A DNA stretch of 64,000 nt from Prevotella sp. (lineage in GTDB: Bacteria > Bacteroidota > Bacteroidia > Bacteroidales > Bacteroidaceae). Under the pieces are notes generated by a model. That model saw only the letters and a program-made list of their open reading frames with translations, did not search any database and was not told the DNA's origin. The position numbers and the translations under genes are program-made. The stretch lies in contig JAFTGB010000027.1 of assembly GCA_017458125.1 (NCBI GenBank), positions 33,418 through 97,417 on the forward strand, written 5' to 3'. Shown here piece after piece: positions 1-64,000 of the stretch. The number at the start of each line of letters is the position of its first letter. Position 1 is the first letter of the stretch.

Positions 1-152
1 ACCGTCAGCACATGGTAGTCAGCATCCGTGCCGACCGCGACACCGAGATGGGCATCATCAACGACGTAAAGCAGGAGCTGCGCAAGGCTGGTGCCTTGAA
101 CATCAACTACTCGGCGACTAATAAGGTGAAGAAAGACAAAAAATTCTATTAA
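1..152 (+). CDS. ExbD/TolR-type biopolymer transport protein, C-terminal end (partial)
   Basis: The reading frame is open from the window edge (codons from base 3) to TAA at 150-152. The visible 49 residues contain ...HMVVSIRADRDTEMGIINDVKQ.. and an ending rich in Lys (KVKKDKKFY). The pattern of a beta strand followed by 'D..t.mG.i.dvk..LR.ag' is the periplasmic C-terminal domain of ExbD/TolR, which couples the ExbB-ExbD proton channel to TonB in the inner membrane. The N-terminal transmembrane helix and the rest of the operon lie outside the window, so the assignment rests on the tail alone. Confidence 0.7.
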   Translation, partial: RQHMVVSIRADRDTEMGIINDVKQELRKAGALNINYSATNKVKKDKKFY

Positions 153-157
153 ATAGT

Positions 158-189
158 TTTGGTAATATTAAGTATAATGTGTATATTTG
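158..189 (+). promoter_or_regulatory. Bacteroidota-type promoter
   Basis: TTTG at 158-161, a 20-nt spacer, then TATATTTG (matches TAnnTTTG) at 182-189. This matches the primary sigma consensus of Bacteroidota. It lies 25 nt before the ATG of the lipoprotein at 214 and suggests independent transcription from the upstream exbD gene. Confidence 0.75.
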
Positions 190-213
190 CACGGTAAGAA
201 AAAGAATTTGCGT

Positions 214-642
214 ATGAAGAAGAATTTATTGTTTGCATGCCTGCTGGCTACAATGCTTTTGATGAGCTGTAGCAGTAGTGACGACGACGCTTCCAACCCG
301 GGAAGAGGACTGATTGGACGGTGGGATCTGGTGGAAATCCAGAACGGAATGCCTTCACTGCACCGCGACGGTAATGTGACTACCTATCCTTCGGGTACGG
401 TAGTCCTTGAGTTCATGAGTAATGGACAGTGTGTCCGGGTTTATAGTGATGGTAGGAAAGAAACCGCCGACTATAGTTTTCCGAAAGACCAGGAACAGTA
501 CTATAGTGCCGATCCGGTTCTGTTGTTAGGTGAAGTGCCGTTTAGCTATACCATAGAAGGGGACATGCTGACGGCGCAAAATCTCGGACTCAACACAATG
601 GAGCATATTCCGGCAACCTATGTGTTCAAGCGTTTAAGATGA
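214..642 (+). CDS. small lipoprotein of unknown function (lipocalin-like size)
   Basis: 142 residues from ATG at 214. The N-terminus MKKNLLFACLLATMLLMSC is a lipoprotein signal with a lipobox ending at Cys19, followed by SSSDDDAS, the acidic flexible tether typical of Bacteroidota lipoproteins. The mature part has beta-rich segments starting GLIGRWDLVEIQNG, resembling the opening strand of small lipocalin-like proteins; this resemblance is weak. A TTG 27 nt upstream is in frame but lies inside the promoter -7 box, so the ATG is preferred. It stands alone, convergent with folA. Function unknown. Confidence 0.7.
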   Translation: MKKNLLFACLLATMLLMSCSSSDDDASNPGRGLIGRWDLVEIQNGMPSLHRDGNVTTYPSGTVVLEFMSNGQCVRVYSDGRKETADYSFPKDQEQYYSADPVLLLGEVPFSYTIEGDMLTAQNLGLNTMEHIPATYVFKRLR

Positions 643-701
643 GCAACAGCTAAGTGGCGCATGACGACAGGCACCTGACAGCTACGGCTGTTGCGTCGTC
701 G

Positions 702-1178
702 TCATCGTTCATAATCCACGAAGGCGTATTCGAAGGTATGGCGTTCATCCTTCGGATGCGCCTCCTTGTTGACTACTCGCCATGCGCTGTAGTCGGGGAA
801 GAAGGCGTCGGCATGGGCCGGCGTGTCGTCCACCTCGGTCAGGCACAGACGGTCGGCCAGCGGCATCGCCTGCCGGTAGACGCTGGCTCCACCTATTATA
901 TATATGTCCTCCTCAGGCGCGCAGCTCTTGAGTGCGGCGTCGAGGGTGGGGTAGACGTCGCAGCCTGGCAGCTCTTTCACCGACGTCGACAGCACCACGT
1001 TGCGGCGGTTGGGCAGTGCGCCCTTGGGCAGCGACAGGTAGGTGTTGCGCCCCATGACGATGGTGTGGCCGGTGGTGAGCTGTTTGAACCGTTTCAGGTC
1101 GTTGGGCAACCAGTAGATGAGTTTGTTCTCGAAACCGATGGCCCTGTTTTTTGCCACCGCTGCAATGATGGTAATCAT
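702..1178 (-). CDS. folA: dihydrofolate reductase
   Basis: 158 residues, the usual length for bacterial DHFR. It reduces dihydrofolate to tetrahydrofolate with NADPH in the cytosol, regenerating the folate oxidised by thymidylate synthase. Visible family signatures are MITIIAAVAKNRAIG at the N-terminus, the substrate-binding acidic residue in WLPNDLKRFK (Asp27), the NADPH-binding segment IVMGRNTYLSLP and the later IYIIGGASVYRQ. In related genomes thyA and folA normally sit side by side; here thyA lies about 5.2 kb upstream on the same strand with toxin-antitoxin modules and a surface protein between them. Confidence 0.95.
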   Translation of the reverse strand: MITIIAAVAKNRAIGFENKLIYWLPNDLKRFKQLTTGHTIVMGRNTYLSLPKGALPNRRNVVLSTSVKELPGCDVYPTLDAALKSCAPEEDIYIIGGASVYRQAMPLADRLCLTEVDDTPAHADAFFPDYSAWRVVNKEAHPKDERHTFEYAFVDYER

Positions 1179-1269
1179 GTTGTTTTATACTGCAATTAGT
1201 TCTTGTCCAATACGGGGATGTCAGGAGCATTCAATCAGGTGCATTGAGGACTTATCCCAGATTTCCCAT

Positions 1270-1572
1270 CTAAAATATAGAAGCGCATGCCCTCTTGATG
1301 TCTACGAGCCTTGCTATCAAGGGCTTCTTTTGCCGGGCAACTGACATGTTATAGCGGCTCTGCATATTGATGAGCAGTTCCGGATTGATGCCGAGAGCAG
1401 CTTCCATCATCAATGCGAAATCCGTTGTTACCGGACGTTTTGCATTCAGTATCTCATTAAGTTGAGTATAAGGGATTGACAGGACTTCCGAAAATTTCTT
1501 CTGCGAAATACCCCGTGCTTCCAACTCTTCTTTCAGTACATCCCCCGGATGTGTCGTCGTTCTGTTCATCAT
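1270..1572 (-). CDS. higA: HigA-family antitoxin (XRE helix-turn-helix)
   Basis: 100 residues. The segment HPGDVLKEELEARGISQKKFSE with the following IPYTQLNEILNAKR is the HigA-type helix-turn-helix: helix 2 'sqkkfsevl', recognition helix 'ytqlneilna'. HigA proteins bind and neutralise the partner toxin and repress their own operon. The gene starts 6 nt after the stop of the toxin at 1579-1887, giving the toxin-first order typical of higBA. A palindrome overlapping the promoter at 1929-1951 is a likely operator. ATG codons occur at residues 1 and 2. Confidence 0.85.
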   Translation of the reverse strand: MMNRTTTHPGDVLKEELEARGISQKKFSEVLSIPYTQLNEILNAKRPVTTDFALMMEAALGINPELLINMQSRYNMSVARQKKPLIARLVDIKRACASIF

Positions 1573-1578
1573 TATTAT

Positions 1579-1887
1579 TTATTGATAATGGTTTGTGATA
1601 TCCGTAATGGTACAAATGGTCACTACAGGTTCAGCTCCTTCTTGTCTAATCTTGAACTCCAGACGGTAATGGTAGTCTATACGAATAGAGAAATAGCCAT
1701 TGTCTGTTGCTTCGAAGTTGAGCGAATTGAACACAAACAGATCCTCTATCCGAGTCGCAGCCATCAGCGTATCTATACGCTTCTGGTATTTTGTTACGAC
1801 AGGTTTTTGAAAACGATACTTCTTGTTCGTACATTTCCCGTCGTTATATAACTCTTTTAGATAATCTTTTTCGTATTCGATGACCAT
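1579..1887 (-). CDS. higB: HigB/RelE-ParE family toxin
   Basis: 102 residues, the normal size of RelE-fold toxins. The pattern LYNDGKCTNKKYRFQKPVV, then 'yqkridtL.aa..iedLf...L.fe.t.NGyfsiRid.hyRleFki' and a closing 'v.ictItDItnHY' is that of HigB/RelE-like toxins, usually ribosome-dependent mRNA endonucleases. The basic and His residues in RIDYHYRLEF and NHYQ are candidates for catalysis. It is the first gene of the operon, followed at 6 nt by higA, and has its own promoter at 1908-1939. Confidence 0.85.
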   Translation of the reverse strand: MVIEYEKDYLKELYNDGKCTNKKYRFQKPVVTKYQKRIDTLMAATRIEDLFVFNSLNFEATDNGYFSIRIDYHYRLEFKIRQEGAEPVVTICTITDITNHYQ

Positions 1888-1907
1888 ATAGTTCCATTTG
1901 TTCGTTG

Positions 1908-1951
1908 CAAAGGTAAGGAATCTTTTCGATATTCACAAATTTAGTGAATAT
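1908..1951 (-). promoter_or_regulatory. higBA promoter with palindromic operator
   Basis: On the minus strand TACCTTTG (plus coordinates 1908-1915) is the -7 box, followed at exactly 20 nt by TTTG (1936-1939). The arms ATATTCAC (1929-1936) and GTGAATAT (1944-1951) form an 8-bp inverted repeat with a 7-nt centre, overlapping the -33 box. Overlap with the promoter is what an autorepressing HigA would need; binding itself is inferred. Confidence 0.65.
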
Positions 1952-2014
1952 TTTTTGCTACCCCATAAACAGCAAGGAAAGTGGATTGTCAGAACCAATA
2001 TTCCCGTTAAAACA

Positions 2015-2047
2015 TCCCCGCCACTCTTACAGAAAGAATGGCGGGGA
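2015..2047 (-). terminator. possible terminator after the Big/RCC1 gene
   Basis: A 9-bp stem (2015-2023 with 2039-2047, core CCCCGCCA/TGGCGGGG) with a 15-nt loop lies about 100 nt past the stop of the 941-residue gene. Reading along the minus strand it is followed closely by GTTTTAAC, a weak T tract. Confidence 0.4.
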
Positions 2048-2144
2048 ATGATATAAGAATCAAGTGCCTGTCCCTTTGATTTTCAATGAACTTGGAGCCG
2101 GGGATGAGTGTATTGAGGAATTCGTTAAATGAATAGTCTTCGTT

Positions 2145-4970
2145 CTATTTCACAATAACCTTGCGGCCATTGATGATGTTGATGCCCTTCTTCGGTGCTG
2201 CCAGGCGCTGACCGGAGAGGGAATAGATGTGTCCATCAGTAGTCCCTTGGTTTTCCACCTCATTAATTCCTGTGGATTCTTCTACCGTCACTTTACATGT
2301 GGCGGTAAATAGATCATCAACCGTTACAGTAACAAATGTGGTTCCTGTCTGTAGAGGTGTAATGACACCACGGGAATTTACAGAAAGGCGATTAATGGCA
2401 TAAGTGAATGAAATCGTTTTATAGTCAGAACCCAATGGAAGGCATTGTACTTGAATCAAGGCTTTGTTTCCTAAACCTACAACTATGTTTTTATTTTTCA
2501 ATTCTATACTTTCAACTGCATTTGCCTGGAAGAAACCGTTTGGCAATGCTGATGGATATAATTGAGAATACTTTTGAGTTACTCCCCATATCCAAACAGA
2601 ACCATCGTCTTTGATTGCCATAGTGCGACTATCGTCGGCATAGACATTTTTGACGTTATCCATTACTTTTACAGGACTATGTCTCTCTGTATTGGTCCCA
2701 TCCCCTAATTGATAACGTTCATTATTGCCCCATGCCCAAAGAGTTCCATCTTGTTTTATAGCAAACGACTGATTCTCTTTTGCCGATATCATCTTCACAC
2801 TTGTCATAATCTTTTGCGGCTTATAAACGTCTTTGGTTGTTCCATCACCAACTTGTCCATTTTCATTCATTCCCCAAGCCCACAAAGTTCCATAAGTGTC
2901 TAAAGCTAAAGTATGTCCATAACCAGCTTTTACGCTGACAATATTATTCATGATTTTTTGGAAATTTGGATAAAGGTGTTCATATCCTTCATTCTCAAAT
3001 CCCAAAGATCCTGCTTGGTTTGAACCGCAACCCCAAAGGGTATAGTCTTTTTTAATTAACATGGTATGATATCCACCTGAAGAGACTTGCATGGCATTAT
3101 CTGTTATCATTGTAGGAATAGTCTCACTTGTACGATTTCCATTCCCAAGAGTACCTTGCCAATTATCACCCCATCCCCAAAGAGTTCCATCTTGTTTTAT
3201 ATAGAACAAACGCCTCTCTGATTGAGCAATAGACTTTACATTTTTGCTTAGTATAAAAGGAATATTGTGGTCATTTTCTGTACCATCTCCTAAACGGCCA
3301 TCAACATTATTGCCCCATGCCCATAATGTTCCATCTTCTTGAACTGCCATTGAACGAGCATAGTCCGTAGAGATAGCCTTCACATTATCCATAATCTTTG
3401 ATGCATAGTCTCTACTTGAAGCATTAATTCCCCAACCTAAGCCTCCATGCCAGTTGTCACCCCATGTCCACAATGATCCTTCGTCATCTACAGACAAATA
3501 CAAATCATAACCTGTAGCAATATCTTTCATTCGAGGTTCGGAAGATGACCTAACAATTTCAAACTGACATTCCTGATTAACATTTTTTTCTCCTATAGTA
3601 CTAATCACAGCTGATGAAGGTATGATAAGTGTATATTTTCCTATCGATAGTCTTTCTGAAGGAACAAAATGCAATATACCATCAATAATAATTGCATCGC
3701 CTGTTATTACATTGCCATCTTCGGCTTTTAGCTTTATCTCATTTAAATTGTCTGATTCATATACATAGTCGTTGAAAGTTATGGATGGTATTGTGTTTGC
3801 ACTTGTTGCCTTGCTCTCAGGATAAACAGACAATATGGCTAAAGACGTCACTATATATTCCCTCGTCAGCACACTACTATTATTATACTCACTACCTGCT
3901 GCTATCGCTTTCAAGGTAAGGTCTTCATTGATAGTTACAGGGACAGTATATCTGGTGCTTTTGGTAGTTGGTGTACTGCCGTCTAATGTGTAGTATATTT
4001 CTGCATCGGAACGACTGACTGTTAGGGTTACTTTCTTGCCTTTAGCTATGAGGCCTGACTCTGTATTGCAACTCAGTGTCAGGTCGCCTTTTTCAACTGT
4101 CACCCTGCATGTGGCGGTCTTGCCGTTGGCTGTCGTGACGGTGATGTTTGCCGTTCCTGTTTTCTTGCCACTAACCTCACCGTTTTGTGAGACGGAGGCG
4201 ACACTTGTATTGTCCGAAGACCATGTGTAGGTTGTCTCAGAATCTGAAGGATTGAGAGTGGGAGTAAGTCTGACTGATTTGCCGACCTTTGTCCATGCCG
4301 TGCTGGGCAGCGAAACGCTGCTCGGTTCAACGGATTTTACCGTCACATTACATACAGCCGAAGGTCCCATGTTGGTATTAGCAGTAATGGTGACATTACC
4401 AGATTTCTTGGCAGTTATAGTTGCATACTTAGTAATAGAGGAAGAACTGCCTTCTACCGTCGCTATACTGGGGTCGCTTGAAACCCATTCCACCTGCGCG
4501 GCAGAAGCCCAGCCCGGGTCTGACCAAGAATAGTTCAGACGTTTGGTGTCGCCAGGCTTCATTTCAACATCGCTATCTGAAAGAATGATATTTACAGGTA
4601 CACATCTGATAGTCCATGTATGGTAATGAGCCGTGAACACCGAGTGTCCTGTATTTTTGTTGTAATACTCCTCCGTCCATGATACGGAGATTGTTGCATT
4701 GCCTGTGAAATATTGATTAATAGTGATAATAACACCAGACTCTTTATCATCTGTGCTTGCAGCTATTTGCTGGTGGGTGCAGTTCCAAGACGCAGAACCT
4801 GTAACGACCCAGTTAGTAAAAGGTATGCCTAAGAATTTGGCCTCGCCAACATGAAGGCTATAGGTTTGAGACAAAGCCCTTGCAAATGCACACATGAGGG
4901 TAAGTAAGACCATGACTTTCCTCATACTTGGCAGGAATGAGGTGATGCTGTTGTAAAGATTTTTTTTCAT
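2145..4970 (-). CDS. secreted Big-domain/RCC1-repeat protein with T9SS-like C-terminal tail
   Basis: 941 residues. An N-terminal signal peptide runs to about residue 35 (cleavage near ALS-QTYSL). Then come two Big_2-type immunoglobulin-like domains (about 130-292), a chitobiase-C-like beta segment with IYYTLDGSTPTTKSTRY (about 300-375), a Big_5-like domain (about 380-475), and seven RCC1-type propeller repeats (about 480-830), each with a core like 'GTLWAWGnN.nGqLGdGT'. A last Big_2 domain and a short tail (IYSLSGQRLAAPKKGINIIN GRKVIVK, about 910-941) close it. This tail has the layout of type IX secretion sorting tails, so export through T9SS to the surface is inferred, in line with porE at 11-13 kb. 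The ligand is unknown. It is the largest cargo-like gene in the thyA-folA interval. Confidence 0.75.
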   Translation of the reverse strand: MKKNLYNSITSFLPSMRKVMVLLTLMCAFARALSQTYSLHVGEAKFLGIPFTNWVVTGSASWNCTHQQIAASTDDKESGVIITINQYFTGNATISVSWTEEYYNKNTGHSVFTAHYHTWTIRCVPVNIILSDSDVEMKPGDTKRLNYSWSDPGWASAAQVEWVSSDPSIATVEGSSSSITKYATITAKKSGNVTITANTNMGPSAVCNVTVKSVEPSSVSLPSTAWTKVGKSVRLTPTLNPSDSETTYTWSSDNTSVASVSQNGEVSGKKTGTANITVTTANGKTATCRVTVEKGDLTLSCNTESGLIAKGKKVTLTVSRSDAEIYYTLDGSTPTTKSTRYTVPVTINEDLTLKAIAAGSEYNNSSVLTREYIVTSLAILSVYPESKATSANTIPSITFNDYVYESDNLNEIKLKAEDGNVITGDAIIIDGILHFVPSERLSIGKYTLIIPSSAVISTIGEKNVNQECQFEIVRSSSEPRMKDIATGYDLYLSVDDEGSLWTWGDNWHGGLGWGINASSRDYASKIMDNVKAISTDYARSMAVQEDGTLWAWGNNVDGRLGDGTENDHNIPFILSKNVKSIAQSERRLFYIKQDGTLWGWGDNWQGTLGNGNRTSETIPTMITDNAMQVSSGGYHTMLIKKDYTLWGCGSNQAGSLGFENEGYEHLYPNFQKIMNNIVSVKAGYGHTLALDTYGTLWAWGMNENGQVGDGTTKDVYKPQKIMTSVKMISAKENQSFAIKQDGTLWAWGNNERYQLGDGTNTERHSPVKVMDNVKNVYADDSRTMAIKDDGSVWIWGVTQKYSQLYPSALPNGFFQANAVESIELKNKNIVVGLGNKALIQVQCLPLGSDYKTISFTYAINRLSVNSRGVITPLQTGTTFVTVTVDDLFTATCKVTVEESTGINEVENQGTTDGHIYSLSGQRLAAPKKGINIINGRKVIVK

Positions 4971-5334
4971 TTGTAGTTTTATGAGAATAAGAAAAGGCGT
5001 GCAACCATCCGATGCTTATTCCTTCATCTGGTTACCGGCAAGTGACCTTACGCAAAACAAGCAAGAACAGTTCACGCCCCTTACGGACGTGAACTTTCTG
5101 AACTGCTTGCCCTCGCATTGGAATATTTTGCCGGTATTCTGAAGCTGAGAGAGACAAGAGCAGAAAGCTCAAGTTATCTAAAAAGACTGTCGAACGGGAT
5201 TGCAACGCGCAATTTTGGTTTGTAATTAAAATTGTTTATCACGTTCCCTGTTGGGAGGGCGGCACCTGGTGCCGTCATGACACTCCCTGAATTTCTGTCT
5301 GTACTGTCTGGTTCTTGTTTTATTTATTAAAGAG
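4971..5334. other. intergenic region with two palindromes, no gene seen
   Basis: No convincing coding sequence. GTTCACG (5070-5076) pairs with CGTGAAC (5088-5094), with outer pairing of CAAGC and GCTTG, in the leader side of the Big/RCC1 gene. A perfect 15-nt palindrome CGGCACC-T-GGTGCCG sits at 5260-5274, downstream of hepT, and might act as its terminator. No clear TAnnTTTG box was found for the Big/RCC1 gene. Confidence 0.4.
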
Positions 5335-5739
5335 TTATACACTAATATCTTTTATCAATTGTTCTATCTTGCAGATGAAGTTCCTCGAAATGTTTACTTG
5401 CTCCATCAAATCTTTTTCGGTAATATCATAAGCGCAGTTATAGTCTGCCTTTTGGCGAAGCTGCATCATCCGAGCAAAGAAACTTCCGTATGTGAGTTCT
5501 ATCCTACCTGATTTTACAAAATGGAGGCTAAATTGAGTAACGGCTCCGGAGTGCTTCTTAGCAGCAGGCAGGCCATAAGCAATAAATAGTCCTTGGACAG
5601 CATGGTAACAGGCATAATAATAACGGTTGGCAGCCAAGTCCCAATATTGCATGGCATACATCTCTTCTGCTTGTCTGAGAAATCTGTTGGCTTTCTCCAT
5701 TTGCAGGTTTACCAATGTCTTTGTTCCTTGCTTATCCAT
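5335..5739 (-). CDS. hepT: HEPN-domain protein, HepT-like toxin
   Basis: 134 residues, all-alpha. The motif RYYYACYH (Arg39, His46; R-X6-H) fits the RX4-6H active site of HEPN RNases. A second conserved helix is QLRQKADYNCAYDITEKD. HEPN toxins paired with minimal nucleotidyltransferases cleave RNA and are silenced by AMPylation from the partner. The gene begins 2 nt after the stop of the nucleotidyltransferase gene, giving an MntA-HepT order. RNase activity is inferred from the motif; some HEPN proteins with this layout are inactive. Confidence 0.8.
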   Translation of the reverse strand: MDKQGTKTLVNLQMEKANRFLRQAEEMYAMQYWDLAANRYYYACYHAVQGLFIAYGLPAAKKHSGAVTQFSLHFVKSGRIELTYGSFFARMMQLRQKADYNCAYDITEKDLMEQVNISRNFICKIEQLIKDISV

Positions 5740-5741
5740 AG

Positions 5742-6059
5742 TTATATCAAGGGAATACCGTCACGAACCACATTCTCGTAAAACGGTGTGATGCGATATG
5801 AGTCCCATTCCTTTTTAGTGTACATAATCGGGTTGATTTCCTCTCCGAGGTCACAGCCAAGCAATACGAAGGGATAACTGACATTATCGTAGTCGGATTG
5901 GTCTAACGCATCTTTATCAAGTAGTATAAGAATATCCCAGTCAGAATGTTGACTGGCATCGCCTCTTGCCCTGGAACCATACAAAATGGCCTTACCTCCA
6001 TTTGGGACATATAAACGGGCGGTTTCCTTTATTCTTGATAGATTCGTTCCTTTTGTCAT
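5742..6059 (-). CDS. mntA: MntA-like minimal nucleotidyltransferase antitoxin
   Basis: 105 residues. AILYGSRARGDASQHSDWDILI contains the GS-X10-DXD signature of DNA polymerase beta-type minimal nucleotidyltransferases, with both metal-binding Asp residues (DWD) present. A third acidic residue may lie in LGCDLGEEINP. In characterised MntA/HepT pairs this enzyme adds AMP to a Tyr of HepT near the RX4-6H motif; hepT here has three consecutive Tyr residues after its Arg39. Transcription starts from a near-ideal promoter at 6079-6109, 20 nt upstream. Confidence 0.85.
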   Translation of the reverse strand: MTKGTNLSRIKETARLYVPNGGKAILYGSRARGDASQHSDWDILILLDKDALDQSDYDNVSYPFVLLGCDLGEEINPIMYTKKEWDSYRITPFYENVVRDGIPLI

Positions 6060-6078
6060 CTATGTGCTATATTCACGG

Positions 6079-6109
6079 CAAAGATAGGAATAATTCTTGA
6101 TACGGCAAA
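6079..6109 (-). promoter_or_regulatory. promoter of mntA-hepT
   Basis: Minus strand: TATCTTTG (plus 6079-6086) and TTTG (plus 6106-6109) with a 19-nt spacer, a full Bacteroidota consensus, placed 20 nt before the mntA ATG. Confidence 0.75.
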
Positions 6110-6166
6110 GAAAAATCAAAGAAAAAGTATGGGCAAGAGCTAAAAGCTCATTTATATATTGATGCC

Positions 6167-6347
6167 GCCGCTGAGCGTATTCGTTCAGCGGCACGATGGA
6201 AAAGCATTAGCCGCGGTGGTAAAAAACATCAGCGACGGTGCCGAATTTCATTGGCGGCGGTGGTAAATTTGATTAGCCGATTTACCATAACGGCTGATAC
6301 TTTTTACCACCGCGGGGCATAAAATTCGGTGCCGCGGGGCATGAAAT
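6167..6347. repeat. 22-bp-period tandem array A plus adjoining hairpin
   Basis: Seven units of exactly 22 bp run from 6194 to 6347 (unit starts 6194, 6216, 6238, 6260, 6282, 6304, 6326). Units 1-4 resemble each other (for example starts GGTGGTAAA and ends AGC-G-C); units 5-7 are the inverted counterpart (TTTACCA..., ...CGCGGGGCATRAAA), so the array folds on itself: about 20 of 22 bases pair between 6212-6233 and 6294-6315. Just before lies a hairpin GCCGCTGA/TCAGCGGC (6167-6174 with 6186-6193). The same seven-unit order recurs at 45556-45731. Confidence 0.85.
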
Positions 6348-6367
6348 TTCAAACGGGTGAAAATCAA

Positions 6368-6404
6368 AAGGTTAGAAGCGGGAATTTCTTCCTGTTCTAA
6401 CCTT
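6368..6404 (-). terminator. probable thyA terminator
   Basis: Perfect 10-bp stem AAGGTTAGAA (6368-6377) with TTCTAACCTT (6395-6404), 17-nt loop, 28 nt past the thyA stop. Reading on the minus strand a T-containing stretch (TTGATTTTC) follows. Confidence 0.55.
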
Positions 6405-6431
6405 CGAGACATAGGGCATATGAAAGGATGC

Positions 6432-7226
6432 TTATACCGATACCTCGGCCTTGATGTGCGGCCACGGGTCGTAGCCTTCTAACTGGAAGTCGTCGTAGTG
6501 GAAGTCGAAGATGCTCTTCACGTCGGGGTTCAGCTTCATGGTAGGCAGCGGTCGCGGCTGACGGGTGAGCTGCAGGCGGGCCTGCTCCAGGTGGTTCAGG
6601 TAGAGGTGAGTGTCGCCTGTGGTGTGGATGAAGTCGCCGGCCTCCAGCCCTGTCACCTGTGCCATCATCTGTAGCAGCAGGGCGTATGAGGCAATGTTGA
6701 ACGGCACGCCGAGGAAGGTGTCGGCCGACCGCTGGTAGAGTTGCAGCGACAGCCGGCCGTCGGCCACGTAGAACTGGAAGATGGTGTGACACGGGGGCAG
6801 TGCCATCTGGTTGACCTCGGCCACGTTCCACGCCGACACAATCATGCGGCGCGAGTCGGGGTTGGTCTTCAGCTGGTCCACGACGTACTGTATCTGGTCG
6901 ATGACGCCGCCGTTGTAGTCGGGCCACGAGCGCCACTGGTGTCCGTAGACGGGCCCTAACTCGCCGTCCGCATCGGCCCATTCGTCCCAGATGTGCACGT
7001 TGTTCTCCTGCAGGAACCTGATGTTGGTGCTGCCTTTCAGAAACCAGAGCAGTTCGTAGATGATGCCTTTCAGGTAGAGCTTCTTGGTGGTAAGCAGCGG
7101 GAATCCGTCAGCCAGGTTGTAGCGGCTCTGGGTGCCGAAGATGCTGATGGTGCCCGTTCCTGTGCGGTCGCCCTTCTGCGTGCCCTCGGTGAGGATGCGG
7201 TTCAGTATGTCTAAGTATTGCTTCAT
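6432..7226 (-). CDS. thyA: thymidylate synthase
   Basis: 264 residues, the same length as the E. coli enzyme. It methylates dUMP to dTMP with 5,10-methylenetetrahydrofolate, leaving dihydrofolate for FolA. The catalytic Cys is at position 146 in [13 protein letters not shown], the same number as in E. coli; the phosphate-binding RTGTGT (21-26) and the folate/dUMP segment [19 protein letters not shown] are intact. The gene is followed by a stem-loop terminator rather than by folA, its usual neighbour. A short TTTGACG-type microrepeat separates it from the methyltransferase gene upstream. Confidence 0.97.
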
Positions 7227-7230
7227 GGAT

Positions 7231-7260
7231 GTTTGACGTTTGAAGTTTGACGTTTGGAAT
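7231..7260. repeat. degenerate microrepeat (TTTGACG/TTTGAAG type)
   Basis: Four successive 7-8 nt units beginning TTTGA or TTTGG fill the 34-nt gap between the rsmF-like gene and thyA. It belongs to the class of short degenerate tandem repeats seen in many gaps of this window. Confidence 0.6.
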
Positions 7261-8499
7261 TTATGATTTGCGAGTAAGTATGGGGGCGTAGTCGGTGGGC
7301 GTGTGTGTGGTCTTGATGCGCCAGGGCTTGGGATAGAGGTTGTTGGCCCGCGACCCGATGTTCTTCGCCAGACCTAAGGTGAAGCCGTTGAAGGTCACCT
7401 CCACGACGCCGCGCGGCGTGTCGGCGGGCAGTGTCAGCGCCTCGCCGCGCAGATAGCTGATGGCCTGCGGGTAGGAGAGAGGAACAGACTCACCCCCGTC
7501 CCCTCTCTGGGCAGAGAGGGGCGTAGAATGCTTCAGGCGTTTTCTCAGGTTATCATTCCCCTCTCTGCCCAGAGAGGAGGGAGCGGTGGAGGCGAGGGAG
7601 AGTCTTTTTCTGAGTACGCACATAAAGAGGCCCTCGCTGCGCGTGATGCCGGGGATGAAACGGTAGACGGGTGCGTCGAACCCCTGGAGCAGCGACCCCG
7701 TGATGTTCCACTCGGGCCGCGTGCTGACGGCCACCGGCTCGGCACCCAGCTCGTCCGTCATCCAGCGCACGTTCTCCTCGTTCTCCTTGGTGTTGAACGT
7801 GCAGGTGCTGTAGACGAGCAGGCCGCCGTCGTTGAGGCATGCCCATGCGTCGGCCACGATGTCGCGCTGCAGCCGCCAGCAGCGGTCTACGTGCTGCGGG
7901 CTCCACTCGCCGATGGTGGCCGGGTCTTTACGGAACATGCCTTCTCCCGAGCAGGGCACGTCGCAGAGGATGAAGTCGAAACGGAGCTTCGACTTCCGGT
8001 AAAAGTCGGGGAAACAGTTGGTGACGATGTGGTTGGGCCAGCCCCATTTCGTGACGTTCTCCTCCAGGATGCTGGCGCGCTGGCGCACCGGTTCGTTGCT
8101 ATACAGCACGCAGTCCTCGGGCAGTGCGGCCCTGAGCAGTGTCGACTTGCCGCCGGGGGCGGCGCAAAGGTCGAGGAATTTACGATTTGACAATTTACTA
8201 TTTACTATTTGCTGTCTTAGCACTTCGTCAAGAAACATGGAGGCCGCTTCCTGCACGTAGTAACAGCCGGCATGCAGCAGCGGGTCCATGGTGAAGTTGG
8301 GACGGCAGGGCAGGTAGAAGCCGCCGGAGCACCAGGGCACCGGTTTGCCCCCGATGACGTCCCAGCCTTTCGTCTTGCGCGGGTTCAGGCGTATGCTTAC
8401 GGGCGGCTCCTCATCGAACGACTGCAAGTAGCGTTCGAAGCGTTCCTCGCCCATCAGCAGGCGGGTTTGTTCAACAAACGGAATCGGTAAATTGGCCAT
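7261..8499 (-). CDS. rsmF: 16S rRNA m5C methyltransferase, RsmF/NOL1-NOP2-sun family
   Basis: 412 residues from ATG at 8499; the upstream TTG would lie within the promoter. The protein makes 5-methylcytosine in rRNA with S-adenosylmethionine. Motifs: SAM-binding [13 protein letters not shown] (motif I), the two catalytic cysteines in [11 protein letters not shown] (motif IV) and [15 protein letters not shown] (motif VI). The C-terminal RsmF-type PUA-like part follows. Two in-frame insertions look foreign: [13 protein letters not shown] just before motif I, encoded by an ATTTACTATTT-type microrepeat, and a stretch around residues 310-340 ([10 protein letters not shown].., [10 protein letters not shown]) encoded by a 22-bp palindrome and its inverted copy. 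Both sit where loops are expected. The -7 box ends 8 nt before the ATG, so the mRNA may be nearly leaderless. Confidence 0.88.
7500..7578. repeat. inverted pair of 22-nt palindromes inside rsmF
   Basis: CCCCTCTCTG/CAGAGAGGGG (7500-7521, 10-bp stem, 2-nt loop) and, 36 nt later, its reverse complement with one mismatch (7558-7579). Both are translated in frame within rsmF ([11 protein letters not shown] and SSLGREGN), so they add residues without breaking the gene. Confidence 0.8.
8177..8212. repeat. ATTTACTATTT-type microrepeat inside rsmF
   Basis: A run of AATTTACGATTTGAC, AATTTACTATTTACT-like units identical in style to intergenic runs at 10158-10207 and 20341-20372 is read in frame as KSNRKF/NSKL in rsmF, directly before SAM motif I. 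Confidence 0.65.
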
Positions 8500-8506
8500 T
8501 TCGATG

Positions 8507-8534
8507 CAAAAGTACAAAAAAATCCGTAACTTTG
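8507..8534. promoter_or_regulatory. divergent promoters for rsmF (-) and the GIN lipoprotein (+)
   Basis: Minus strand -7 box TACTTTTG (plus 8507-8514) and plus strand -7 box TAACTTTG (8527-8534) are 12 nt apart and face away from each other. The -33 boxes are weak (GTTG and TTTC). The closeness means the two starts probably compete. Confidence 0.55.
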
Positions 8535-8591
8535 CAACTAATTGGTGACTTGTTGCGTCTAACGGGTAAGAAACAGCATAAAAGTAAAGGT

Positions 8592-9290
8592 ATGAAAAAG
8601 TTGATTATGGCACTCGTAGTGCTGGGGGCAATGACCTCGTGCGCCAAGGCGCGGACACATTTCATTACAGACCAGAAACTCGCAGAAGAGCGACGCGAGC
8701 TGAAAGGTTTTGAGCGCATCGTACTGTCGGGGGCACTGGACGTGAAGTACCGGCAGGGCGACAACTTCTCCGTGGTGGTCAAAGCACCGCAGAAGGTCAT
8801 TAAGAATGTGGAGACCCGTGTGGTGGGCAACTGCCTGACCGTCAACATGAAGGGAATCCGGTCCGTCTTCAAATTCACCTCCGCTGATGCCGACGACGTG
8901 ACGGTTTATGTGACCTCGCCCGATTTCTTAGGCATCGAGCTGAAAGGCTCGGGCGACTTCGAGGGTATAGGACATATCGATACCGACACGCTCAGCATCG
9001 CGCTGAAGGGTTCGGGCGACATCGACTTCGATGACGTTATCTGCGACAAGGTCAGCGTCTCTCTGGTAGGCTCGGGCGACGTGGAGGTCAAGAACGTGAA
9101 GACCCAGTTGTCGGACATCGAACTGGTAGGCTCCGGCGACGTCAAGATGCGCTTCGACAACAGCGGCGTGGTCACGTCGCGGCTGAAAGGCTCGGGCGAC
9201 ATCACGCTCACGGGTCGCGTCAAAGACCACAAGAGTCAGGTTCGCGGTTCCGGTGACATAAACATCCAGCGTCTGACCATTGTCAAGTAA
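8592..9290 (+). CDS. GIN-domain (DUF2807) lipoprotein
   Basis: 232 residues from ATG 8592, chosen because MKKLIMALVVLGAMTSC is a lipoprotein signal (Cys17). The mature part is a head GIN domain: FERIVLSGALDVKYRQGD opens a right-handed beta helix whose turns repeat 'L.GSGD' seven times (ELKGSGDFEG, ALKGSGDIDF, SLVGSGDVEV, ELVGSGDVKM, RLKGSGDITL, VRGSGDINI). The family is common in Bacteroidota, anchored in the periplasm or surface, with no known biochemical role. It opens a cluster with DUF6249, PspC, an ECF sigma factor and an anti-sigma-like gene, suggesting envelope stress. Confidence 0.85.
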   Translation: MKKLIMALVVLGAMTSCAKARTHFITDQKLAEERRELKGFERIVLSGALDVKYRQGDNFSVVVKAPQKVIKNVETRVVGNCLTVNMKGIRSVFKFTSADADDVTVYVTSPDFLGIELKGSGDFEGIGHIDTDTLSIALKGSGDIDFDDVICDKVSVSLVGSGDVEVKNVKTQLSDIELVGSGDVKMRFDNSGVVTSRLKGSGDITLTGRVKDHKSQVRGSGDINIQRLTIVK

Positions 9291-9312
9291 AAAAGTAAAA
9301 AACGATAAGGAT

Positions 9313-9948
9313 ATGAAAAAAGTTCTCATAACACTAACCATGCTGTTGGCACTTGGAACAGCCATGCCGGCAGCAGCGCAGAAGCACCGCCACACCCCGC
9401 AGCAGGAACTGGTGGACACCACAAGCAAGGACGCCGTGGAGGTCTACTCCGACACCACGTCGGCAGCACAGGCAACCTCGGATGTCGATGACTGGACGGA
9501 CGAGCAGGACGAGGCCTTCGACAGCAGCGTCACCAGCATCTTCACGTCCATGGACGCCAAGGACATGGGCGGCATGCTGTTCGTCCTGAGCATTCTGTTC
9601 CTCATCTTTGTGCTGGCACCCGTGGCCATCATCATCGCCCTGTTCTACTTCATCAACAAGAACCGCAGGGACAGAATGCGCCTGGCCCAGATGGCCATGC
9701 AGCAGGGACAGCCCATTCCCGAACGGCTGCTTGAGGAACAGGTCGGCGGTGCCGACGAGGAGTACCAGAAAGGCTTACGTCAGTTCTTTGTCGGTGCGGG
9801 ACTCATGATTTTCTTGGGTCTTGCCGCCGGCGAAATAGGCTTTGGTATCGGTGCCCTTGTGGCCTGCATCGGCTTAGGCAAGATAGCCGCTTCAAAAATA
9901 GGAAACAAGAAAAAAGCGGACGACACCTCTTTTAACGCTCACCCCTAA
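9313..9948 (+). CDS. DUF6249-type membrane protein
   Basis: 211 residues from ATG 9313. A signal peptide (MKKVLITLTMLLALGTAMPAAAQ) is followed by a hydrophilic acidic region, then one membrane span (LFVLSILFLIFVLAPVAIIIALFYF), a basic turn NKNRRDRMRLAQ with QQGQPIPERLLEE, and two more spans near the C-terminus (FFVGAGLMIFLGLAAGEIGFGIGALVACI). This layout matches the DUF6249 family of Bacteroidota, generally found beside PspC and ECF sigma genes, as here. Biochemical role unknown; an envelope-stress sensor or partner is an inference from context. Confidence 0.75.
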   Translation: MKKVLITLTMLLALGTAMPAAAQKHRHTPQQELVDTTSKDAVEVYSDTTSAAQATSDVDDWTDEQDEAFDSSVTSIFTSMDAKDMGGMLFVLSILFLIFVLAPVAIIIALFYFINKNRRDRMRLAQMAMQQGQPIPERLLEEQVGGADEEYQKGLRQFFVGAGLMIFLGLAAGEIGFGIGALVACIGLGKIAASKIGNKKKADDTSFNAHP

Positions 9949-9966
9949 ACGCTAAACTTTATAACG

Positions 9967-10161
9967 ATGACAAAGAAACTTTACCGTAGCGACGACCGCG
10001 TCATTGGCGGCGTCTGCGCAGGATTTGCAGAGTACATGGACTTCGACCCCGTGGCCGTACGTTTAGGCTATGCCGCACTGACGCTGTTCACAGCCTTCGC
10101 AGGCATACCCTTCTACATCGTGGCATGGATTATCATGCCCGAGAAGAACCGCCTCATTTAA
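9967..10161 (+). CDS. PspC-domain protein
   Basis: 64 residues, a minimal PspC domain: KKLYRSDDRVIGGVCAGFAEYMDFDPVAVRLGY, then one span (AALTLFTAFAGIPFYIVAWIIMP). The G-G-V-C-x-G-[FLI]-A-[ES]-Y motif is diagnostic. PspC proteins sit in the inner membrane and take part in phage-shock-type envelope responses. Located 18 nt after the DUF6249 gene and before the sigma gene. Confidence 0.9.
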   Translation: MTKKLYRSDDRVIGGVCAGFAEYMDFDPVAVRLGYAALTLFTAFAGIPFYIVAWIIMPEKNRLI

Positions 10162-10207
10162 TCGTAAATCGTAAATAGAAAATCGTAAATCGTAAATCGA
10201 AAACAAC
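10158..10207. repeat. TCGTAAA-type microrepeat
   Basis: Five TCGTAAA/TAGAAAA/TCGAAAA units fill the whole gap between the pspC-like gene and the sigma gene; the sigma gene's GTG start follows at 10211. Confidence 0.7.
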
Positions 10208-10210
10208 ATC

Positions 10211-10744
10211 GTGTCCTCAGACCTCTCGCGCGTAGTACAGGTGGCAGTGTCTGGCAACAGCCAGGCTTTCGGCGACCTTGTGCGCCGGTACCAGTCGCCT
10301 GTGCGCCGCTTCTTCCTGCACCAGACGCTGGGGAACGGTCCGCTGAGCGACGACCTGGCGCAGGACACGTTCATCAAGGCATACACCAGCATCCGCTCGT
10401 TCCGGGGGTTGTCCTCGTTTCAGACGTGGCTGATGCGCATTGCCTACAACGTGTTCTACGACTATCGCCGAGGGCTGAAGGTGGAAAGAGACATAGCCTC
10501 TGACATTCCAGCCGACCTTCGGCTTTCCCCGGCAGGAGGAGAGAAAATGGACATCTACGCTGCACTGGCACTGCTGAAGCCCGAAGAGCGGACTTGTGTC
10601 ACGATGCAACTCATTGACGGGTACGACATCAAGAGCATTGCCGCCATCACGCAGCTGAAGGAGGGCACGGTGAAGTCGCACCTGTCCAGAGGCAAGGAAA
10701 AGTTGGCAAACTATTTAAAGGAGAACGGATATGACGGAAGATAG
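10211..10744 (+). CDS. ECF-type RNA polymerase sigma factor
   Basis: 177 residues, starting with GTG at 10211. Region 2: GDLVRRYQSPVRRFFLHQTL, DDLAQDTFIKAYTSIRSFRG, SSFQTWLMRIAYNVFYDYRR. Region 4: LLKPEERTCVTMQLIDGYDIKSIAAITQLKEGTVKSHLSRGKEKL, a typical helix-turn-helix for the -35 element. It overlaps the next gene by 14 nt, an arrangement typical of sigma/anti-sigma pairs. Its targets are not visible, but the GIN, DUF6249 and PspC genes upstream suggest control of an envelope regulon. Confidence 0.9.
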   Translation: MSSDLSRVVQVAVSGNSQAFGDLVRRYQSPVRRFFLHQTLGNGPLSDDLAQDTFIKAYTSIRSFRGLSSFQTWLMRIAYNVFYDYRRGLKVERDIASDIPADLRLSPAGGEKMDIYAALALLKPEERTCVTMQLIDGYDIKSIAAITQLKEGTVKSHLSRGKEKLANYLKENGYDGR

Positions 10745-11072
10745 AGACGACATCCTGCTGAAGGCGTTCTTTCAGCAGGCCGCACAGCAACAGATAGCGG
10801 ACGAGGGCTTCACGGAACGTGTGATGCAACGGCTGCCACGGTCGGAATACAATCTGCGGCGCTTCAACCGCCTGTGGACGGCGTTCTGTGTGGCGGTGTT
10901 TGCCGTGTTGTTTGTGGTTTTCCGCGGATGGGAACTGCTGGCCGTCCAGTTGGAAGTGCTGCTGCGCACGCTGCCGACCTATATGTTCAGCATCAATCCC
11001 TTGCTGTTGGCCACCACCCTCTTTGGCCTGTTGTTCGTAGGGGTGGGCGAGGTTTATTTACGTGAAAAGTGA
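10731..11072 (+). CDS. anti-sigma-like two-span membrane protein (DUF5056-like)
   Basis: 113 residues. An N-terminal cytoplasmic part MTEDRDDILLKAFFQQAAQQQIADEGFTERVMQRLP resembles the short N-terminus of DUF5056 proteins, then come two spans (about 45-63 and 84-106). The start lies inside the sigma gene, so the two are translationally coupled. No zinc-binding HxxxCxxC motif is seen; anti-sigma function is inferred from position only. Confidence 0.65.
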   Translation: MTEDRDDILLKAFFQQAAQQQIADEGFTERVMQRLPRSEYNLRRFNRLWTAFCVAVFAVLFVVFRGWELLAVQLEVLLRTLPTYMFSINPLLLATTLFGLLFVGVGEVYLREK

Positions 11073-11081
11073 ACTCGCGCT

Positions 11082-13154
11082 TCACTTGTCAAAGAGTCCA
11101 TAGGTGGTGCGCAGCACGCGGAACTCGGTGCGGCGGTTCATCTGGTTGCACTCCTCCTGTATCTTCTCGTCGGGTTGCGCCTTGATGAACTCCTCGGTCA
11201 GCACATCGTTCTCGTTGAGGAAGGGGTATTTCTCTGCCACCTTGCGCCTGATAGTCTTAGGTTTCTCCTTGCCGTAGCCCACGGGAGTCAGACGGTCTGC
11301 CTTGATGCCGTGGTCTATCAGGTATCTGACGACCGACTCGGCACGCCGTTGCGACAGCCGTTTGTTGTACTCCGCCGAGCCGCGGTAGTCGGTGTGTGCC
11401 GACAGCTCGATGGTCACGTTGGGGTTTTCCTCCAACAGTTTTACTAATTGGTCTAAGGCTTCGGTAGACTCAGGACGCAGCGTGGCCTTGTCGAAGTCGT
11501 AGAAAATGTTGTCAATCAGCACAGGAGCCATGATGTTGGCCAGTTCAAATTGCAGGACGTACTCCTGCGACTCCTTCACCGGTTCCACACGCAACTGCTC
11601 CTGATGGTTCAGGAATCCCTTGCATGTACCGAGCAGCACGTAGTCTACGCCGGGCTTGATTTGCTGTGTGAACGAGCCGTCGCCCTTGACGCTCAGCTTC
11701 AGGTTGGTGCCGTCGTTGCCCACTAAGTAGACCAGTGCTGAGGGCAGTTCGTAGCCGTCTTTCTCGTACACCCAGCCTTTGACGGTCTGCACAATCTCAG
11801 GGTTATAGAACGAGTAGATGTGGTCCCAACCCTTGCCGTCACCACGGTTGCTGCAGAAGTAGCCTTGGTTCTTCATGCCCTCGAAGGTCATGCCGAAGTC
11901 GTCGCCTTGCGAGTTGAGCGGGTAGCCGGGATGCTTGATAAGTGAAGAGTTAAGAGTGAAGAGTGAAGAATTTGCTGCCGCCCTGTCTTTACCGGCTTCA
12001 ACTTCAGTAGGAAATTCTTCACTCTTCACTCTTAACTCTTCACTTGAAACATAGTAGATGTCCAATCCGCCCATGCCCTCGTGACCATTGCTCGAAAAGT
12101 AAAGGTCACCGTTGGGACGGAAGGTGGGAAACAGTTCGTCGCCTGGTGTGTTGATGGGTGCGCCGACGTTCTCGACACCGCCTAAGGTGCCGCTTGACGT
12201 GATGGCTACGCGCCAGATGTCGTAGCCGCCTAAGCCGCCGGGCATGTCGCTCACGAAGTAGAGCCACAGTCCGTCAGGCGACACGGCGGGGTGGGCGAAA
12301 GCCGACAGCGTGTCGCGGGTCAGTTTCAGTTCCGTCGCCTTGCTCCATGCAGCGTCCGACCGCTGGCTGGTGGCGATGGTGGCATAGCGCGGGTAGGCAG
12401 GGTCGGTCTTGCACAGTGTCAGATACATCGTTCTGCCGTCGGGCGAGAACGAGCATGCTCCCTCGTCGTAGTCGCTGTTCAGCTCGGAGTCTATCACCTC
12501 CGGGCGCTGCCATTTGCCTTTCTCGTCTTTCGTGGCTACAAAGATGTCGGCATTCTTCGTACCCGTGATGCCGCTGTACTCGTCGCCCTTGGCCTGGTTG
12601 CGCGTCGAAGTGAAGAACAGTTGGTTGTGCTCCTCGCCAGCCAGCATGGGCGAGTAGTCGGCACGGCGCGAGTTGAACAGGTTCTCGCGCTTCACGGTGT
12701 AGTCCGACCCATCCTTCTTCCATTGCGGAGCCTGCTGGGCCGAGCGTAGCCCTACCAAAGCTAACGGGTGTCCGGGCACGGAGTCGAGCATCGCTTGGAA
12801 CTGCTTGGCGGCCTCTTTGTACTGGCCGTTCTTCATCAGCTGCTGGGCTAACCGCAGGTGGGTCAGCGAGTCGGTCTGCTTATATCGGATAGCATTGTTG
12901 TAGGCGGCGATGGCCTTCTGCGTGTAGTTGATGCGGCGATAGCAGTCGGCCATCTTCAGTGCGCGCTGTCCGCGCAGCGTGCGCTCCTTGGCCGGCGTCT
13001 GCGAGTAGGCCCTGCGATACTGTGTGGCAGCATCGAAGTATTCGCCCAAAGCATAGAACTTGTCACCTTTCTTCATGGCTTGTTCGGCCCCGCAGCTGCT
13101 GAGGAGCACGGTGCTGACCATTATATATATAATAAGGTGTAGGTTCTTTTGCAT
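11082..13154 (-). CDS. porE: PorE-like OmpA-family lipoprotein of the type IX secretion system
   Basis: 690 residues from ATG 13154; MQKNLHLIIYIMVSTVLLSSC is a lipoprotein signal (Cys21). Domains in order: TPR repeats (about 30-150), a PD40/WD40-like propeller (about 165-445; SPDGRTMYLTLCK, SPDGLWLYFVSDMPGG, NGDLYFSSNGHEGMGGLDIYYV), a carboxypeptidase-regulatory-like beta domain (about 460-545), and an OmpA C-terminal domain (about 555-690; IFYDFDKATLRPES, SAHTDYRGSAEYNKRLSQRRAESV). This domain order is that of PorE, which anchors the T9SS core to peptidoglycan. A 34-bp perfect inverted repeat is translated in the propeller (near residues 370-405). The gene follows topB on the same strand. 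Confidence 0.85.
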   Translation of the reverse strand: MQKNLHLIIYIMVSTVLLSSCGAEQAMKKGDKFYALGEYFDAATQYRRAYSQTPAKERTLRGQRALKMADCYRRINYTQKAIAAYNNAIRYKQTDSLTHLRLAQQLMKNGQYKEAAKQFQAMLDSVPGHPLALVGLRSAQQAPQWKKDGSDYTVKRENLFNSRRADYSPMLAGEEHNQLFFTSTRNQAKGDEYSGITGTKNADIFVATKDEKGKWQRPEVIDSELNSDYDEGACSFSPDGRTMYLTLCKTDPAYPRYATIATSQRSDAAWSKATELKLTRDTLSAFAHPAVSPDGLWLYFVSDMPGGLGGYDIWRVAITSSGTLGGVENVGAPINTPGDELFPTFRPNGDLYFSSNGHEGMGGLDIYYVSSEELRVKSEEFPTEVEAGKDRAAANSSLFTLNSSLIKHPGYPLNSQGDDFGMTFEGMKNQGYFCSNRGDGKGWDHIYSFYNPEIVQTVKGWVYEKDGYELPSALVYLVGNDGTNLKLSVKGDGSFTQQIKPGVDYVLLGTCKGFLNHQEQLRVEPVKESQEYVLQFELANIMAPVLIDNIFYDFDKATLRPESTEALDQLVKLLEENPNVTIELSAHTDYRGSAEYNKRLSQRRAESVVRYLIDHGIKADRLTPVGYGKEKPKTIRRKVAEKYPFLNENDVLTEEFIKAQPDEKIQEECNQMNRRTEFRVLRTTYGLFDK
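11940..12045. repeat. 34-bp perfect inverted repeat inside porE
   Basis: Arms 11940-11973 and 12012-12045 are exact reverse complements, separated by 38 nt. Each arm is itself a GAAGAGT/TAAGAGT microrepeat. Translated in frame it gives SSEELRVKSEEF... and ...NSSLFTLNSSLIK, an insertion between the propeller blades of PorE. Confidence 0.9.
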
Positions 13155-13184
13155 ACCATTCATAATAACGGAATAGTTGGCGGT

Positions 13185-15077
13185 TTATTGCTTCTTGCCT
13201 CCTTCTCCCTCTTTCTTCTTGCCTTTTGCCTCTTGCTTCTTATCGTCTGGAGCAATGGTGATGCGGCGGTTGGTGGGGTCGGTCATGACATCGTTGACGA
13301 TGGTTGTCACCTGCTGCTTCAGTTCGCTGATGAATTGTCCGGCATCGTATGTCTGGTGCTCAATGTCGCGCAGCTTCTTCTCCCAGATGCCCGTCAGTTC
13401 ACAGCTCTTGAGCAAGTCTTCGCGGATGAGGTCTATCAGCTCGATACCCGTGGGGGTCGCTACTAAGCGCTTACGCTCACGGCGGATGTAGTGGCGCTTG
13501 AACAGCGTCTCGATGATGCTGGCACGGCTTGAGGGACGCCCTATGCCGTTCTCCTTCATGGCGGCGCGCAGCGTTTCGTCCTCCACAAACTTGCCCGCCG
13601 TCTCCATGGCGCGCAGCAGTGAGGCCTCGTTGTAGTAGGCGGGTGGTGTGGTCATCTTTTCTGTCAGCGTGGGCGTGTGGTCGCCGCTCTCGCCTTTGAC
13701 GAAGGTGGGCAGGGTGCGCTCTTCGTCGTCTTTGTCTGGCTTTTCCGGATTTTCCGGGCTTTCCGGAACCTTGACTCTCACCACGCGCCATCCCGGATCC
13801 AGTATCTCCTTGCCTGTCACCTTGAATTCAATGCCGTCCACCTCGCCCAGTACCGTGGTGGTCGAGAACTTGCAGTCGGGCAGGAAGACGCCGATGAAGC
13901 GGCGGGCCACCAGGTCATAGACGTTGCGTTCGGCATCGCTGAGCCCTTGGGGGATGACACCTGTGGGGATGATGGCATGGTGGTCGGTGACCTTCGACGT
14001 GTCAAAGACGCGCTTCGACTTCCTGAGCGCCTTGCCGCCGATGGGCTTGATGAGCGCGGCATACGGTGCCACGCCGCTAAACTTGGTCTGGTAGAGTCCG
14101 TTCAGCGTCGGTGGACACTTGGGGTAGATGTCGTCCGACAGGTACTGCGTGTCCACGCGTGGATAGGTGGTGTACTTGCGCTCATAGAGTGCCTGAATCA
14201 GGTTGAGCGTCATCTCGGCAGAATAGCCGAACTTACGGTTGCAGTCTACCTGCAACGATGTCAGGTCGTAGAGCTGGGGCGGCTGTTCCTTGCCCTCTTT
14301 CTTCTCAACCTTAGTGACGGTGAACGGCTTGCCTTCAATGGTCTTGAAAGCCTCTTCGCCCTCTTCTTTCTTGGTGAACTTGCCTTTCGTTGCCGTAAAC
14401 GTGGTGTCGCGATAGACGGTGGCCAGCACCCAGTAGGGCTCGGGCTTGAAGTTGTCTATCTCCTTCTGGCGGTTGACGATGAGGGCCAGCGTCGGCGTCT
14501 GCACACGACCTATCGACAGCACCTGCCTGTTCTGGCCGTACTTCAGCGTGTAGAGGCGGGTGCAGTTCATGCCCAACAGCCAGTCGCCGATGGCACGGGA
14601 CAGGCCTGCCATGTAGAGTGGCTGGTAGTCTTGCTGGTCTTTCAGGTTTTGGAAACCCTCGCGGATGGCCTCGTCGGTCATCGACGATATCCACAGTCTG
14701 CTTACCGGGCACTTGGCGCCGGCTTTCTGCATCACCCATCGCTGAATGAGTTCACCTTCCTGTCCGGCGTCACCGCAGTTGACGATACGCTCGGCCTGCT
14801 GCATGAGCCGCTCGATGACGGCGAACTGCTTCTTGATGCCTTGGTCGTCGATGAGTTTAATGCCAAAGCGCTCGGGAATCATAGGCAACTGGGTCAGGTT
14901 CCACTGCCGCCACATCGGCGTGTAGTCGTGAGGCTCCTTCAGCGTGCACAGGTGGCCGAACGTCCATGTCACTTGGAACCCGTTGCCTTCCATATACCCG
15001 TCGTGCGACGACGTTGCGCCGATAATCCGTGCAATGTCGCGTGCCACGCTGGGTTTCTCTGCTATACATACTATCAT
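13185..15077 (-). CDS. topB: DNA topoisomerase III (type IA)
   Basis: 630 residues from ATG 15077; a TTG four codons upstream is in the promoter region. Type IA topoisomerases nick one DNA strand and pass another through, relaxing negative supercoils and decatenating. Seen: Toprim motif MIVCIAEKPSVARDIARIIG and acidic GDAGQEGELIQRWV; catalytic Tyr305 in YTTYPRVDTQYLS; LLGMNCTRLYT; the gate segment ALYERKYTTYP; and ENGIGRPSSRASIIETL. The C-terminus is Lys/Glu-rich. No Cys4 zinc finger is seen, as in many topB enzymes. A -7 box TACCTTTG (plus 15087-15094) lies 10 nt before the ATG. Confidence 0.93.
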   Translation of the reverse strand: MIVCIAEKPSVARDIARIIGATSSHDGYMEGNGFQVTWTFGHLCTLKEPHDYTPMWRQWNLTQLPMIPERFGIKLIDDQGIKKQFAVIERLMQQAERIVNCGDAGQEGELIQRWVMQKAGAKCPVSRLWISSMTDEAIREGFQNLKDQQDYQPLYMAGLSRAIGDWLLGMNCTRLYTLKYGQNRQVLSIGRVQTPTLALIVNRQKEIDNFKPEPYWVLATVYRDTTFTATKGKFTKKEEGEEAFKTIEGKPFTVTKVEKKEGKEQPPQLYDLTSLQVDCNRKFGYSAEMTLNLIQALYERKYTTYPRVDTQYLSDDIYPKCPPTLNGLYQTKFSGVAPYAALIKPIGGKALRKSKRVFDTSKVTDHHAIIPTGVIPQGLSDAERNVYDLVARRFIGVFLPDCKFSTTTVLGEVDGIEFKVTGKEILDPGWRVVRVKVPESPENPEKPDKDDEERTLPTFVKGESGDHTPTLTEKMTTPPAYYNEASLLRAMETAGKFVEDETLRAAMKENGIGRPSSRASIIETLFKRHYIRRERKRLVATPTGIELIDLIREDLLKSCELTGIWEKKLRDIEHQTYDAGQFISELKQQVTTIVNDVMTDPTNRRITIAPDDKKQEAKGKKKEGEGGKKQ

Positions 15078-15161
15078 AACTGGCTGCAAAGGTACAAAGA
15101 ATTTAGGATAAAAAGTGTAAAGCGGCGAAAAAACATCCGTGGCGTCAACGAACGGCTTTCC

Positions 15162-16244
15162 TTATTCGTTCACGTTACAGATTTGTGCAGCCAAGGTGTT
15201 CATCTCCAAACATCGTGCCCGCATATTCTCCAGTTTCTCGTTCTGCCAAGGGTAGGGTGCCAACAGCAGCAGACGCCCCTCGGCACAGGCTATCAGATAG
15301 CGTGGCTTGGGTTTGAAAAAGGGTGGAAAACCTTTCAGCAGGAGTACAATCAGCGGGATGTTTTGTTCCATGCATGCTGTCGTGATGATTTGTTCGCCGG
15401 GACTGATGCTGGGCGAGACGATGACAGCACCTTTCTGTCCTGCGGCCAGAAAGTACAGCTTTCGCTGCTCAATCTCGTTGGGGTAGAGGTGTCGCGAGCA
15501 CTGCACCTGCAGCTTGACGGGGGAAGCAAGCAACGAAAGGTTTCCCATGGCGGTCATCGTTCTCCCCGCCACGATGACGTTGTCCACGGGTTTGAACATG
15601 CCAGGGTAGTCGCGTTTCAGCAGCAGGCGCCGAGGGTTGTCGTCCAGATAGGCCAGCATGCGGTTCAGCTGGCCAGCGTGGCGTAGCAGGCGGTCGTGGT
15701 AGCCCCGCTCCCATAGGGCGCCAGGCTGTTGGAGCCGCGGTGCCGCCTGCAACGGTGTTGCAGTGTACGGTGCCGCCTTAGTCCCCGTCCCCGCACGCTG
15801 CGACATTGTCGCAGTCTTCTGGGCAGTCTTTATCACCCCCAGCGCTCTGGCCGCCTTATGCGTGCCAGCCTTGAAGCCTTTGATGACTGCTCCAAGGTGG
15901 CAGTCCATCCGCTCATGCACAAAGAGCACGCCGTGGATATGGTCGGGCATGATGCAAAGCTTCATCACCTCTACCTTCGGGTAGTATTGAGGAATGCCCA
16001 TCCAGCACGCTCTGACCTTCTCGCCCAAAGCAGACAGCACTACGGCAGGGCGTTCAGCCCCCTCGGTCGCGTCGGCCTTCCCCGTCAGTGTACCTAACAG
16101 CGGCCTCCTGCCTTCTGTCACTATGGTTATCATGTAAATGCCGCGGTCAGCGTAGTCATTGTGTTCGCTGCGCCGCTTCATCGATGCCACCTTCTGCTGT
16201 TTCATCGACCATGCTCTGCTTTGTTCGTTGCGGAAGATTTCCAT
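15162..16244 (-). CDS. REP-associated tyrosine transposase (RAYT, Y1/HUH family) with extra C-terminal domain
   Basis: 360 residues. The HUH motif is MPDHIHGVLFV, and a helix-borne Tyr follows in ERGYHDRLLRHAGQLNRMLAYLDDNPRR, the layout of single-copy RAYT enzymes that recognise REP-type palindromes. After the transposase domain (about 20-235), residues 240-350 form a domain with SRHLYPNEIEQRKLYFLAAGQKGAVIVSPSISPGEQ and a second conserved stretch, seen in Bacteroidota homologues and of unknown role. The likely real start may be at residue 22 (MKRRSEHNDYADRGIYM). It lies 9 nt after the esterase gene, so it is co-transcribed rather than mobile with its own ends. The 22-bp palindromic arrays in this window are possible substrates. 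Confidence 0.8.
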   Translation of the reverse strand: MEIFRNEQSRAWSMKQQKVASMKRRSEHNDYADRGIYMITIVTEGRRPLLGTLTGKADATEGAERPAVVLSALGEKVRACWMGIPQYYPKVEVMKLCIMPDHIHGVLFVHERMDCHLGAVIKGFKAGTHKAARALGVIKTAQKTATMSQRAGTGTKAAPYTATPLQAAPRLQQPGALWERGYHDRLLRHAGQLNRMLAYLDDNPRRLLLKRDYPGMFKPVDNVIVAGRTMTAMGNLSLLASPVKLQVQCSRHLYPNEIEQRKLYFLAAGQKGAVIVSPSISPGEQIITTACMEQNIPLIVLLLKGFPPFFKPKPRYLIACAEGRLLLLAPYPWQNEKLENMRARCLEMNTLAAQICNVNE

Positions 16245-16253
16245 CGGCTCGTC

Positions 16254-17411
16254 TTACCGGTTGGAGGCTGACAGGTGTTTTCTGAAAAACTCCAACGCGC
16301 GGCGCTGAGCCTCGCGGGGACAGCTGTGGGGCATGTCCCACAATTCGGTGACCAGCCGGTCGCCGACGTGCTGGCTGTCCCAGACGTCGTGCATGATGCG
16401 GAAGGCTTTTTCTACACCGGCAACGGGAAACAGCTTGTCCTGCGCGCCGTTGATGAAAAGCATGGCGGAGGGACAGGCCAGACTGGCCACATGGGGATAG
16501 TCCAACCAGCGGCGCAAGCCGGGGAAGCAGTTGGCGAAACCGCCATTCTCGGTACGCTTGTACTTGAACGACATCTGCTCGTCCGTCGTCACCATCCAGC
16601 AGATGGGCACGGCAGCGCGTATGCGGTCGCTGAGGGCTGCCAGCATCCAGGCACGGTAGGCTCCCATGGACCATCCCGTGCAGCCTATGCGCTGCGGGTC
16701 CACCTCGGGCATGGAGGCCAGAAACTCGGTGGCAGCAATGTCGTCGTAGGTCATGTAGGCCGACAGGTCGATGCCGTACATCATCATGTTACCGGCTATC
16801 ATGTCGTAACGCTCGCGCAACGCTCCCTCCTGCTGGCCGCGCTCGCCCCACAGCGGTGCGTCGGTGGAGAGCACGACGAAGCCGTTCTTGGCCAGGTAGT
16901 CGCCGAAGAACTGTCCCTCGTAGCCTGCCAACCACTGTTCTGCGTCGCGGATGACGGTGGAGTCCTCGCAGGCCAGCGGACGTATCATCTTCTCCTTGCC
17001 GATGAACAGGTGGGCGCCATGGTCGTGCAAGGCGTTGACGGCAGGGAACGGTCCCTTGCCGTCGGGGATGAGGACGTAGGCGGGCACGGTGTAGTAGCGC
17101 GAGAGGCGCAGCTCCAACTTGCGCGCTTTGTAGCCGTCGCGCTGCTCCTCGTAGAGCACGCGTGCCGTGATGCCCTCTGCCGGTGGCGGCGGGGCGGGCA
17201 GCATGCAGTCGAAGACTTTCTGGCGTGCCGTGCGCTTCCACTCGTTGAAGTCGCTGATAGGGCTGTTGCCCCATGCCATGGGGTAGGTGAGGTCGGCTAT
17301 GAGCGAGTCGGCATACGTCGGCAGGTTGCGCTTGAACTCATAGCGGTCGCGCTTCTGTGCATTGGCCGTGAGCCCCATAATTAGGCTCACGGCGATGATG
17401 ATGTACCGCAT
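16254..17411 (-). CDS. secreted alpha/beta hydrolase (acetyl xylan esterase/dienelactone hydrolase-like)
   Basis: 385 residues. A signal peptide MRYIIIAVSLIMGLTANAQ is present. The nucleophile elbow is GCTGWSMGAYRAWML (GxSxG). An oxyanion/lid region AVNALHDHGAHLF precedes it, and a likely Asp (NGAQDKLFPV) and His (DMPHSCPREAQRRALEFF) complete the triad. The fold fits AXE1/DLH-type esterases of Bacteroidota; a role in removing acyl groups from plant polysaccharides is plausible but not proven by sequence. Upstream lies cydB; downstream, at 9 nt, the RAYT gene. Confidence 0.75.
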   Translation of the reverse strand: MRYIIIAVSLIMGLTANAQKRDRYEFKRNLPTYADSLIADLTYPMAWGNSPISDFNEWKRTARQKVFDCMLPAPPPPAEGITARVLYEEQRDGYKARKLELRLSRYYTVPAYVLIPDGKGPFPAVNALHDHGAHLFIGKEKMIRPLACEDSTVIRDAEQWLAGYEGQFFGDYLAKNGFVVLSTDAPLWGERGQQEGALRERYDMIAGNMMMYGIDLSAYMTYDDIAATEFLASMPEVDPQRIGCTGWSMGAYRAWMLAALSDRIRAAVPICWMVTTDEQMSFKYKRTENGGFANCFPGLRRWLDYPHVASLACPSAMLFINGAQDKLFPVAGVEKAFRIMHDVWDSQHVGDRLVTELWDMPHSCPREAQRRALEFFRKHLSASNR

Positions 17412-17444
17412 GCTTATCTATAAATATAAACTATGAACTATAAA
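17412..17444. repeat. AACTATAAACT-type microrepeat
   Basis: ATAAACTATGAACTATAAACTAATAA-like units fill the 33-nt gap between cydB and the esterase gene. Confidence 0.6.
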
Positions 17445-18668
17445 CTAATAAGCGTGTCCGTCGGCAATCTCCTTGCTGTCTAACTTCTTGCGGTCGATGG
17501 CGCGCCAGGCGTAGACAATGTAAGCCAGCACGAAAGGCACCAGCAGGCTGACCCAGAACATGGTGCGCAAGGTGAACTCCGAAGAGCAGGAGTTGATGAT
17601 GGTCAGCGACGATTGCAGGTCGGCAGTCGAGGGATAGTAGGCGGTGTGGCTCCAGCCGGCAAGGAGCAGCAGGGAGAGCACGGTGACGACTACGCCGGCA
17701 CCGGCGTACCAGATGCCTTTGTCCTGCTCGTCCTTACGCCATACGGCAATGCCGATGCCCCAGAGCACGCTGACGATGCCAAACAGCAGGAAGCACAGCA
17801 CGTAAGGCATGTCGAGCATGTTGTTCAGGTACTTCATCGGCTCCACGACGATGGTGCCCTCGGCGGTATAGGCATAGCCGTCCTTCAGCAGCAGATGTAT
17901 TAAATAGGTAACAAAGAACAGCAGGAAAGGCACGGCATTGGCAAGCACCAGACGTGGTGTGCGCTGGCGGATAGTCTCATCGTTGACATTGTTGGCGACA
18001 TAGAGGATGCCCAGCACGCGTGCCAGAAACACGACCGCCAGTCCGAAGATGAGCACCCACGGGTTGAGCAGGGCGTCCAGACCGTGCGATGCATTGGCCC
18101 AGCGCGAGATGACTACGTTTGACGATGGGACCATTTCACTACTTGACAACCCGGCGGCAGCTAAGTTGTCCAATGGTGAAATGGTGAAATTGTCCAATTG
18201 TGAAATGGTGAAATTGTCAAATTGTACGATGAAGTTGCTGCCCTCAAAGAACGTGGCTACGGCACCGCCTAAGAGCAGCGGTCCTAACAGGCCGTTGAGC
18301 ACTAAGAAGAACTGGAACGTGCGTGGCCCGAGGAAATTGCCTAACTTGTTCTGGAACTCGTAGCTGACGGCCTGTAGCACGAAGGTGAAGAGAATAATCA
18401 TCCAGAGCCAGTAGGCTCCGCCGAAGCTGGTGGAATAGAACAGGGGGAAGGAGGCGAAGAATGCACCGCCGAAGGTAACCAGCGTGGTGAACGTGAACTC
18501 CCACTTGCGTCCTGTCGAGTTGATGACCAGCCTTTTGCCGTCCTCCGTGCCGCCTAACGAGTTAAGACACGCGTTGGCTCCCTGGACAAACAGCAGGAAC
18601 ACCAGCAAGGCACCCAGCAGCGACACGATGAACCACCAGTAATGTTGCAAAAAATCGTATGTAATCAT
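17445..18668 (-). CDS. cydB: cytochrome bd ubiquinol oxidase subunit II
   Basis: 407 residues, slightly longer than usual. CydB supports the CydA haem subunit in the inner membrane, reducing O2 to water with quinol electrons. Seen: LQHYWWFIVSLLGALLVFLLFVQGANACLNSLG at the N-terminus, the family's characteristic QGAN-like segment, at least eight spans, and the C-terminal MFWVSLLVPFVLAYIVYAWRAIDRKKLD. A 35-40-residue hydrophilic insertion between two spans (SNFIVQFDNFTISQLDNF...SSSEMVPSSNVVIS) is encoded by an AATTGTGAAATGGT-type microrepeat and explains the extra length. It follows cydA by 30 nt filled with another microrepeat. Confidence 0.93.
   Translation of the reverse strand: MITYDFLQHYWWFIVSLLGALLVFLLFVQGANACLNSLGGTEDGKRLVINSTGRKWEFTFTTLVTFGGAFFASFPLFYSTSFGGAYWLWMIILFTFVLQAVSYEFQNKLGNFLGPRTFQFFLVLNGLLGPLLLGGAVATFFEGSNFIVQFDNFTISQLDNFTISPLDNLAAAGLSSSEMVPSSNVVISRWANASHGLDALLNPWVLIFGLAVVFLARVLGILYVANNVNDETIRQRTPRLVLANAVPFLLFFVTYLIHLLLKDGYAYTAEGTIVVEPMKYLNNMLDMPYVLCFLLFGIVSVLWGIGIAVWRKDEQDKGIWYAGAGVVVTVLSLLLLAGWSHTAYYPSTADLQSSLTIINSCSSEFTLRTMFWVSLLVPFVLAYIVYAWRAIDRKKLDSKEIADGHAY
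18119..18230. repeat. AATGGTGAAATTGTCC-type microrepeat inside cydB
   Basis: Units of the form TTGTCCAATGGTGAAATGG repeat about five times in frame within cydB, encoding FDNFTISQLDNFTISPLDN. They have the style of the intergenic microrepeats and lie between transmembrane segments. Confidence 0.75.
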
Positions 18669-18698
18669 AACTATAAACTCTTAACTATGAACTCTAAA
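18669..18698. repeat. AACTATGAACTCT-type microrepeat
   Basis: CTATAAACTCTTAACTATGAACT-like units fill the 30-nt gap between cydA and cydB; the pattern extends a few bases into the 3' end of cydA. Confidence 0.6.
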
Positions 18699-20339
18699 CT
18701 ATGAACTGTACTCCGGTCCCCGCTTAATCTGCTTCAGCAGGATGCTGATTTCGACTGCCAGCATCAGCGTGAACAGCACAAGGAAGATGAAGAATGTCAT
18801 GGCAACGTAGCTGCCGCTGATGTCGCTGACGCTGACCCATGTGGGCAGCATGTCCTGGATGGTCCACGGCTGACGGCCGAACTCTGCTACCAGCCATCCG
18901 CTCTCCGAGGCGATGTAGGCCAGCGGCAATAGTGCGATGGCCACCCAGTAGTGCCAGGCGGGCAGCGTGGTGATGTCGTGCGTGTCGGCAACGGTTTCGG
19001 GCAGCAGCCCGAAAGCAGCAAGCAGTCGTCTGACAATGACGCTGACGTAGGGAATGCGGAACGAGAGGATGCACATCAGTGCGAAGTAGACGATGAACAG
19101 ACAGCCCAGTCCCACCATCAGCCGGAAGGCCCAGAAGTTGACGGGCACGTAAGGCACCACGTCCTTCTTGTCCTTCACGTAGCCATAGCCGAAGTAGGGC
19201 ATGTTCTCGCTGATGATGTCAGCCTGTTCCTTGAGTGTGGTCTCGCTGGCACCCTCCTTCTTGGCCTTGCGGTAGGCAGCCAGTGCCGTGATGGCTTTCT
19301 TGCCACGCGCTATCTTCTCGTCGACGGAAGGCTCGCGCGTGCCGTCGGGCTTGACATATCCGTTCAGAATGTCGTTGATGCCGGGCACGTAGCCGTGCGG
19401 GTCGTCAGTGGCCATGATGCTCAGGGCGTAGGGCATGTCCACCTTCAGCGGTGCCGACTCCTCGTTCTCGTAGTCGGGCTGCTTCAGCGGGTTCACCCAT
19501 GCTACGGCTGTCAGCCCCTGCTCTGTGCCGCCATTGTATAGCGCCTCCATGGCCGCCAGCTTCATGGGCTGGTACTTGGCCACCTGCTGACCGCTGATGT
19601 GGCCGGTCAGTGCTGCCCCCACGGTGGCTATCAGTCCCACCACGGCGGCAATCTTGATGCTCTCCGTGGCTAACCGCACCTCGCGGCGCTTCATCAGATA
19701 CCAGCACGACACGGCCATGACGAAGACGGCACCGATAATCCATGCCGAGATGACGGTGTGGCAGAACTTGCCCACGGCAAAAGGCGACAGGGCTACGGCC
19801 CAGAAGTCGACCATCTCGTTGCGCATGGTGTCGGGGTTGAAAGCGCAGCCCACAGGGTGCTGCATCCATGCGTTAGCCACCAGTATCCACCATGCCGAGA
19901 TGGTGGCACCGAGGCCCGTGAGCCATGTTGAAGCCAAATGGAAGCCCGGCGACACCTTCTTCCAGCCGAAGTACATGACAGCCACGAAGGTGGACTCCAT
20001 GAAGAAGGCCACGATGCCCTCGATGGCTAACGGTGCCCCGAAGATGTCGCCTACGAACCAGGAATAGTTCGACCAGTTGGTGCCGAACTCAAACTCCAGG
20101 ATGATGCCCGTGGCCACGCCCATGGCAAAGTTGATGCCGAAGAGACGCTGCCAGAACTTGGCGGTGTCTCGCCAGAAGATGTCGCGTTTGCGATACCAGA
20201 TGGTTTCGCAGACGCCCATGATGACGGCCAGTCCGAGTGTCAGCGGTACGAACAGCCAGTGGTAGATGGCCGTCAGTGCGAATTGCGCTCTGGCCCAGTT
20301 GATGGAGCCGGCGTCGATGTTAAGCAATAAGTCAGTCAT
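18699..20339 (-). CDS. cydA: cytochrome bd ubiquinol oxidase subunit I
   Basis: 546 residues. Haem ligand His27 lies in RAQFALTAIYHWLFVPLTLG (equivalent to His19 of E. coli). GINFAMGVATGIILEFEFGTNWS and GDIFGAPLAIEGIVAFFMESTF carry the conserved acidic residues of the haem/proton channel, and ANAWMQHPVGCAFN the second His. The quinol-binding Q-loop (about 255-375) is a long charged region with KKAITALAAYRKAKKEG. Provides high-affinity O2 reduction, suiting a gut anaerobe exposed to traces of oxygen. Operon order is DUF4492-cydA-cydB. Confidence 0.97.
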   Translation of the reverse strand: MTDLLLNIDAGSINWARAQFALTAIYHWLFVPLTLGLAVIMGVCETIWYRKRDIFWRDTAKFWQRLFGINFAMGVATGIILEFEFGTNWSNYSWFVGDIFGAPLAIEGIVAFFMESTFVAVMYFGWKKVSPGFHLASTWLTGLGATISAWWILVANAWMQHPVGCAFNPDTMRNEMVDFWAVALSPFAVGKFCHTVISAWIIGAVFVMAVSCWYLMKRREVRLATESIKIAAVVGLIATVGAALTGHISGQQVAKYQPMKLAAMEALYNGGTEQGLTAVAWVNPLKQPDYENEESAPLKVDMPYALSIMATDDPHGYVPGINDILNGYVKPDGTREPSVDEKIARGKKAITALAAYRKAKKEGASETTLKEQADIISENMPYFGYGYVKDKKDVVPYVPVNFWAFRLMVGLGCLFIVYFALMCILSFRIPYVSVIVRRLLAAFGLLPETVADTHDITTLPAWHYWVAIALLPLAYIASESGWLVAEFGRQPWTIQDMLPTWVSVSDISGSYVAMTFFIFLVLFTLMLAVEISILLKQIKRGPEYSS

Positions 20340-20340
20340 A

Positions 20341-20372
20341 AGATGTGAAATTTGGAAATTTACGATTTACTA
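20341..20372. repeat. AAATTTACGATTTACTATTTG-type microrepeat
   Basis: Runs of AAATTTGG, AAATTTACG, ATTTACT units between the DUF4492 gene and cydA; nearly identical in style to the stretch translated inside rsmF (8177-8212). Confidence 0.6.
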
Positions 20373-20600
20373 TTTGTTTGCGGCACGGTCAATCATCTCC
20401 GTGGCCACGTAGTCAGACTCGCCTCCTTCGGGGGCGTGCTGCTTGATGAAGTCTGGAAAGAAGAACACCTTGAGGATGGCGAACATAATGAACAGCTTGA
20501 TGAGGATGACAGCCCACAGTGTGCGCCCTAATGTCATGTGGCGGAAACCGTCGGCGTAAAGGTCGTAGACCCGATAAAGAAAACCTTGCTTTTTCGTCAT
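20370..20600 (-). CDS. DUF4492 small membrane protein associated with cytochrome bd
   Basis: 76 residues with one span (TLWAVILIKLFIMFAILKVFFFPDF). The N-terminus FLYRVYDLYADGFRHMTLGRTLW is typical of DUF4492 proteins, which precede cydA in Bacteroidota. It may act as a small accessory subunit like CydX of E. coli; this is an inference from size, span and place. First gene of the cyd operon. Confidence 0.88.
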   Translation of the reverse strand: MTKKQGFLYRVYDLYADGFRHMTLGRTLWAVILIKLFIMFAILKVFFFPDFIKQHAPEGGESDYVATEMIDRAANK

Positions 20601-20626
20601 CGTTCCCGTTTTTCGTTAATATTTCG

Positions 20627-20658
20627 CAAATATACAATTTTTACGCCAAACCGCCAAC
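20627..20658 (-). promoter_or_regulatory. promoter of the cyd operon
   Basis: Minus strand -7 box TATATTTG (plus 20627-20634) with GTTG (plus 20655-20658) 20 nt away. About 27 nt before the DUF4492 ATG. Confidence 0.6.
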
Positions 20659-20746
20659 TTTTTCCGTAACTTTTCGTAATCTGAAGAAAAAAATCCTTCA
20701 CTGATTGCCGCCAATCAATCGTTGTAGCTGCAACGCCGCTAATTTT

Positions 20747-20834
20747 CCGCGCCGTGCGGAAAACGTTTCCGCGCCGTGCGGAAAACGTTTCCGCGCCGCA
20801 CGGAAAATGTTTCCGCGCCGTACGGAAAATTTGA
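20747..20834. repeat. four tandem 22-bp palindromic units
   Basis: Units start at 20747, 20769, 20791 and 20813. Each holds TTTCCG and CGGAAA arms around CGCC; copies 1 and 2 are identical with extended arms (TTTCCGC/GCGGAAA), copies 3 and 4 differ only in the centre or the last bases. They lie between the divergent cyd operon and the Rpn gene. The rest of the 398-nt gap holds only the two promoters. Confidence 0.9.
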
Positions 20835-20937
20835 CCCCACGATTGACGAACACTAATAACCGCTACAACGAACACTGCCATTCTTTCGTGGAGTGGCAGG
20901 GATTGTTTTTGCAGTGCGGAAGAATTTCATGCAAAAG

Positions 20938-20969
20938 TTTGGAGGAATGAAAAGTAATCCATATCTTTG
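20938..20969 (+). promoter_or_regulatory. promoter of the Rpn-type gene
   Basis: TTTG at 20938-20941, 20-nt spacer, TATCTTTG at 20962-20969; 30 nt before ATG 20999. Confidence 0.75.
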
Positions 20970-20998
20970 CAGTGAGTTCACAAATAGAAGTAGCAATT

Positions 20999-21916
20999 AT
21001 GGGAGTGGAGATACGCGAGCGATACATAGACCCGTACACCGATTTCGGTTTCAAGAAGCTGTTCGGCACGGAGCTGAACAAAGACCTGCTGATTAGTTTC
21101 CTGAACGCTTTGTTCAACGACAGTACGATGGAAATCAAGGACGTGAAGTACCTGAACGGTGAGCACCTTGGCGATGGCTATGGTGACCGTCGTGCCGTCT
21201 TCGACGTGTATTGTATGACAGAGGACGGCGGACGCTTCATCGTGGAGATGCAGAAAGCCGAGCAGGCCTATTTCAAGGACCGCAGCATCTACTATGCGAC
21301 GTACCCCATTCGTGAGCAGGCCCCCAAGGGTGCATGGGACTACCGTCTGGAAAATGTCTATACCGTGGGTCTGCTGAACTTTACGTTCCCTGAGGACGAG
21401 TACCCTGCCGACAGCTTTGTGCATGAGATAAAGTTGAAGGACGTGGAGGATAACCATGTATTCTACGACAAGCTGACGTTCTTCTATTTGGAGATGCCCA
21501 AGTTCAACAAGCGCGAGGACGAGCTGGTGACGATGTTCGACAAATGGATGTTTGCGCTTCGCAATCTGTCCCGTCTGATGGATCGCCCTCAGGCATTGCA
21601 GGAGCGCGTGTTCAAGCGCCTGTTTGACCAGGCAGAGATAGCCAGCTTCACCCCCAAGGAGCGCCGTGAGTATCAGGAGAGCGTGAAGGACTACTGGGAC
21701 TATTACAGCACAATGACCACTGCCCACCAGAAAGGCCGTGAAGAAGGCCGTGAAGAAGGCCGTGCTGAAGGTAGGGAAGAAGGCCGTGAAGAAGGCCGTG
21801 CCGAAGAACGTCTTGCCAATGCCCGCAGCCTGTTGGACAATGGAGTCCCGGTGGACGTCATTGTCAAGAGCCTCTGCCTGACACCCGATGAAGTTGAGAT
21901 GCTGTCAAAGAAATGA
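20999..21916 (+). CDS. Rpn-family recombination-promoting nuclease/PD-(D/E)XK transposase-like protein
   Basis: 305 residues from ATG 20999, which follows the promoter; an upstream GTG is weaker. Start YIDPYTDFGFKKLFGTELNKDLLISFLNALF is the family signature. The nuclease core shows D in RRAVFDVYC and the E-x-Q pair in GGRFIVEMQKAEQ, the D-(x)n-ExK/Q catalytic pattern. The C-terminus has a tandem GREEGREEGRAEGREEGRE repeat (12-bp DNA repeats), a variable linker seen in many family members, then a short helix. Rpn proteins promote RecA-independent recombination and some act as phage-defence effectors; these roles are family knowledge. Confidence 0.88.
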   Translation: MGVEIRERYIDPYTDFGFKKLFGTELNKDLLISFLNALFNDSTMEIKDVKYLNGEHLGDGYGDRRAVFDVYCMTEDGGRFIVEMQKAEQAYFKDRSIYYATYPIREQAPKGAWDYRLENVYTVGLLNFTFPEDEYPADSFVHEIKLKDVEDNHVFYDKLTFFYLEMPKFNKREDELVTMFDKWMFALRNLSRLMDRPQALQERVFKRLFDQAEIASFTPKERREYQESVKDYWDYYSTMTTAHQKGREEGREEGRAEGREEGREEGRAEERLANARSLLDNGVPVDVIVKSLCLTPDEVEMLSKK

Positions 21917-21971
21917 CGCACGTTAATATTATTAAATAAGGTGAATAAATACACAAAATGCGGGTTGTACG

Positions 21972-22003
21972 CTTGGCCGTTTGTTAGAAAAAAACTAACT
22001 TTG
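21972..22003 (+). promoter_or_regulatory. promoter of the export operon
   Basis: CTTG at 21972-21975, 20-nt spacer, TAACTTTG at 21996-22003; 28 nt before ATG 22031. Confidence 0.65.
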
Positions 22004-22030
22004 CAACTGATTTTGTAAAAAGTGCCTTTT

Positions 22031-22906
22031 ATGAATAAGAAAATTTTGGTTTCTGCCGTTGTGCTCATCGTGTTGCTGCTGGCCGGCATAGGCTATCTGG
22101 GCTACAGCCTGATGCAGGAGAAGCAGGCCAACCGCGACATGCAGGAACTGGCAGAACTGGACAAGCAGGAGATGGAGAAGGAATACCAGAACTTTGCTGC
22201 CCAGTATAGCGAGATGAAGACATACATCAAGAACGACAGCATCATAGAACAGCTGACCGCCGAACAGGAGCGCACGCAGAAACTGTTGGACGAGCTGAAG
22301 CGTACCCACGCCAACGACGTGGCCGAGATTACGCGCCTGAAGAAGGAGCTGGCCACGGTGCGTGCCGTGCTGCGGTCGTACGTCATACAAATAGACTCGC
22401 TAAACCAGCTGAACCAGACGCTGCAGGACGAGAACGACCGTGTGCGCTCGGAGCTGGAAGAGAGCAACCAGCAGAACCAGACGCTGACCTCGGAGAAGGC
22501 CACGCTGTCGGAGAAGGTGGCTATCGCCTCGCAGTTGGATGCCACCAACATCCGGCTGACCGCCCTGAAGAAGAAGGGTAAGACGGCCAAGTACATCCGT
22601 GACGCCCGCGTCTTGGACGTGTCGTTCGTCATCACCAAGAACGTCACGGCCACCAACGGTGTGCGCAACGTCTACGTGCGCATCATGACGCCGACGGGCG
22701 ACGTGCTCAACGGCGGCGGCACCTTCGAGTATGCCGGTAAGCAGTTGGCATGGTCGATGATGAAGAGTGTCGAGTACACGGGCGAGGAGCTGCCCCTGTC
22801 GCTTTACTGGAACATCAACGAGTACCTTGAAGGCGGCGACTACAACGTCAGCATCTTCTGCGACGGACAGGCCATCGGCTCAAGGACGTTCACCTATATT
22901 AAATAA
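22031..22906 (+). CDS. single-span coiled-coil protein, first gene of an export operon
   Basis: 291 residues from ATG 22031. One N-terminal span (ILVSAVVLIVLLLAGIGYLGYSLM), then a coiled coil of about 140 residues (ELAELDKQEMEKEYQN ... LDELKRTHANDVAEITRLKKELATVRAVLRSY ... LNQLNQTLQDENDRVRSELEE), then a C-terminal beta domain beginning VLDVSFVITKNVTATNGVRNVYVRIMTP and ending GQAIGSRTFTYIK. This C-terminal domain is common in Bacteroidota envelope proteins but has no known function. TolC-type gene follows after 6 nt, so it may help build the tripartite exporter. Confidence 0.7.
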   Translation: MNKKILVSAVVLIVLLLAGIGYLGYSLMQEKQANRDMQELAELDKQEMEKEYQNFAAQYSEMKTYIKNDSIIEQLTAEQERTQKLLDELKRTHANDVAEITRLKKELATVRAVLRSYVIQIDSLNQLNQTLQDENDRVRSELEESNQQNQTLTSEKATLSEKVAIASQLDATNIRLTALKKKGKTAKYIRDARVLDVSFVITKNVTATNGVRNVYVRIMTPTGDVLNGGGTFEYAGKQLAWSMMKSVEYTGEELPLSLYWNINEYLEGGDYNVSIFCDGQAIGSRTFTYIK

Positions 22907-22912
22907 GTGTAA

Positions 22913-24427
22913 ATGAAGAAAAAGAACATTGGTCTTATCCTCATCTTGTCGGTGCTGGCCCCTACGGCGGCGAGTGCCCAGCGGTTGCTGTCGCTTGACA
23001 GCTGCCGTGCCATGGCACTGCGCAACAACAAGCAGCTCAGCGTCTCCAAGGTGAAGCAGGAGGTGGCTGCCAACCTGCGCAAGTCGGCACGTACCAAGTA
23101 CCTGCCGCACGTCAGCGCGCTGGGAGCCTACGAGTGGACCAGCAAGGAAATCTCGCTGTTGAGCGACGACCAGAAGAGTGCCCTCTCCAATTTGGGCACC
23201 AACCTGTCGACGGCTGCCAGCGGTCAGGCCGGGCAGGTCATCGAGCAGGTGCCGCAGACCGCCTGGCAGGCCTTGGGACTCTTGGGCATCACCCCCGAGC
23301 TGTTGCAGCAGCAGTTAGGTACGGTGATGGGTGAGTTGGGGGCTGTGGGCAACGGCCTCGGCCAGAAAGTGGTTAACGCCTTGCGCACCGACACCCGCAA
23401 CATGTTTGCCGGTGCCGTCATGGTGACGCAGCCCGTGTTTATGGGTGGTGCTATCGTGGCCATGAACAAGATGGCCGACATCGGCGAGGAGATGGCCGCC
23501 AACTCCTACGAGGCGAAGCGCCAGCTCACGCTCTACAATATCGACAAAGCCTACTGGCAGGTGGTGTCGCTGCACCACAAGCAGCAGTTGGCCGAGAGCT
23601 ATCTGGACTTGGTGAAGAAGCTGGACGGCGACGTCCAGAAGATGATACGCGAGGGTGTGGCTACCCGTTCTGAGGGACTGAGCGTCAGCGTCAAGGTGAA
23701 CGAGGCCGAGATGGCCCTCACCACGGTCAACGACGGCTTGGTGCTGTCGAAGATGCTGCTGTGCCAGCTCTGCGGACTGCCCTTAGACGAGCAGGTGACG
23801 CTGGCCGACGAAGTGAGCAAAGACCTGAGCATCGTCAGCGACGACTCTCAACTCTCAACTTTCAACGCTCAGCTGATAGACAACCGTCCCGAGCTGAAGC
23901 AGTTGCAGAACATGGTGGACATGAGCCGCCAGCTGACCAACATCCTGAAGGCTGGCAACCTGCCGCAGGTGGCGCTGACCGGCGGCTATGCCGTCACCAA
24001 CCCCAATCTGTTCAACAGCTTCCAGCGTAAGTTCGGCGGCATGTGGAACGTGGGCGTGCTGGTGCGCGTGCCCATCTGGAACTGGGGCGACGTAGCCTAC
24101 AAGGTGCGTGCCTCGAAGGGAGCCACCGCCATTGCCACCCTGGAACTGCAGGACGCCCGCGAGAAGATAGCGCTGCAAGTCAACCAGAGCAGCTTCCGTG
24201 TGGGGGAGGCCAACAAGAAGTTAGCCATGGCCCAAACCAACATCAGGAAAGCCGACGAGAACCTGCGCACGGCCAACCTCGGTTTCCGCGAAGGTGTCAT
24301 CTCGTCGACCACCGTCATGGAGGCCCAGACGGCATGGCTGCAGGCCCAGTCGCAGAAGATTGACGCCGAAATCGACGTCCGTCTGAGCCGTGTCAACCTG
24401 CAGAAAGCGCTGGGTACGCTAAAATAA
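22913..24427 (+). CDS. TolC-family outer-membrane efflux protein
   Basis: 504 residues. Signal peptide MKKKNIGLILILSVLAPTAASAQ; TolC repeats RLLSLDSCRAMALRNNKQLSVSK and later DNRPELKQLQNMVDMSRQLTNILKAGNLPQVALTGGY, VRVPIWNWGDVAYKVRASKGA, with long helices characteristic of the periplasmic channel. It forms the trimeric exit duct of a tripartite pump together with the adaptor and ABC-2 proteins downstream. A short in-frame microrepeat (CTCTCAACTCTCAACTTTC; 23846-23871) encodes DSQLSTFNAQL between the two halves. The following gap to the adaptor gene is filled with a microrepeat. Confidence 0.9.
   Translation: MKKKNIGLILILSVLAPTAASAQRLLSLDSCRAMALRNNKQLSVSKVKQEVAANLRKSARTKYLPHVSALGAYEWTSKEISLLSDDQKSALSNLGTNLSTAASGQAGQVIEQVPQTAWQALGLLGITPELLQQQLGTVMGELGAVGNGLGQKVVNALRTDTRNMFAGAVMVTQPVFMGGAIVAMNKMADIGEEMAANSYEAKRQLTLYNIDKAYWQVVSLHHKQQLAESYLDLVKKLDGDVQKMIREGVATRSEGLSVSVKVNEAEMALTTVNDGLVLSKMLLCQLCGLPLDEQVTLADEVSKDLSIVSDDSQLSTFNAQLIDNRPELKQLQNMVDMSRQLTNILKAGNLPQVALTGGYAVTNPNLFNSFQRKFGGMWNVGVLVRVPIWNWGDVAYKVRASKGATAIATLELQDAREKIALQVNQSSFRVGEANKKLAMAQTNIRKADENLRTANLGFREGVISSTTVMEAQTAWLQAQSQKIDAEIDVRLSRVNLQKALGTLK
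23846..23871. repeat. CTCTCAACT microrepeat inside tolC-type gene
   Basis: ACTCTCAACTCTCAACTTTCAAC-type units translated as SQLSTFN in the inter-repeat linker of the TolC protein. Confidence 0.5.
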
Positions 24428-24479
24428 TTGAGAACTGAAAACCGAAAATTGAAAATTGTAAATCGAAAATAAAAAAGAG
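24424..24479. repeat. GAAAATTGAAAATTG-type microrepeat
   Basis: Units GAGAACTGAAAACC, GAAAATTGAAAATTGTAAATC fill the 52-nt gap between the tolC-type and hlyD-type genes. Confidence 0.65.
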
Positions 24480-25463
24480 ATGAGCGCTAAAACACAGCAT
24501 AACAACATCCTGTACGCAATCATCGGATTTGCGGCAGCCGTGGCCGTCGTGGCCTTGATAGGATATTTTACCTTGGGTCGTGAACCGGAGCTGATACAGG
24601 GACAGGTCGAGGTCAGTGAGTACCGCGTGTCGAGCAAAGTGCCGGGACGCATCCTTGAACTGCGCGTCAAGGAGGGCGACTACGTCAAGGTGGGCGACAC
24701 GCTGGCCATCCTCGACGCCCCGGAGGTGCGCGCCAAGATGGAGCAGGCGCAGAGCGCGGAGAACGCCGCCGCCGCCTTGGAGCTGAAAGCCCAGAACGGT
24801 GCCCGCGAGGAGCAGATACGCGGAGCCTACAACGTGCTGCAGCAGGCCAAGGCCGGACTGGAGATTGCCGAGAAGTCGTACCAGCGCATCCAGCGCCTGT
24901 TTGACGAGGGCGTCGTCAGCGCGCAGAAGCGTGACGAGGTGTATGCCAGCTACAAAGCCATGGAGGCTCAGTGCAAGGCAGCCGAAAGCCAGTACGACAT
25001 GGCACGCAACGGTGCCCGCCGCGAAGACAAGCTGGCCGCCGCCGCACAGGTGGGCCGTGCCCGCGGTGCCGTGCAGGAGGTGAACAGCTACATCCACGAG
25101 ACAGTGCAGACCGCCCAGATGGAGGGCGAGGTCACCGACGTGTTCCCCAAGGTGGGCGAACTGGTCGGCACGGGGTCGCCCATTATGAGTGTCGCCGTCA
25201 TGACCGACATGTGGGGCACGTTCAACGTGCGCGAAGACCAGCTCGGCGGCATGGAGGTGGGCAAGACGTTCAAGGCTTTCGTCCCCGCCTTCAACAAAGA
25301 GATAGAGATGAAGGTCTACTACATGAAGGACATGGGCTCGTACGCTGTGTGGAAGGCCACCAAGACCAACGGCCAGTACGACCTGAAGACCTTCGAGGTG
25401 AAGGCCCGTCCGGTGGAGAAGTTCGACGGTCTGCGTCCGGGCATGAGCTTGATAGTAAAATGA
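24480..25463 (+). CDS. HlyD-family periplasmic adaptor
   Basis: 327 residues. An N-terminal membrane anchor (NILYAIIGFAAAVAVVALIGYFTLG), a lipoyl half-motif GQVEVSEYRVSSKVPGRILELRVKEGDYVKVGDTLAILD, a hairpin of long helices (about 80-205), and the returning lipoyl/beta-barrel part (AQMEGEVTDVFPKVGELVGTGSPIMSV; VNPRPGMSL-like ending GLRPGMSLIVK). It links the inner-membrane ABC-2 proteins to the TolC duct. Order coiled-coil, tolC, hlyD, two ABC-2 permeases is compact and unidirectional. Confidence 0.92.
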   Translation: MSAKTQHNNILYAIIGFAAAVAVVALIGYFTLGREPELIQGQVEVSEYRVSSKVPGRILELRVKEGDYVKVGDTLAILDAPEVRAKMEQAQSAENAAAALELKAQNGAREEQIRGAYNVLQQAKAGLEIAEKSYQRIQRLFDEGVVSAQKRDEVYASYKAMEAQCKAAESQYDMARNGARREDKLAAAAQVGRARGAVQEVNSYIHETVQTAQMEGEVTDVFPKVGELVGTGSPIMSVAVMTDMWGTFNVREDQLGGMEVGKTFKAFVPAFNKEIEMKVYYMKDMGSYAVWKATKTNGQYDLKTFEVKARPVEKFDGLRPGMSLIVK

Positions 25464-25510
25464 TGAATGACGAATGTTGAATGGCGAGTTACATTCAACA
25501 ATCCACATTG
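25461..25510. repeat. GAATGTTGAATGGCGAG-type microrepeat with inverted part
   Basis: TGAATGACGAATGTTGAATGGCGAG and the partly complementary CATTCAACAATCCACATTGACAT fill the 49-nt gap before the first ABC-2 gene. Confidence 0.5.
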
Positions 25511-25512
25511 AC

Positions 25513-26682
25513 ATGACGGTAGTTAGGCAGATATTTGAAATCATGATGCGGGAGTTGCTGATTCTGCGCCAGAATCACATCTACCGTCTCTGCATGGTGC
25601 TCTTTCCCGTGTTCGTCATCGTCTTCTTCACGTCGATGATGGACGACGGCGTGCCCTCGGAGCTGCCAGTGGCCGTGGTCGACCTCGACAATACCTCCAC
25701 GTCGCGCTCGCTGACGCGCAGGTTAGACGCCTTCCAGATGTCGAAGGTGGTAGCGCGCTATCCCAGCGTGTCGGAAGCCCGCCGCGCCATACAGCGCAAC
25801 GAAATCTACGGTTTCCTCTACATTCCCAAGGGTACCACCGACAAGCTGCTGGCCAGCCGTCAGCCCAAGATTTCCTATTACTATACCAACACCACGCTGG
25901 CCGCAGGCTCCATGGTGATGAAGGACATGAAGACCATCTCCACCTTAGGCTCCGCCGCAGTGGGGCAGGCCATGCTGAAAGCCCGTGGTGCCACCGACCG
26001 GCAGGTGCAGGCCGCCCTGCAGCCCATCCGTGTCGACTTGCACCAGATAGCCAACCCGTGGAGCAACTATAATGTCTACCTCACCACGGTCATGGTGCCG
26101 GGCATACTGATGCTCTTCATTTTCCTCATCTCTACCTACTCGTTAGGCACCGAGCTGAAGTTCAACTCGTCGAAGAAGTGGTTGGAGATGGCCGACGGCA
26201 ACATGCTGGTGGCGCTCACGGGCAAGTTCCTGCCGCAGGCCATCATCTGGCTGGCCATTGTCTTCGGCTACCAGTGGTACGTGTTCTACCATTTAGGCTT
26301 CCCCCACTCGGGGTCGCCGTGGATGCTCGTGCTCCTCGGTGTGATGCAGGTGTCCGCCTCGCAAGGCTTCGGCATCTTCGCCTTCGGACTGATGCCCTCG
26401 CTGCGCATGTCGATGAGTATCTCGTCGCTGTGGGCCGTGCTCAGCATTTCGATGGCCGGTTCGGCGTTCCCCGTCATGGGCATGGACGCTCCCCTGCAGT
26501 CGCTGTCGTGGCTGTTCCCCCTGCGCCACTACTGGATGATTTACCAGGCGTGCGTGTTCAACGGTTTCCCCCTCATTGAGGCGTGGTTCCATTTTGCTGC
26601 CTTGGCCGCCTTCATGCTGCTGCCGTGGCTCGTTGTTAAGAAGATTAAGAATGCCATGCTGACCTATGTCTATATTCCGTAA
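25513..26682 (+). CDS. ABC-2 type transporter permease (YhhJ/YbhR-like), first copy
   Basis: 389 residues from ATG 25513 (the in-frame codons before it are the translated microrepeat). One N-terminal span (YRLCMVLFPVFVIVFFTSMMDD), a large extracytoplasmic loop (about 45-175) with PVAVVDLDNTSTSRSLTRRLDAF, then five spans to the C-terminus (VMVPGILMLFIFLISTYSLGTELK and others). This is the ABC2_membrane_3 layout. It overlaps the next gene by 17 nt. No ABC ATPase is encoded in the operon. Confidence 0.85.
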   Translation: MTVVRQIFEIMMRELLILRQNHIYRLCMVLFPVFVIVFFTSMMDDGVPSELPVAVVDLDNTSTSRSLTRRLDAFQMSKVVARYPSVSEARRAIQRNEIYGFLYIPKGTTDKLLASRQPKISYYYTNTTLAAGSMVMKDMKTISTLGSAAVGQAMLKARGATDRQVQAALQPIRVDLHQIANPWSNYNVYLTTVMVPGILMLFIFLISTYSLGTELKFNSSKKWLEMADGNMLVALTGKFLPQAIIWLAIVFGYQWYVFYHLGFPHSGSPWMLVLLGVMQVSASQGFGIFAFGLMPSLRMSMSISSLWAVLSISMAGSAFPVMGMDAPLQSLSWLFPLRHYWMIYQACVFNGFPLIEAWFHFAALAAFMLLPWLVVKKIKNAMLTYVYIP

Positions 26683-27934
26683 CATATACAAGGACATCGA
26701 GGACGCCTGCTTCATCTGGTGGAAAGAGATGCGGCGCGTGGTGAAGGACGAGGGCGTGCTCATCTTCTTCATCTTGGTGCCCTTAGCCTATCCGCTGCTC
26801 TACTCGTGGATATACAACAACGAGGTGGTGCGCGACGTGCCCGTGTGCGTGGTCGACAACTCGCACTCGCAGCTCTCGCGGCAGTTCATCCGCATGTGCG
26901 ACGCCTCGCCCGATGTCCATATCAAATACTACGCCCAGGACTTGGACGAAGCCAAGTCGCTGGTCAGCCGCCAGCTGGTCAAGGGCGTCTACCTCATCCC
27001 CTCCAGCTTCGAGGCCGACACCTACGGCATGAGGCAGGGCGTCGTCAGCGTCTACTGCGACATGAGCCTGATGCTCACCTACAAGGCCATCTACCAGACG
27101 GCCCAGATGGTGACCATGGAGATGGGTACGAAGCTGAAGAAGCAGGTGGGTGGCAGCTATACCGCTCGCGACGCTGCCATACAGACCAAACCGCTCGACA
27201 CCGACGACGTGCCGCTGTTCAGTCCTGCCGGAGGCTACGGCTCGGGCATACTGCCTGCCGTCCTCATGCTCATACTGCAGCAGACGCTGGTCTTGGGCAT
27301 CGGACTCTCGGCCGGTACGGCGCGCGACGAGAACCCCTACCGCATGTTGGTGCCCATTGGCGACACGCGCTACTCAAGTACCATGCCCATCGTCTTAGGC
27401 AAGGCGCTGTGCTACCTCATGATATTCATGGTCATGGGCACATGGCTCTCGGCTGCCGTCCCGCGTCTGTTCCACTTCCCGCAGTTGGCCACATGGCAGT
27501 CGCTGCTGTGGATGATGCTGCCCTACACGCTGGCCTGCATCTTCTTCGGCATGATGGTGTCGTGCATGGTGAAGTATCGCGAGAATGTCATGCTCATGGT
27601 CGTCTTCGTCTCCGTACCCCTGCTGTTCCTGACCGGCGTGTCGTGGCCGCAGAGCAGCATACCCAGCTATTGGCAGGGTGTCAGCTGGCTCTTCCCCAGC
27701 ACCTTCGGCGCACGGGCCTACATCAGGCTCAACACCATGGGCGCCAGCTTCAGCGACGTGCTGCCCGAGATACGCATCCTCTGGATACAGGCCTTCTGCT
27801 ACTTCGTGCTGACCATCTGCGTCTACCGCTTCCAGATTTATCAAGCCCGCATCCACGCCAAGGAGCGCCTGCAGTTCCTGCGTCACAACCGCGCCTCGCG
27901 CTTGGCCGAGGAGGCTGCCGCACACCAGTCTTGA
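26666..27934 (+). CDS. ABC-2 type transporter permease (YhhJ/YbhR-like), second copy
   Basis: 422 residues. A paralogue of the preceding gene: VKDEGVLIFFILVPLAYPLLYSWIYNNEVVRDVPVCVVDNSHSQLSRQFIRM, a large soluble loop, then five spans (GILPAVLMLILQQTLVLGIGLSAG...). Together the two permeases should form the inner-membrane heterodimer of an exporter with the HlyD and TolC proteins. The missing ATPase must come from elsewhere in the genome or the pair may work differently. Translation is coupled to the first copy. Confidence 0.85.
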   Translation: MSIFRNIYKDIEDACFIWWKEMRRVVKDEGVLIFFILVPLAYPLLYSWIYNNEVVRDVPVCVVDNSHSQLSRQFIRMCDASPDVHIKYYAQDLDEAKSLVSRQLVKGVYLIPSSFEADTYGMRQGVVSVYCDMSLMLTYKAIYQTAQMVTMEMGTKLKKQVGGSYTARDAAIQTKPLDTDDVPLFSPAGGYGSGILPAVLMLILQQTLVLGIGLSAGTARDENPYRMLVPIGDTRYSSTMPIVLGKALCYLMIFMVMGTWLSAAVPRLFHFPQLATWQSLLWMMLPYTLACIFFGMMVSCMVKYRENVMLMVVFVSVPLLFLTGVSWPQSSIPSYWQGVSWLFPSTFGARAYIRLNTMGASFSDVLPEIRILWIQAFCYFVLTICVYRFQIYQARIHAKERLQFLRHNRASRLAEEAAAHQS

Positions 27935-28010
27935 AACGGCACTGTGTTCAGCATGATGACTGTCAAAAGGTAACATTTCATGCTGATTAGTGAAACAAAA
28001 AAACACCCTA

Positions 28011-28061
28011 CACCCGCGACACCCACAACACTGGACGTCAGTGTTGTGGGTGTCGCGGGTG
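28011..28061. terminator. 23-bp perfect hairpin terminator (bidirectional-looking)
   Basis: Arms 28011-28033 and 28039-28061 are perfect reverse complements with a 5-nt loop, flanked by an A-run before (AAACAAAAAAA) and AAAAAA after. It ends the export operon and marks the border to the AT-rich island. Confidence 0.8.
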
Positions 28062-28079
28062 CAGGCAGAAAAAATCATT

Positions 28080-28212
28080 CAACTATACAGAGATAAAATG
28101 AGAAATGAGGAATGAGGAATGAGAAATGTAAATGAAAAATGTAGAAATGACAGTAATCATAAACTTCAAACTCCACACTTCAAATATCACACTTCAAACT
28201 TCACAGTTGATG
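28080..28212. repeat. microrepeats GAGGAATGAGAAATG and CACACTTCAAACTTC types
   Basis: Two runs: AATGAG/GAATGA/AATGTA units (about 28092-28150), then ACTTCAAACT/CACACTTCAAA units (about 28163-28210). The remaining gap to 28336 shows no gene. Confidence 0.65.
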
Positions 28213-28335
28213 CAGATAATAAAAATTCTGACCATCAGAATTTATTTTCCCATGATGGGAATTTCTTTAGTGAACTGCGTCCGATGACTTATTATTTCCA
28301 AATCCTCAATATTTATTAAAATTGAATACATTCTT

Positions 28336-28366
28336 ATTGGAGTCTCAGTAAAAACCACTAAATTTG
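28336..28366 (+). promoter_or_regulatory. promoter of the nuclease-helicase island
   Basis: ATTG at 28336-28339, 19-nt spacer, TAAATTTG at 28359-28366, 51 nt before ATG 28417. First promoter after the hairpin, so the three following genes form their own operon. Confidence 0.6.
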
Positions 28367-28416
28367 TGTTCAAAACCGATAGCTATTGAAATGAAGGTTA
28401 TTAAATATATCAGTCT

Positions 28417-30615
28417 ATGAACGAGATTAAATGTCCTAACTGTGGAAAGGTTTTCTCTGTTGATGAGGCAAGTTACGCTTCAGTTGTTAGTCAGATACGA
28501 ACAAAGGAGTTTGAATCTGACCTGGACAAGCGCATCAAGGAAATAAAGAAACAAGAGGAAATGCTCCGGCAATCAGACAAGTTGCAGGCAGAGCAAGGAT
28601 TCATGCAACAGCTAAATGCCAAAGAGAATGAACTGGAGAAGAAAAACGCAGAAATTGCACGTTTGGAAGAACAAGTAAAAGGAATTGCTGTAACAAAGCA
28701 TGCAGAGTACGAAAAACAACTTGCTGAAAAGAATATAGAAATCGCAAAAGTTAAAGAGCAAGTTCAGGCCGCTGTTCAAGCTACTCAAATCGAATATAAC
28801 GAAAAACTTGCAAATCGAGATGCTCAAATAGCCAGATTAGAAGAAAAGGTTAAAACATCAGGTATCTCTAAACAGGCTGAAATAGATAAGGTTATTGCTG
28901 AGAAAGACGTACAGATACAGGAAAAAGAGCAAGAATTAAACTCCCTTCGTGAACAATCACGTGGAAGTGAGCAAGCTAAACAATTGGAGCATGAAAAACA
29001 ACTTGCAGAAAAAGATTCTCAGATTGCCCGCTTAGAAGAAAAAATAAAGGGTATCGAGATTTCAAAGCAGGCAGAACTTGAGCGAGAGCTGGCTGCCAAA
29101 GAGACTGAAATACTTCAGCTAAAAGGAGAAATCTCTCAGAGTCAAGGGCTTATAGAGGTTGCTGTTTTAAAAGAGCAAAACAAAGCGAACCAGATAATCC
29201 AACAGAAAGATGGAGAAATCTCTTCGTGGAAAGAACGACTCGAAGTAGAGAAGAACGACTCCATGCGTCGTGAACAGGACATACGTCAAGGATATGAACT
29301 GCAATTGAGACAAAAGCAGGAAATGGTGGACTATTACAAAGACCTAAAAACTCGTATGTCCACTAAGATGGTTGGGGAAACATTAGAAGTTCACTGCAAC
29401 ACGCTATTCAATACCACCATTCGCCCCATCATGCCAAATGCATATTTTGAAAAAGACAATGACGCTTCAGGCGGCTCAAAGGGAGATTTCATCTTTCGAG
29501 ACTTTGATGGTGACTTCGAATATATTTCTATCATGTTCGAAATGAAAAACGAAATGGACGAGACAGCCACGAAGCATCATAATGAGGATTTTCTGAAAAA
29601 ACTGGATGAGGATTGTAGAACCAAGAAATGTGAATATGCCGTACTGGTCTCGCTGTTAGAACCAGAAAGCGAATTATACAATACTGGAATTGTGGACATG
29701 AGTCATCGCTACCCCAAAATGTATGTCATTCGTCCTCAGTTTTTCATTCCAATTATCACATTGTTGGTTCAGACCTCCAAGAAGAGTATTGCCCTACAGA
29801 GGCAACTTGTATTGGCTCAAAGCCAATCTGTTGACGTCACCAATTTCGAGTCGAAACTTAACGACTTCAAGGAGCGATTTGCCAATAACTATCGTCTGGC
29901 CAGTGAGAAATTCCAGAAAGCTATCGAAGAGATTGATAAGTCAATTAAGCATTTACAGGAAATTAAGGCCAATCTTCTTGGTTCAGAAAACAATCTCCGT
30001 CTTGCCAACAATAAAGCAGAAGAGTTGACCATTAAGAAACTGACCTATAAGAACCCTACGATGAAAGCCAAGTTTGATGAGGCGAGAGATATTAACAAGA
30101 TAGAAACTGATGCCTATAAAAATGTGTCTGCAAGTATACTTCAAAGAATAGACGAACCCGATTCCACTCATCAAGATGAAAATAAGTTTAAGAATGAATT
30201 TGGTAAGAAAGAAGCACTTGTCGGAGACCGTGTTTTGTATGATCACAGATACTGCACTGTAATAAATAAAAGAACTACAAAGGGGGAAATGCGCCTAATT
30301 GTGAAATATGATAATGGAACCGTGGACAATGTTCCCAATGACTGGGAAAGGTATTCAATTGTTGAAAAGAAACAAGAATTGGATAAAGAATGCCCATCTA
30401 AAACCGAACTATCCAGTCAACCAGGGAATCTTGTAAAACGTACTGCGAAAGTTGGTGATAGAATCGTACGAACTTCTGACAAACTCATTGGAATCGTTAT
30501 TGGTGTGCAAAGCGTGTCAAATGGCATAGAAAAATTAATTTTCAAGTTAGAAGACGGAACTAATAGCAGCGTATTTAACTCTGTTGAGTTTTATAGGGTC
30601 ATAGAAGAATCATAA
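28417..30615 (+). CDS. DUF2130 PD-(D/E)XK nuclease-like coiled-coil protein with two C-terminal barrel modules
   Basis: 732 residues, AT-rich codons. Start CPNCGKVF (Cys6, Cys9) is a half zinc ribbon. A coiled coil of about 270 residues follows, with a repeated 'EKQLAEKd.[11 protein letters not shown]' block. The DUF2130 core (about 310-450) has Glu321/Glu324 in GETLEVHC, Asp357 in [10 protein letters not shown] and Glu375-x-Lys377 in MFEMKNEM: the pattern E...D-x17-ExK of PD-(D/E)XK nucleases. The C-terminus carries two beta-rich modules, [18 protein letters not shown] (about 605-650) and [20 protein letters not shown] (about 680-730), both repeated in the next gene. Nuclease activity is inferred. 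Next gene begins 2 nt after the stop. Confidence 0.8.
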
Positions 30616-30617
30616 CC

Positions 30618-33113
30618 ATGACAGAAATAAATAAAAATTTCTTTGATGAAATCACCCTATATGAGGACAAAGGCCTGAGAGATTATCAGGTCTTCAACAA
30701 GCATGAGATTTACAAGAAGTGGATATATAAGAAATCTATTCTGATGCAAATGCCTACAGGAACAGGGAAGACAAGACTTTTTGTGTCCATGATTAACGAC
30801 TTCAAAAAATATTGTAGGCTACATAATATCTATATTAATGTTCTAATTATTACTCACAGAAAAGAATTAGTTGAACAAATTAAGAATGAATTATTCTGGA
30901 ATTACAACATCGGAAGCACCCTAATTACAGCAGAATGTAAGGATTCACATTTAAATCCGATGCCAGTATGTATAGCTTCGATTCAAACGTTACAACGCCG
31001 ATTAGAAGCACACTGGAGTAATTATCCGTTTGATTTTGTAATAGTAGACGAGGCACATCATACAAAAGCCGCAACATACAAAAAAGTAATAAACACTTTT
31101 AATCATTCCAAGATATTAGGCGTGACTGCAACCCCATACAGACTTAATGGTGAAGGATTTACAGAGGAATATGAAGATCTGATAGTATCTCCATCTGTAA
31201 AACGATTCATTGAAGCTGGATGGTTAAGTAACTATGATTATTATTCAATAAAAGAAGATAGTGAATTATATACAGGTCTATACGATATTCCTCTTGACAA
31301 AGATGGTGATTATGCCAAAAAATCACTTTGGCATTACATGAATCGTGATCAGATTAAATCTGAAATTATAGGGTCATACATAAAATATGCAAGAGGGAAG
31401 AAAACTATTATCTATACAATAAATAAAGCCCATAACAAACAACTTTGCCAAGAATTCAAAAAATGTGGGATTTTTGCCCGCGCTATAGACAGCGACACTA
31501 CCCAAGATGAAAGAAAACTGATAGTAGAAGAATTCAGAAAAGGTCACATTGATGTCCTTTGTAATGTTGACATATTTACAGAGGGTTTCGATTGCCCTGA
31601 CGTGGAGGCAATACAATTAGCTCGCCCGACACGATCTCTTGCGCTTTATTTACAACAAGTTGGTAGAGGACTTAGGATTGCTAGAGGAAAAAGAAAAGTG
31701 ATTTTCTTAGATAATGTTGGCCTACACAACAGATTCGGCTTCCCTGCATCTAAACGTATGTGGTATAAACATTTTGTAGGTCAACCTATTGATGAAGCCA
31801 CACATTTTGTACAAACTGAACAGGAAAGAGAACCTTTTGATATGAAAGTGTACAATCGTGATTTATCAGAAGGTTGCGAGGAGATGATCCTCATAGAATC
31901 TACAGGCATTAACAATATCGTTGAGGAAGCAAAAGCAAACTTTATTATTGAGAAAGAGTCAAGACTAAAGAAACTAATTAGCGATATTTTTGATATTAAT
32001 CGTAGAGTTTTTGAAGAATTTGTTACAGAATATTCAGAACAACACATGTCGTACACATCTGAATTGGTGGAGGACTTAGTAACTCCATGCACATTCATAG
32101 ATTGTGAATGTGAAGACTTGAATTTCTGGAAAAAACAAATAAAGAAAGAATTCAAACCTATTATAAAGGGTAACGCAATAGTTTACGGAAGTTTTTTTGA
32201 CATAGATGACTACATTAGGACGAAAAGCCAAATGATCCTTTCCCGATTTAATTATGAGTTAAGGATGGCACGATCTTTTTATTTTACTATGCTTGAAGAT
32301 TATTCCGCTAAACAATTATATGACTTCTTTTTAATCGAATATGGCAAAAGCCATATTATGACTAAAAAATTTGAAACAATTTGTTTATGTGGTTATGAAT
32401 CATTAAGATTTGAACAGATAGTAAAGTTATGGAATTCTTCTAAACTATTATCAGAAAAGAAGACAACAGAAAAAAAAGAAGACTTTTCAAAAAACAGCAA
32501 GAATAATAGTAAACTGCAAATTGGAGACAAAGTTGTACATAATCAATGGGGCAACGGGACTATTAAAGAAGTAATTCTCGAAGACTCTCTCTACAGCGTT
32601 GAATTTGATTCCTTATCAGCAGATTACATTCTTGAAAATGCCGAATCACTTCAAAAGATTAATGAAAAAGAAGAATGTTCCAGTAATGAAGAGACTGGGA
32701 CAACCTCTCATTTAATCCATGACACAAAAGATGCTAAAAAAGGAGATTGGCTGATATATAATTCTAAAAGATGTAAAGTTATAAGCAGAAACAGTACCCA
32801 AAAAAGACTTACGGTTGAATATGACAATAAAGTAAGAGACAACATTCCTGATAATAGTTCTTGTTATACTTTTTACAATATAAATGACGCAATCCCCAAT
32901 GGGATGAAGAAAATTTACAGGGAAGCCTGTGTAGGAGATAAAATAATGAAAAATGACGACTTGTCTATAGGAGATGTAATTGATATAGAAAAAACAGAAG
33001 AAGCTTCAAAAGTTATAGTAAAATTTGAAAGAGGAACGACTGATTGGTTTTTTAATGATCCAAAACTTTTTTGCGTCTTAATAAACAAAACAAATATTTA
33101 TATACCGAAGTAA
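30618..33113 (+). CDS. DEAH superfamily 2 helicase with C-terminal Tudor-like modules
   Basis: 831 residues. Helicase core: Walker A QMPTGTGKT (Lys51), motif Ia VLIITHRKELVEQ, DEAH box VDEAHH (144-147), motif III VTATPYR, helicase C domain with KKTIIYTINKAHNKQLC, DILCN.. VDIFTEGFDCPDVEAIQLARPTRS and motif VI QQVGRGLRIARG. It is like the SSL2/RM-type helicases of COG1061. Residues about 430-630 form an uncharacterised helical part. Then come a UvrD-type Tudor module (LQIGDKVVHNQWGNGTIKEV) and the two modules shared with the DUF2130 gene (KKGDWLIYNSKRCKVISRNS; ACVGDKIMKNDDLSIGDVID). The shared tail suggests they act on one complex or substrate. Confidence 0.9.
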   Translation: MTEINKNFFDEITLYEDKGLRDYQVFNKHEIYKKWIYKKSILMQMPTGTGKTRLFVSMINDFKKYCRLHNIYINVLIITHRKELVEQIKNELFWNYNIGSTLITAECKDSHLNPMPVCIASIQTLQRRLEAHWSNYPFDFVIVDEAHHTKAATYKKVINTFNHSKILGVTATPYRLNGEGFTEEYEDLIVSPSVKRFIEAGWLSNYDYYSIKEDSELYTGLYDIPLDKDGDYAKKSLWHYMNRDQIKSEIIGSYIKYARGKKTIIYTINKAHNKQLCQEFKKCGIFARAIDSDTTQDERKLIVEEFRKGHIDVLCNVDIFTEGFDCPDVEAIQLARPTRSLALYLQQVGRGLRIARGKRKVIFLDNVGLHNRFGFPASKRMWYKHFVGQPIDEATHFVQTEQEREPFDMKVYNRDLSEGCEEMILIESTGINNIVEEAKANFIIEKESRLKKLISDIFDINRRVFEEFVTEYSEQHMSYTSELVEDLVTPCTFIDCECEDLNFWKKQIKKEFKPIIKGNAIVYGSFFDIDDYIRTKSQMILSRFNYELRMARSFYFTMLEDYSAKQLYDFFLIEYGKSHIMTKKFETICLCGYESLRFEQIVKLWNSSKLLSEKKTTEKKEDFSKNSKNNSKLQIGDKVVHNQWGNGTIKEVILEDSLYSVEFDSLSADYILENAESLQKINEKEECSSNEETGTTSHLIHDTKDAKKGDWLIYNSKRCKVISRNSTQKRLTVEYDNKVRDNIPDNSSCYTFYNINDAIPNGMKKIYREACVGDKIMKNDDLSIGDVIDIEKTEEASKVIVKFERGTTDWFFNDPKLFCVLINKTNIYIPK

Positions 33114-33119
33114 CAAATT

Positions 33120-33836
33120 ATGAATAATTTCAATAATAATATTTATGGTAGGCCCTCTAGTAAGCTTGAAGAGGAATGTCAAAACGAAATTAATGAGGTT
33201 GATGAGTGGGTGGACTCATATAATGAAACCGTCCTAAACGATCCGATGATGTCTGAGGAAGATAAGCAGTTCTTTCTGAGGATGAACGAACACGACCGAT
33301 GGAAAGGCAGAGAGCAAGCCAAAGAAAAGTACGAAGAAGAGAAATTTAATCTTAGAATGCATCATAAAGAAGCAAAAAGATTGAGAGATATAGAACTACA
33401 TGACAATATGATTTCTCAGGAATCTCCTAGTTGGTGGAAACGAGTTTTCTCATTCGTTGGATTCTATTATTTGCTAAAGAAAATCTTTGGATTATCAATT
33501 CTTCTACTAATTCTGTCTTGTGCAAACAAGAACAAGCATGAATTACCTAATTCTGATACAGAAATTGGATGGGGTGAAAAATATCTAAAGGAACAGAATG
33601 ATTCTTTAATAAAGGAGAAAGAGACAATTAAAGAGAAGAAAGATGAGAATGTATCTGAGCCAGATAAAAGAAGTTCATCATCTTCATCTTCTCATTCTTA
33701 TTACAATTCAGAAGAAGTGGATAGTCACCATGAGACAGACAATATGCGTGGCTTTGACCCTGCTTCAGAGGATGATATGCCAGACAATGGAATGAGTCGC
33801 TACATGGAGAATAATGACGAAGAGGGCTGGGATTAG
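33120..33836 (+). CDS. unknown protein with one membrane span and acidic tail
   Basis: 238 residues, not recognised. Residues 1-100 are charged and helical (RWKGREQAKEKYEEEKFNLRMHHKEAKRL). One hydrophobic segment, about 108-135 (VFSFVGFYYLLKKIFGLSILLLILSC), is the only membrane span. The rest is polar, with a Ser run (KRSSSSSSSHSYY), and ends GFDPASEDDMPDNGMSRYMENNDEEGWD, a distinctive acidic tail. It begins 6 nt after the helicase and shares its AT-rich codons, so it belongs to the same operon; a membrane-anchored partner or effector is a guess. Confidence 0.7.
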   Translation: MNNFNNNIYGRPSSKLEEECQNEINEVDEWVDSYNETVLNDPMMSEEDKQFFLRMNEHDRWKGREQAKEKYEEEKFNLRMHHKEAKRLRDIELHDNMISQESPSWWKRVFSFVGFYYLLKKIFGLSILLLILSCANKNKHELPNSDTEIGWGEKYLKEQNDSLIKEKETIKEKKDENVSEPDKRSSSSSSSHSYYNSEEVDSHHETDNMRGFDPASEDDMPDNGMSRYMENNDEEGWD

Positions 33837-33858
33837 CCGTATTACAAAATAAAATCCT

Positions 33859-33866
33859 TAACTTTG
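33859..33866 (+). promoter_or_regulatory. -7 box before the AlbA_2/HATPase gene
   Basis: TAACTTTG at 33859-33866, 11 nt before ATG 33877. No good -33 box. A very short leader would result. Confidence 0.45.
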
Positions 33867-33876
33867 CAAACGAAAT

Positions 33877-35379
33877 ATGGACTTAGACGGAATAAAAGAG
33901 ATTATAGCAAGAGACGAGACCCGAGTGCTTGAGCTGAAAAAGACTACGGGCGAACTCGTTAAAGGGATGCAGTCGCTATGTGCATTCCTGAATACTGATG
34001 GTGGCTGGTTGTTCTTCGGCATTACGCCTGACCTGAAGATATCGGGGCAGAATGTAACTGACAGCACCCAAAGGGAAATGGCACATGAGATGACAAAACT
34101 GGAACCTGCTATTAGTCTGCCCATCCAACTCTTCGACATTCCTGAGCGACCTGTTTTCAGTGTTATCGGAGTGCATTGCGATGGTGCAAAATTTGGCGAT
34201 GCCCCCTATACCTACGATGGCAGACCTTATTACAAGGTGGAGAGCACTACGGTGCTGATGCCTCGCTCGATGTTTGAGGAACGTCTGAGACGTAGTAACC
34301 CAAGCCGCTTTGCATGGGAGAGTCAGACGCCAGACAATCTTCACATGGAAGATTTAGACGAGACACGCATCAAAGGGGCTGTCGCCTACGGTGTGGACAG
34401 AGGACGTATGCCTGCGTCTGCTGTCACGGAAGATGCATGGGGGCTGCTTGATAAGTTTGCTATGATAGAAGACGGCAAGATTAAGAATGCGGCAGCAGCC
34501 TTGTTCATCAAACGTACAACATCTTACCCTCAGTTCCTTTTGCGTATGGCTCGGTTCCAAGGAACTGAGAAGAATGTTTTCATCGACAACATGCGAGTAA
34601 AGGGAAACTTCTACGAGTTGTTGGATGCTGGTATGGCTTTCTTGTTCAAGCACCTGAACCAAAGCGGTGTCATCAAGGGATTGCGCAGAGAAGACCGACT
34701 GGAGATTCCTGTTGAAGCCTTGCGTGAGGCATTGACGAATGCACTTTGTCACAGACTGCTGGATTCGCCAAGTGGAAGTGTTGGCATTGCCGTCTTTGAT
34801 GACCGGGTAGAGATTGAGAATACGGGGCATCTGCCCAACGAACTGACTGTTGAGACCATCAAGAAGTCTCATCGGTCTTATCCTCAGAACCCCATCATTG
34901 CCGAAACATTATTCAAGACAGGCTTCTTAGAAAGTTGGGGAACAGGGGTACAGAGGATGATGGAAGCCTGCAAGAATGCGGGATTGCCTGAGCCAGAGTA
35001 TGGTACTGATGGACTTTTTGTTTGGATTACTTTCAAGCGTCCAGGCTTAGACACCAACTCTGACACCAACTCTGACACTAACTCTGACACTGGCTCTGAC
35101 ACTAACTTGGTTACCAACTTAGATACAAACTTAGTTACTAACTCTGATAGTGGCTCTGATAGTAACTCTGATACTCTGATACTTTCTGCAAAGCAACAGG
35201 AGGTTCTGATGTTTTGTATGGTAGAACGAAGCAGTAGGGACATCTTAGATCATATTAATGTTATCTACCATAACAAGAACATTCAAAAGTTCATCAATGA
35301 GTTAGTAGATGCAGGCTTACTGAAACGCACTATTCCAGATAAGCCCAATTCTCCACTACAGAAATATGTCAAAGCGTAA
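33877..35379 (+). CDS. AlbA_2 (schlafen-like)/HATPase_c DNA-binding regulator, COG2865 type
   Basis: 500 residues. AlbA_2 domain (about 10-125): RDETRVLELKKTTGELVKGMQSLCAFLNTDGGWLFFGI. Helical middle (about 145-270). GHKL ATPase domain (about 275-385): EALREALTNALCHR (N box), VFDDRVEIENTGHLP (D-x-G-like), ESWGTGVQRMMEACK (G box). Then a repeat-rich linker of DTNSDTNS-type (about 390-430) coded by 12-bp/18-bp direct repeats, and a winged-helix C-terminus (ILSAKQQEVLMFCMVERSSRDILDHI). Such proteins are transcription regulators or defence components. Separate -7 box upstream, 40 nt after the acidic-tail gene. Confidence 0.85.
   Translation: MDLDGIKEIIARDETRVLELKKTTGELVKGMQSLCAFLNTDGGWLFFGITPDLKISGQNVTDSTQREMAHEMTKLEPAISLPIQLFDIPERPVFSVIGVHCDGAKFGDAPYTYDGRPYYKVESTTVLMPRSMFEERLRRSNPSRFAWESQTPDNLHMEDLDETRIKGAVAYGVDRGRMPASAVTEDAWGLLDKFAMIEDGKIKNAAAALFIKRTTSYPQFLLRMARFQGTEKNVFIDNMRVKGNFYELLDAGMAFLFKHLNQSGVIKGLRREDRLEIPVEALREALTNALCHRLLDSPSGSVGIAVFDDRVEIENTGHLPNELTVETIKKSHRSYPQNPIIAETLFKTGFLESWGTGVQRMMEACKNAGLPEPEYGTDGLFVWITFKRPGLDTNSDTNSDTNSDTGSDTNLVTNLDTNLVTNSDSGSDSNSDTLILSAKQQEVLMFCMVERSSRDILDHINVIYHNKNIQKFINELVDAGLLKRTIPDKPNSPLQKYVKA
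35050..35178. repeat. coding minisatellite (SDTN-type) in the AlbA_2/HATPase gene
   Basis: Direct repeats of the form GACACCAACTCT / GATACTAACTCT (12-bp units, each coding DTNS or a variant such as DTNL, DTGS, DSNS) run from about 35050 to 35178, in frame, in the linker between ATPase and winged helix. Confidence 0.8.
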
Positions 35380-35390
35380 TATCTGAATAT

Positions 35391-35425
35391 GCATGTCCGA
35401 AAGCAGATGATGCTTTCGGACATGC
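35391..35425. terminator. 15-bp perfect hairpin terminator
   Basis: GCATGTCCGAAAGCA (35391-35405), 5-nt loop GATGA, TGCTTTCGGACATGC (35411-35425), just after the stop of the AlbA_2 gene. No long T run, but perfect pairing and place favour a terminator, possibly used from both sides. The rest of the 186-nt gap to 35566 shows nothing. Confidence 0.6.
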
Positions 35426-35565
35426 ACTTTGTTAACGTTTGAAACTATTCCCATTATCAACCTCGTCGTATCTGTCAATTACAGCCAGGCAGAATATTCC
35501 GAGAGGCCGTCACCGTCCTTCCATACGCACCTGGGCTGTCGGCGGGTTGTCATGGGCGTTGTGAC

Positions 35566-36663
35566 TTACTTCACTCCCACAATCTTGGTCTTGGGCAGTT
35601 CGGCGTTGCGGCGGTTGACGACGGTGACGACGGCCTGGGCCAGATTGATGAAGGCCAGTCCTGTGGCGGTGTCGCTGCTCATGGCTGCCGGTTCGCCGGC
35701 GTCGCCGCTCTCGCAGATGCTTTGCACTAACGGTATCTGTGCCAGCAGGGGCACGCCCATCTCCTCGGCCAGCTGCTTGCAGCCCTCGCGTCCGAAGATG
35801 TAGTAACGGTTCTCGGGCAGCTCGGCAGGCGTAAACCATGCCATGTTCTCGATGAGTCCGAGAATGGGCACGTTGACCTTGTCGTTGCGGTACATGTCGA
35901 TACCCTTGCGGGCGTCGGCCAGTGCCACCTGCTGCGGTGTGGAGACGATGATGGCCCCGGTGATGCCGAGCGTCTGTAGCAGCGTCAGGTGGATGTCGCT
36001 GGTGCCCGGCGGGGTGTCAAGGATGAAGTAGTCCAGCTCGCCCCAGTCGGCATCGGCAATGAGCTGCTTCAGGGCGTTGGTGGCCATGCCGCCGCGCCAC
36101 AGCGTGGCCGTGGTGGGCGAGACGAAGAAGCCTATGGACAGCATTTTGACGCCGTAGGCCTCGATGGGGCTGATGAGGTCGCGTCCGTCCACGTTGACGG
36201 CGTAGGGTCGTGCGTCCTCGACGTGGAACATCTTGGGCATGGAGGGTCCGAAGATGTCGCAGTCCAGCAGTCCCACCTTGTAGCCCAGACGTGCCAGGGC
36301 TATGGCCAGGTTGGCGGCGACGGTGCTCTTGCCCACGCCGCCCTTGCCTGACGACACGGCGATGATGTTCTTCACGTCGGGCAGCAGCTTGCCCACTTCG
36401 GGGCGCGGCTTCGACTTGTACTCCGTGACGATTTCCACCTCCACGTCGCTGCCGCAGTGGTAGTGGATGGCGGCCTCGGCGGCCTTTACTGTCGACTTGA
36501 GGAAGGGGTCGGTGTCGCGCGGGAACTCCAGCACGACGGTAACTTTCTGACCGTTGATAGCGGGTTGGTCGGCGACCATCCCGCTATCAACAAGGTTCTT
36601 TTTCGTGCCGGCATACGTGACGGTAGCCAGCGCGTCCATAATCAGTTTCGGATAGAGTTGCAT
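35566..36663 (-). CDS. mrp: Mrp/NBP35 family Fe-S carrier ATPase
   Basis: 365 residues. An N-terminal FeS_assembly_P domain (MIP18-like, about 5-90), then the P-loop ATPase with the deviant Walker A SSGKGGVGKSTVAANLA, LLDCDIFGPSMPKMF (Walker A' region), and DYFILDTPPGTSDIHLTLLQ (switch II). The C-terminal YYIFGREGCKQLAEEMGVPLLAQIPL is the usual ending. The CxxC that binds the Fe-S cluster in NBP35 is not obvious. Mrp proteins hand Fe-S clusters to apoproteins. It starts 3 nt after the BspA-like gene. Confidence 0.93.
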   Translation of the reverse strand: MQLYPKLIMDALATVTYAGTKKNLVDSGMVADQPAINGQKVTVVLEFPRDTDPFLKSTVKAAEAAIHYHCGSDVEVEIVTEYKSKPRPEVGKLLPDVKNIIAVSSGKGGVGKSTVAANLAIALARLGYKVGLLDCDIFGPSMPKMFHVEDARPYAVNVDGRDLISPIEAYGVKMLSIGFFVSPTTATLWRGGMATNALKQLIADADWGELDYFILDTPPGTSDIHLTLLQTLGITGAIIVSTPQQVALADARKGIDMYRNDKVNVPILGLIENMAWFTPAELPENRYYIFGREGCKQLAEEMGVPLLAQIPLVQSICESGDAGEPAAMSSDTATGLAFINLAQAVVTVVNRRNAELPKTKIVGVK

Positions 36664-36666
36664 TGC

Positions 36667-38403
36667 TTAAAGAGTAGTTTTTTCTTTGGTGGCAAGTTTC
36701 TGCCAGGCCTTGTCGGCATTGTAGAGCGACTTGCTGCCTGCGGGGATGAGGAACGTGGCTGCCACGCCCTTGAAGGTGCTCTTGGAAATGGAGGGAGGAT
36801 TGGGGCTGTTGAGCACCACCTCGCGCAGCATCGGGCACTTCTGGAAGGCTGAGCCGCCAATCTTCTTCAGTGCTGTCGACAGCTCGGCACGTATCAGCAT
36901 GGCGCAGCCGTTGAAGGCGTCGTCGCCGATGGCGGTCACGGCCACTGGGATTTTGATTTCGCTCAGCGACGTGCACTTCTCGAAGGCGTCGTCACCGATG
37001 CTGAGCAGGGCGACGGGCAGGTCGATGGCACCGAGGGCGATGCAGCCGCTGAAGGCGTTGCTGCCAATTTTCTTCACCGTCGCAGGCAGCGACACTGTGG
37101 TCAGCTTGGTGCAGCCCTTGAACAGGTCGCTCTCCACTTCCTCGATGAAGCCGCCGATGTTGGCCGTTGCCAGCTGTGTGCAGTTCTGGAAGGCACTGCT
37201 GCCTATCTTCTTCACCATGTTGGGAATGCTGATGCTCTGCAGGGCACTGCACTTCTGGAATGCCTTGCTGCCTATCTTGGTCAGCATGTTGGGCAGTTCC
37301 AGCCCCTGCAGCGAGCGGCAGCCGTCAAAGGCGTTGCTGCCTATCTCCTTCATGCCGTTGGGCAGGCTGACGCTGTTCAGGTTGGAGCAGTCCTTGAAGG
37401 TGTCGTTGCTCAGCTCGTTGAGGCTGCCCTGCATGACCACCTTGCTCAGGCTGGAGCAGTCCTGGAACACCGACGTGCCTAACTTCGAGAGGCGCTCCAT
37501 GCCTACCTCCTTCAGCGACGTGCAGTCCTGGAAGGCCTTGGTGCCTATCTTCTGCACGTTGTCCAGGTTGATGGACGACAGGCTTTTGCAGTCCTCGAAG
37601 GCCGAGCTGCCCAGCTCTTCGGTGCTGGCGGGCAGCACGATGCCGGCCAGACTCTTACAGTTGTGGAAGGCGTCGTTGTCTATCTCCTTCAGCGTCTCGG
37701 GCAGGCTGACGGTGGTCAGCGCCTCGCAGTCGCGGAAGGTGTCGTTGTCCAGCTTCTTGATGCTGGCGTTGACGTTAGCCTGTGCCAGACTCTTGCAGCC
37801 CTGGAAGGCCTGCGTGCCTATCTCCTTGACGCTGGCCGGAATGTCTATCGCGGCCAGTGCCTTGCAGTCCTCGAAGGCTTCGCTGCCGATGCTGGTCACG
37901 TACTGCGGAATGTTGATGGAGGCCAGTCGCTCGCAGCCCTGAAACGCCTGGTTGCCAATGGTGGTCACGGTCTCGGGGAGGGTGACCTGAACCAGCGACG
38001 TGCAGCCCAGGAAGCAGTTCTTGCTGATGTTGCTGATGTTGGCAGGCAGTGCTACTTGTATCAGCGCCTTGGCACCCGAGAACATGGCGTCGGGCAGCTC
38101 GTTGGCCTTGGTCTTCATGCCGTCCTTGCCCTCGGTGATGACAGCCTCCGACAGGTCGACGCTCGTCACCAGGCACTCGCCGTTCTTCTCTTTGGCCTTC
38201 GTGCGGTTCACTATCTGCTGCAGCAGCTTGATGTCGGCGCCGTTCATAGGACCGCTGACCTTCAGCTCTGCGATTTTCACCCTGTCAGCTTCAGCTATCT
38301 TCGATGCAAGCTGTCCGGCTGACTCCAATGTCACCTGTGTCTTGCCCTGTGCCATGGCAAGCAGTGGCAGGGCAGCAAAAAGGATACTGATTAATCTTTT
38401 CAT
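36667..38403 (-). CDS. BspA-type leucine-rich repeat (LRR_5) protein
   Basis: 578 residues. Signal peptide MKRLISILFAALPLLAMAQ, a small N-terminal domain (to about 110), then 17-18 repeats of about 23 residues, each of the form 'IG..AFqgC.sL..i.lP..v..' (for example TIGNQAFQGCERLASINIPQ, SIGSEAFEDCKALAAIDIPA). The end RGSVKSLYNADKAW-like tail lacks a T9SS-type motif. BspA-type proteins mediate adhesion in Bacteroidota; the partner is unknown. The gene is followed at 3 nt by mrp and preceded by a 88-nt hexanucleotide run, so its expression or start may vary with repeat number. Confidence 0.88.
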   Translation of the reverse strand: MKRLISILFAALPLLAMAQGKTQVTLESAGQLASKIAEADRVKIAELKVSGPMNGADIKLLQQIVNRTKAKEKNGECLVTSVDLSEAVITEGKDGMKTKANELPDAMFSGAKALIQVALPANISNISKNCFLGCTSLVQVTLPETVTTIGNQAFQGCERLASINIPQYVTSIGSEAFEDCKALAAIDIPASVKEIGTQAFQGCKSLAQANVNASIKKLDNDTFRDCEALTTVSLPETLKEIDNDAFHNCKSLAGIVLPASTEELGSSAFEDCKSLSSINLDNVQKIGTKAFQDCTSLKEVGMERLSKLGTSVFQDCSSLSKVVMQGSLNELSNDTFKDCSNLNSVSLPNGMKEIGSNAFDGCRSLQGLELPNMLTKIGSKAFQKCSALQSISIPNMVKKIGSSAFQNCTQLATANIGGFIEEVESDLFKGCTKLTTVSLPATVKKIGSNAFSGCIALGAIDLPVALLSIGDDAFEKCTSLSEIKIPVAVTAIGDDAFNGCAMLIRAELSTALKKIGGSAFQKCPMLREVVLNSPNPPSISKSTFKGVAATFLIPAGSKSLYNADKAWQKLATKEKTTL

Positions 38404-38424
38404 AATGATATGCTTTAAAGTTAT

Positions 38425-38512
38425 CGTTTTCGTTTTCGTTTTCGTTCCCGTTTTCGTTTTCGTCTTCGTTTTCGTTCCCGTTTTCGTTTTCGTCTTCGTC
38501 TTCGTTTTCGTT
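38425..38512. repeat. hexanucleotide run (CGTTTT/CGTTCC/CGTCTT)14
   Basis: Fourteen and a half hexamers CGTTTT with variants CGTTCC (at units 4 and 9) and CGTCTT (units 7, 12 and 13), showing a five-unit (30-bp) higher order. It occupies the gap between trmB and the BspA-like gene (both minus), ending 21 nt before its ATG. Confidence 0.9.
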
Positions 38513-38517
38513 ATAGT

Positions 38518-39279
38518 TCACTTCGCCTTCTCTAACGAGCTGCGCTTCGAGCGGTGGTAGCTGCGGTAGTCGTCCAAGGCTATCTCCACGTCAGGCTCCT
38601 CTAACGTGCCGTCGTGGGGCAGCAGAAAGCGCAGATACTTGATGTCCAGCCCGCGGGCTATCCACATGCTCTCGTAGTACGTCTGGATGCTGGCCGCCAT
38701 GCTGTCCGCGTCCGCCTCGCCGTACAGGTTGGCGGTTTTCTGCTCCACGGGCAGCCCGTTGTGCTCCGCCATCAGCGTGGTGTAGGTGAACAGGAAGTTA
38801 GAGTCGGTCTTCAGGTGTATGCGTCCGCTGTCCGTCAGAAAGCGGCGGTAGCGCTCCATGAAGTAGGTGGAGGTGAGCCGCTTGCGCGGGTTCTTCATCT
38901 GCGGGTCGCTGAACGTCAGCCATATCTCCTGCACCTCGTCAGGGCCGAAGAAGCGGTCGATGAACTCGATGTTGGTGCGCAGGAAAGCCACGTTGCGCAG
39001 TCCTTCGTTGGTGGCCTGCGTGGCTCCCGTCCACATGCGGGCGCCCTTGATGTCGACGCCGATGAAGTTCACCTCCGGCATCAGCTTGGCTAATCCCACA
39101 GTGTACTCGCCCTTGCCGCACCCTAACTCTAAGACGATGGGGTTCTGGTTCTTGAAGTACATCTCGCGCCAGCGTCCTTTCATCTCGAACGAGTCGTTCT
39201 GTATCACCGCAAACGGGTACTGGAAGACACAAGCGTACGTCTCCATGTCTGCGAACTTAGCCAACTTTCCTTTTCCCAT
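38518..39279 (-). CDS. trmB: tRNA (guanine-N7)-methyltransferase
   Basis: 253 residues. It makes m7G at position 46 of tRNA with SAM. Motif I is [35 protein letters not shown]; the catalytic segment is [28 protein letters not shown], and the later [14 protein letters not shown] follows. The C-terminal [25 protein letters not shown] is typical of Bacteroidota members. The ATG is 8 nt from a perfect -7 box, so the message is practically leaderless. The BspA-like gene follows. Confidence 0.95.
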
Positions 39280-39286
39280 AATGGTG

Positions 39287-39318
39287 CAAAGGTACAGAAA
39301 CTTTCTGAAACTGGCAAA
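39287..39318 (-). promoter_or_regulatory. promoter of trmB
   Basis: Minus strand TACCTTTG (plus 39287-39294) and TTTG (plus 39315-39318) with a 20-nt spacer, the strict consensus. Confidence 0.8.
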
Positions 39319-39351
39319 TCCGCGTAAGATTATTTAGCAGTAAAAGTGTGT

Positions 39352-40149
39352 TTACGGTGTAGGCTCAACCCAGCTGACAACGCGAATGCTTACTTCGTAA
39401 AGCAGATAGAGCGGGATGGTAACTAAAATCAGTGTCATCAGGTCGGGTGGGGTGATAATGGCTGCTACCAGCATGATGACAATAAGCGAGTGCTTGCGAT
39501 AATTAGCAAGCATTGTAGACGTTACAATGCCCATCTTGCCAAAGAAGAACGCTATGACTGGTAATTGGAACACCACGCCCATGACCAGCGTCAGCGAGAC
39601 GAACGTGGAGATATATGAGTCGAGTGTGATGTTGCTCACCACCTTGGCCGACACGCTATAAGTGCCGAGGAAACGGAAAGAGATAGGGAACAGCACGAAG
39701 TAAGACATCAGCACACCGAGGATGAACAGCACATAGATGATGCCTGCCACCTGCACCGAATATTTCCGCTCGTCATCATACAGTGCGGGCGAGATGAAGC
39801 GGAACAGCTCATATAATATATAAGGTGAAGCCCCCAACACACCGAGATATACCGCCGTTGTGATGTGCGTCATAAACTGGCTCGACAAGTCCGTGGCTAT
39901 CATCTGCACATGAAACTCGTCGAAATGGAAGTCTATGTTCATAAAATGCATGGCCGACTCTATCCAACGATAGGTGCAGAAGTCCCACTCGCTTGGAGCC
40001 AGTAGCACCTCCCATGTCGTTTCCTTGAAACAAAACACAGTCATTGCGATAGCACCCGCTACCGCAATGACACGGAAAAGCATTCGGCGAAGCACTTCCA
40101 GATGTCCGCCGAATGTAAGTAGTTCGTCATTCTTTGATGACTTCATCAA
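39352..40149 (-). CDS. tatC: Sec-independent protein translocase TatC
   Basis: 265 residues, six spans. TatC is the receptor that binds twin-arginine signals. Conserved: [18 protein letters not shown] near the N-terminus (usual F..HL.ELR.R), the first periplasmic loop, and [19 protein letters not shown], the family signature after span 2. Later [19 protein letters not shown] and [24 protein letters not shown]. It overlaps tatA by 23 nt and is the last gene of the CXXX operon. Confidence 0.95.
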
Positions 40150-40333
40150 TATCCTTCTTGGCTTCCTCGAAAGGCTCTACAGCCTCTTTCGCACCTTTCT
40201 TGAACTCACTGATGCCGCGTCCCATGCCTCGCATCATCTCCGGCAGCTTCTTGCCGCCGAAGAGCAAGAGGGCTATGCCAGCTATCAGCATCAACTCAGT
40301 CGTGCCAATGAACAGTAATTGTGCAGCCATCAT
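40127..40333 (-). CDS. tatA: Sec-independent protein translocase TatA/B-type protein
   Basis: 68 residues. A short span ([28 protein letters not shown]) with the FGxKKLPE hinge, followed by an amphipathic helix ([18 protein letters not shown]) and an acidic tail. Only one TatA/B gene is present here, as in systems where a single protein serves both roles. It overlaps the preceding 94-residue gene by 4 nt (ATGA) and tatC by 23 nt, so it is translationally coupled to the peptide maturation genes. Confidence 0.93.
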
Positions 40334-40614
40334 GCTTCGCTCGCAACAAGAGTTATCTCACATGTCTGGAAATTGATCTCCCAGTTTCCTTTGGGATGAC
40401 TCTCCCATCCATATTGTTTGGCTTTCTCGTCCCACCATTGTTGGAACTTACTGCCAGTCTCGCCCATGTCCTTTACCAACTTTTCGTATAGTTCGTTGTT
40501 GTCGGCTGTGACAATCTTGGCTAACTCTGTTAAACCATTCTTGCGCTCAAAGAGTGCTTGAATCTCATTTCGCTCTTCTGGGGTAACTTTTCCCACAATT
40601 TTTCTTACTTCCAT
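40330..40614 (-). CDS. CXXX-repeat peptide modification system small protein
   Basis: 94 residues, soluble, helical: [62 protein letters not shown], and an ending [13 protein letters not shown]. Its size, sequence and place match the family called 'CXXX repeat peptide modification system protein' in the NCBI/TIGRFAM collections. It overlaps the SPASM-protein gene by 10 nt upstream and tatA by 4 nt downstream. Its molecular task is unknown; an adaptor or carrier for the precursor is a guess. Confidence 0.75.
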
Positions 40615-41540
40615 CTGTTCAAAATATTAAAGGGGTCTAAATAATCTATTTCCTTAATCTCGTGGTTGTCTCTTAACATAATGCCTCTTTCCTTCAGTTT
40701 TGCCAACAAATTGCGTGAGGCATTCCGCTCAATATGTGCTATTACACACTGCTGATGTGAAGGTGTGTTTGCGTCAAGCGTCAGTCGTTGGTTCATCCAT
40801 ATGCAACGTTTGCACTGGTAGGCATCACACTGTCGGCACAGCGGTGCATGGTCAAGTCTTAGCAACTGCTGGTTTTTGATGTCTATGCCGTCCTTAAGAT
40901 TTCCTATGCAGTCCTCTTTATCATCAAAATAGAATGCAGGGCAGAGGTAGAAGCAACCGTTTGGTGCCAGCGTTATGTTATTGTCCCCAGCATTACAGTT
41001 GTTCATTTCTGTCAGCAGCAGACGGTCTGTGAGCAAATTCACCTGTACCTGCCTGTTGTTCGCATACATGTCGGCAATACAGTCACTCAGTTCGTCCAGC
41101 AAAACCGCGTAGTTGTCAATGTCGCTATCCTTGAACGCTTCCGTGTCAGTCAGTACGATGTTCAGTCGATTGACTTTCTTCAGCCATTCCTTTGCCGTCG
41201 CCATGTGTTTGGCCAAGTCCTCACGGCTGGTACGTATGATGCAAGTGCTACCTTCATTTACGGTATCGTCCCATCCGTTCAATACTATCACATCTGCCTC
41301 TTCGCAATTTGCAGAAGGCATGATCTTTGTGTGGTCTATTGACTCAATGGCTTTAAGATATTCCTCCGGCAGTTCATAGTCGGGATAGACAAACTGGATA
41401 TTCAGGTTCTCCTTCATCGCCCACACGATTCCCTGGCGCAAGTTCTCAATACTGATGAGGTTGTGCGCCTGTTTCCTGACCTCATAGTGGCAGTATGACG
41501 TGCTGGTGTCGTCTAATAATATAACAAGGTATGTCAGCAT
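40605..41540 (-). CDS. CXXX-repeat peptide maturase, SPASM-only partner
   Basis: 311 residues. No CX3CX2C radical SAM motif is visible at the N-terminus (only isolated Cys residues). From about 185 it carries a SPASM-type cluster region: CNAGDNNITLAPNGCFYLCPAFYFDDKEDCIGNL, then LCRQCDAYQCKRCIW and QQCVIAH. This agrees with the family annotated as 'CXXX repeat peptide maturase', which works beside a full radical SAM enzyme. It may bind the precursor or pass electrons. It starts 7 nt after the radical SAM gene and overlaps the 94-residue gene. Confidence 0.75.
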   Translation of the reverse strand: MLTYLVILLDDTSTSYCHYEVRKQAHNLISIENLRQGIVWAMKENLNIQFVYPDYELPEEYLKAIESIDHTKIMPSANCEEADVIVLNGWDDTVNEGSTCIIRTSREDLAKHMATAKEWLKKVNRLNIVLTDTEAFKDSDIDNYAVLLDELSDCIADMYANNRQVQVNLLTDRLLLTEMNNCNAGDNNITLAPNGCFYLCPAFYFDDKEDCIGNLKDGIDIKNQQLLRLDHAPLCRQCDAYQCKRCIWMNQRLTLDANTPSHQQCVIAHIERNASRNLLAKLKERGIMLRDNHEIKEIDYLDPFNILNRWK

Positions 41541-41547
41541 AGTCGTC

Positions 41548-42804
41548 TTAGCATTTAGATTCCTTCATTTTTGCTTTCTGCTTCTCATATTCCTCCTGCT
41601 TTCCTTCCAACTCTAACTTTCGGAACAGCTTGTTCCAATAGTAGTTGTTGGCTCGCACCCGTGCCTTGTGCATCTTGCAGATTGTCGTAGCCCGTTGATA
41701 AACGGTATGCGTATCTGCAGCATCATAGTTCTCGCCTTGACACCACGCACAACCACTGGCCACCTCGCAGTCTATACACTCAGGTCTGCTTTGTGTCGTA
41801 CGATCAAGCATCAAGAATGGTCGTAGCTTGTTCTGGTCAATGCCATCACGAATGTTGCCGATAATCCAGGCGGGTTTACTCCTCAGCGAATAGGCCGCAA
41901 AGCGCGTACAAGGATAAAAGTTGCCTGCGGCATCTATTGCCAGCATCTTGCCGGCACCACACCAGTTCTGGTTGTCGCGTACTGGGTCCATTGGCTTGCC
42001 AATATGCTCCATGAAGAACGAGCACACGTAGTATTTATAGTATTCACCATCTATTATAGCATCAGCTAAATCTATTAGTTGGTTTTCAAATAGCTTGTCG
42101 TCCCCTTCATGCCACACATCTTCAAACACGCAGTTGATATTCACCTCATGAATACCGAGACTATAGAGATGGAGCACGCTGTCCTTGATGTACGGAATAT
42201 CAGCAGAGGAGATAGTCACTTTGGTACTTCCGCCAGGGAACTGCTCTAACCAAAGTGGGATGTTCCTCACCACATCGTCGTACGAGCCACGTTCCTCCTC
42301 TGGTTTTGGTACTTCCCCCTGCTCCATTTCCTTGGTCTTCCAAATGCGGTTCAGGTCGTGCTTCTGCTTGGTACCGTCAATGGTGATGCCGATGCTCAAA
42401 TGTGTGTAATTTTTCTTGATGAACCGCTGTACCTTCTCCGTATGATAATTGATACCGTTGGTGGAGAAAGAGAAACGGTAGGAGTCAAACCAATGATGTC
42501 CACGTCGGTACATCTCAGTCTTTAAGTAGTCGCAAATCCTGTCTATAAGTTCTATCTCCAAAAACGGTTCGCCACCAATGAAATCCCAAATAACCGATTG
42601 TTCCCTAAACTCACTTTCGCGCTCCAGTATGTAGTCGATGGCTTCTTTTGCCACCTCCCACGTCATCCGCTCCTTGGTATTCTTTCCCACCAAGTAGCAA
42701 TATTTGCAGGCCAGCTGGCAGTCCTTTGTGACGATGAACGTAATGCTCTTTGCCATTCCGTCCTGCCAGCCACTGGAGTGTTCTTTTACCTTACTGTTTA
42801 CCAT
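41548..42804 (-). CDS. radical SAM/SPASM peptide maturase, CXXX-repeat target family
   Basis: 418 residues. The radical SAM cluster motif is CQLACKYC (Cys29, Cys33, Cys36), followed by the GGEP motif IGGEPFLEIELIDRI and STNGINYH. The C-terminal SPASM region has GAGKMLAIDAAGNFYPCTRF and then ECIDCEVASGCAWCQGENY and TTICKMHK, giving enough Cys for two auxiliary Fe-S clusters. Such enzymes make thioether or other crosslinks in ribosomal peptides. The target is very probably the Cys-rich protein of the preceding gene, whose stop overlaps the ATG here (GCATGGTAA), so translation is coupled. Confidence 0.88.
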   Translation of the reverse strand: MVNSKVKEHSSGWQDGMAKSITFIVTKDCQLACKYCYLVGKNTKERMTWEVAKEAIDYILERESEFREQSVIWDFIGGEPFLEIELIDRICDYLKTEMYRRGHHWFDSYRFSFSTNGINYHTEKVQRFIKKNYTHLSIGITIDGTKQKHDLNRIWKTKEMEQGEVPKPEEERGSYDDVVRNIPLWLEQFPGGSTKVTISSADIPYIKDSVLHLYSLGIHEVNINCVFEDVWHEGDDKLFENQLIDLADAIIDGEYYKYYVCSFFMEHIGKPMDPVRDNQNWCGAGKMLAIDAAGNFYPCTRFAAYSLRSKPAWIIGNIRDGIDQNKLRPFLMLDRTTQSRPECIDCEVASGCAWCQGENYDAADTHTVYQRATTICKMHKARVRANNYYWNKLFRKLELEGKQEEYEKQKAKMKESKC

Positions 42805-44087
42805 GCCGTAATGTTCAATCCTCTACATCTGCCACTGCATGAACCAGTGCATGTTCCGTCGCAGCCACCTGAGCAGCTCACACCACAGCCCGTACCGCAA
42901 CTTCCACTACATCCGTAATAACAACCACCATCGCAGCCACCTGTGCAAGAGGATGAACAACCAGACCCGCATGCTCCTGTGCAACCAGTGGAACAACCAC
43001 TACCACAACTTGTACATGAGCTACCTCCGTTATCACTACCACTGGAGGAACCGGTAACAGGACGAATATTCATTTTTTTATCATAATTATACACATCTTC
43101 TGTGTCGTACCTTGGAGAAGAGCTATTATAATAACATAGATAATATACTTCCTCGGGAAGCCATCCACCTAAAAGGTATTGTATGTCCCCTGTCCAATAG
43201 AAACATGATGACTCTGAATAAGATATTCCTGATTTCAAGTAGCCTGCACATGGCAAGAATATGCTATTCCCGTTTTTTTTACTGGTTGCTTTCAATCCAG
43301 TTACTCCTTTACAAATGAATGTTTCTATTTGACAATTAGCAAATAATTCCTCAAAATCCTTTTTTGACGGCATTTGCCACTTGTTGCCCCATTTTGAACG
43401 AGCTGTATCATATTTTGTGCCACAAATAGATTTACCACTTAAAGATTGTCCCATATTTGTAAAATACATAGTTTTATCACTTCCATATGAAACCCAATAA
43501 TAGAAATCTCCTTTCTCTTCTGGCTTTGTTGCTCCCATATTATATCTTGCCCACTTGACGCTAAGTCCTAAATCAACATACTCATAACCACTAATCGAGC
43601 CAGATGCATCCGAGATGTCAGCCCCATTAGCACTTCCACTTTGATTGTTGTTAGACGAGCTTGTACATGTTTCTTTGCATGTTGAGGAGCAAGTGTCGTT
43701 ACACGTCTTAGAACATTGCCCTTGACATGTTTCAGAACAACTCCCTTCACAACTATCTGAGCACGTGCCTGTACACGAAGAAGAGCAATTATTAGCACAA
43801 GATGAACATGAGTTACTCGTAGAACTATTACTACATGTTGAAGAACAGTCTGAACAATCTCCACCAGCAGAACTATTGGCACAAGCAGTATAACAATTGC
43901 CTTTACAAGAGTCTACACAATTATCGCGACAAGCTGCCTCACACCCATCACAGACATCAGAAGGACAAGCTGTCAATGTCGTCATTATCACCGTTGGAGC
44001 AACTACAAACGTTCCAAGCATAGGAAGTATTTCCTTTGCTGTTTTCTTAAAGAACCGCCTTCGATTCATCAGTTCGTTGTCATTCAT
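42798..44087 (-). CDS. Tat-exported Cys-rich lipoprotein precursor: CXXX arrays around a FISUMP-like domain
   Basis: 429 residues from ATG 44087, chosen because AAAGAGG precedes it and the next residues form a signal peptide; an in-frame GTG at 44210 would add 41 residues. A twin-arginine motif NRRRFFKK (9-11) and a hydrophobic core lead to a lipobox LTAC (Cys41). Next is an array of Cys at every fourth residue (about 41-145, 24 Cys: CRDNCVDSCKGNC, CSETCQGQCSKTC). The middle (about 165-350) is a FISUMP-like fold (YEYVDLGLSVKWARYNMGA, WGNKWQMPSKKDFEEL). A second array (about 360-424, 17 Cys, Gly/Ser-rich) ends the protein. No leader-like core is separate. The next genes give maturation enzymes and TatAC. 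Tat export could carry the folded, modified protein across the membrane. Confidence 0.8.
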   Translation of the reverse strand: MNDNELMNRRRFFKKTAKEILPMLGTFVVAPTVIMTTLTACPSDVCDGCEAACRDNCVDSCKGNCYTACANSSAGGDCSDCSSTCSNSSTSNSCSSCANNCSSSCTGTCSDSCEGSCSETCQGQCSKTCNDTCSSTCKETCTSSSNNNQSGSANGADISDASGSISGYEYVDLGLSVKWARYNMGATKPEEKGDFYYWVSYGSDKTMYFTNMGQSLSGKSICGTKYDTARSKWGNKWQMPSKKDFEELFANCQIETFICKGVTGLKATSKKNGNSIFLPCAGYLKSGISYSESSCFYWTGDIQYLLGGWLPEEVYYLCYYNSSSPRYDTEDVYNYDKKMNIRPVTGSSSGSDNGGSSCTSCGSGCSTGCTGACGSGCSSSCTGGCDGGCYYGCSGSCGTGCGVSCSGGCDGTCTGSCSGRCRGLNITAW

Positions 44088-44216
44088 AACCTCTTTTGCT
44101 TTATAATTAGTACTAATCAAGAATGTAGGAGTCTGTGCCATGCACACATCCGTTTGAATTACATCATCATTCATAGCAAAAGGCATGGGCATAAAGAATG
44201 GCGTGGCCACTCTTAT

Positions 44217-44247
44217 GCACTTGACCTAAGGGGCAGACCTAGGAAAT
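44217..44247. repeat. inverted partial third copy of the 70-bp leader repeat
   Basis: GCACTTGAC (44217-44225) and AGACCTAGGAAAT (44235-44247) are the reverse complement of segments of the 70-bp repeat at 44377-44403. In the transcript the two would pair (13 + 9 bp), closing a loop of about 130 nt that includes a hairpin CACGCC-AAA-GGCGTG (44282-44296). Confidence 0.75.
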
Positions 44248-44374
44248 TTGGAACCCCTCCATACATTTATAAGAATGCTTCCACGCCAAAGGCGTGAGCA
44301 TAGCTAATGCTTGTACGGAAGGAATGCCTTTCCTCGGCTTTCCCTTGCTTTCTTAAATCGAACTATTCCAAAAC

Positions 44375-44457
44375 AGATTTCCTAGGTCTTTTCAGTCAAG
44401 TGCGAAATAATAAGCTAATGCATCTGTGACTCGGGATTTCTCCCCCAAGCCGTTGCA
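44375..44457. repeat. 70-bp direct repeat, copy 1 (in the transcribed leader)
   Basis: Bases 44375-44444 are identical to 44536-44605; similarity continues to 44457 (CCGTTGCA). On the coding strand it contains GGGA-GAAA-TCCC, a 4-bp stem with a GNRA tetraloop. The promoter -7 box starts right at its edge, so copy 1 lies in the RNA leader. Confidence 0.9.
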
Positions 44458-44486
44458 AAGATAAAAAAAGAAATTGGAACGGCAAA
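44456..44486 (-). promoter_or_regulatory. promoter of the CXXX-Tat operon
   Basis: Minus strand TATCTTTG (plus 44456-44463) and TTTG (plus 44483-44486) with a 19-nt spacer. It implies a leader of about 360 nt before ATG 44087, mostly made of repeats. Confidence 0.65.
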
Positions 44487-44535
44487 ATTATTCAGAAGGA
44501 AATTGCAATAAATATAAGAATAATTGTTATCTTAT

Positions 44536-44618
44536 AGATTTCCTAGGTCTTTTCAGTCAAGTGCGAAATAATAAGCTAATGCATCTGTGACTCGGGATTT
44601 CTCCCATAAACCGTTGCA
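44536..44618. repeat. 70-bp direct repeat, copy 2
   Basis: Identical to copy 1 over 70 bp, 161 bp away, upstream of the promoter. Its edge reads CCGTTGCACTGATAG rather than the CAAAGATA of copy 1, so the promoter box is not preserved. The remaining gap to 44753 shows only AT-rich sequence and a short palindrome. Confidence 0.9.
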
Positions 44619-44752
44619 CTGATAGTGAAAATTCAGTAAAGTAATGCATTTGAAGGAAGAAAATTGCAAAAAAAACATGAATTTAACAAAATCAAGAACA
44701 AAAGATATTAAATTTGCACTTGAAATATAGCAAGATTTTGGGGCAAATCTTG

Positions 44753-45157
44753 CTATATTTGTTTGATGATGTCACATAGCTTGATGATTTCCATTCTTGG
44801 AAATTCCAGATTTTTCAATACATCATAATGGTGGTCATCAGTGACTATGTATTTGCCATTGCCAGCAACAGCACAATCAACAAACTTGTCATCATCGGGG
44901 TCTGCTGCTATAACTTTAAAACGATAAAAAGGTGTAACGAATATAGTATAAGGGTTGTTGATAATCACATCTAATGCTAATCTGGCAAAATTATGGCTGG
45001 ACTTGCGTTCAAGAATTTCTTCGTATTCTTCCAAAATCTCGTTTGACACGCACAGCTGGTTACGTCCATCCAAAAATGAAAGCCACAAATCATGATAACG
45101 GCTACGACGTGAAATGCACTGGATGAGGCTGTTGGTGTCAATTACAGAGCGGGCTAT
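44753..45157 (-). pseudogene. PIN-domain toxin gene without a normal start codon
   Basis: The frame codes for a COG1569-type PIN toxin: VIDTNSLIQCISRRSRYHDLWLSF, NQLCVSNEILEEYEEIL, and ADPDDDKFVDCAVAGNGKYIVTDDHHYDVLK, with the usual acidic residues. The first catalytic Asp (VIDTN) is coded at about 45140-45145, but no ATG, GTG, TTG or CTG precedes it in frame; the frame opens at ATA (45155-45157), 2 nt after the antitoxin stop. An ATG at 45170 is in another frame and hits a stop soon. Either a rare start is used or a start loss or frameshift inactivated it. A later TTG at 45088 would remove VIDTN. Confidence 0.65.
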
Positions 45158-45159
45158 AG

Positions 45160-45375
45160 TTAACGAGCATGTAAATCTTCGTGTGCTATTCTATCCAAAG
45201 CGTCCTGATTTAGGATACCCTCGTCCCATAAGCGGTCTGACTCAGCGTCAAGCTGCTTCTGAAAATAGCGTGTCAGCACCATTTGAATCTCTTTAGCATA
45301 GTCCTCGCTATTGTTAAATGAGAAGAGTTTCAAAAGATGAATCTGCGTAGGGTTTAAGTTTGCTGCCTGTATCAT
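45160..45375 (-). CDS. antitoxin partner of the PIN toxin
   Basis: 71 residues from ATG 45375 (an upstream TTG adds 4). NLNPTQIHLLKLFSFNNSEDYAKEIQMVLTRYFQKQLDAESDRLWDEGILNQDALDRIAHEDLHAR: a small helical protein typical of antitoxins placed before COG1569 PIN genes in Bacteroidota; the C-terminal half is the likely toxin-binding part. Its stop lies 2 nt before the first codon of the toxin frame. A 13-nt palindrome at 45438-45450 upstream may be its operator. Confidence 0.75.
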   Translation of the reverse strand: MIQAANLNPTQIHLLKLFSFNNSEDYAKEIQMVLTRYFQKQLDAESDRLWDEGILNQDALDRIAHEDLHAR

Positions 45376-45437
45376 CGTCTGTTTCAAATTATGTTTGTAT
45401 CAGCTTGTCTATTGTTCGATAGCTATTTGATGTGTAC

Positions 45438-45473
45438 TGAGCCATGCTCATATAAAGAGCGATGGCAAAATTA
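45438..45473 (-). promoter_or_regulatory. possible promoter and operator of the PIN module
   Basis: Minus strand -7 box TAATTTTG (plus 45466-45473), weak -33; TGAGC-CAT-GCTCA palindrome at 45438-45450 between promoter and gene. Confidence 0.4.
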
Positions 45474-45555
45474 CGAAAAAAAACGGAATAGCGAAATTTT
45501 TTTGCTGTTTATTTTTCATGTTCCACAAAAGTAAAAATCTATCATGCCCTTTCGC

Positions 45556-45731
45556 TCAAGCAGAAAACATCAGCGGTTCGATTGGATTTTATCAGCGGCG
45601 GTGGTAAAAAGCATCAGCGACGGTGGCGAATTTGATGCCCCGCGGTTCCAAATTTGATTGGCCGATTTACCAAAACGGGTGATACTTTTTGGTGCCGCGG
45701 GGCATAAAATTCGGTGCCGTCAGGCATAAAA
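45556..45731. repeat. 22-bp-period tandem array B
   Basis: Eight 22-bp units (starts 45556, 45578, 45600, 45622, 45644, 45666, 45688, 45710). Units 45600-45731 follow the same order and orientation as units 6216-6347 of array A with about 80% identity, including the switch from GGTGG-type to TTT..GCATAAAA-type units. The rest of the gap 45376-45852 contains no gene. Confidence 0.85.
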
Positions 45732-45786
45732 TTTTAAACCACTGATTATCAATGTATTTCGCGCCGACGTCTCTGTGCCTAAAAAA

Positions 45787-45828
45787 GCATGTGTTCCAGT
45801 ACCGGGCAGGGGGTACTGGAACACATGC
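45787..45828 (-). terminator. intrinsic terminator of the DUF975 gene
   Basis: 17-bp perfect stem GCATGTGTTCCAGTACC (45787-45803) with 45812-45828, 8-nt loop, followed on the minus strand by six T (plus 45781-45786 AAAAAA). Confidence 0.85.
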
Positions 45829-45852
45829 TCGTGAGTGTCCGTGTCGGCGAAC

Positions 45853-46479
45853 TTAGCGGTTTGTCAAAACCCCGTCCTGTTCGGCCTTCAGGTCTTCGTA
45901 GTAGTGTGAAAGGGTTGTCTCGAAGTATGGCTGCAGGAAAATGAAGCCGAGACCCAGCGTAAGGCAGCACAGAATAAACCAGCCTATGAAACTCAGCATC
46001 AGCCAGAAAAGCTCCATCTTGTGACCTTTCATCATCTCGGCGCTCTTCTGCATGGCATCGGCGGCACTTATCTGCTTGTCGTCCTTCAGGATGTACTCTG
46101 TCTGTGAGAACATCATCGTAAGGATGATGCCCGGGACAATGAGCAGCAGGAAGCCGATGACGATGCAGACACTGACCATGAAACCGGCCAGGAAGATGCG
46201 GACGAAGTCCTTGTAGCCGTCGAACAGGCGTTCGTAGGCTATATCCTCATTGCGGATGAGATTGAGGAAGTATGCGGTGATGCCCCATCCCAAGGGCAGG
46301 CACAGCAAGAACCAGAAACCGGAAATGCCGAAGCCCGTTATGCCGTCGAAGAAGGTTGATGCGCCTTGACCGACGAAGCCGGTTAGCAGCGAAACGATGA
46401 CGGTGGCAATGACACCTTTAGACCACTTGCCCTCCAGTGAGGCCAGCGCACGGTTCTTGTAGGTTTGGTTTGTTCCCAT
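45853..46479 (-). CDS. DUF975 family membrane protein
   Basis: 208 residues, about five spans. SLEGKWSKGVIATVIVSLLTGFVG, a middle FLLLIVPGIILTMMFSQTEYILKDDKQISAADAMQKSAEMMKGHKMELFWLMLSFIGW and FIFLQPYFETTLSHYYEDL are typical of DUF975. The KSAEMMKGHK segment is conserved in the family. Function unknown; it stands alone between ilvE and a strong terminator. Confidence 0.9.
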   Translation of the reverse strand: MGTNQTYKNRALASLEGKWSKGVIATVIVSLLTGFVGQGASTFFDGITGFGISGFWFLLCLPLGWGITAYFLNLIRNEDIAYERLFDGYKDFVRIFLAGFMVSVCIVIGFLLLIVPGIILTMMFSQTEYILKDDKQISAADAMQKSAEMMKGHKMELFWLMLSFIGWFILCCLTLGLGFIFLQPYFETTLSHYYEDLKAEQDGVLTNR

Positions 46480-46518
46480 AAAGCGATGTGTTTATAGTGT
46501 TAATGGAACGGTTTCTTT

Positions 46519-47535
46519 TTACTCGATGACAACGGTCGTCCAGCCGTGCTTGTCTTCTGTCTCGCCGTACTGGATGGCGCGCAGGGTGTCGTAAAGCTTC
46601 TTGCTGACGGGACCGGGCTTGTCGCCGAAGGAGTAGCGCTTGCCGGTGTCCATGTCGTCGATGTAGCTGATGGGGCTGATGACGGCTGCCGTACCGCAGG
46701 CTCCGGCCTCCTCGAAGGTGTCGAGCTCTTCCTCGGGAATGGGACGGCGCTCCACCTTCATGCCTAAGTCTTCGGCCACCTGCATGAGGCTCTTGTTGGT
46801 GATGGAGGGCAGAATGGAGGTCGACTTCGGCGTGATGTAGGTGTTGTCCTTGATGCCGAAGAAGTTGGCGGCACCGCACTCGTCCATGTACTTCTTCTCC
46901 TTGGCGTCGAGGTAGAACTCGCAGGCGTAGCCCTTCTCGTGAGCCAGGTTGTTGGCAAAGAGCGATGCGGCGTAGTTGCCGCCCACCTTGTACTTACCGG
47001 TGCCGAGAGGTGCCGAGCGGTCGTAGTCGCGGATGATGACGTAGGGGTTGGCGGCGAAGCCTCCCTTGAAGTAGGGACCTACGGGTGTGACGAAGATAAG
47101 GAAGCAGTATTCCTTAGCGGGGTGTACGCCCACCTGTGCGCTGGTGCCGATGAGCAGCGGACGGATGTAGAGCGTGGCGCCGCTTTCGTAGGTGGGTATC
47201 CACTCCTGGTTGAGGCGTACCACCTTCTTCACCATCTCGGTGAACAGCTCGGTAGACACTTCGGGCATCAGAATGCCGCGGCATGTGGACTGCAGGCGGG
47301 CGGCATTCTCGTCGACACGGAAGATGCGCACCTTGCCGTCCTTGCAGCGGTAGGCCTTCAGCCCCTCAAAGGCTTCCTGACCGTAGTGCAGGCAGGTGGC
47401 TGCCATGTGCAGGTTCAGATACTCGTCGGAGCAGACTTCAATCTCGCCCCACTTGCCGTCACGATAGTAACAGCGTACGTTGTAGTCGGTTTTCATGTAA
47501 CCGAACGACAGGTTTCCCCAGTCTAAGTTCTTCAT
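46519..47535 (-). CDS. ilvE: branched-chain amino acid aminotransferase
   Basis: 338 residues, fold-type IV PLP enzyme. It transfers the amino group between glutamate and the keto acids of Leu, Ile and Val. Seen: YGQEAFEGLKAYRCKDGKVRIFRVDENAARLQ, the PLP Lys in KVGGNYAASLFANNLAHEKGY (Lys in GTGKYKVGGNYA), the cofactor loop EECGAAN-like DECGAANFFGIKDNTYITPKSTSILPSITNKSLMQ and EEAGACGTAAVISPI near the C-terminus. It has its own promoter at 47577-47608. Confidence 0.95.
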   Translation of the reverse strand: MKNLDWGNLSFGYMKTDYNVRCYYRDGKWGEIEVCSDEYLNLHMAATCLHYGQEAFEGLKAYRCKDGKVRIFRVDENAARLQSTCRGILMPEVSTELFTEMVKKVVRLNQEWIPTYESGATLYIRPLLIGTSAQVGVHPAKEYCFLIFVTPVGPYFKGGFAANPYVIIRDYDRSAPLGTGKYKVGGNYAASLFANNLAHEKGYACEFYLDAKEKKYMDECGAANFFGIKDNTYITPKSTSILPSITNKSLMQVAEDLGMKVERRPIPEEELDTFEEAGACGTAAVISPISYIDDMDTGKRYSFGDKPGPVSKKLYDTLRAIQYGETEDKHGWTTVVIE

Positions 47536-47576
47536 AATGCTTATGTTTTATGTTGTCTTTTCTTTCAATTTGGGCA

Positions 47577-47608
47577 CAAAAGTACATAAAATATGGCATT
47601 TGTGCAAG
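47577..47608 (-). promoter_or_regulatory. promoter of ilvE
   Basis: Minus strand TACTTTTG (plus 47577-47584), CTTG (plus 47605-47608), 20-nt spacer; 42 nt before the ATG. Confidence 0.6.
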
Positions 47609-47665
47609 ATTACGAGTCAAAAAGATGACAAACAGTCGTAATTTTCAGTTACAAATGCAGGTAGG

Positions 47666-47893
47666 TCAGTCTTCGCCAGTCTGAATCTTTTGAAGCTCCT
47701 CTTCGGTCTTGGTCAGCTTGTCCTTGCAGAAACGAATCAGTCGCTTAGCATTCTTCAGCTGCATGGCGAGTTCGTCTATGTCGTACTTGTTGGCCTCCAT
47801 ATTGCGGACAATGGTTTCCAGCTGGGCCAGGGCTTCTTCGTATTTCTCGGGGTTTTGGCCGGTGTGTGCGGTGTGAATGGTGTTGTCGTTCAT
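47666..47893 (-). CDS. xseB: exodeoxyribonuclease VII small subunit
   Basis: 75 residues, all helical: YEEALAQLETIVRNMEANKYDIDELAMQLKNAKRLIRFCKDKLTKTEEELQKI, the complete XseB pattern. It binds XseA, which degrades single-stranded DNA from both ends. Its ATG overlaps the xseA stop by 4 nt. Confidence 0.94.
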   Translation of the reverse strand: MNDNTIHTAHTGQNPEKYEEALAQLETIVRNMEANKYDIDELAMQLKNAKRLIRFCKDKLTKTEEELQKIQTGED

Positions 47894-49143
47894 TTGACGA
47901 TGGATTTAAATGTACCTTTCTCTACTCGGGTCTCTATGATGTCGCCGGCAGCCAGCAGGGCCGGGTCGTGCACGGCACGTCCGTCCTTGAGCGTGATGCT
48001 GTAGCCGCGGGCAAGCAGCAGCTGGGGGTCGAAGCCCTGCAGTTGCAGGGCGATGCGCTCCAGACGGTGCTTGTGGTCGGTCAGCCGTCGCTCTATGGCT
48101 ACGGGCATCCGGCTCTCCAGCATCTCGATGCGGTGGCGGCTGTCGCTGACGGTACGCATGGCGAGGGTGGGGATGAGCGTGGAAAGCTGGCTGATGCGCT
48201 GTTGCTGGGAGGCTATGCGGCTGGTGATGTAGTGGGTGACGGCAGTCTCGGCCTGTTCCAGCCGGTCCAGTACGCCAAGCAGGTTGTCGATGAGCAGGGC
48301 AGCGGCTGCCGTGGGTGTTTTTACGCGGGTGTTCGATACCATGTCGAGAATACTTTCGTCGCGTTCGTGGCCGATGCCGGTGATGATGGGCAGTGGAAAC
48401 TGGGCCACGTTCTCGGCCAGCGCTAAGGTGTCGAAACCGCTGAGGTCGGCAGTGGCGCCGCCGCCACGGATGATGACCACGACGTCGAAAGCTGAAGCCC
48501 CCCCTACGGTCCCCGAGGGGGCATTATATATCTGGTTGAGGGCACTGATGATGCTGCGCTCTACCTGTTCGCCCTGCATGATGGCGGGGAAAAGAGTCGT
48601 CGTGAAGCGGAAGCCGTAGGCGTTGTCCTCTAACTGGCGGCAGAAGTCGCCGTAGCCGGCGGCCGTCGGGGCGCTGATGACGGCTATGCGCTGGGCAAAG
48701 AGCGGGATGCGCAGTTCGCGCTGCAGGTCGAAGATGCCTTCCTCCTTGAGCTGGCGGATAATCTCCTGTCGGCGGCGCGCCATGTCGCCTAACGTGTAGG
48801 CCGGGTCGATGTCGGTGACTATCCACGAGAAGCCGTACGCCTCGTGATACTGGGCGTAGACGCGCAGCAGCACCTTCAGTCCAGCCCGCAGCGGCTGGCC
48901 GGTGGCGCGCTCGAAGTGGGGGCGCACCATCATCCACGTCTGCCGCCAGCACTTGGCCGAGGCACGAGCAACGGGTGTGTTGGAGTGCTCGTCTTTCTCG
49001 ATGAGCTCCATGTAGCAGTGGCCGCCGTGCTCACGGCATTCGGACAGCTCTGCCTCCACCCAGTATTCGTCGGGCAGGGCGGTCTCAATGGCCTCGCGCA
49101 CCATGAGGTTCAGTTGGCGGAGCGTGAGTCTACTGTCCTTCAT
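47890..49143 (-). CDS. xseA: exodeoxyribonuclease VII large subunit
   Basis: 417 residues from ATG 49143, which lies inside the subtilase C-terminus (14-nt overlap). N-terminal OB domain (to about 105), then the catalytic domain with IAVISAPTAAGYGDFCRQL, VVIIRGGGATADLSGFDTLALAENVAQFPLPIITGIGHERDESILDMVSNTRVKTPTAAAALLI, and the C-terminal coiled coil and GYSITLKDGRAV. An in-frame palindrome (48497-48522) adds APSGTVGGASAF in the core just before the conserved RGGG segment. Family function is as given for xseB. Confidence 0.94.
   Translation of the reverse strand: MKDSRLTLRQLNLMVREAIETALPDEYWVEAELSECREHGGHCYMELIEKDEHSNTPVARASAKCWRQTWMMVRPHFERATGQPLRAGLKVLLRVYAQYHEAYGFSWIVTDIDPAYTLGDMARRRQEIIRQLKEEGIFDLQRELRIPLFAQRIAVISAPTAAGYGDFCRQLEDNAYGFRFTTTLFPAIMQGEQVERSIISALNQIYNAPSGTVGGASAFDVVVIIRGGGATADLSGFDTLALAENVAQFPLPIITGIGHERDESILDMVSNTRVKTPTAAAALLIDNLLGVLDRLEQAETAVTHYITSRIASQQQRISQLSTLIPTLAMRTVSDSRHRIEMLESRMPVAIERRLTDHKHRLERIALQLQGFDPQLLLARGYSITLKDGRAVHDPALLAAGDIIETRVEKGTFKSIVK
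48497..48522. repeat. GC-rich palindrome inside xseA
   Basis: GCCCCC...GGGGGC arms around TACGGTCCCCGAG, translated in frame as APSGTVGGAS. It has the look of the dispersed in-frame palindromes in rsmF. Confidence 0.6.
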
Positions 49144-50557
49144 ACGCCTTGCCAATCATGTAGGCACGCCAGAAGTTGGGCGTACCATAACCATAGATGT
49201 TGTCGGGGTGTTCAGCATTGCTGCTGGTCTTACGGATGAGCTCGATGAGCTGTTCGGCCGTCATCGTGCGGAAAGCCTGCCACAGGCAAGCTGCCAGACC
49301 GCACACGATGGGGGCAGAGAACGAGGTGCCCATGTCGTCGATGATGACACCGCGCCCGTTGACCAGTCGGGCCGGTGCGCCGATGGCCACCACGTCGGGC
49401 TTGATGCGATGGTCCTGCGACGGGCCTACACTGCTAAACGGTGCTATCTTGTGCGGCTCGTCGTCTATGACGGCACCCACGGTCAGTATGTGGTCGGCGT
49501 CGGCAGGGACGTTTATCTTCTTCCAGGTACCCATGCCGGAGTTGCCGGCGGAGTTGACGAGGACGATGCCCTTGCTGGAGAGCAGCGACGCGGCACGCGA
49601 CGCAAAGGCTGTCTGGCCGTCGAGCTGCCACTGGTGGTACGACATGCGCGTGTGGTCGTACTCGTTGTAGCCCAACGACGAATTGATGAGGTCGCAGCCC
49701 ACTGAGTCGGCATATTCGGCAGCCATGGTCCAGTAGTCCTCCTCCACTTCCTGCTCCGTCTGCTGGTCTTCGCTGCGCAGCAGCCAGTAGGAGGCTTTAG
49801 GGGCTGTGCCAATATAATAGAAAGGTACGTTGACGGCTAAGGCCGAGAGTACCTTCGTGCCGTGGTCGGTCTCGGCGAAGATGTTGGGTGACGCCGGACA
49901 GACAAAGTCGGCATGGCCAAGGATGTCGATGTTCTGGAAAGCGGGAATTTTGTCGACGTTTTTAAAGCCGCCGTCGATGACGGCAATCATCATGTTTTCA
50001 CCCCTGAGACCGATGTCGTGCAGGCGGTTGCCCTTGATGCTGCTGATTTGCCGGGCTGCCGTTCCGTAGAGCTGTCCCGCCACGCTGTCGTGCTCTTCAA
50101 ACTGCTCATGATACTTGGTCTTGAGGGCGGTGGGGGTGATGCTGTCGGGCGACTGCCATACCAGTCGGCAGGCCTTGACGCACGGCAACTGGCTGACACC
50201 GTGGATGAGCGTGGAGTCCTTGACGCGTACGAGCACGGTGTTCTGCCAGCGGCTCTGGCCGATGATGGCGACGTCGCGGCTTTCAATGAGTCTGGTGTAG
50301 CGGTGGCTGACAGGCAGGTCGGTGGAGTCTAACGGAAGTCCCTGACGGCGGCGGCGCTCAACGCTGCGGCGGGAGAGGAAGCGGGTAGGGTGCTCCAGTG
50401 AGTAGCCCGTCCCTTGCTTGTCGGTGAGCGTGAGGCGGTAGATGAATGCCGGCCCGTTCTTGTACTTGACGCGCCGCAGTGTTTCCTGGAAAGTGTCGGC
50501 CTTCAGCGCAGATGTGGCGCTGAGCAGTATGGTTAGTAGTAGGATAAGTCGTTGCAT
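49130..50557 (-). CDS. secreted subtilisin-like serine protease (S8)
   Basis: 475 residues from ATG 50557, chosen because MQRLILLLTILLSATSALKA is a signal peptide; 65 further in-frame residues upstream overlap the promoter. An N-terminal pro-region (about 20-150) precedes the peptidase domain with Asp in MIAVIDGGFKNVDK, His in ETDHGTKVLSALA and Ser in MGTSFSAPIVCGLAACLW; oxyanion Asn in VNSAGNSGMG. No C-terminal T9SS-type tail is seen, so it is probably periplasmic or Sec-exported only. It ends within xseA. Confidence 0.9.
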   Translation of the reverse strand: MQRLILLLTILLSATSALKADTFQETLRRVKYKNGPAFIYRLTLTDKQGTGYSLEHPTRFLSRRSVERRRRQGLPLDSTDLPVSHRYTRLIESRDVAIIGQSRWQNTVLVRVKDSTLIHGVSQLPCVKACRLVWQSPDSITPTALKTKYHEQFEEHDSVAGQLYGTAARQISSIKGNRLHDIGLRGENMMIAVIDGGFKNVDKIPAFQNIDILGHADFVCPASPNIFAETDHGTKVLSALAVNVPFYYIGTAPKASYWLLRSEDQQTEQEVEEDYWTMAAEYADSVGCDLINSSLGYNEYDHTRMSYHQWQLDGQTAFASRAASLLSSKGIVLVNSAGNSGMGTWKKINVPADADHILTVGAVIDDEPHKIAPFSSVGPSQDHRIKPDVVAIGAPARLVNGRGVIIDDMGTSFSAPIVCGLAACLWQAFRTMTAEQLIELIRKTSSNAEHPDNIYGYGTPNFWRAYMIGKAYEGQ

Positions 50558-50581
50558 TTCATTGTGTTTGTCTTCGGCTTG

Positions 50582-50639
50582 CAAAGGTACAAAAAAATAA
50601 GTGAATATATACGTAATCGATGTTTTTTTTGTACCTTTG
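50582..50639. promoter_or_regulatory. divergent promoter region of subtilase (-) and MATE (+)
   Basis: Minus strand -7 TACCTTTG (plus 50582-50589) and plus strand -7 TACCTTTG (50632-50639). Neither has a good -33 box. The subtilase ATG (50557) and MATE ATG (50664) follow at 25 nt each. Confidence 0.5.
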
Positions 50640-50663
50640 CAGCCAATATATCCTTTAGACAGC

Positions 50664-52016
50664 ATGGACAACAAGCAAGCTGCACTGGAACTGGGCACAA
50701 AACCCGTGGGACGACTGTTGACGCAGTACGCCCTGCCGGCTATTGTGGCCATGACGGCCAGCAGTCTCTACAATATCATCGACCGCGCCATGATAGGACA
50801 GGTGGTGGGTGCCGAAGCTATTGCCGGTCTGGGCATCACGTTTCCGTTCATGAACCTGAGTGCGGCCTTCGGAGCTGCCGTCGGCGTCGGTGCTTCCACG
50901 TGCATTAGCGTCAAGCTGGGACAGAAGGACTACGAGACTGCCGAGCACCTATTAGGCAACACGGTGACGCTGAACCTGATTATTGGCTTCGCCTTCATGG
51001 CAGTCAGCCTGATATTCCTCGACCCTATATTGCGCTTCTTCGGGGCTTCGGACGTGACGCTGCCCTATGCCCGGGAGTTTATGACGGTTATCCTGTTAGG
51101 CAACATGATGACGCACATGTACTTCGGCATGAACGCCGTGCTGCGGGCGGCAGGCAAGCCGCGACATGCCATGTATGCCACGCTGTTTACCGTGGGGATG
51201 AACATCGTTCTGGTCGTTGCCTTTGTGTGGTGGCTGCGCTGGGGCATACGTGGAGCCGCACTGGCTACTGTCACCAGTCAGACCATGGCCCTGTGCTGGC
51301 AGATGCGCCTTTTCGCCGACCGTCGCGAACTGCTGCACCTCAGACGTGGCATCTACCGCCTGAAGTCCAACCTGGTGCGTAACATCATAGCCATCGGCAT
51401 CTCGCCATTCCTGATGAACGTCACCGCCTGTCTGGTGGTCATCTTCATGAACAACCAGTTTGTACGCTACGGCGGCGACATGGCCGTCGGTGCCTACTCC
51501 ATAGCCAACTCGGTGGTTATGGTGCTCTTCATGTTTGTCATGGGTATGAACCAAGGCATGCAGCCCATTGTAGGCTACAACTATGGGTCGCAGCAGTTCG
51601 ACCGCATGTTCCGCTGTCTGTGGCTGACCATAGGGACGGCCACCGTCATCCTGCTTGCCGGATGGTCGGTGTCCATGCTGTTCCCTACCCAGATAGCACG
51701 CGTCTTTACTACCGACCAGACGCTCATAGAAATGGCTGCGCGGGGCATCAGGCTGAACATGGTGGTGTTCTTCGTGGTGGGTTCGCAGGCTGTCATCACC
51801 AATTTCTTCCAGTGTATCGGTCTGGTGAAGGTGTCCATCTTCCTTTCTCTGTCGCGCCAGCTCATCCTGCTCATACCCATGGCCTACATCTTTCCGCTCT
51901 TTATGGGGCTTGACGGTGTGTGGTACTCGATGGCGGCCAGCGACTTTGGCTCTTTCTCCATGACGTTGCCCTTGCTGTGGTGGTACGTCAGAAAACTGAA
52001 AAACAAAGTGAAATGA
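50664..52016 (+). CDS. MATE family multidrug efflux transporter
   Basis: 450 residues, twelve spans. MDNKQAALELGTKPVGRLLTQYALPAIVAMTASSLYNIIDRAMIG is the family start, with the signature of the first repeat; the second half begins AIGISPFLMNVTACLVVIFMNNQF, and VGYNYGSQQFDRMFR is conserved. It exports cationic compounds using Na+ or H+. It is followed by the phosphodiesterase gene with a 4-nt overlap. Confidence 0.92.
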   Translation: MDNKQAALELGTKPVGRLLTQYALPAIVAMTASSLYNIIDRAMIGQVVGAEAIAGLGITFPFMNLSAAFGAAVGVGASTCISVKLGQKDYETAEHLLGNTVTLNLIIGFAFMAVSLIFLDPILRFFGASDVTLPYAREFMTVILLGNMMTHMYFGMNAVLRAAGKPRHAMYATLFTVGMNIVLVVAFVWWLRWGIRGAALATVTSQTMALCWQMRLFADRRELLHLRRGIYRLKSNLVRNIIAIGISPFLMNVTACLVVIFMNNQFVRYGGDMAVGAYSIANSVVMVLFMFVMGMNQGMQPIVGYNYGSQQFDRMFRCLWLTIGTATVILLAGWSVSMLFPTQIARVFTTDQTLIEMAARGIRLNMVVFFVVGSQAVITNFFQCIGLVKVSIFLSLSRQLILLIPMAYIFPLFMGLDGVWYSMAASDFGSFSMTLPLLWWYVRKLKNKVK

Positions 52017-52507
52017 AAAAGATAGGAATCATAAGCGATACCCACTCGTATTGGGACGACAAATATCTGCACTATTTTGAACCGTGCGACGAGATATGGC
52101 ATGCAGGCGACATAGGCTCCTTGGAGGTGGCCGAACGGCTGAACGCTTTCCGCCCCTTGCGTGCTGTCTGTGGCAATTGTGACGGTGGAGACTTGCGGCT
52201 GATGTACCCTGAGGTGCTGCGCTGGAAGTGTGAGGACGTGGACGTGCTGATGAAGCACATCGGTGGCTATCCCGGCAATTACGACTACTCTATTCGCGGC
52301 CAGCTCTATGCTTCGCCACCCCAGCTGTTCATTGCCGGTCACTCGCATATTTTGAAAGTAAAATTTGACAAGACGCTCAACCTGCTGCATATCAACCCTG
52401 GTGCCGCTGGCTTGCAAGGGTGGCACAAGGAACGCACGCTTGTCAGGCTGACCATTGAAGGCAATAAATTCAGTGATTGCGAAGTTATTACATTAGGAAA
52501 ACATTAA
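52013..52507 (+). CDS. YfcE-type metallophosphoesterase
   Basis: 164 residues from ATG 52013, which overlaps the MATE stop (ATGA). Metal-binding motifs: SDTHSYWDD, HAGDIGS, CGNCDGGD and the last GHSHILKVKFD. IPGAAG-like NPGAAGLQGWHKERTLVRLTI is the typical ending. Probably a phosphodiesterase of the MJ0936/YfcE group; substrate unknown. Confidence 0.88.
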   Translation: MKKIGIISDTHSYWDDKYLHYFEPCDEIWHAGDIGSLEVAERLNAFRPLRAVCGNCDGGDLRLMYPEVLRWKCEDVDVLMKHIGGYPGNYDYSIRGQLYASPPQLFIAGHSHILKVKFDKTLNLLHINPGAAGLQGWHKERTLVRLTIEGNKFSDCEVITLGKH

Positions 52508-52517
52508 TATATAGAAT

Positions 52518-53651
52518 ATGAAGAACATTGTCATTACTGGTGGCGCAGGCTTTATCGGAAGCCATGTGGTGCGCCTGTTTGTGAACAAGTATCCTGAGTA
52601 TCACATCATCAATCTGGACAAGTTGACGTATGCGGGTAATCTGGCTAACCTCAAGGACATTGAGGACAAATCCAACTACGAGTTTGTGAAGATGGACATC
52701 TGCGACTTCGACGCTTTCTATAAGCTGATGCAGGAGAAGAAGGTGGACGGCATCATCCATCTGGCTGCAGAGAGCCATGTGGACCGCTCCATCAAAGACC
52801 CCTTCACCTTCGCTCAGACTAACGTGATGGGCACATTGAGCCTGCTGCAGGCCGCCAAGCTCTACTGGGAGTCACTGCCGGAGAAGTATGAGGGCAAGCG
52901 CTTCTACCACATTTCTACGGACGAGGTGTACGGCGCCTTAGAGCTGACGCACCCCGAGGGCATCGAACCGCCATTCACCACGAAGGCCAGCAGCCATGAG
53001 CATCATCTGGCCTACGGTGATAAGTTCTTCTTAGAGACCACAAAGTACAATCCGCACTCTCCGTATTCAGCATCGAAGGCGTCCAGCGACCACTTCGTTC
53101 GTGCCTTCCATGACACCTATGGCATGCCTGTAGTCGTGACTAATTGCTCGAACAACTACGGTCCCTACCAGTTCCCCGAGAAGCTGATACCGCTGTTCAT
53201 CAATAACATCCGCCACCGCAAGCCGCTGCCCGTCTATGGCAAGGGTGAGAACGTGCGCGACTGGCTGTTTGTCGAGGACCATGCCCGTGCCATCGACCTC
53301 ATCTTCCACGAAGGTAAGATTGCTGACACATATAATATAGGTGGTTTCAACGAGTGGAAGAACATCGACATCATCAAGGTGCTCATCAAGACCGTTGACC
53401 GTCTGTTAGGTCGCAAGGAGGGTGAGGACATGGACCTCATCACCTTCGTCACCGACCGTGCCGGCCACGACCTGCGCTACGCCATTGACTCGTCGAAACT
53501 TCAGAAAGAATTGGGCTGGGAACCCTCGCTCCAGTTTGAGGAAGGTATAGAGAAAACCGTCCGCTGGTATCTCGACAACCAGGAGTGGCTCGACAATGTC
53601 ACCTCGGGCGATTATCAGAAGTATTACGAGAATATGTACAGGAACCGGTGA
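52518..53651 (+). CDS. rfbB: dTDP-glucose 4,6-dehydratase
   Basis: 377 residues. NAD-binding GGAGFIGSHVVRLF near the N-terminus; AESHVDRSIKDPFTFAQTN; catalytic Tyr/Lys in YSASKASSDHFVRAF, and acidic TDEVYGAL. It converts dTDP-glucose to dTDP-4-keto-6-deoxyglucose, the branch point for rhamnose and amino sugars. In this window it starts a set with fdtA and a GNAT gene, with three unrelated genes between. Confidence 0.96.
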   Translation: MKNIVITGGAGFIGSHVVRLFVNKYPEYHIINLDKLTYAGNLANLKDIEDKSNYEFVKMDICDFDAFYKLMQEKKVDGIIHLAAESHVDRSIKDPFTFAQTNVMGTLSLLQAAKLYWESLPEKYEGKRFYHISTDEVYGALELTHPEGIEPPFTTKASSHEHHLAYGDKFFLETTKYNPHSPYSASKASSDHFVRAFHDTYGMPVVVTNCSNNYGPYQFPEKLIPLFINNIRHRKPLPVYGKGENVRDWLFVEDHARAIDLIFHEGKIADTYNIGGFNEWKNIDIIKVLIKTVDRLLGRKEGEDMDLITFVTDRAGHDLRYAIDSSKLQKELGWEPSLQFEEGIEKTVRWYLDNQEWLDNVTSGDYQKYYENMYRNR

Positions 53652-53660
53652 TAGGTTAAA

Positions 53661-54596
53661 ATGGTATCCTCCCAAATAGATAGAAGGTACGTGTGGAAAA
53701 CACTTGGCCTTATTGCTATTGGTGTCATGTCCCTGTGTGGCGTGTCTTTAATCAGTAGGGATGCGTTCCTGCCTTCTCTATTTGTTTGGATTGCGTTTAC
53801 ATTGCTTTTCTCTGTCTTCTTTCTGTTTTCCTTAAAACGAATCACTGTTGTGGCTGATGGGATTGAGGTTCAAAACCTACTATTGCGCTTCTGGAAGCGA
53901 TTCTATCGTTTTGCGGAGTTCGACTATGCCCAAAGTGACTATAGTAATAGTGGCGAGGTGCTCAGATTGATAAAGAATGGTGAACGGCTGGTGAACATAG
54001 CCTCTTGCCAGTTCTTGAATTACGAAGAAGTAAAAGGGGCTATTGCTGTGAAGGATAAGCGTGCTTTCTCCGTTAGGGACAATGCTGAAGTCGCATCGGA
54101 ATATAATAAGACGCGTTTGTATGGAATTACAGCTTTCTTATTATTCTTCGTGCTAATAGGAGTAGCGACCTCTCTTTCTGACCTGATTGATGGCAAACCA
54201 GTACGCCCTGGAGCTGTTATAGTAGGTGTATTTGTAGCATTATTCTTTGGTAGTGTGCTTTTCATCTACCTTCTTTCATACAAGAAAATAACAGCATGGC
54301 GTGGACAAGTAGAGGTGAAACGATTGCTGTGGCCACTGATGTCCCGATACTATGCCATATCCGATTTTGACGGATTCTATTATGTGTTGGAGAAGTCTAA
54401 TGGGCAGTTAGGGGCGAGAGACGAGGATTCCTTGTGGCTTGTGAAGGACAACAGATTAGCAATAAGTGTTGATGAAGCAATGTATAGGAACTATGAGGAA
54501 CTGAAAACAGTGTTTCAGACAGTCCGTTGTCTGGGAAAATTGGAGTTTATGGGCTTGCAGTCATTAAAATATCATTTAGGTAAAAAACTTAATTAA
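53661..54596 (+). CDS. tandem-duplicated membrane protein with PH-like domains
   Basis: 311 residues, not recognised by name. Each half has two spans followed by a beta-rich part: first '[37 protein letters not shown]' then [30 protein letters not shown]; second '[35 protein letters not shown]' then [30 protein letters not shown]. Each ends with a short NYEE(L/V)K helix. The beta part fits a bacterial PH-like (bPH) fold. It lies between rfbB and purT; function unknown. Confidence 0.65.
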
Positions 54597-54598
54597 CG

Positions 54599-55798
54599 AT
54601 GAAGAAAATATTGCTTTTAGGCTCAGGCGAACTGGGCAAGGAATTTGTGATTGCCGCCATGCGTGCCGGCCAGTATGTAATCGCTTGCGACCGTTATGAC
54701 AATGCGCCTGCCATGCAGGTGGCCGACGAGCGCGAGGTGTTCTCGATGCTCGACGGCGATGCTTTGGAGGCTGTGGTGCGCAAGCATCAGCCCGACATCA
54801 TTGTACCTGAGATAGAGGCCATCCGTACCGAACGCTTGTTCAAGTTCGAGGAGGAAGGCATTCAGGTGGTGCCCTCGGCCCGTGCCGTCAACTACACCAT
54901 GAACCGCCGGGCCATCCGCGACCTGGCCTCGAAGGAGCTGGGACTGCGCACGGCCAAGTATTTCTATGCCAAGACGTTCGACGAGTTTAAGAAGGCTGCT
55001 GACGAGATAGGCTTTCCTTGTGTGGTGAAGCCGCTGATGTCCAGCAGTGGTCACGGCCAGAGCTATGTCCATAACGACGAAGAGCTGGAAACGGCTTTCC
55101 GCGAGGCTATGGAGGGTAGCCGTGGCGACGTGAAGGAGGTCATCATCGAAGAGTTCATTGACTTCGAGTCGGAGTTCACCCTGCTCACCGTCACCCAGCA
55201 GCACGGCTGGCCTACGCTGTTCTGCCCGCCCATCGGACATGTGCAGAAGGGCGGCGACTACCGCGAGTCGTGGCAACCCTACAAGATTAGTGACGAGGCG
55301 CTGAAGCAGGCACAGCACATGGCCGACCAGGTGACGCGTGCACTGACGGGTGCCGGCATCTGGGGCGTGGAGTTCTTCCTGACCCGTCAGGGAGAGGTCA
55401 TCTTCAGCGAGCTGTCGCCGCGTCCGCACGACACGGGTATGGTGACGCTGGGACATACCACCAACCTGTCGGAGTTTGAGCTGCACTTCCGTGCCGTCAT
55501 GGGACTGCCCATCCCCGCCATCCATCTGGAACATGCCGGTGCTTCGGCTGTTATCCTGTCGCCGGTCGAGGCTAATACGCCGGTAGACCGCTCACTCTTG
55601 CCCTACAACCTGGACGAGGCCCTGAAGGAGGACCGCACGCGCATCCGCATCTTCGGAAAGCCTGAGGCTCACAAGGGACGTCGCATGGGTGTCGTACTTT
55701 GCTACGGTGAGGTGGGCGACGATGTCAACGCTCTTCGTGACAAAGCCAAGCGACTGGCCAAGACCGTGTTAGGAACAGAGCCGTATATGAAGAAATGA
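54599..55798 (+). CDS. purT: formate-dependent phosphoribosylglycinamide formyltransferase
   Basis: 399 residues, ATP-grasp. [59 protein letters not shown]-binding [19 protein letters not shown] and [48 protein letters not shown]. It uses formate and ATP to make formylglycinamide ribotide in purine synthesis. Its ATG lies 2 nt after the PH-like gene and its stop overlaps the acyltransferase gene by 4 nt. Confidence 0.96.
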
Positions 55799-56835
55799 TA
55801 GAGACACTGCACTCCCTGCGCTTTGTGTTCATCATGCTGATTGTGGTGTCGCACCTCGTTGGCAGTAAATTTGACTTTGGCGGGGAGTGCGGTGTGTCTT
55901 TTTTCTTTATACTCAGTGGCTTCGTGTTGTCGTACGCATACGGGGAGAAAGTGAAGACGGGACAGTTCCGCATATGGAGCTTCCTGCGGCGGCAGCTGCT
56001 GAAGTTCTATCCGCTGCATCTCCTGATGTTGGTAGGCATAGCGTTGATAGACGTTGACCAAGACTGCTGCTACGACTGGCAGCATGTGATGCCCTGCATA
56101 CTGTTGCTGCAGAGTTGGATACCTTTTGAAGAGTATATTTTCGCGACTAACGGATTGTCGTGGTTTTTATGCGACATTCTGTTCTTTTACCTCGTCTTTG
56201 CTGCCTGCTACCGGTTTCTCAACCGTCTTTCTGTTCGCATGATGAGCGTCGTAGGCGGCATGGCACTGGTGGCGTATGTGGCTGTGGCATGGAGCATTTC
56301 ACATAGTTTCATTAACAGCGTCCTCTATGCCTCGCCGTGGATGCGCCTGTTGGACTTTTGTATTGGAATGCTGTTGTGTCGTCTGTTGCTGTCTGCCGTC
56401 GGTGCGGATGCTGCCCGTTGGATGCAGCGTCAGAGCAAGACGGTGCTGACTTTATGCGAGCTGCTTGTCGTTGCGCTCGTAGTCCTTTCTTACATTACCT
56501 ATCTTCCGTCTTCGCCCAGGTTCCGCTGTGTCGCCCTCTTTTGGTTGGTAATTCCTCCCGTCCTGTCATGGTTCTTCCTGTCTGACCGTCATGGCGGTTG
56601 GCTGACTGCCTTGCTGAAAACTCCCGTCATGCTGTGGCTGGGAAGCATCAGCATGGAAATCTACCTGACTCACATCTTTGTTTTCCGTTCAGTCTTCAGC
56701 GTGCTGAGGGCCGTGGGAGTGACTAAAGCCTACGTACTAATGGCCATAGGCGTAGCGGTGCTATTGCCTGTGTGTTATTTGACGAAAAGATTTTTTGTCG
56801 ATAAAATATACGCTTCTCTGCTCAAATACGTTTAA
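55795..56835 (+). CDS. acyltransferase 3 family membrane protein (O-acetylase-like)
   Basis: 346 residues, ten or so spans. It starts with [23 protein letters not shown] (the catalytic His of the 'R.........H' motif) and has [25 protein letters not shown] with FILSGF. The C-terminal half has [18 protein letters not shown]. Such enzymes acylate sugars of O-antigen, capsule or other glycans. Context of rfbB, fdtA and GNAT fits a surface polysaccharide. Confidence 0.88.
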
Positions 56836-56840
56836 TAAAT

Positions 56841-57245
56841 ATGATAGGCAGACTAATAGATTTACCCAAGCATATTGATCCGCGTGGCAATTTGACCGTA
56901 GCGGAACAGATGAAGAACGTTCCTTTTGACATCGCCCGTGTCTACTGGACTTACGATGTTCCGTCAGGTGAGTGGCGTGGAGGCCATGCCCACCGCACCT
57001 GTCAGGAAATCATCATAGCAGTCAGCGGCTCCTTCGATGTAATCCTTGACGACGGCAAGGGCGGCAAAGAGGTGCATCACCTGAACCATCCCTGGCAGGG
57101 ACTCTACGTGGGTACCGGCGTATGGCGCACGTTGGAGGACTTCTCTACTGGTGCCGTTTGTCTGGTGCTGGCCTCGGAACTGTTTGACGAGGAAGAGTAT
57201 ATTTATGATTACGATGAGTTTCTTGCACTGACGAAGAATGTTTGA
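56841..57245 (+). CDS. fdtA: FdtA-type dTDP-4-keto-6-deoxyglucose 3,4-ketoisomerase (cupin)
   Basis: 134 residues. Single cupin: DPRGNLTVAEQMKNVPFDIARVYWTYDVPSGEWRGGHAHRTCQEIIIAVSG and LYVGTGVWRTLEDFSTGAVCLVLASE. The His pair in GGHAHR is conserved. FdtA isomerises the RfbB product to the 3-keto form, which an aminotransferase (FdtB) would then use. No FdtB-like gene is found in this window. The stop overlaps the GNAT gene by 8 nt. Confidence 0.9.
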   Translation: MIGRLIDLPKHIDPRGNLTVAEQMKNVPFDIARVYWTYDVPSGEWRGGHAHRTCQEIIIAVSGSFDVILDDGKGGKEVHHLNHPWQGLYVGTGVWRTLEDFSTGAVCLVLASELFDEEEYIYDYDEFLALTKNV

Positions 57246-58176
57246 GATTGTACGATATACTACAGAGCACAGAAACGAGTGGAACCTGTTTGTGGCGCAG
57301 TCTAAGAACGGTACGTTTCTTTTCGACCGCAACTACATGGAGTACCATAGTGACCGCTTTGAAGACTTCTCGCTTTTGTTCTACCTGCAGGGACGGCTTT
57401 ATGGACTGATGCCTGCCAACAGGGCAGGCGACGTGTTTCAGTCGCACATGGGGCTGACCTACGGGGGGCTCGTCATGGATGCAAAGACAACGGCAGCCCT
57501 GACGGTAACGCTCTTTGCCGAGCTGAACGACTTCCTGCGGCAGCAGGGCTTCCGCCGCGTGCATTACAAGTGTGTTCCGTGGATTTACCACCAGATGGCT
57601 TCAGAGGAAGACCTTTACGCCATAGCCCGCACCTGCAATGCCCGCCTGCTGCAGCGCGACTTGGGAACCGTCATCATCCAGCGCACAGCCATACGGTGGG
57701 AGCGTGTGCGCCGTCGCGCACTGAAACGGGCTCAGCAAGCGGGTGTCACGGTGGAACGCAGCACTGATTATGCTGGATTCTGGCAGGTTCTCAACGATAA
57801 TCTTCGTACGAAATACGACTCGAAGCCCGTTCATACGCTTGACGAGATTTCGCTGCTTGCCTCGCGTTTCCCAGACAATATCGTCCTCTATGTAGCCTGT
57901 CAGGGCGACAGTGTTGTGGCGGGCATGGTGCTTTATGTATCCAAGCAGGTGGCTCGCGCGCAGTATTCGTCAGCCACACCGTTAGGCAAGCAGTTGGGTG
58001 CCATCGACATCCTCTACGACCGCATCATCCATCGTGACTATGCCCACCTGCCGTACTTTGAGTTCGGCACGTCAGCCATGGCCGACTCCACTGCCATCAA
58101 TGAGTCGCTCGTTTTCCAGAAAGAGGGCTTCGGCGGTCGCGGCATGTGCTTTGACCGTTACGAATGGGAACTATAA
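57238..58176 (+). CDS. GNAT/FemAB-like acetyltransferase
   Basis: 312 residues. Two GNAT-like halves of the FemAB/acetyltransf_6 type: FEIVRYTTEHRNEWNLFVAQSKNGTFLFDRNYMEYH; QGFRRVHYKCVPWIYHQ; second half TYDYAGFWQVLNDNLRTKYDSKPVHTLDEISLLASRFP and SVVAGMVLYVSKQVARAQYSSATPLGKQLGAIDILYD, ending YFEFGTSAMADSTAINESLVFQKEGFGGRG. In other Bacteroidota it accompanies fdtA and a DegT-type aminotransferase, suggesting N-acylation of the amino sugar. Convergent with lutC. Confidence 0.85.
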   Translation: MFEIVRYTTEHRNEWNLFVAQSKNGTFLFDRNYMEYHSDRFEDFSLLFYLQGRLYGLMPANRAGDVFQSHMGLTYGGLVMDAKTTAALTVTLFAELNDFLRQQGFRRVHYKCVPWIYHQMASEEDLYAIARTCNARLLQRDLGTVIIQRTAIRWERVRRRALKRAQQAGVTVERSTDYAGFWQVLNDNLRTKYDSKPVHTLDEISLLASRFPDNIVLYVACQGDSVVAGMVLYVSKQVARAQYSSATPLGKQLGAIDILYDRIIHRDYAHLPYFEFGTSAMADSTAINESLVFQKEGFGGRGMCFDRYEWEL

Positions 58177-58215
58177 GGTAAGTATGCGTCGGCGGACGGC
58201 GATGACAACAACTTT

Positions 58216-58803
58216 TTATTCGTCCACCAGCAGCACCGTGGCGCTGCGTGCGGCCTGAGCACCCATCACCAGCACTTGCGCAATGTCGGCAGTCTTCGAC
58301 GGCCCGCTGATAAACGTGCCATAGCCGTAGTCGTTGAACTCGATGCGGCGATAGGCCTCGTGCATGTTGTTCACAATCTGCGACTTGGGCAGCAGGATAA
58401 CCAGGTTCTCGGAGATGAAGCACACGGCTTTCTCCTTCATCTGCTGGGGAATCCACACACAACCGTTCTCGGCCACGCCAAACAGTCCGCGCACCACACC
58501 CACGTCGGTGCCGTTCAGGTCGCGGGCACGCCCCACCTCGTCGGGGTTTCTGGTGGCAATGGTAATCTCGGGCAGGTTCGAGGCTATCTCCTTGGCGTCG
58601 GGATAGAGCTCGCGTATGAGTTGGTTGATGTCCGCATCCTTGCTCACCTCGATGGCATTGCCGCCGACGTTCTTTGTCATCTGCATAAACTGCAACAGCG
58701 GGTCAGGGTAGGTAATGCCGCGGATGTCGCTCAGGTCGGGCATGTCGTACCGTTGGCGGATGTTGGCACGATACCTTTTTAATATATCTTCTTTGCTGCT
58801 CAT
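58216..58803 (-). CDS. lutC: lactate utilisation protein LutC (LUD domain)
   Basis: 195 residues. A LUD/YkgG-type protein: GVAENGCVWIPQQMKEKAVCFISENLVILLPKSQIVNNMHEAY and YGTFISGPSKTADIAQVLVMGAQAARSATVLLVDE, the family's GPS-T-ADIE-like closing motif. With LutA and LutB it oxidises L-lactate to pyruvate. It begins 3 nt after lutB. Confidence 0.9.
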   Translation of the reverse strand: MSSKEDILKRYRANIRQRYDMPDLSDIRGITYPDPLLQFMQMTKNVGGNAIEVSKDADINQLIRELYPDAKEIASNLPEITIATRNPDEVGRARDLNGTDVGVVRGLFGVAENGCVWIPQQMKEKAVCFISENLVILLPKSQIVNNMHEAYRRIEFNDYGYGTFISGPSKTADIAQVLVMGAQAARSATVLLVDE

Positions 58804-58806
58804 GGC

Positions 58807-60171
58807 TCAGAGTTCTTTAATCATTTCGTGGAAGGGCTTCTTGGGAAATTTGAACATGTCGTGACCTTCGGCCCATGGATTTAAGCCGCAATTCATCAGC
58901 GGCGAGGGGATGATGTTGGCCCAGTGAGCCATGCTTGTGCTGAAGTTGTAGAGTCCTGTGCTGCCAAAGAGTGTGGACATGGCACGGCTCATCAGCTTCT
59001 TCTCCTGGTTGGCAGTGCCAAGCGTGTCCAGCTGCTGGCGCCACAGGTATATCTGGTCGCCCAGATTTACCTTGACAGGACATACTGTCTGGCACGAGTT
59101 GCACAGCGTGCAGGCGCTGACGTTGCCGGAGTGTTGCTGCGGGTCGCGCAGCATGCCGAGGTTGATGCCTATGGGACCGGGTATGAAGTAGCTGTACGAA
59201 TAGCCGCCGGAGCGTCGGTAGACGGGGCAGGTGTTCATGCACGAACCGCAGCGGATGCACTTCAGCGACTCCCAGTGCTCTGGGTCGGCTATCCACTCCG
59301 AGCGGCCGTTGTCCACCAGTATGATGTGCATCTTATGGGCCGTCGGGCGTGCTTTGCGGAAGTGGCTGGTGTAGGTTGTCGTGGGCTGTCCTGTTCCGGC
59401 ACGGCAGAGCATGCGCTGGAAGACGGCCAGACACTCGTAGTTGGGTATGATTTTCTCCAGTCCGATGGCGGCGATGTGCAGCTTGGGGCACGACGTGGAC
59501 ATGTCGGCGTTACCCTCGTTAGTGCATACCACGATGTCGCCCGTCGACGCTATGCCGAAGTTGCCGCCCGTCATGCCGGCGTCGGCAGTCAGGAACTCGT
59601 TGCGCAGGCTGAGCCGTGCCATATAAGTAAGGTATGTAGGGTCGTGGTTGCCTTTCTCGTTGGAGATGCCTTTCTCCTCGAACAGCTCACCCACGTCGTC
59701 GTGGTTCAGATGAATGGCGGGCATCACGATGTGGCTGGGCTTCTGGCCTTTCAGCTGGATGATGCGCTCGCCGAGGTCGGTCTCGACTACTTCAATGCCT
59801 TTCGACTCTAAGTACGGGTTCATCTCGCACTCCTCGGTGAGCATCGACTTCGACTTCACCATCTTCTTCACGTTGTGGTTCTTCAGTATGCCGTAGACTA
59901 TCTCGTTGAACTCTTCGGCGTCCTTGGCCCAGTGCACTTCCACACCGTTCTTTTCGGCATTGGTGCTGAACTGGTCGAGGTATTCGTCAAGATGGGTAAT
60001 GGTGTGACGCTTAATCTCGGATGCTTTCTCGCGCAACTGCTCCCATTCGTCCAGTCCCATCGCCATGTTGTCGCGCTTCTGGCGCACTGCCCAGAATGTG
60101 GCGTCGTGCCAGTGGGCATACTGCTGGTTCTTCAGAAACGCCTTGGCTGCTTTGCTATGCTGTGTACTCAT
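58807..60171 (-). CDS. lutB: lactate utilisation iron-sulfur protein LutB
   Basis: 454 residues from ATG 60171; the codons before it translate a microrepeat (MLQGCSSSEFIVHSSQFIV). LUD domain up to about 300, then two 4Fe-4S motifs: CIRCGSCMNTCPVYRR and CTLCNSCQTVCPVKV. Conserved: KSKSMLTEECEMN, EKGISNEKGNHDPTYLTYMARLSLR and TADAGMTGGNFGIASTG. Its role is electron transfer in L-lactate oxidation. Confidence 0.93.
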   Translation of the reverse strand: MSTQHSKAAKAFLKNQQYAHWHDATFWAVRQKRDNMAMGLDEWEQLREKASEIKRHTITHLDEYLDQFSTNAEKNGVEVHWAKDAEEFNEIVYGILKNHNVKKMVKSKSMLTEECEMNPYLESKGIEVVETDLGERIIQLKGQKPSHIVMPAIHLNHDDVGELFEEKGISNEKGNHDPTYLTYMARLSLRNEFLTADAGMTGGNFGIASTGDIVVCTNEGNADMSTSCPKLHIAAIGLEKIIPNYECLAVFQRMLCRAGTGQPTTTYTSHFRKARPTAHKMHIILVDNGRSEWIADPEHWESLKCIRCGSCMNTCPVYRRSGGYSYSYFIPGPIGINLGMLRDPQQHSGNVSACTLCNSCQTVCPVKVNLGDQIYLWRQQLDTLGTANQEKKLMSRAMSTLFGSTGLYNFSTSMAHWANIIPSPLMNCGLNPWAEGHDMFKFPKKPFHEMIKEL

Positions 60172-60211
60172 AACTATGAACTGTGAACTATGAACTATGA
60201 ACTCTGAACTG
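60172..60211. repeat. AACTATGAACTCTGAACT-type microrepeat
   Basis: ACTATGAACTGTGAACTATGAACTATGAACTCTGAACT units fill the gap between lutA and lutB, similar to 18669-18698. Confidence 0.6.
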
Positions 60212-60943
60212 CTACAGCCCTGCAGCAAGTATCTCTACTACGTGTTTGAACTCCATCTTCAGCCCTTGTTTCCTGGCTATGCCGGCCATGTGCATCAGGC
60301 AGGAGCAGTCGGGACCGGTCACATATTCTGCCCCGGTCTGTATGTGGCGCTCCACCTTGTCGAGGCCCATCTGGGCACTGACTGCTGTCTCCTCGATGGA
60401 GAACATGCCGCCGAAACCGCAGCACTCGTCAGGGCGCTCCGGTTCCACCACGTCAATGCCGTCAACCAGTTGCAGCAGGTCGCGTATCTTGTTGAACTTG
60501 TCTACGTGTTGCTCGCTGGGACTTGACAGTCCCAACTCGCGCACGCCGTGGCACGAGTTGTGCAGGCTGACCTTATGGGGAAATGTGCCTAAGCGCCGGT
60601 TTACCTTCACCACGTCGTGCAGGAACTCCACCACGTCCATGGCTTTCTTGGCCGTCTGGCATTCGTGGGCGAGCAGGCGCGGGTAGTTCAGCCGCACGAA
60701 GGCTGTGCACGACACGCTGGGGGCCACGACATAGTCGAAGCCGCCGAACAGGGTCTCGAACTTCTCGGCCAGCGGTATGGCCTGCCGTTCAAACCCGCCG
60801 TTTGCCATGGGCTGTCCGCAGCAGGTCTGCCCTTGTGGGTAGCTGACGTCGAGCCCCAGGTGCTTGAGCAGCTTGAACGTGGCCATACCCACCTCGGGAA
60901 AGACGGCGTCTACGTAGCAGGGAATAAATAGTCCTATCTTCAT
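60212..60943 (-). CDS. lutA: lactate utilisation protein LutA (CCG domain)
   Basis: 243 residues, two CCG domains: MKIGLFIPCYVDAVFPEVGMATFKLLKHLGLDV, GQTCCGQPMANGGFERQ; then SLHNSCHGVRELGLSS and ERPDECCGFGGMFSIEE, VTGPDCSCLMHMAGIARKQGL. These CCG motifs bind Fe-S clusters or substrate. It starts 9 nt after the SGNH gene. Confidence 0.93.
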   Translation of the reverse strand: MKIGLFIPCYVDAVFPEVGMATFKLLKHLGLDVSYPQGQTCCGQPMANGGFERQAIPLAEKFETLFGGFDYVVAPSVSCTAFVRLNYPRLLAHECQTAKKAMDVVEFLHDVVKVNRRLGTFPHKVSLHNSCHGVRELGLSSPSEQHVDKFNKIRDLLQLVDGIDVVEPERPDECCGFGGMFSIEETAVSAQMGLDKVERHIQTGAEYVTGPDCSCLMHMAGIARKQGLKMEFKHVVEILAAGL

Positions 60944-60952
60944 AACTCTTGT

Positions 60953-61768
60953 TTAGTGTTGGAATGTGCAGGGTAGGGCGCTCAGCTGGTAGTACAGGGT
61001 TCGGGCTATGCGCTCGTGTCCCTTGTCGTTGGGGTGCAGACGGTCGGTGGCCGCGTCCTTGAAGTATTGGGCGTGCTCGTCCATCATGGGGTAGAGTCCG
61101 CTGACGGCGTTGAGGTCTATTACGGGTACGGCCCAGATGTTACCGGCTTCCTTGACGGCGTCGATGTATTCTTCTATGTAGATGCCGCACTGGTTGGTGT
61201 AGTCTTCTGTGCACTGCCAGTTGGTGTCGCTACGGTAGAACCCGGCGCGGTGAATGGGAGTCAGCAGCACAATCTGCTTCGTCGGGTACATGCGCTTGAC
61301 CTTCTCCAGCGCAATGTTGATGCGGCCGCGGTAGGTCGTCTTGTCCATCTTCATGTAGCGTCGCTCCCTGTCCACAAGGGTCTTGGGCTTCCCGTGTCCG
61401 TAGACCACCTGCTCCTTCTTGACCTCGTACCACTCGCCCATGGGCACTCCGTTGTTGTAGTCGTTGGTACCGATGAAGATGACTATGGCGTCCACGCTGT
61501 CGCCGTGCTCGGCCTGCAGCTTGTCGGCCTGGCGGGGAATGTCATCCCACTGACGACCGCTGACGGCATAGACGTACGGCGTGATGCCAAGCCAGTCCTC
61601 CAGGAAATGCCAGTATTTCAGCTTTGAACCGCTGTTCCTCGGGTCGGTGATGGAGTCGCCGAAGTAGGCCACGCGCTTCTGTGACCACGGGTGGGCGAAA
61701 GTAGCCTGTGCATGAACGGCCCCGCAAAGCAGGGCCGCCCATAGCAGTGTGACGATTCTGTTTCTCAT
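60953..61768 (-). CDS. secreted SGNH/GDSL hydrolase
   Basis: 271 residues. Signal peptide MRNRIVTLLWAALLCGAVHAQ. Block I VAYFGDSITDPRN (Ser nucleophile), block III DAIVIFIGTNDYNNG (Asn), block V DRLHPNDKGHERIA (Asp-x-x-His). It is probably an esterase acting on surface or dietary glycans; substrate unknown. It lies in the lut operon behind DUF4332. Confidence 0.85.
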   Translation of the reverse strand: MRNRIVTLLWAALLCGAVHAQATFAHPWSQKRVAYFGDSITDPRNSGSKLKYWHFLEDWLGITPYVYAVSGRQWDDIPRQADKLQAEHGDSVDAIVIFIGTNDYNNGVPMGEWYEVKKEQVVYGHGKPKTLVDRERRYMKMDKTTYRGRINIALEKVKRMYPTKQIVLLTPIHRAGFYRSDTNWQCTEDYTNQCGIYIEEYIDAVKEAGNIWAVPVIDLNAVSGLYPMMDEHAQYFKDAATDRLHPNDKGHERIARTLYYQLSALPCTFQH

Positions 61769-61772
61769 AGGT

Positions 61773-62180
61773 CTAATACTCCATGACGGCAGGCAACTCC
61801 TTGGCCTGGTCTATCATCTTCTGTATCTCCGAAACGGCGGGAACACGGTTGCAGAGGTTCTTCTCGGCGTTCACCTCCTCCAGCTTCTTCTGCAGGTTCT
61901 CTGCAACACGGTGCTTCAGTTCCTTGACGGTGTCAACGCCGCTGGCCTCTAACAGCTCGGCAAACTGAGGACCGACACCGTTGATGCGGTAAAGGTCGCA
62001 ATGGTTCGTCCACTTCAAAATCAGCTTGGGGCTAATCCCGGTGGCTTCGGCCAATGCCTTGCGCCCGCTGGCTTTAGCACATTTCTCCAGTAACTCGGCA
62101 TCGGTCTTGATGCCTGCTGCAGTCAGTTTCTCGGCATAGATGTCGCCTACGCCCTCAATGTCAATTACTTTGTAAGTCAT
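61773..62180 (-). CDS. DUF4332 helix-hairpin-helix protein
   Basis: 135 residues. Two HhH-like motifs: DIEGVGDIYAEKLTAAGIKTDAELLEKC and INGVGPQFAELLEASGVDTVKELKHR. This is the DUF4332 layout, related to DNA-binding helix-hairpin-helix domains; function unknown. It begins the operon with the SGNH and lut genes, after a promoter at 62237-62268. Confidence 0.85.
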   Translation of the reverse strand: MTYKVIDIEGVGDIYAEKLTAAGIKTDAELLEKCAKASGRKALAEATGISPKLILKWTNHCDLYRINGVGPQFAELLEASGVDTVKELKHRVAENLQKKLEEVNAEKNLCNRVPAVSEIQKMIDQAKELPAVMEY

Positions 62181-62236
62181 ATTCGTTGGTTTTAGTTATT
62201 TTTGCAGTAGGGTGCCGCTTCAGCACACTGCAAGCG

Positions 62237-62268
62237 CAAATGTACGAAAAAATATTGGACGCCGCAAC
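62237..62268 (-). promoter_or_regulatory. promoter of DUF4332-SGNH-lut operon
   Basis: Minus strand TACATTTG (plus 62237-62244), GTTG (plus 62265-62268), 20-nt spacer; 57 nt before the DUF4332 ATG. Confidence 0.55.
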
Positions 62269-62319
62269 GTTTTTATTCTTTTTAATACAATTCATACCCT
62301 GATGACCAAAAGAATTGCG

Positions 62320-62327
62320 TAACTTTG
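62320..62327 (+). promoter_or_regulatory. -7 box of the BI-1 gene
   Basis: TAACTTTG, 35 nt before ATG 62362; the -33 box is not clear. Confidence 0.5.
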
Positions 62328-62361
62328 CCCCGTCATTTAATTTAATAGAAAGGTAAAAACA

Positions 62362-63081
62362 ATGGATTACAAAGAATTGAACCTACAGGGAATCACCACC
62401 GAAAGACAGTGGGATGTCACCGAAGCCTTCCCCGTACTGATGCGGAAAGTCTACTTGTGGATGGCACTGGCTTTGGTTATCACTGGCGTTACAGCCTACG
62501 GCGTGGCTACCAGCCCAGGCATCCTTCAGGCTATCTATACCAACCAGGTGCTCTTCTGGGGACTTATCATCGCCGAGTTCGGACTCGTCATCGGCGTCAG
62601 TGCTGCCATCAACAAAATCTCATTGACAACGGCAACGCTGATGTTCATCATCTATTCCGTCATCAATGGCGCACTGCTGTCCTACATCTTCTTGGTCTAC
62701 ACCGCTTCGTCCGTCGCTACCGTGTTCTTCATCACGGCTGGAACGTTCGGGGCTATGGCCGTCGTCGGCTATACTACGAAGACCGACCTCACCTCCATGG
62801 GCAAGTACCTCTTCATGGCGCTCATTGGACTGGTGATCGCTACGTTGGTTAACCTCTTCGTCAAAAGCGACGGACTGACCATGATTCTGAGTTACGTGGG
62901 TGTGCTCGTCTTTGTCGGACTCACCGCATGGGACTCGCAGAAAATCAAGCAGATGCTGCTGCAGGCACCTGATGCAGGCGAGAGCTCGCAGAAGCTGGCT
63001 TTGCTGGGAGCGCTGACCCTCTACCTTGATTTTGTCAACCTGTTCATCTACCTGTTGCGCATCTTCGGAAAGAGGGAGTGA
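62362..63081 (+). CDS. Bax inhibitor-1/YccA family membrane protein
   Basis: 239 residues, seven spans. VLMRKVYLWMALALVITGVTAYGVA at the start; NGALLSYIFLVYTASSVATVFFITAGTFGAMAVVGYTTKTDLTSMGKYLFMALIGLVIATLVNLF, and AWDSQKIKQMLLQ with the conserved Asp near the C-terminus (LTAWDSQKIK; YLDFVNLFIYLLRIFGKRE). These are pH-sensitive calcium leak channels in studied members. The last codons are duplicated past the stop. Confidence 0.92.
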   Translation: MDYKELNLQGITTERQWDVTEAFPVLMRKVYLWMALALVITGVTAYGVATSPGILQAIYTNQVLFWGLIIAEFGLVIGVSAAINKISLTTATLMFIIYSVINGALLSYIFLVYTASSVATVFFITAGTFGAMAVVGYTTKTDLTSMGKYLFMALIGLVIATLVNLFVKSDGLTMILSYVGVLVFVGLTAWDSQKIKQMLLQAPDAGESSQKLALLGALTLYLDFVNLFIYLLRIFGKRE

Positions 63082-63126
63082 CCGCCTTTCCTCATCTTCG
63101 GGAAGCGGAAGTGACCGACTTCCCGC
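63061..63126. repeat. 33-bp imperfect tandem duplication at the BI-1 3' end
   Basis: Two 33-nt units (63061-63093, 63094-63126), both containing ATCTTCGG-AAG-G and AGTGACCG; the first holds the last codons and stop of BI-1. Confidence 0.7.
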
Positions 63127-63144
63127 ATCCGTCCCAATAACCTT

Positions 63145-63174
63145 ATCCCCTCCCGTTCCAAGGAGGGGATTTTT
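63145..63174 (+). terminator. intrinsic terminator of the BI-1 gene
   Basis: Stem ATCCCCTCC (63145-63153) with GGAGGGGAT (63162-63170), then TTTTTA. Confidence 0.8.
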
Positions 63175-63188
63175 ATATTCAAAACCTA

Positions 63189-63428
63189 TGCCAAACAGGG
63201 CGGGACCCCCTGCCAAATAGGGCGTTCGGTCTTGACATTTATGCCTGGCGCTTTTGCAATTTAATTTAAATTGTCGACCAATTTAATTTAAATTGCTGAC
63301 CAATTTAATTTAATTTGCTGCGCAATTTAATTTAAATTGCAAAACCGTTCCTGCTATTCGTCAAAACCGTTCCTGCTATTCGTCAAAACAGTCGCCCATA
63401 TTCGTCAAAATCTGCGGCAGTGTCTGGC
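63189..63428. repeat. three adjoining tandem arrays, all with a 22-bp unit
   Basis: Array i: two units (63189-63210, 63211-63232) starting TGCCAAA and with AGGGCG. Array ii: four units (starts 63257, 63279, 63301, 63323), each beginning CAATTTAATTTAAATTG or one-base variants, palindromic. Array iii: three to four units (starts 63341, 63363, 63385, 63407) beginning AAAACCGTT or variants with ATTCGTC near their end. Arrays ii and iii are contiguous and in phase. The rest of 63082-63859 holds the terminator and the rRNA promoter. Confidence 0.9.
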
Positions 63429-63581
63429 ACGACAGTTGCCCCTCAACTTCTCGCCTCTCATCTCTCACCTCTTGCTTCTTGCCTCTTGCTTCTTGCCTTT
63501 ATATATAAATAAGGTGTACCCCTTCACGCTGTCAATTAATCCGAAAACTTTGCGTTTTCAGCGAAAAAAATCCCGGAAAAG

Positions 63582-63612
63582 TTTGGTGGTTCCAAAAAAA
63601 GTCGTACCTTTG
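63582..63612 (+). promoter_or_regulatory. rRNA operon promoter
   Basis: TTTG 63582-63585, 19-nt spacer, TACCTTTG 63605-63612; about 248 nt before the 16S start. It is preceded by an A-rich stretch. Confidence 0.75.
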
Positions 63613-63859
63613 CATCCGCTTTCGCTCAAAAACCTGTTGGGCAAGGCACTGAAGAAAGAGTTCTTTGAAAGACTTACATAGACAGAGAAGAAAAGTAGTA
63701 CAAGAAGCAGGTGCCTTTCGGGGCACTTGGGTATAGACATTCAAACCGTCAAGATTCTGAAATACTACCGGAGAGCGTTCTGAGACAGAGAACAATTCAG
63801 TGCATGATTCATGATGCATAATGCATGATGGTTGTGTAAATGATGAGATACAAGATTTT

Positions 63860-64000
63860 ACAATGTAGAGTTTGATCCTGGCTCAGGATGAACGCTAGCT
63901 ACAGGCTCAACACATGCAAGTCGAGGGGCAGCAGGACGATAGCTTGCTATTGTCGCTGGCGACCGGCGCACGGGTGAGTAACGCGTATCCAACCTTCCCC
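63860..64000 (+). rRNA. rrs: 16S ribosomal RNA, 5' end (partial)
   Basis: AGAGTTTGATCCTGGCTCAG at 63867, then the usual GATGAACGCTAGCTACAGGC and a first variable loop (AGCAGGACGATAGCTTGCTA); the string CGCACGGGTGAGTAACGCG is universal. Position 1 is placed 7 nt before AGAGTTTG by comparison with E. coli. The rest is outside the window. The loop looks like Prevotellaceae. Confidence 0.97.

Follow-up and report, generated by a model that had tools for sequence, protein, structure and literature searches.

Modified peptides usually leave the cell via ABC transporters, and the Tat pore exports folded proteins. The locus described here raises the question of why tatA and tatC stand in an operon for peptide modification, and whether its product leaves through a pore of its own. 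Among nine selected Bacteroidales clusters, seven have peptidase-containing ABC transporters (PMC10352776), and the term "Tat" does not occur in the main text of that study. Our literature search, with NCBIfam comment text outside its scope, returned no description of tatAC coupled to a CXXX-repeat system.

Layout of the operon

The window, i.e., the whole stretch of 64,000 nucleotides of Prevotella sp. DNA that was analysed, contains six co-directional open reading frames on its minus strand, the coordinates of which were re-checked. In gene order, and as computed from the ORF ends, neighbours overlap by 7 nt, are separated by a gap of 7 nt, and overlap again by 10, 4 and 23 nt:

42798..44087, minus strand: precursor with a Tat-type lipoprotein signal and CXXX repeats, from ATG 44087 (longest ORF 44210-42798, from GTG 44210)
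41548..42804, minus strand: radical SAM/SPASM peptide maturase (TIGR04115, 621.3 bits, cut-off 350)
40605..41540, minus strand: SPASM-type partner (TIGR04119, 246.5 bits, cut-off 150)
40330..40614, minus strand: small accessory protein (TIGR04116, 97 bits, cut-off 50)
40127..40333, minus strand: tatA (TIGR01411 tatAE, 63.6 bits, cut-off 53.9; PF02416, 56.2 bits)
39352..40149, minus strand: tatC (TIGR00945, 155.3 bits, cut-off 132.7; PF00902, 198.6 bits)

The precursor probably starts at ATG 44087 (MNDNELMNRRRFFKK, 429 amino acids) rather than at GTG 44210, and tatC may start at ATG 40146, right after TTG 40149. Coordinates and family matches agree with the six-gene, one-strand operon of the preliminary description. 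Its assignment to the CXXX-repeat peptide modification system (TIGR04115, TIGR04116 and TIGR04119, with the target TIGR04117) also holds, as the three adjacent enzyme and accessory genes match their models well above cut-off. Unlike the defined target, the window precursor stays below the TIGR04117 cut-off (29.5 bits, cut-off 50), although its CXXX repeats are plain. Between positions 36000 and 47000 of the window no RNA element reached the gathering score, and promoter- and terminator-like sites were about as numerous as in shuffled sequences.

The precursor, its signal and its predicted modification

The precursor opens with MNRRRFFKK...LTAC, a Tat-type lipoprotein signal, and two CXXX-repeat blocks flank its middle domain. 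This domain aligns with a separate protein of a related locus (L031; 33% identity, 181 aligned columns); its assignment to a named family was dropped after a Pfam search gave no match. The twin-arginine signal noted in the preliminary description is borne out, since NRRRFFKK and the hydrophobic stretch satisfy the Tat-substrate pattern R-R-x-F-[LF]-K. At E-values up to 5, the window precursor was absent from the hits of the Pfam model TAT_signal (PF10518), and the Tat call thus rests on motif and linkage.

The best 80 of 338 relatives served as related loci, the majority of the genomes being metagenome-assembled. Together with the window, 78 of these 80 loci provided 147 CXXX ORFs from 79 sources. 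The twin arginine is present in 141 of the 147 and RRxFF in 132 (a count in which two rows were corrected by eye), the typical signal reading SRRxFFKKAAK...LP.... An RRxFF precursor was found at 65 of the 67 loci, within the best 80 of 338, that could be decided for tatC. The hydrophobic part contains a proline in 138 of 140 CXXX signals vs 7 of 32 aldo/keto reductase signals. This proline, together with the silence of PF10518, would suit a precursor that uses Sec like other lipoproteins, with tatAC serving another protein. We regard this as very improbable, as judged from the near-constant RR and RRxFF, from inspection by eye of the 14 largest neighbour clusters, which revealed no further RR gene, and from the probable joining of tatAC to such operons at least twice (see below).

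CXXX precursors carry up to 74 cysteines, and 2560 of 2961 intervals show a spacing of four. Such a pattern might also serve to bind metal or clusters, or carry some change other than thioether cross-links, and our literature search retrieved no paper on the TIGR04115, TIGR04116 or TIGR04119 families. We nevertheless consider this alternative unlikely in view of the maturase. It has the motif CQLACKYC at residue 29, and most of it (residues 14-384) resembles 5WGG, the single solved relative found (E = 2.9e-21), a chain which we take to be CteB. It also scores 188 bits against the PapB model, a value below the cut-off of 340. CteB is described as a thioether-forming enzyme (PMC8326336), and by analogy with this relative the CXXX repeats are most likely thioether-linked. 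The product would then be folded and cross-linked. The SPASM partner gave no Radical_SAM match in Pfam and has seven invariant cysteines (C182, C200, C235, C238, C243, C246 and C265) across 45 aligned sequences. The TIGR04116 protein has 27 invariant columns across 50 aligned sequences, and the search for its solved relatives yielded none that was convincing (best E = 0.36).

SCIFF/ranthipeptide maturation (CteB, PapB) likewise pairs a radical SAM/SPASM enzyme with a Cys-rich target, but the target in the window is Tat-type with many CXXX repeats, and a SPASM partner and a TIGR04116 protein are linked to it. QhpD, of quinohemoprotein amine dehydrogenase maturation, acts on one enzyme subunit, which is exported by another route and later delivered to the periplasm, and we know of no tat genes in that system. 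It is also a radical SAM enzyme that forms protein thioethers, as covered in the same source as CteB (PMC8326336). That source further gives CteB an N-terminal RRE, whereas the alignment of the window maturase starts only at residue 92 of the 5WGG chain.

Pairing with tatAC and the TatC lineage

A tatC lies downstream on the same strand in 52 of the best 80 of 338 loci, its frame opening 1.3-4.9 kb beyond the point where the radical SAM frame stops. In 15 others tatC was absent with at least 6 kb visible, and 13 more were too short to decide. Adjacent tatAC, which the preliminary description had proposed to look for in maturase-bearing genomes, is thus present, as judged by tatC, at 52 of 67 decidable loci. 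Within the host's family, two intact TatCs were found in 13 of 18 maturase-bearing genomes vs none of 98 tested genomes without the maturase (Fisher p = 1.6e-13, kinship ignored). Carriers include the named strains Leyella stercorea DSM 18206, Xylanibacter caecicola PCHR and X. rarus 109.

In a TatC tree, 51 of 54 operon TatCs grouped in a single clade that excluded every other TatC (SH-aLRT 97). Monophyly of all 54 was rejected by the AU test (p-AU 0.0037), and with it one origin of the linkage; tatAC has therefore probably joined CXXX operons at least twice. Two differences nearly fixed in the clade stand out: at position 13 of the window TatC, all 49 ungapped clade members have G where all 59 ungapped other TatCs have W, and at position 194 Q occurs in 49 of 51 members vs E in 63 of 64 others. 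One of the two falls in the N-terminal stretch adjoining the signal-binding residues, as these are named in PMC13323110. Equivalents of H12, F94, Y100 and E103 are retained in nearly all TatCs, the window included, which together with TatA and TatC scores above model cut-offs indicates a TatAC-type translocon. Where the E. coli protein has E15, the window TatC has V, a residue shared by 47 of 49 ungapped members of the clade; other TatCs are mixed at this site. The functional link to tatAC that had been claimed is thus supported by the frequent adjacency, by the largely separate TatC clade and by the confinement of two TatCs to maturase-bearing genomes of the host's family. The recurrence of this pairing points to a way out of the cell that may be specialised for modified peptides.

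An alternative is that any TatAC serves these precursors and that the linked tatAC came to lie next to a frequent cargo without preferring it. All 15 loci without nearby tatC (among the best 80 of 338) have an RRxFF precursor, and a TatC is encoded elsewhere in 14 of the 15 genomes concerned (in those of L032 and L085 it is, or includes, a CXXX-linked one). A different Tat pore is therefore probably able to serve. Moreover, 33 of 58 non-CXXX tatAC loci examined likewise have their own probable Tat cargo next to them, meaning that placement by cargo is common, and three genomes in which only a CXXX-linked TatC was detected retain another Tat-type gene. We take this reading seriously but find it doubtful, given the two near-fixed clade differences, one of them beside signal-binding residues, and the restriction of two intact TatCs to genomes with the maturase.

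How far a specialised lineage amounts to a dedicated pore can be judged genome by genome. The preliminary description took a second complete tat locus to weigh against dedicated export, and the host genome does contain one besides the operon copy; the operon tatAC as the genome's sole Tat locus is thereby refuted. The 4Fe-4S protein beside this other tatAC has SRRSFL at residue 292, which is internal and not a signal. The sole detected TatC of G516, G489 and G459 is CXXX-linked, yet each of these genomes still has a gene for an aldo/keto reductase of Tat type (the two copies in G459 are interrupted by stops). Thus, "dedicated" is a better description of the TatC lineage than of each single genome, and dedicated export as first proposed is not supported, given the second host tatAC and the 15 of the best 80 of 338 loci without tatC nearby.

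A signal code by TatC clade (RRxFF for CXXX precursors, RRxFL for reductases, i.e., F vs L at +4) was rejected as a rule, since FF occurs at 15 of 15 loci without tatC and the reductases of the three genomes are mixed (one RRDFF, two with L or I). Two species were counted in favour of a pore that belongs to the system. In Leyella stercorea the one TatC is CXXX-linked, and the CXXX precursor is the only protein found with a strict N-terminal RRxF[LF]K. All three TatCs of X. caecicola are CXXX-linked, and the seven strict RRxF[LF]K proteins found there are all CXXX precursors; the strict pattern missed a frame of 112 residues in which DRRSFMR is accompanied by a hydrophobic stretch. Hypervariable cores under conserved leaders were also dropped as an idea, since leaders were no better conserved than cores within loci (leader above core in 42 of 85 pairs). 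Counted against the view that the system carries its own pore were the second host tatAC, the 15 tatC-less loci (best 80 of 338) with RRxFF kept there, the reductase genes of G516, G489 and G459, the PF10518 miss, the V at the E15 equivalent, the leader-core comparison and the DRRSFMR frame.

A proposed export route

With these observations weighed, we think it likely that the locus encodes a RiPP-like system that sends its product out through a specialised TatAC of its own. The precursor would be synthesised with its N-terminal Tat signal, possibly doubling as a leader, and the radical SAM/SPASM enzyme, the SPASM partner and the TIGR04116 protein would act on the CXXX repeats before the protein leaves the cytoplasm, thioethers being the most likely outcome. 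The rigid modified protein would then leave via the TatA and TatC of the operon, this TatC belonging to a lineage presumably specialised for such cargoes. The signal would be cut off by signal peptidase I or II, enzymes of general use, and the protein would end up in the envelope, either lipid-anchored or free. More tentatively, the Tat signal could be the RiPP leader itself, the TatC lineage could prefer leader and cross-linked cargo together, the Tat folding check could act as quality control of the modification, and some species could keep Tat mainly for this purpose, a combination that we rate as somewhat short of an even chance.

As a precedent for the passage of a thioether-bridged peptide through Tat, we counted the phage display of nisin by an engineered Tat route, as cited in PMC11048544; that was an engineered fusion, whereas the operon in the window is natural and brings its own tatAC. 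Preliminary attempts at lanthipeptide Tat display are described as unsuccessful in PMC5686179, which we counted against the proposed route.

Bacilli also employ several TatCs per genome, and the cargoes of these isoforms are ordinary secreted proteins. Selective secretion by TatCd and TatCy (PMC3827258) resembles the situation in CXXX carriers, with the difference that the window tatC belongs to a modified-peptide operon. If our reading is true, a natural Tat-coupled modification system would join two fields and explain how a heavily cross-linked protein could cross the membrane, and paired TatC lineages that differ in cargo would be test material for how TatC reads signals.

The operon and its proposed product

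The family assignments of the window enzymes and translocon are secure, and the coordinates and strand proposed for the six genes in the preliminary description were confirmed, as were their successive overlaps of 7, -7 (a gap), 10, 4 and 23 nt.

39352..44210, minus strand: CXXX-repeat precursor, TIGR04115 radical SAM/SPASM maturase, TIGR04119 SPASM partner, TIGR04116, tatA and tatC
44375-44463 and 44536-44624, 5' of the precursor: two 89-nt direct repeats, 94% identical, spaced 161 nt
44753-45088 and 45160-45387: two small same-strand ORFs resembling, by eye, a PIN-domain toxin and antitoxin

The precursor probably starts at ATG 44087. Its signal includes MNRRRFFKKTAKEILPMLGTFVVAPTVIMTTLTAC, a twin-arginine motif, and has both a hydrophobic stretch and a lipobox-like ending, and the middle domain between its CXXX-repeat stretches shares 33% identity over 181 aligned columns with a separate protein of the related locus L031. 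Residues 14-384 of the radical SAM enzyme align to chain 5WGG, which we take to be CteB, and seven Cys are invariant in the SPASM partner. According to PMC8326336, CteB forms a thioether between Cys and Thr. The precursor would be cross-linked in the cytoplasm, exported via Tat through the linked TatAC of the operon, and freed of its signal by a signal peptidase. Neighbouring frames of 110 residues or more were clustered, and inspection of the 14 largest clusters by eye showed no protease or ABC exporter; most resembled shadow frames or exported proteins.

Tat export of a thioether peptide has an engineered precedent in nisin (cited in PMC11048544), and a preliminary attempt with lanthipeptides failed (PMC5686179). 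Among the matches listed in the open literature, we found neither a natural Tat-exported RiPP nor a paper on the CXXX families; the tat linkage may have been mentioned earlier in Haft and Basu 2011 or in NCBIfam comments.

Linkage to the maturase and precursor signals

A scan of genome contigs yielded 338 relatives of the window radical SAM protein, of which the best 80 were taken. tatC lies downstream on the same strand in 52 of these 80 loci, is missing from 15 that show 6 kb or more of flanking sequence (two of them, L028 and L034, have a tatA match) and is undecidable in 13 with too short a flank. The commonest gene order among related loci is radical SAM, partner, TIGR04116, tatA, tatC. 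In three genomes whose retained locus was truncated, tatAC stands next to TIGR04116 on a separate contig (L213, L214, L215).

Counting ORFs with at least five CXXXC steps as precursors, we obtained 147 from 79 sources, namely the window and 78 of the 80 loci; L041 and L075 had none passing this rule. Cys intervals have a spacing of four in 2560 of 2961 cases. A signal RR is present in 141 of the 147, as RRxFF (132, including RREFF at L061 6323-6775 and RRDFF at L084 551-1051, both read by eye), RRxFL (5), RRxLF (3) or RRxLI (1), and 59 of the 141 carry a lipobox-like motif. Two of the six remaining ORFs (L025, L033) start close to a contig end, three (L022, L082, L088) are by eye apparent fragments of split frames, and that of L067 reads RRTTIAKQFF. 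Position 13 after the first R is proline in 128 of 140 distinct CXXX signals, and proline occurs anywhere in positions 7-18 in 138/140 compared with 7/32 reductase signals, the L061 6323-6775 and L084 551-1051 rows being aligned in these counts on an earlier RR rather than the true signal. One locus, L029 (2751-8212), holds eight CXXX precursors flanking the maturase on both sides.

TatC copies and other candidate Tat cargoes

Within the host's family, TIGR04115 was detected at E up to 1e-40 in 18 of 151 genomes, several of which reappear under different handles in our named set. The TatC search covered all 18 and 98 of the 133 genomes without the maturase: two intact TatCs occur in 13/18 versus 0/98. 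An extra TatC piece was seen in three of the 98, under the cut-off in G005 and G071 and above it, with two stops, in G084. In 11 of the 13 two-TatC genomes one TatC lies at most 5 kb from the maturase; in the other two it is 7.7 kb away (G077) or adjoins partner genes on a different contig (G134). The five single-TatC maturase genomes have it next to the maturase (G085, G099, G125) or elsewhere (G011, G110).

The genes after the host's second tatAC encode a 4Fe-4S protein, in which SRRSFL is at residue 292, and an aldo/keto reductase bearing SRRSFLK as its N-terminal signal. Of 60 tatAC loci (L220-L279), 2 are CXXX operons; among the other 58, relatives of both proteins lie nearby in 33 and of one in 3, a different RR ORF in 1, and neither relative in 21, some of them incomplete. 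The reductase carries an RR signal in 32 of the 33, and the 4Fe-4S protein an inner RRxF stretch in 17; the 33 are L221 (2817-6700) and 32 more within L220-L270. Only CXXX-linked TatCs were detected in 16 distinct genomes (19 handles, three duplicates). The reductase was not found at E 1e-60 in 13 of these and is present in G516, G489 and G459, both G459 matches having internal stops.

Tat signals were searched per genome with a strict RRxF[LF]K DNA pattern, which looser signals escape. The host gave 13 matches versus 20 in the reversed control, with two N-terminal signals on longer frames: the reductase at the second tatAC and the CXXX precursor. L. stercorea (13 matches, control 20) gave one frame, the CXXX precursor, and X. 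caecicola (27, control 21) nine after filtering, of which seven are CXXX precursors and the other two have RR at least 95 residues inside. Another host match, on contig 25 (L197), is a 15-residue frame, YMDRRRFFKRAFLYV, similar to the beginning of a CXXX signal. A PF10518 search of nine genomes found the host reductase (E 0.05) and 4Fe-4S protein (E 0.16), not the host CXXX precursor; it also matched a frame of 112 residues in X. caecicola that contains DRRSFMR (E 3.5), and three of four TatC-free genomes gave matches at E 0.45 and higher.

TatC divergence and a possible order of acquisition

In a quick-search tree of 122 TatCs, calculated without bootstrap, 54 were labelled as operon TatCs beforehand by a TIGR04116 or TIGR04119 neighbour. 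A clade with SH-aLRT 97 unites 51 of the 54 and contains no other TatC. Window TatC position 13 is G in 49/49 ungapped clade members versus W in 59/59 ungapped others, and position 194 is Q in 49/51 members versus E in 63/64 others. The operon TatCs of L070, L080 and L092 fall outside, alongside non-operon TatCs, and have W at 13 and E at 194; a single clade for all 54 was rejected by an AU test carried out after the tree (p-AU 0.0037). E. coli TatC residues E15, F94, Y100, E103, L9, H12 and L13 face the arginines and phenylalanine of the signal according to PMC13323110, and window position 13 falls within the N-terminal stretch holding signal-facing residues named there.

At E up to 1e-90, TIGR04115 occurs in five of 296 phylum genomes, the host among them. 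Two distant relatives, L208 and L209, have RR precursors, with neither tatAC nor TIGR04116 found within 12 kb. Two others encode short CXXX-type precursors without RR that have a common RKTLPG motif (L210 5366-5788, L211 7189-7416), and tatAC was not found within 11-13 kb. All four genomes have one TatC elsewhere. An LP motif common to the precursors fits a leader role distinct from that of the RR. From just these four genomes, the pattern suggests that a peptide without a Tat signal may have acquired first the signal and then its own tatAC.
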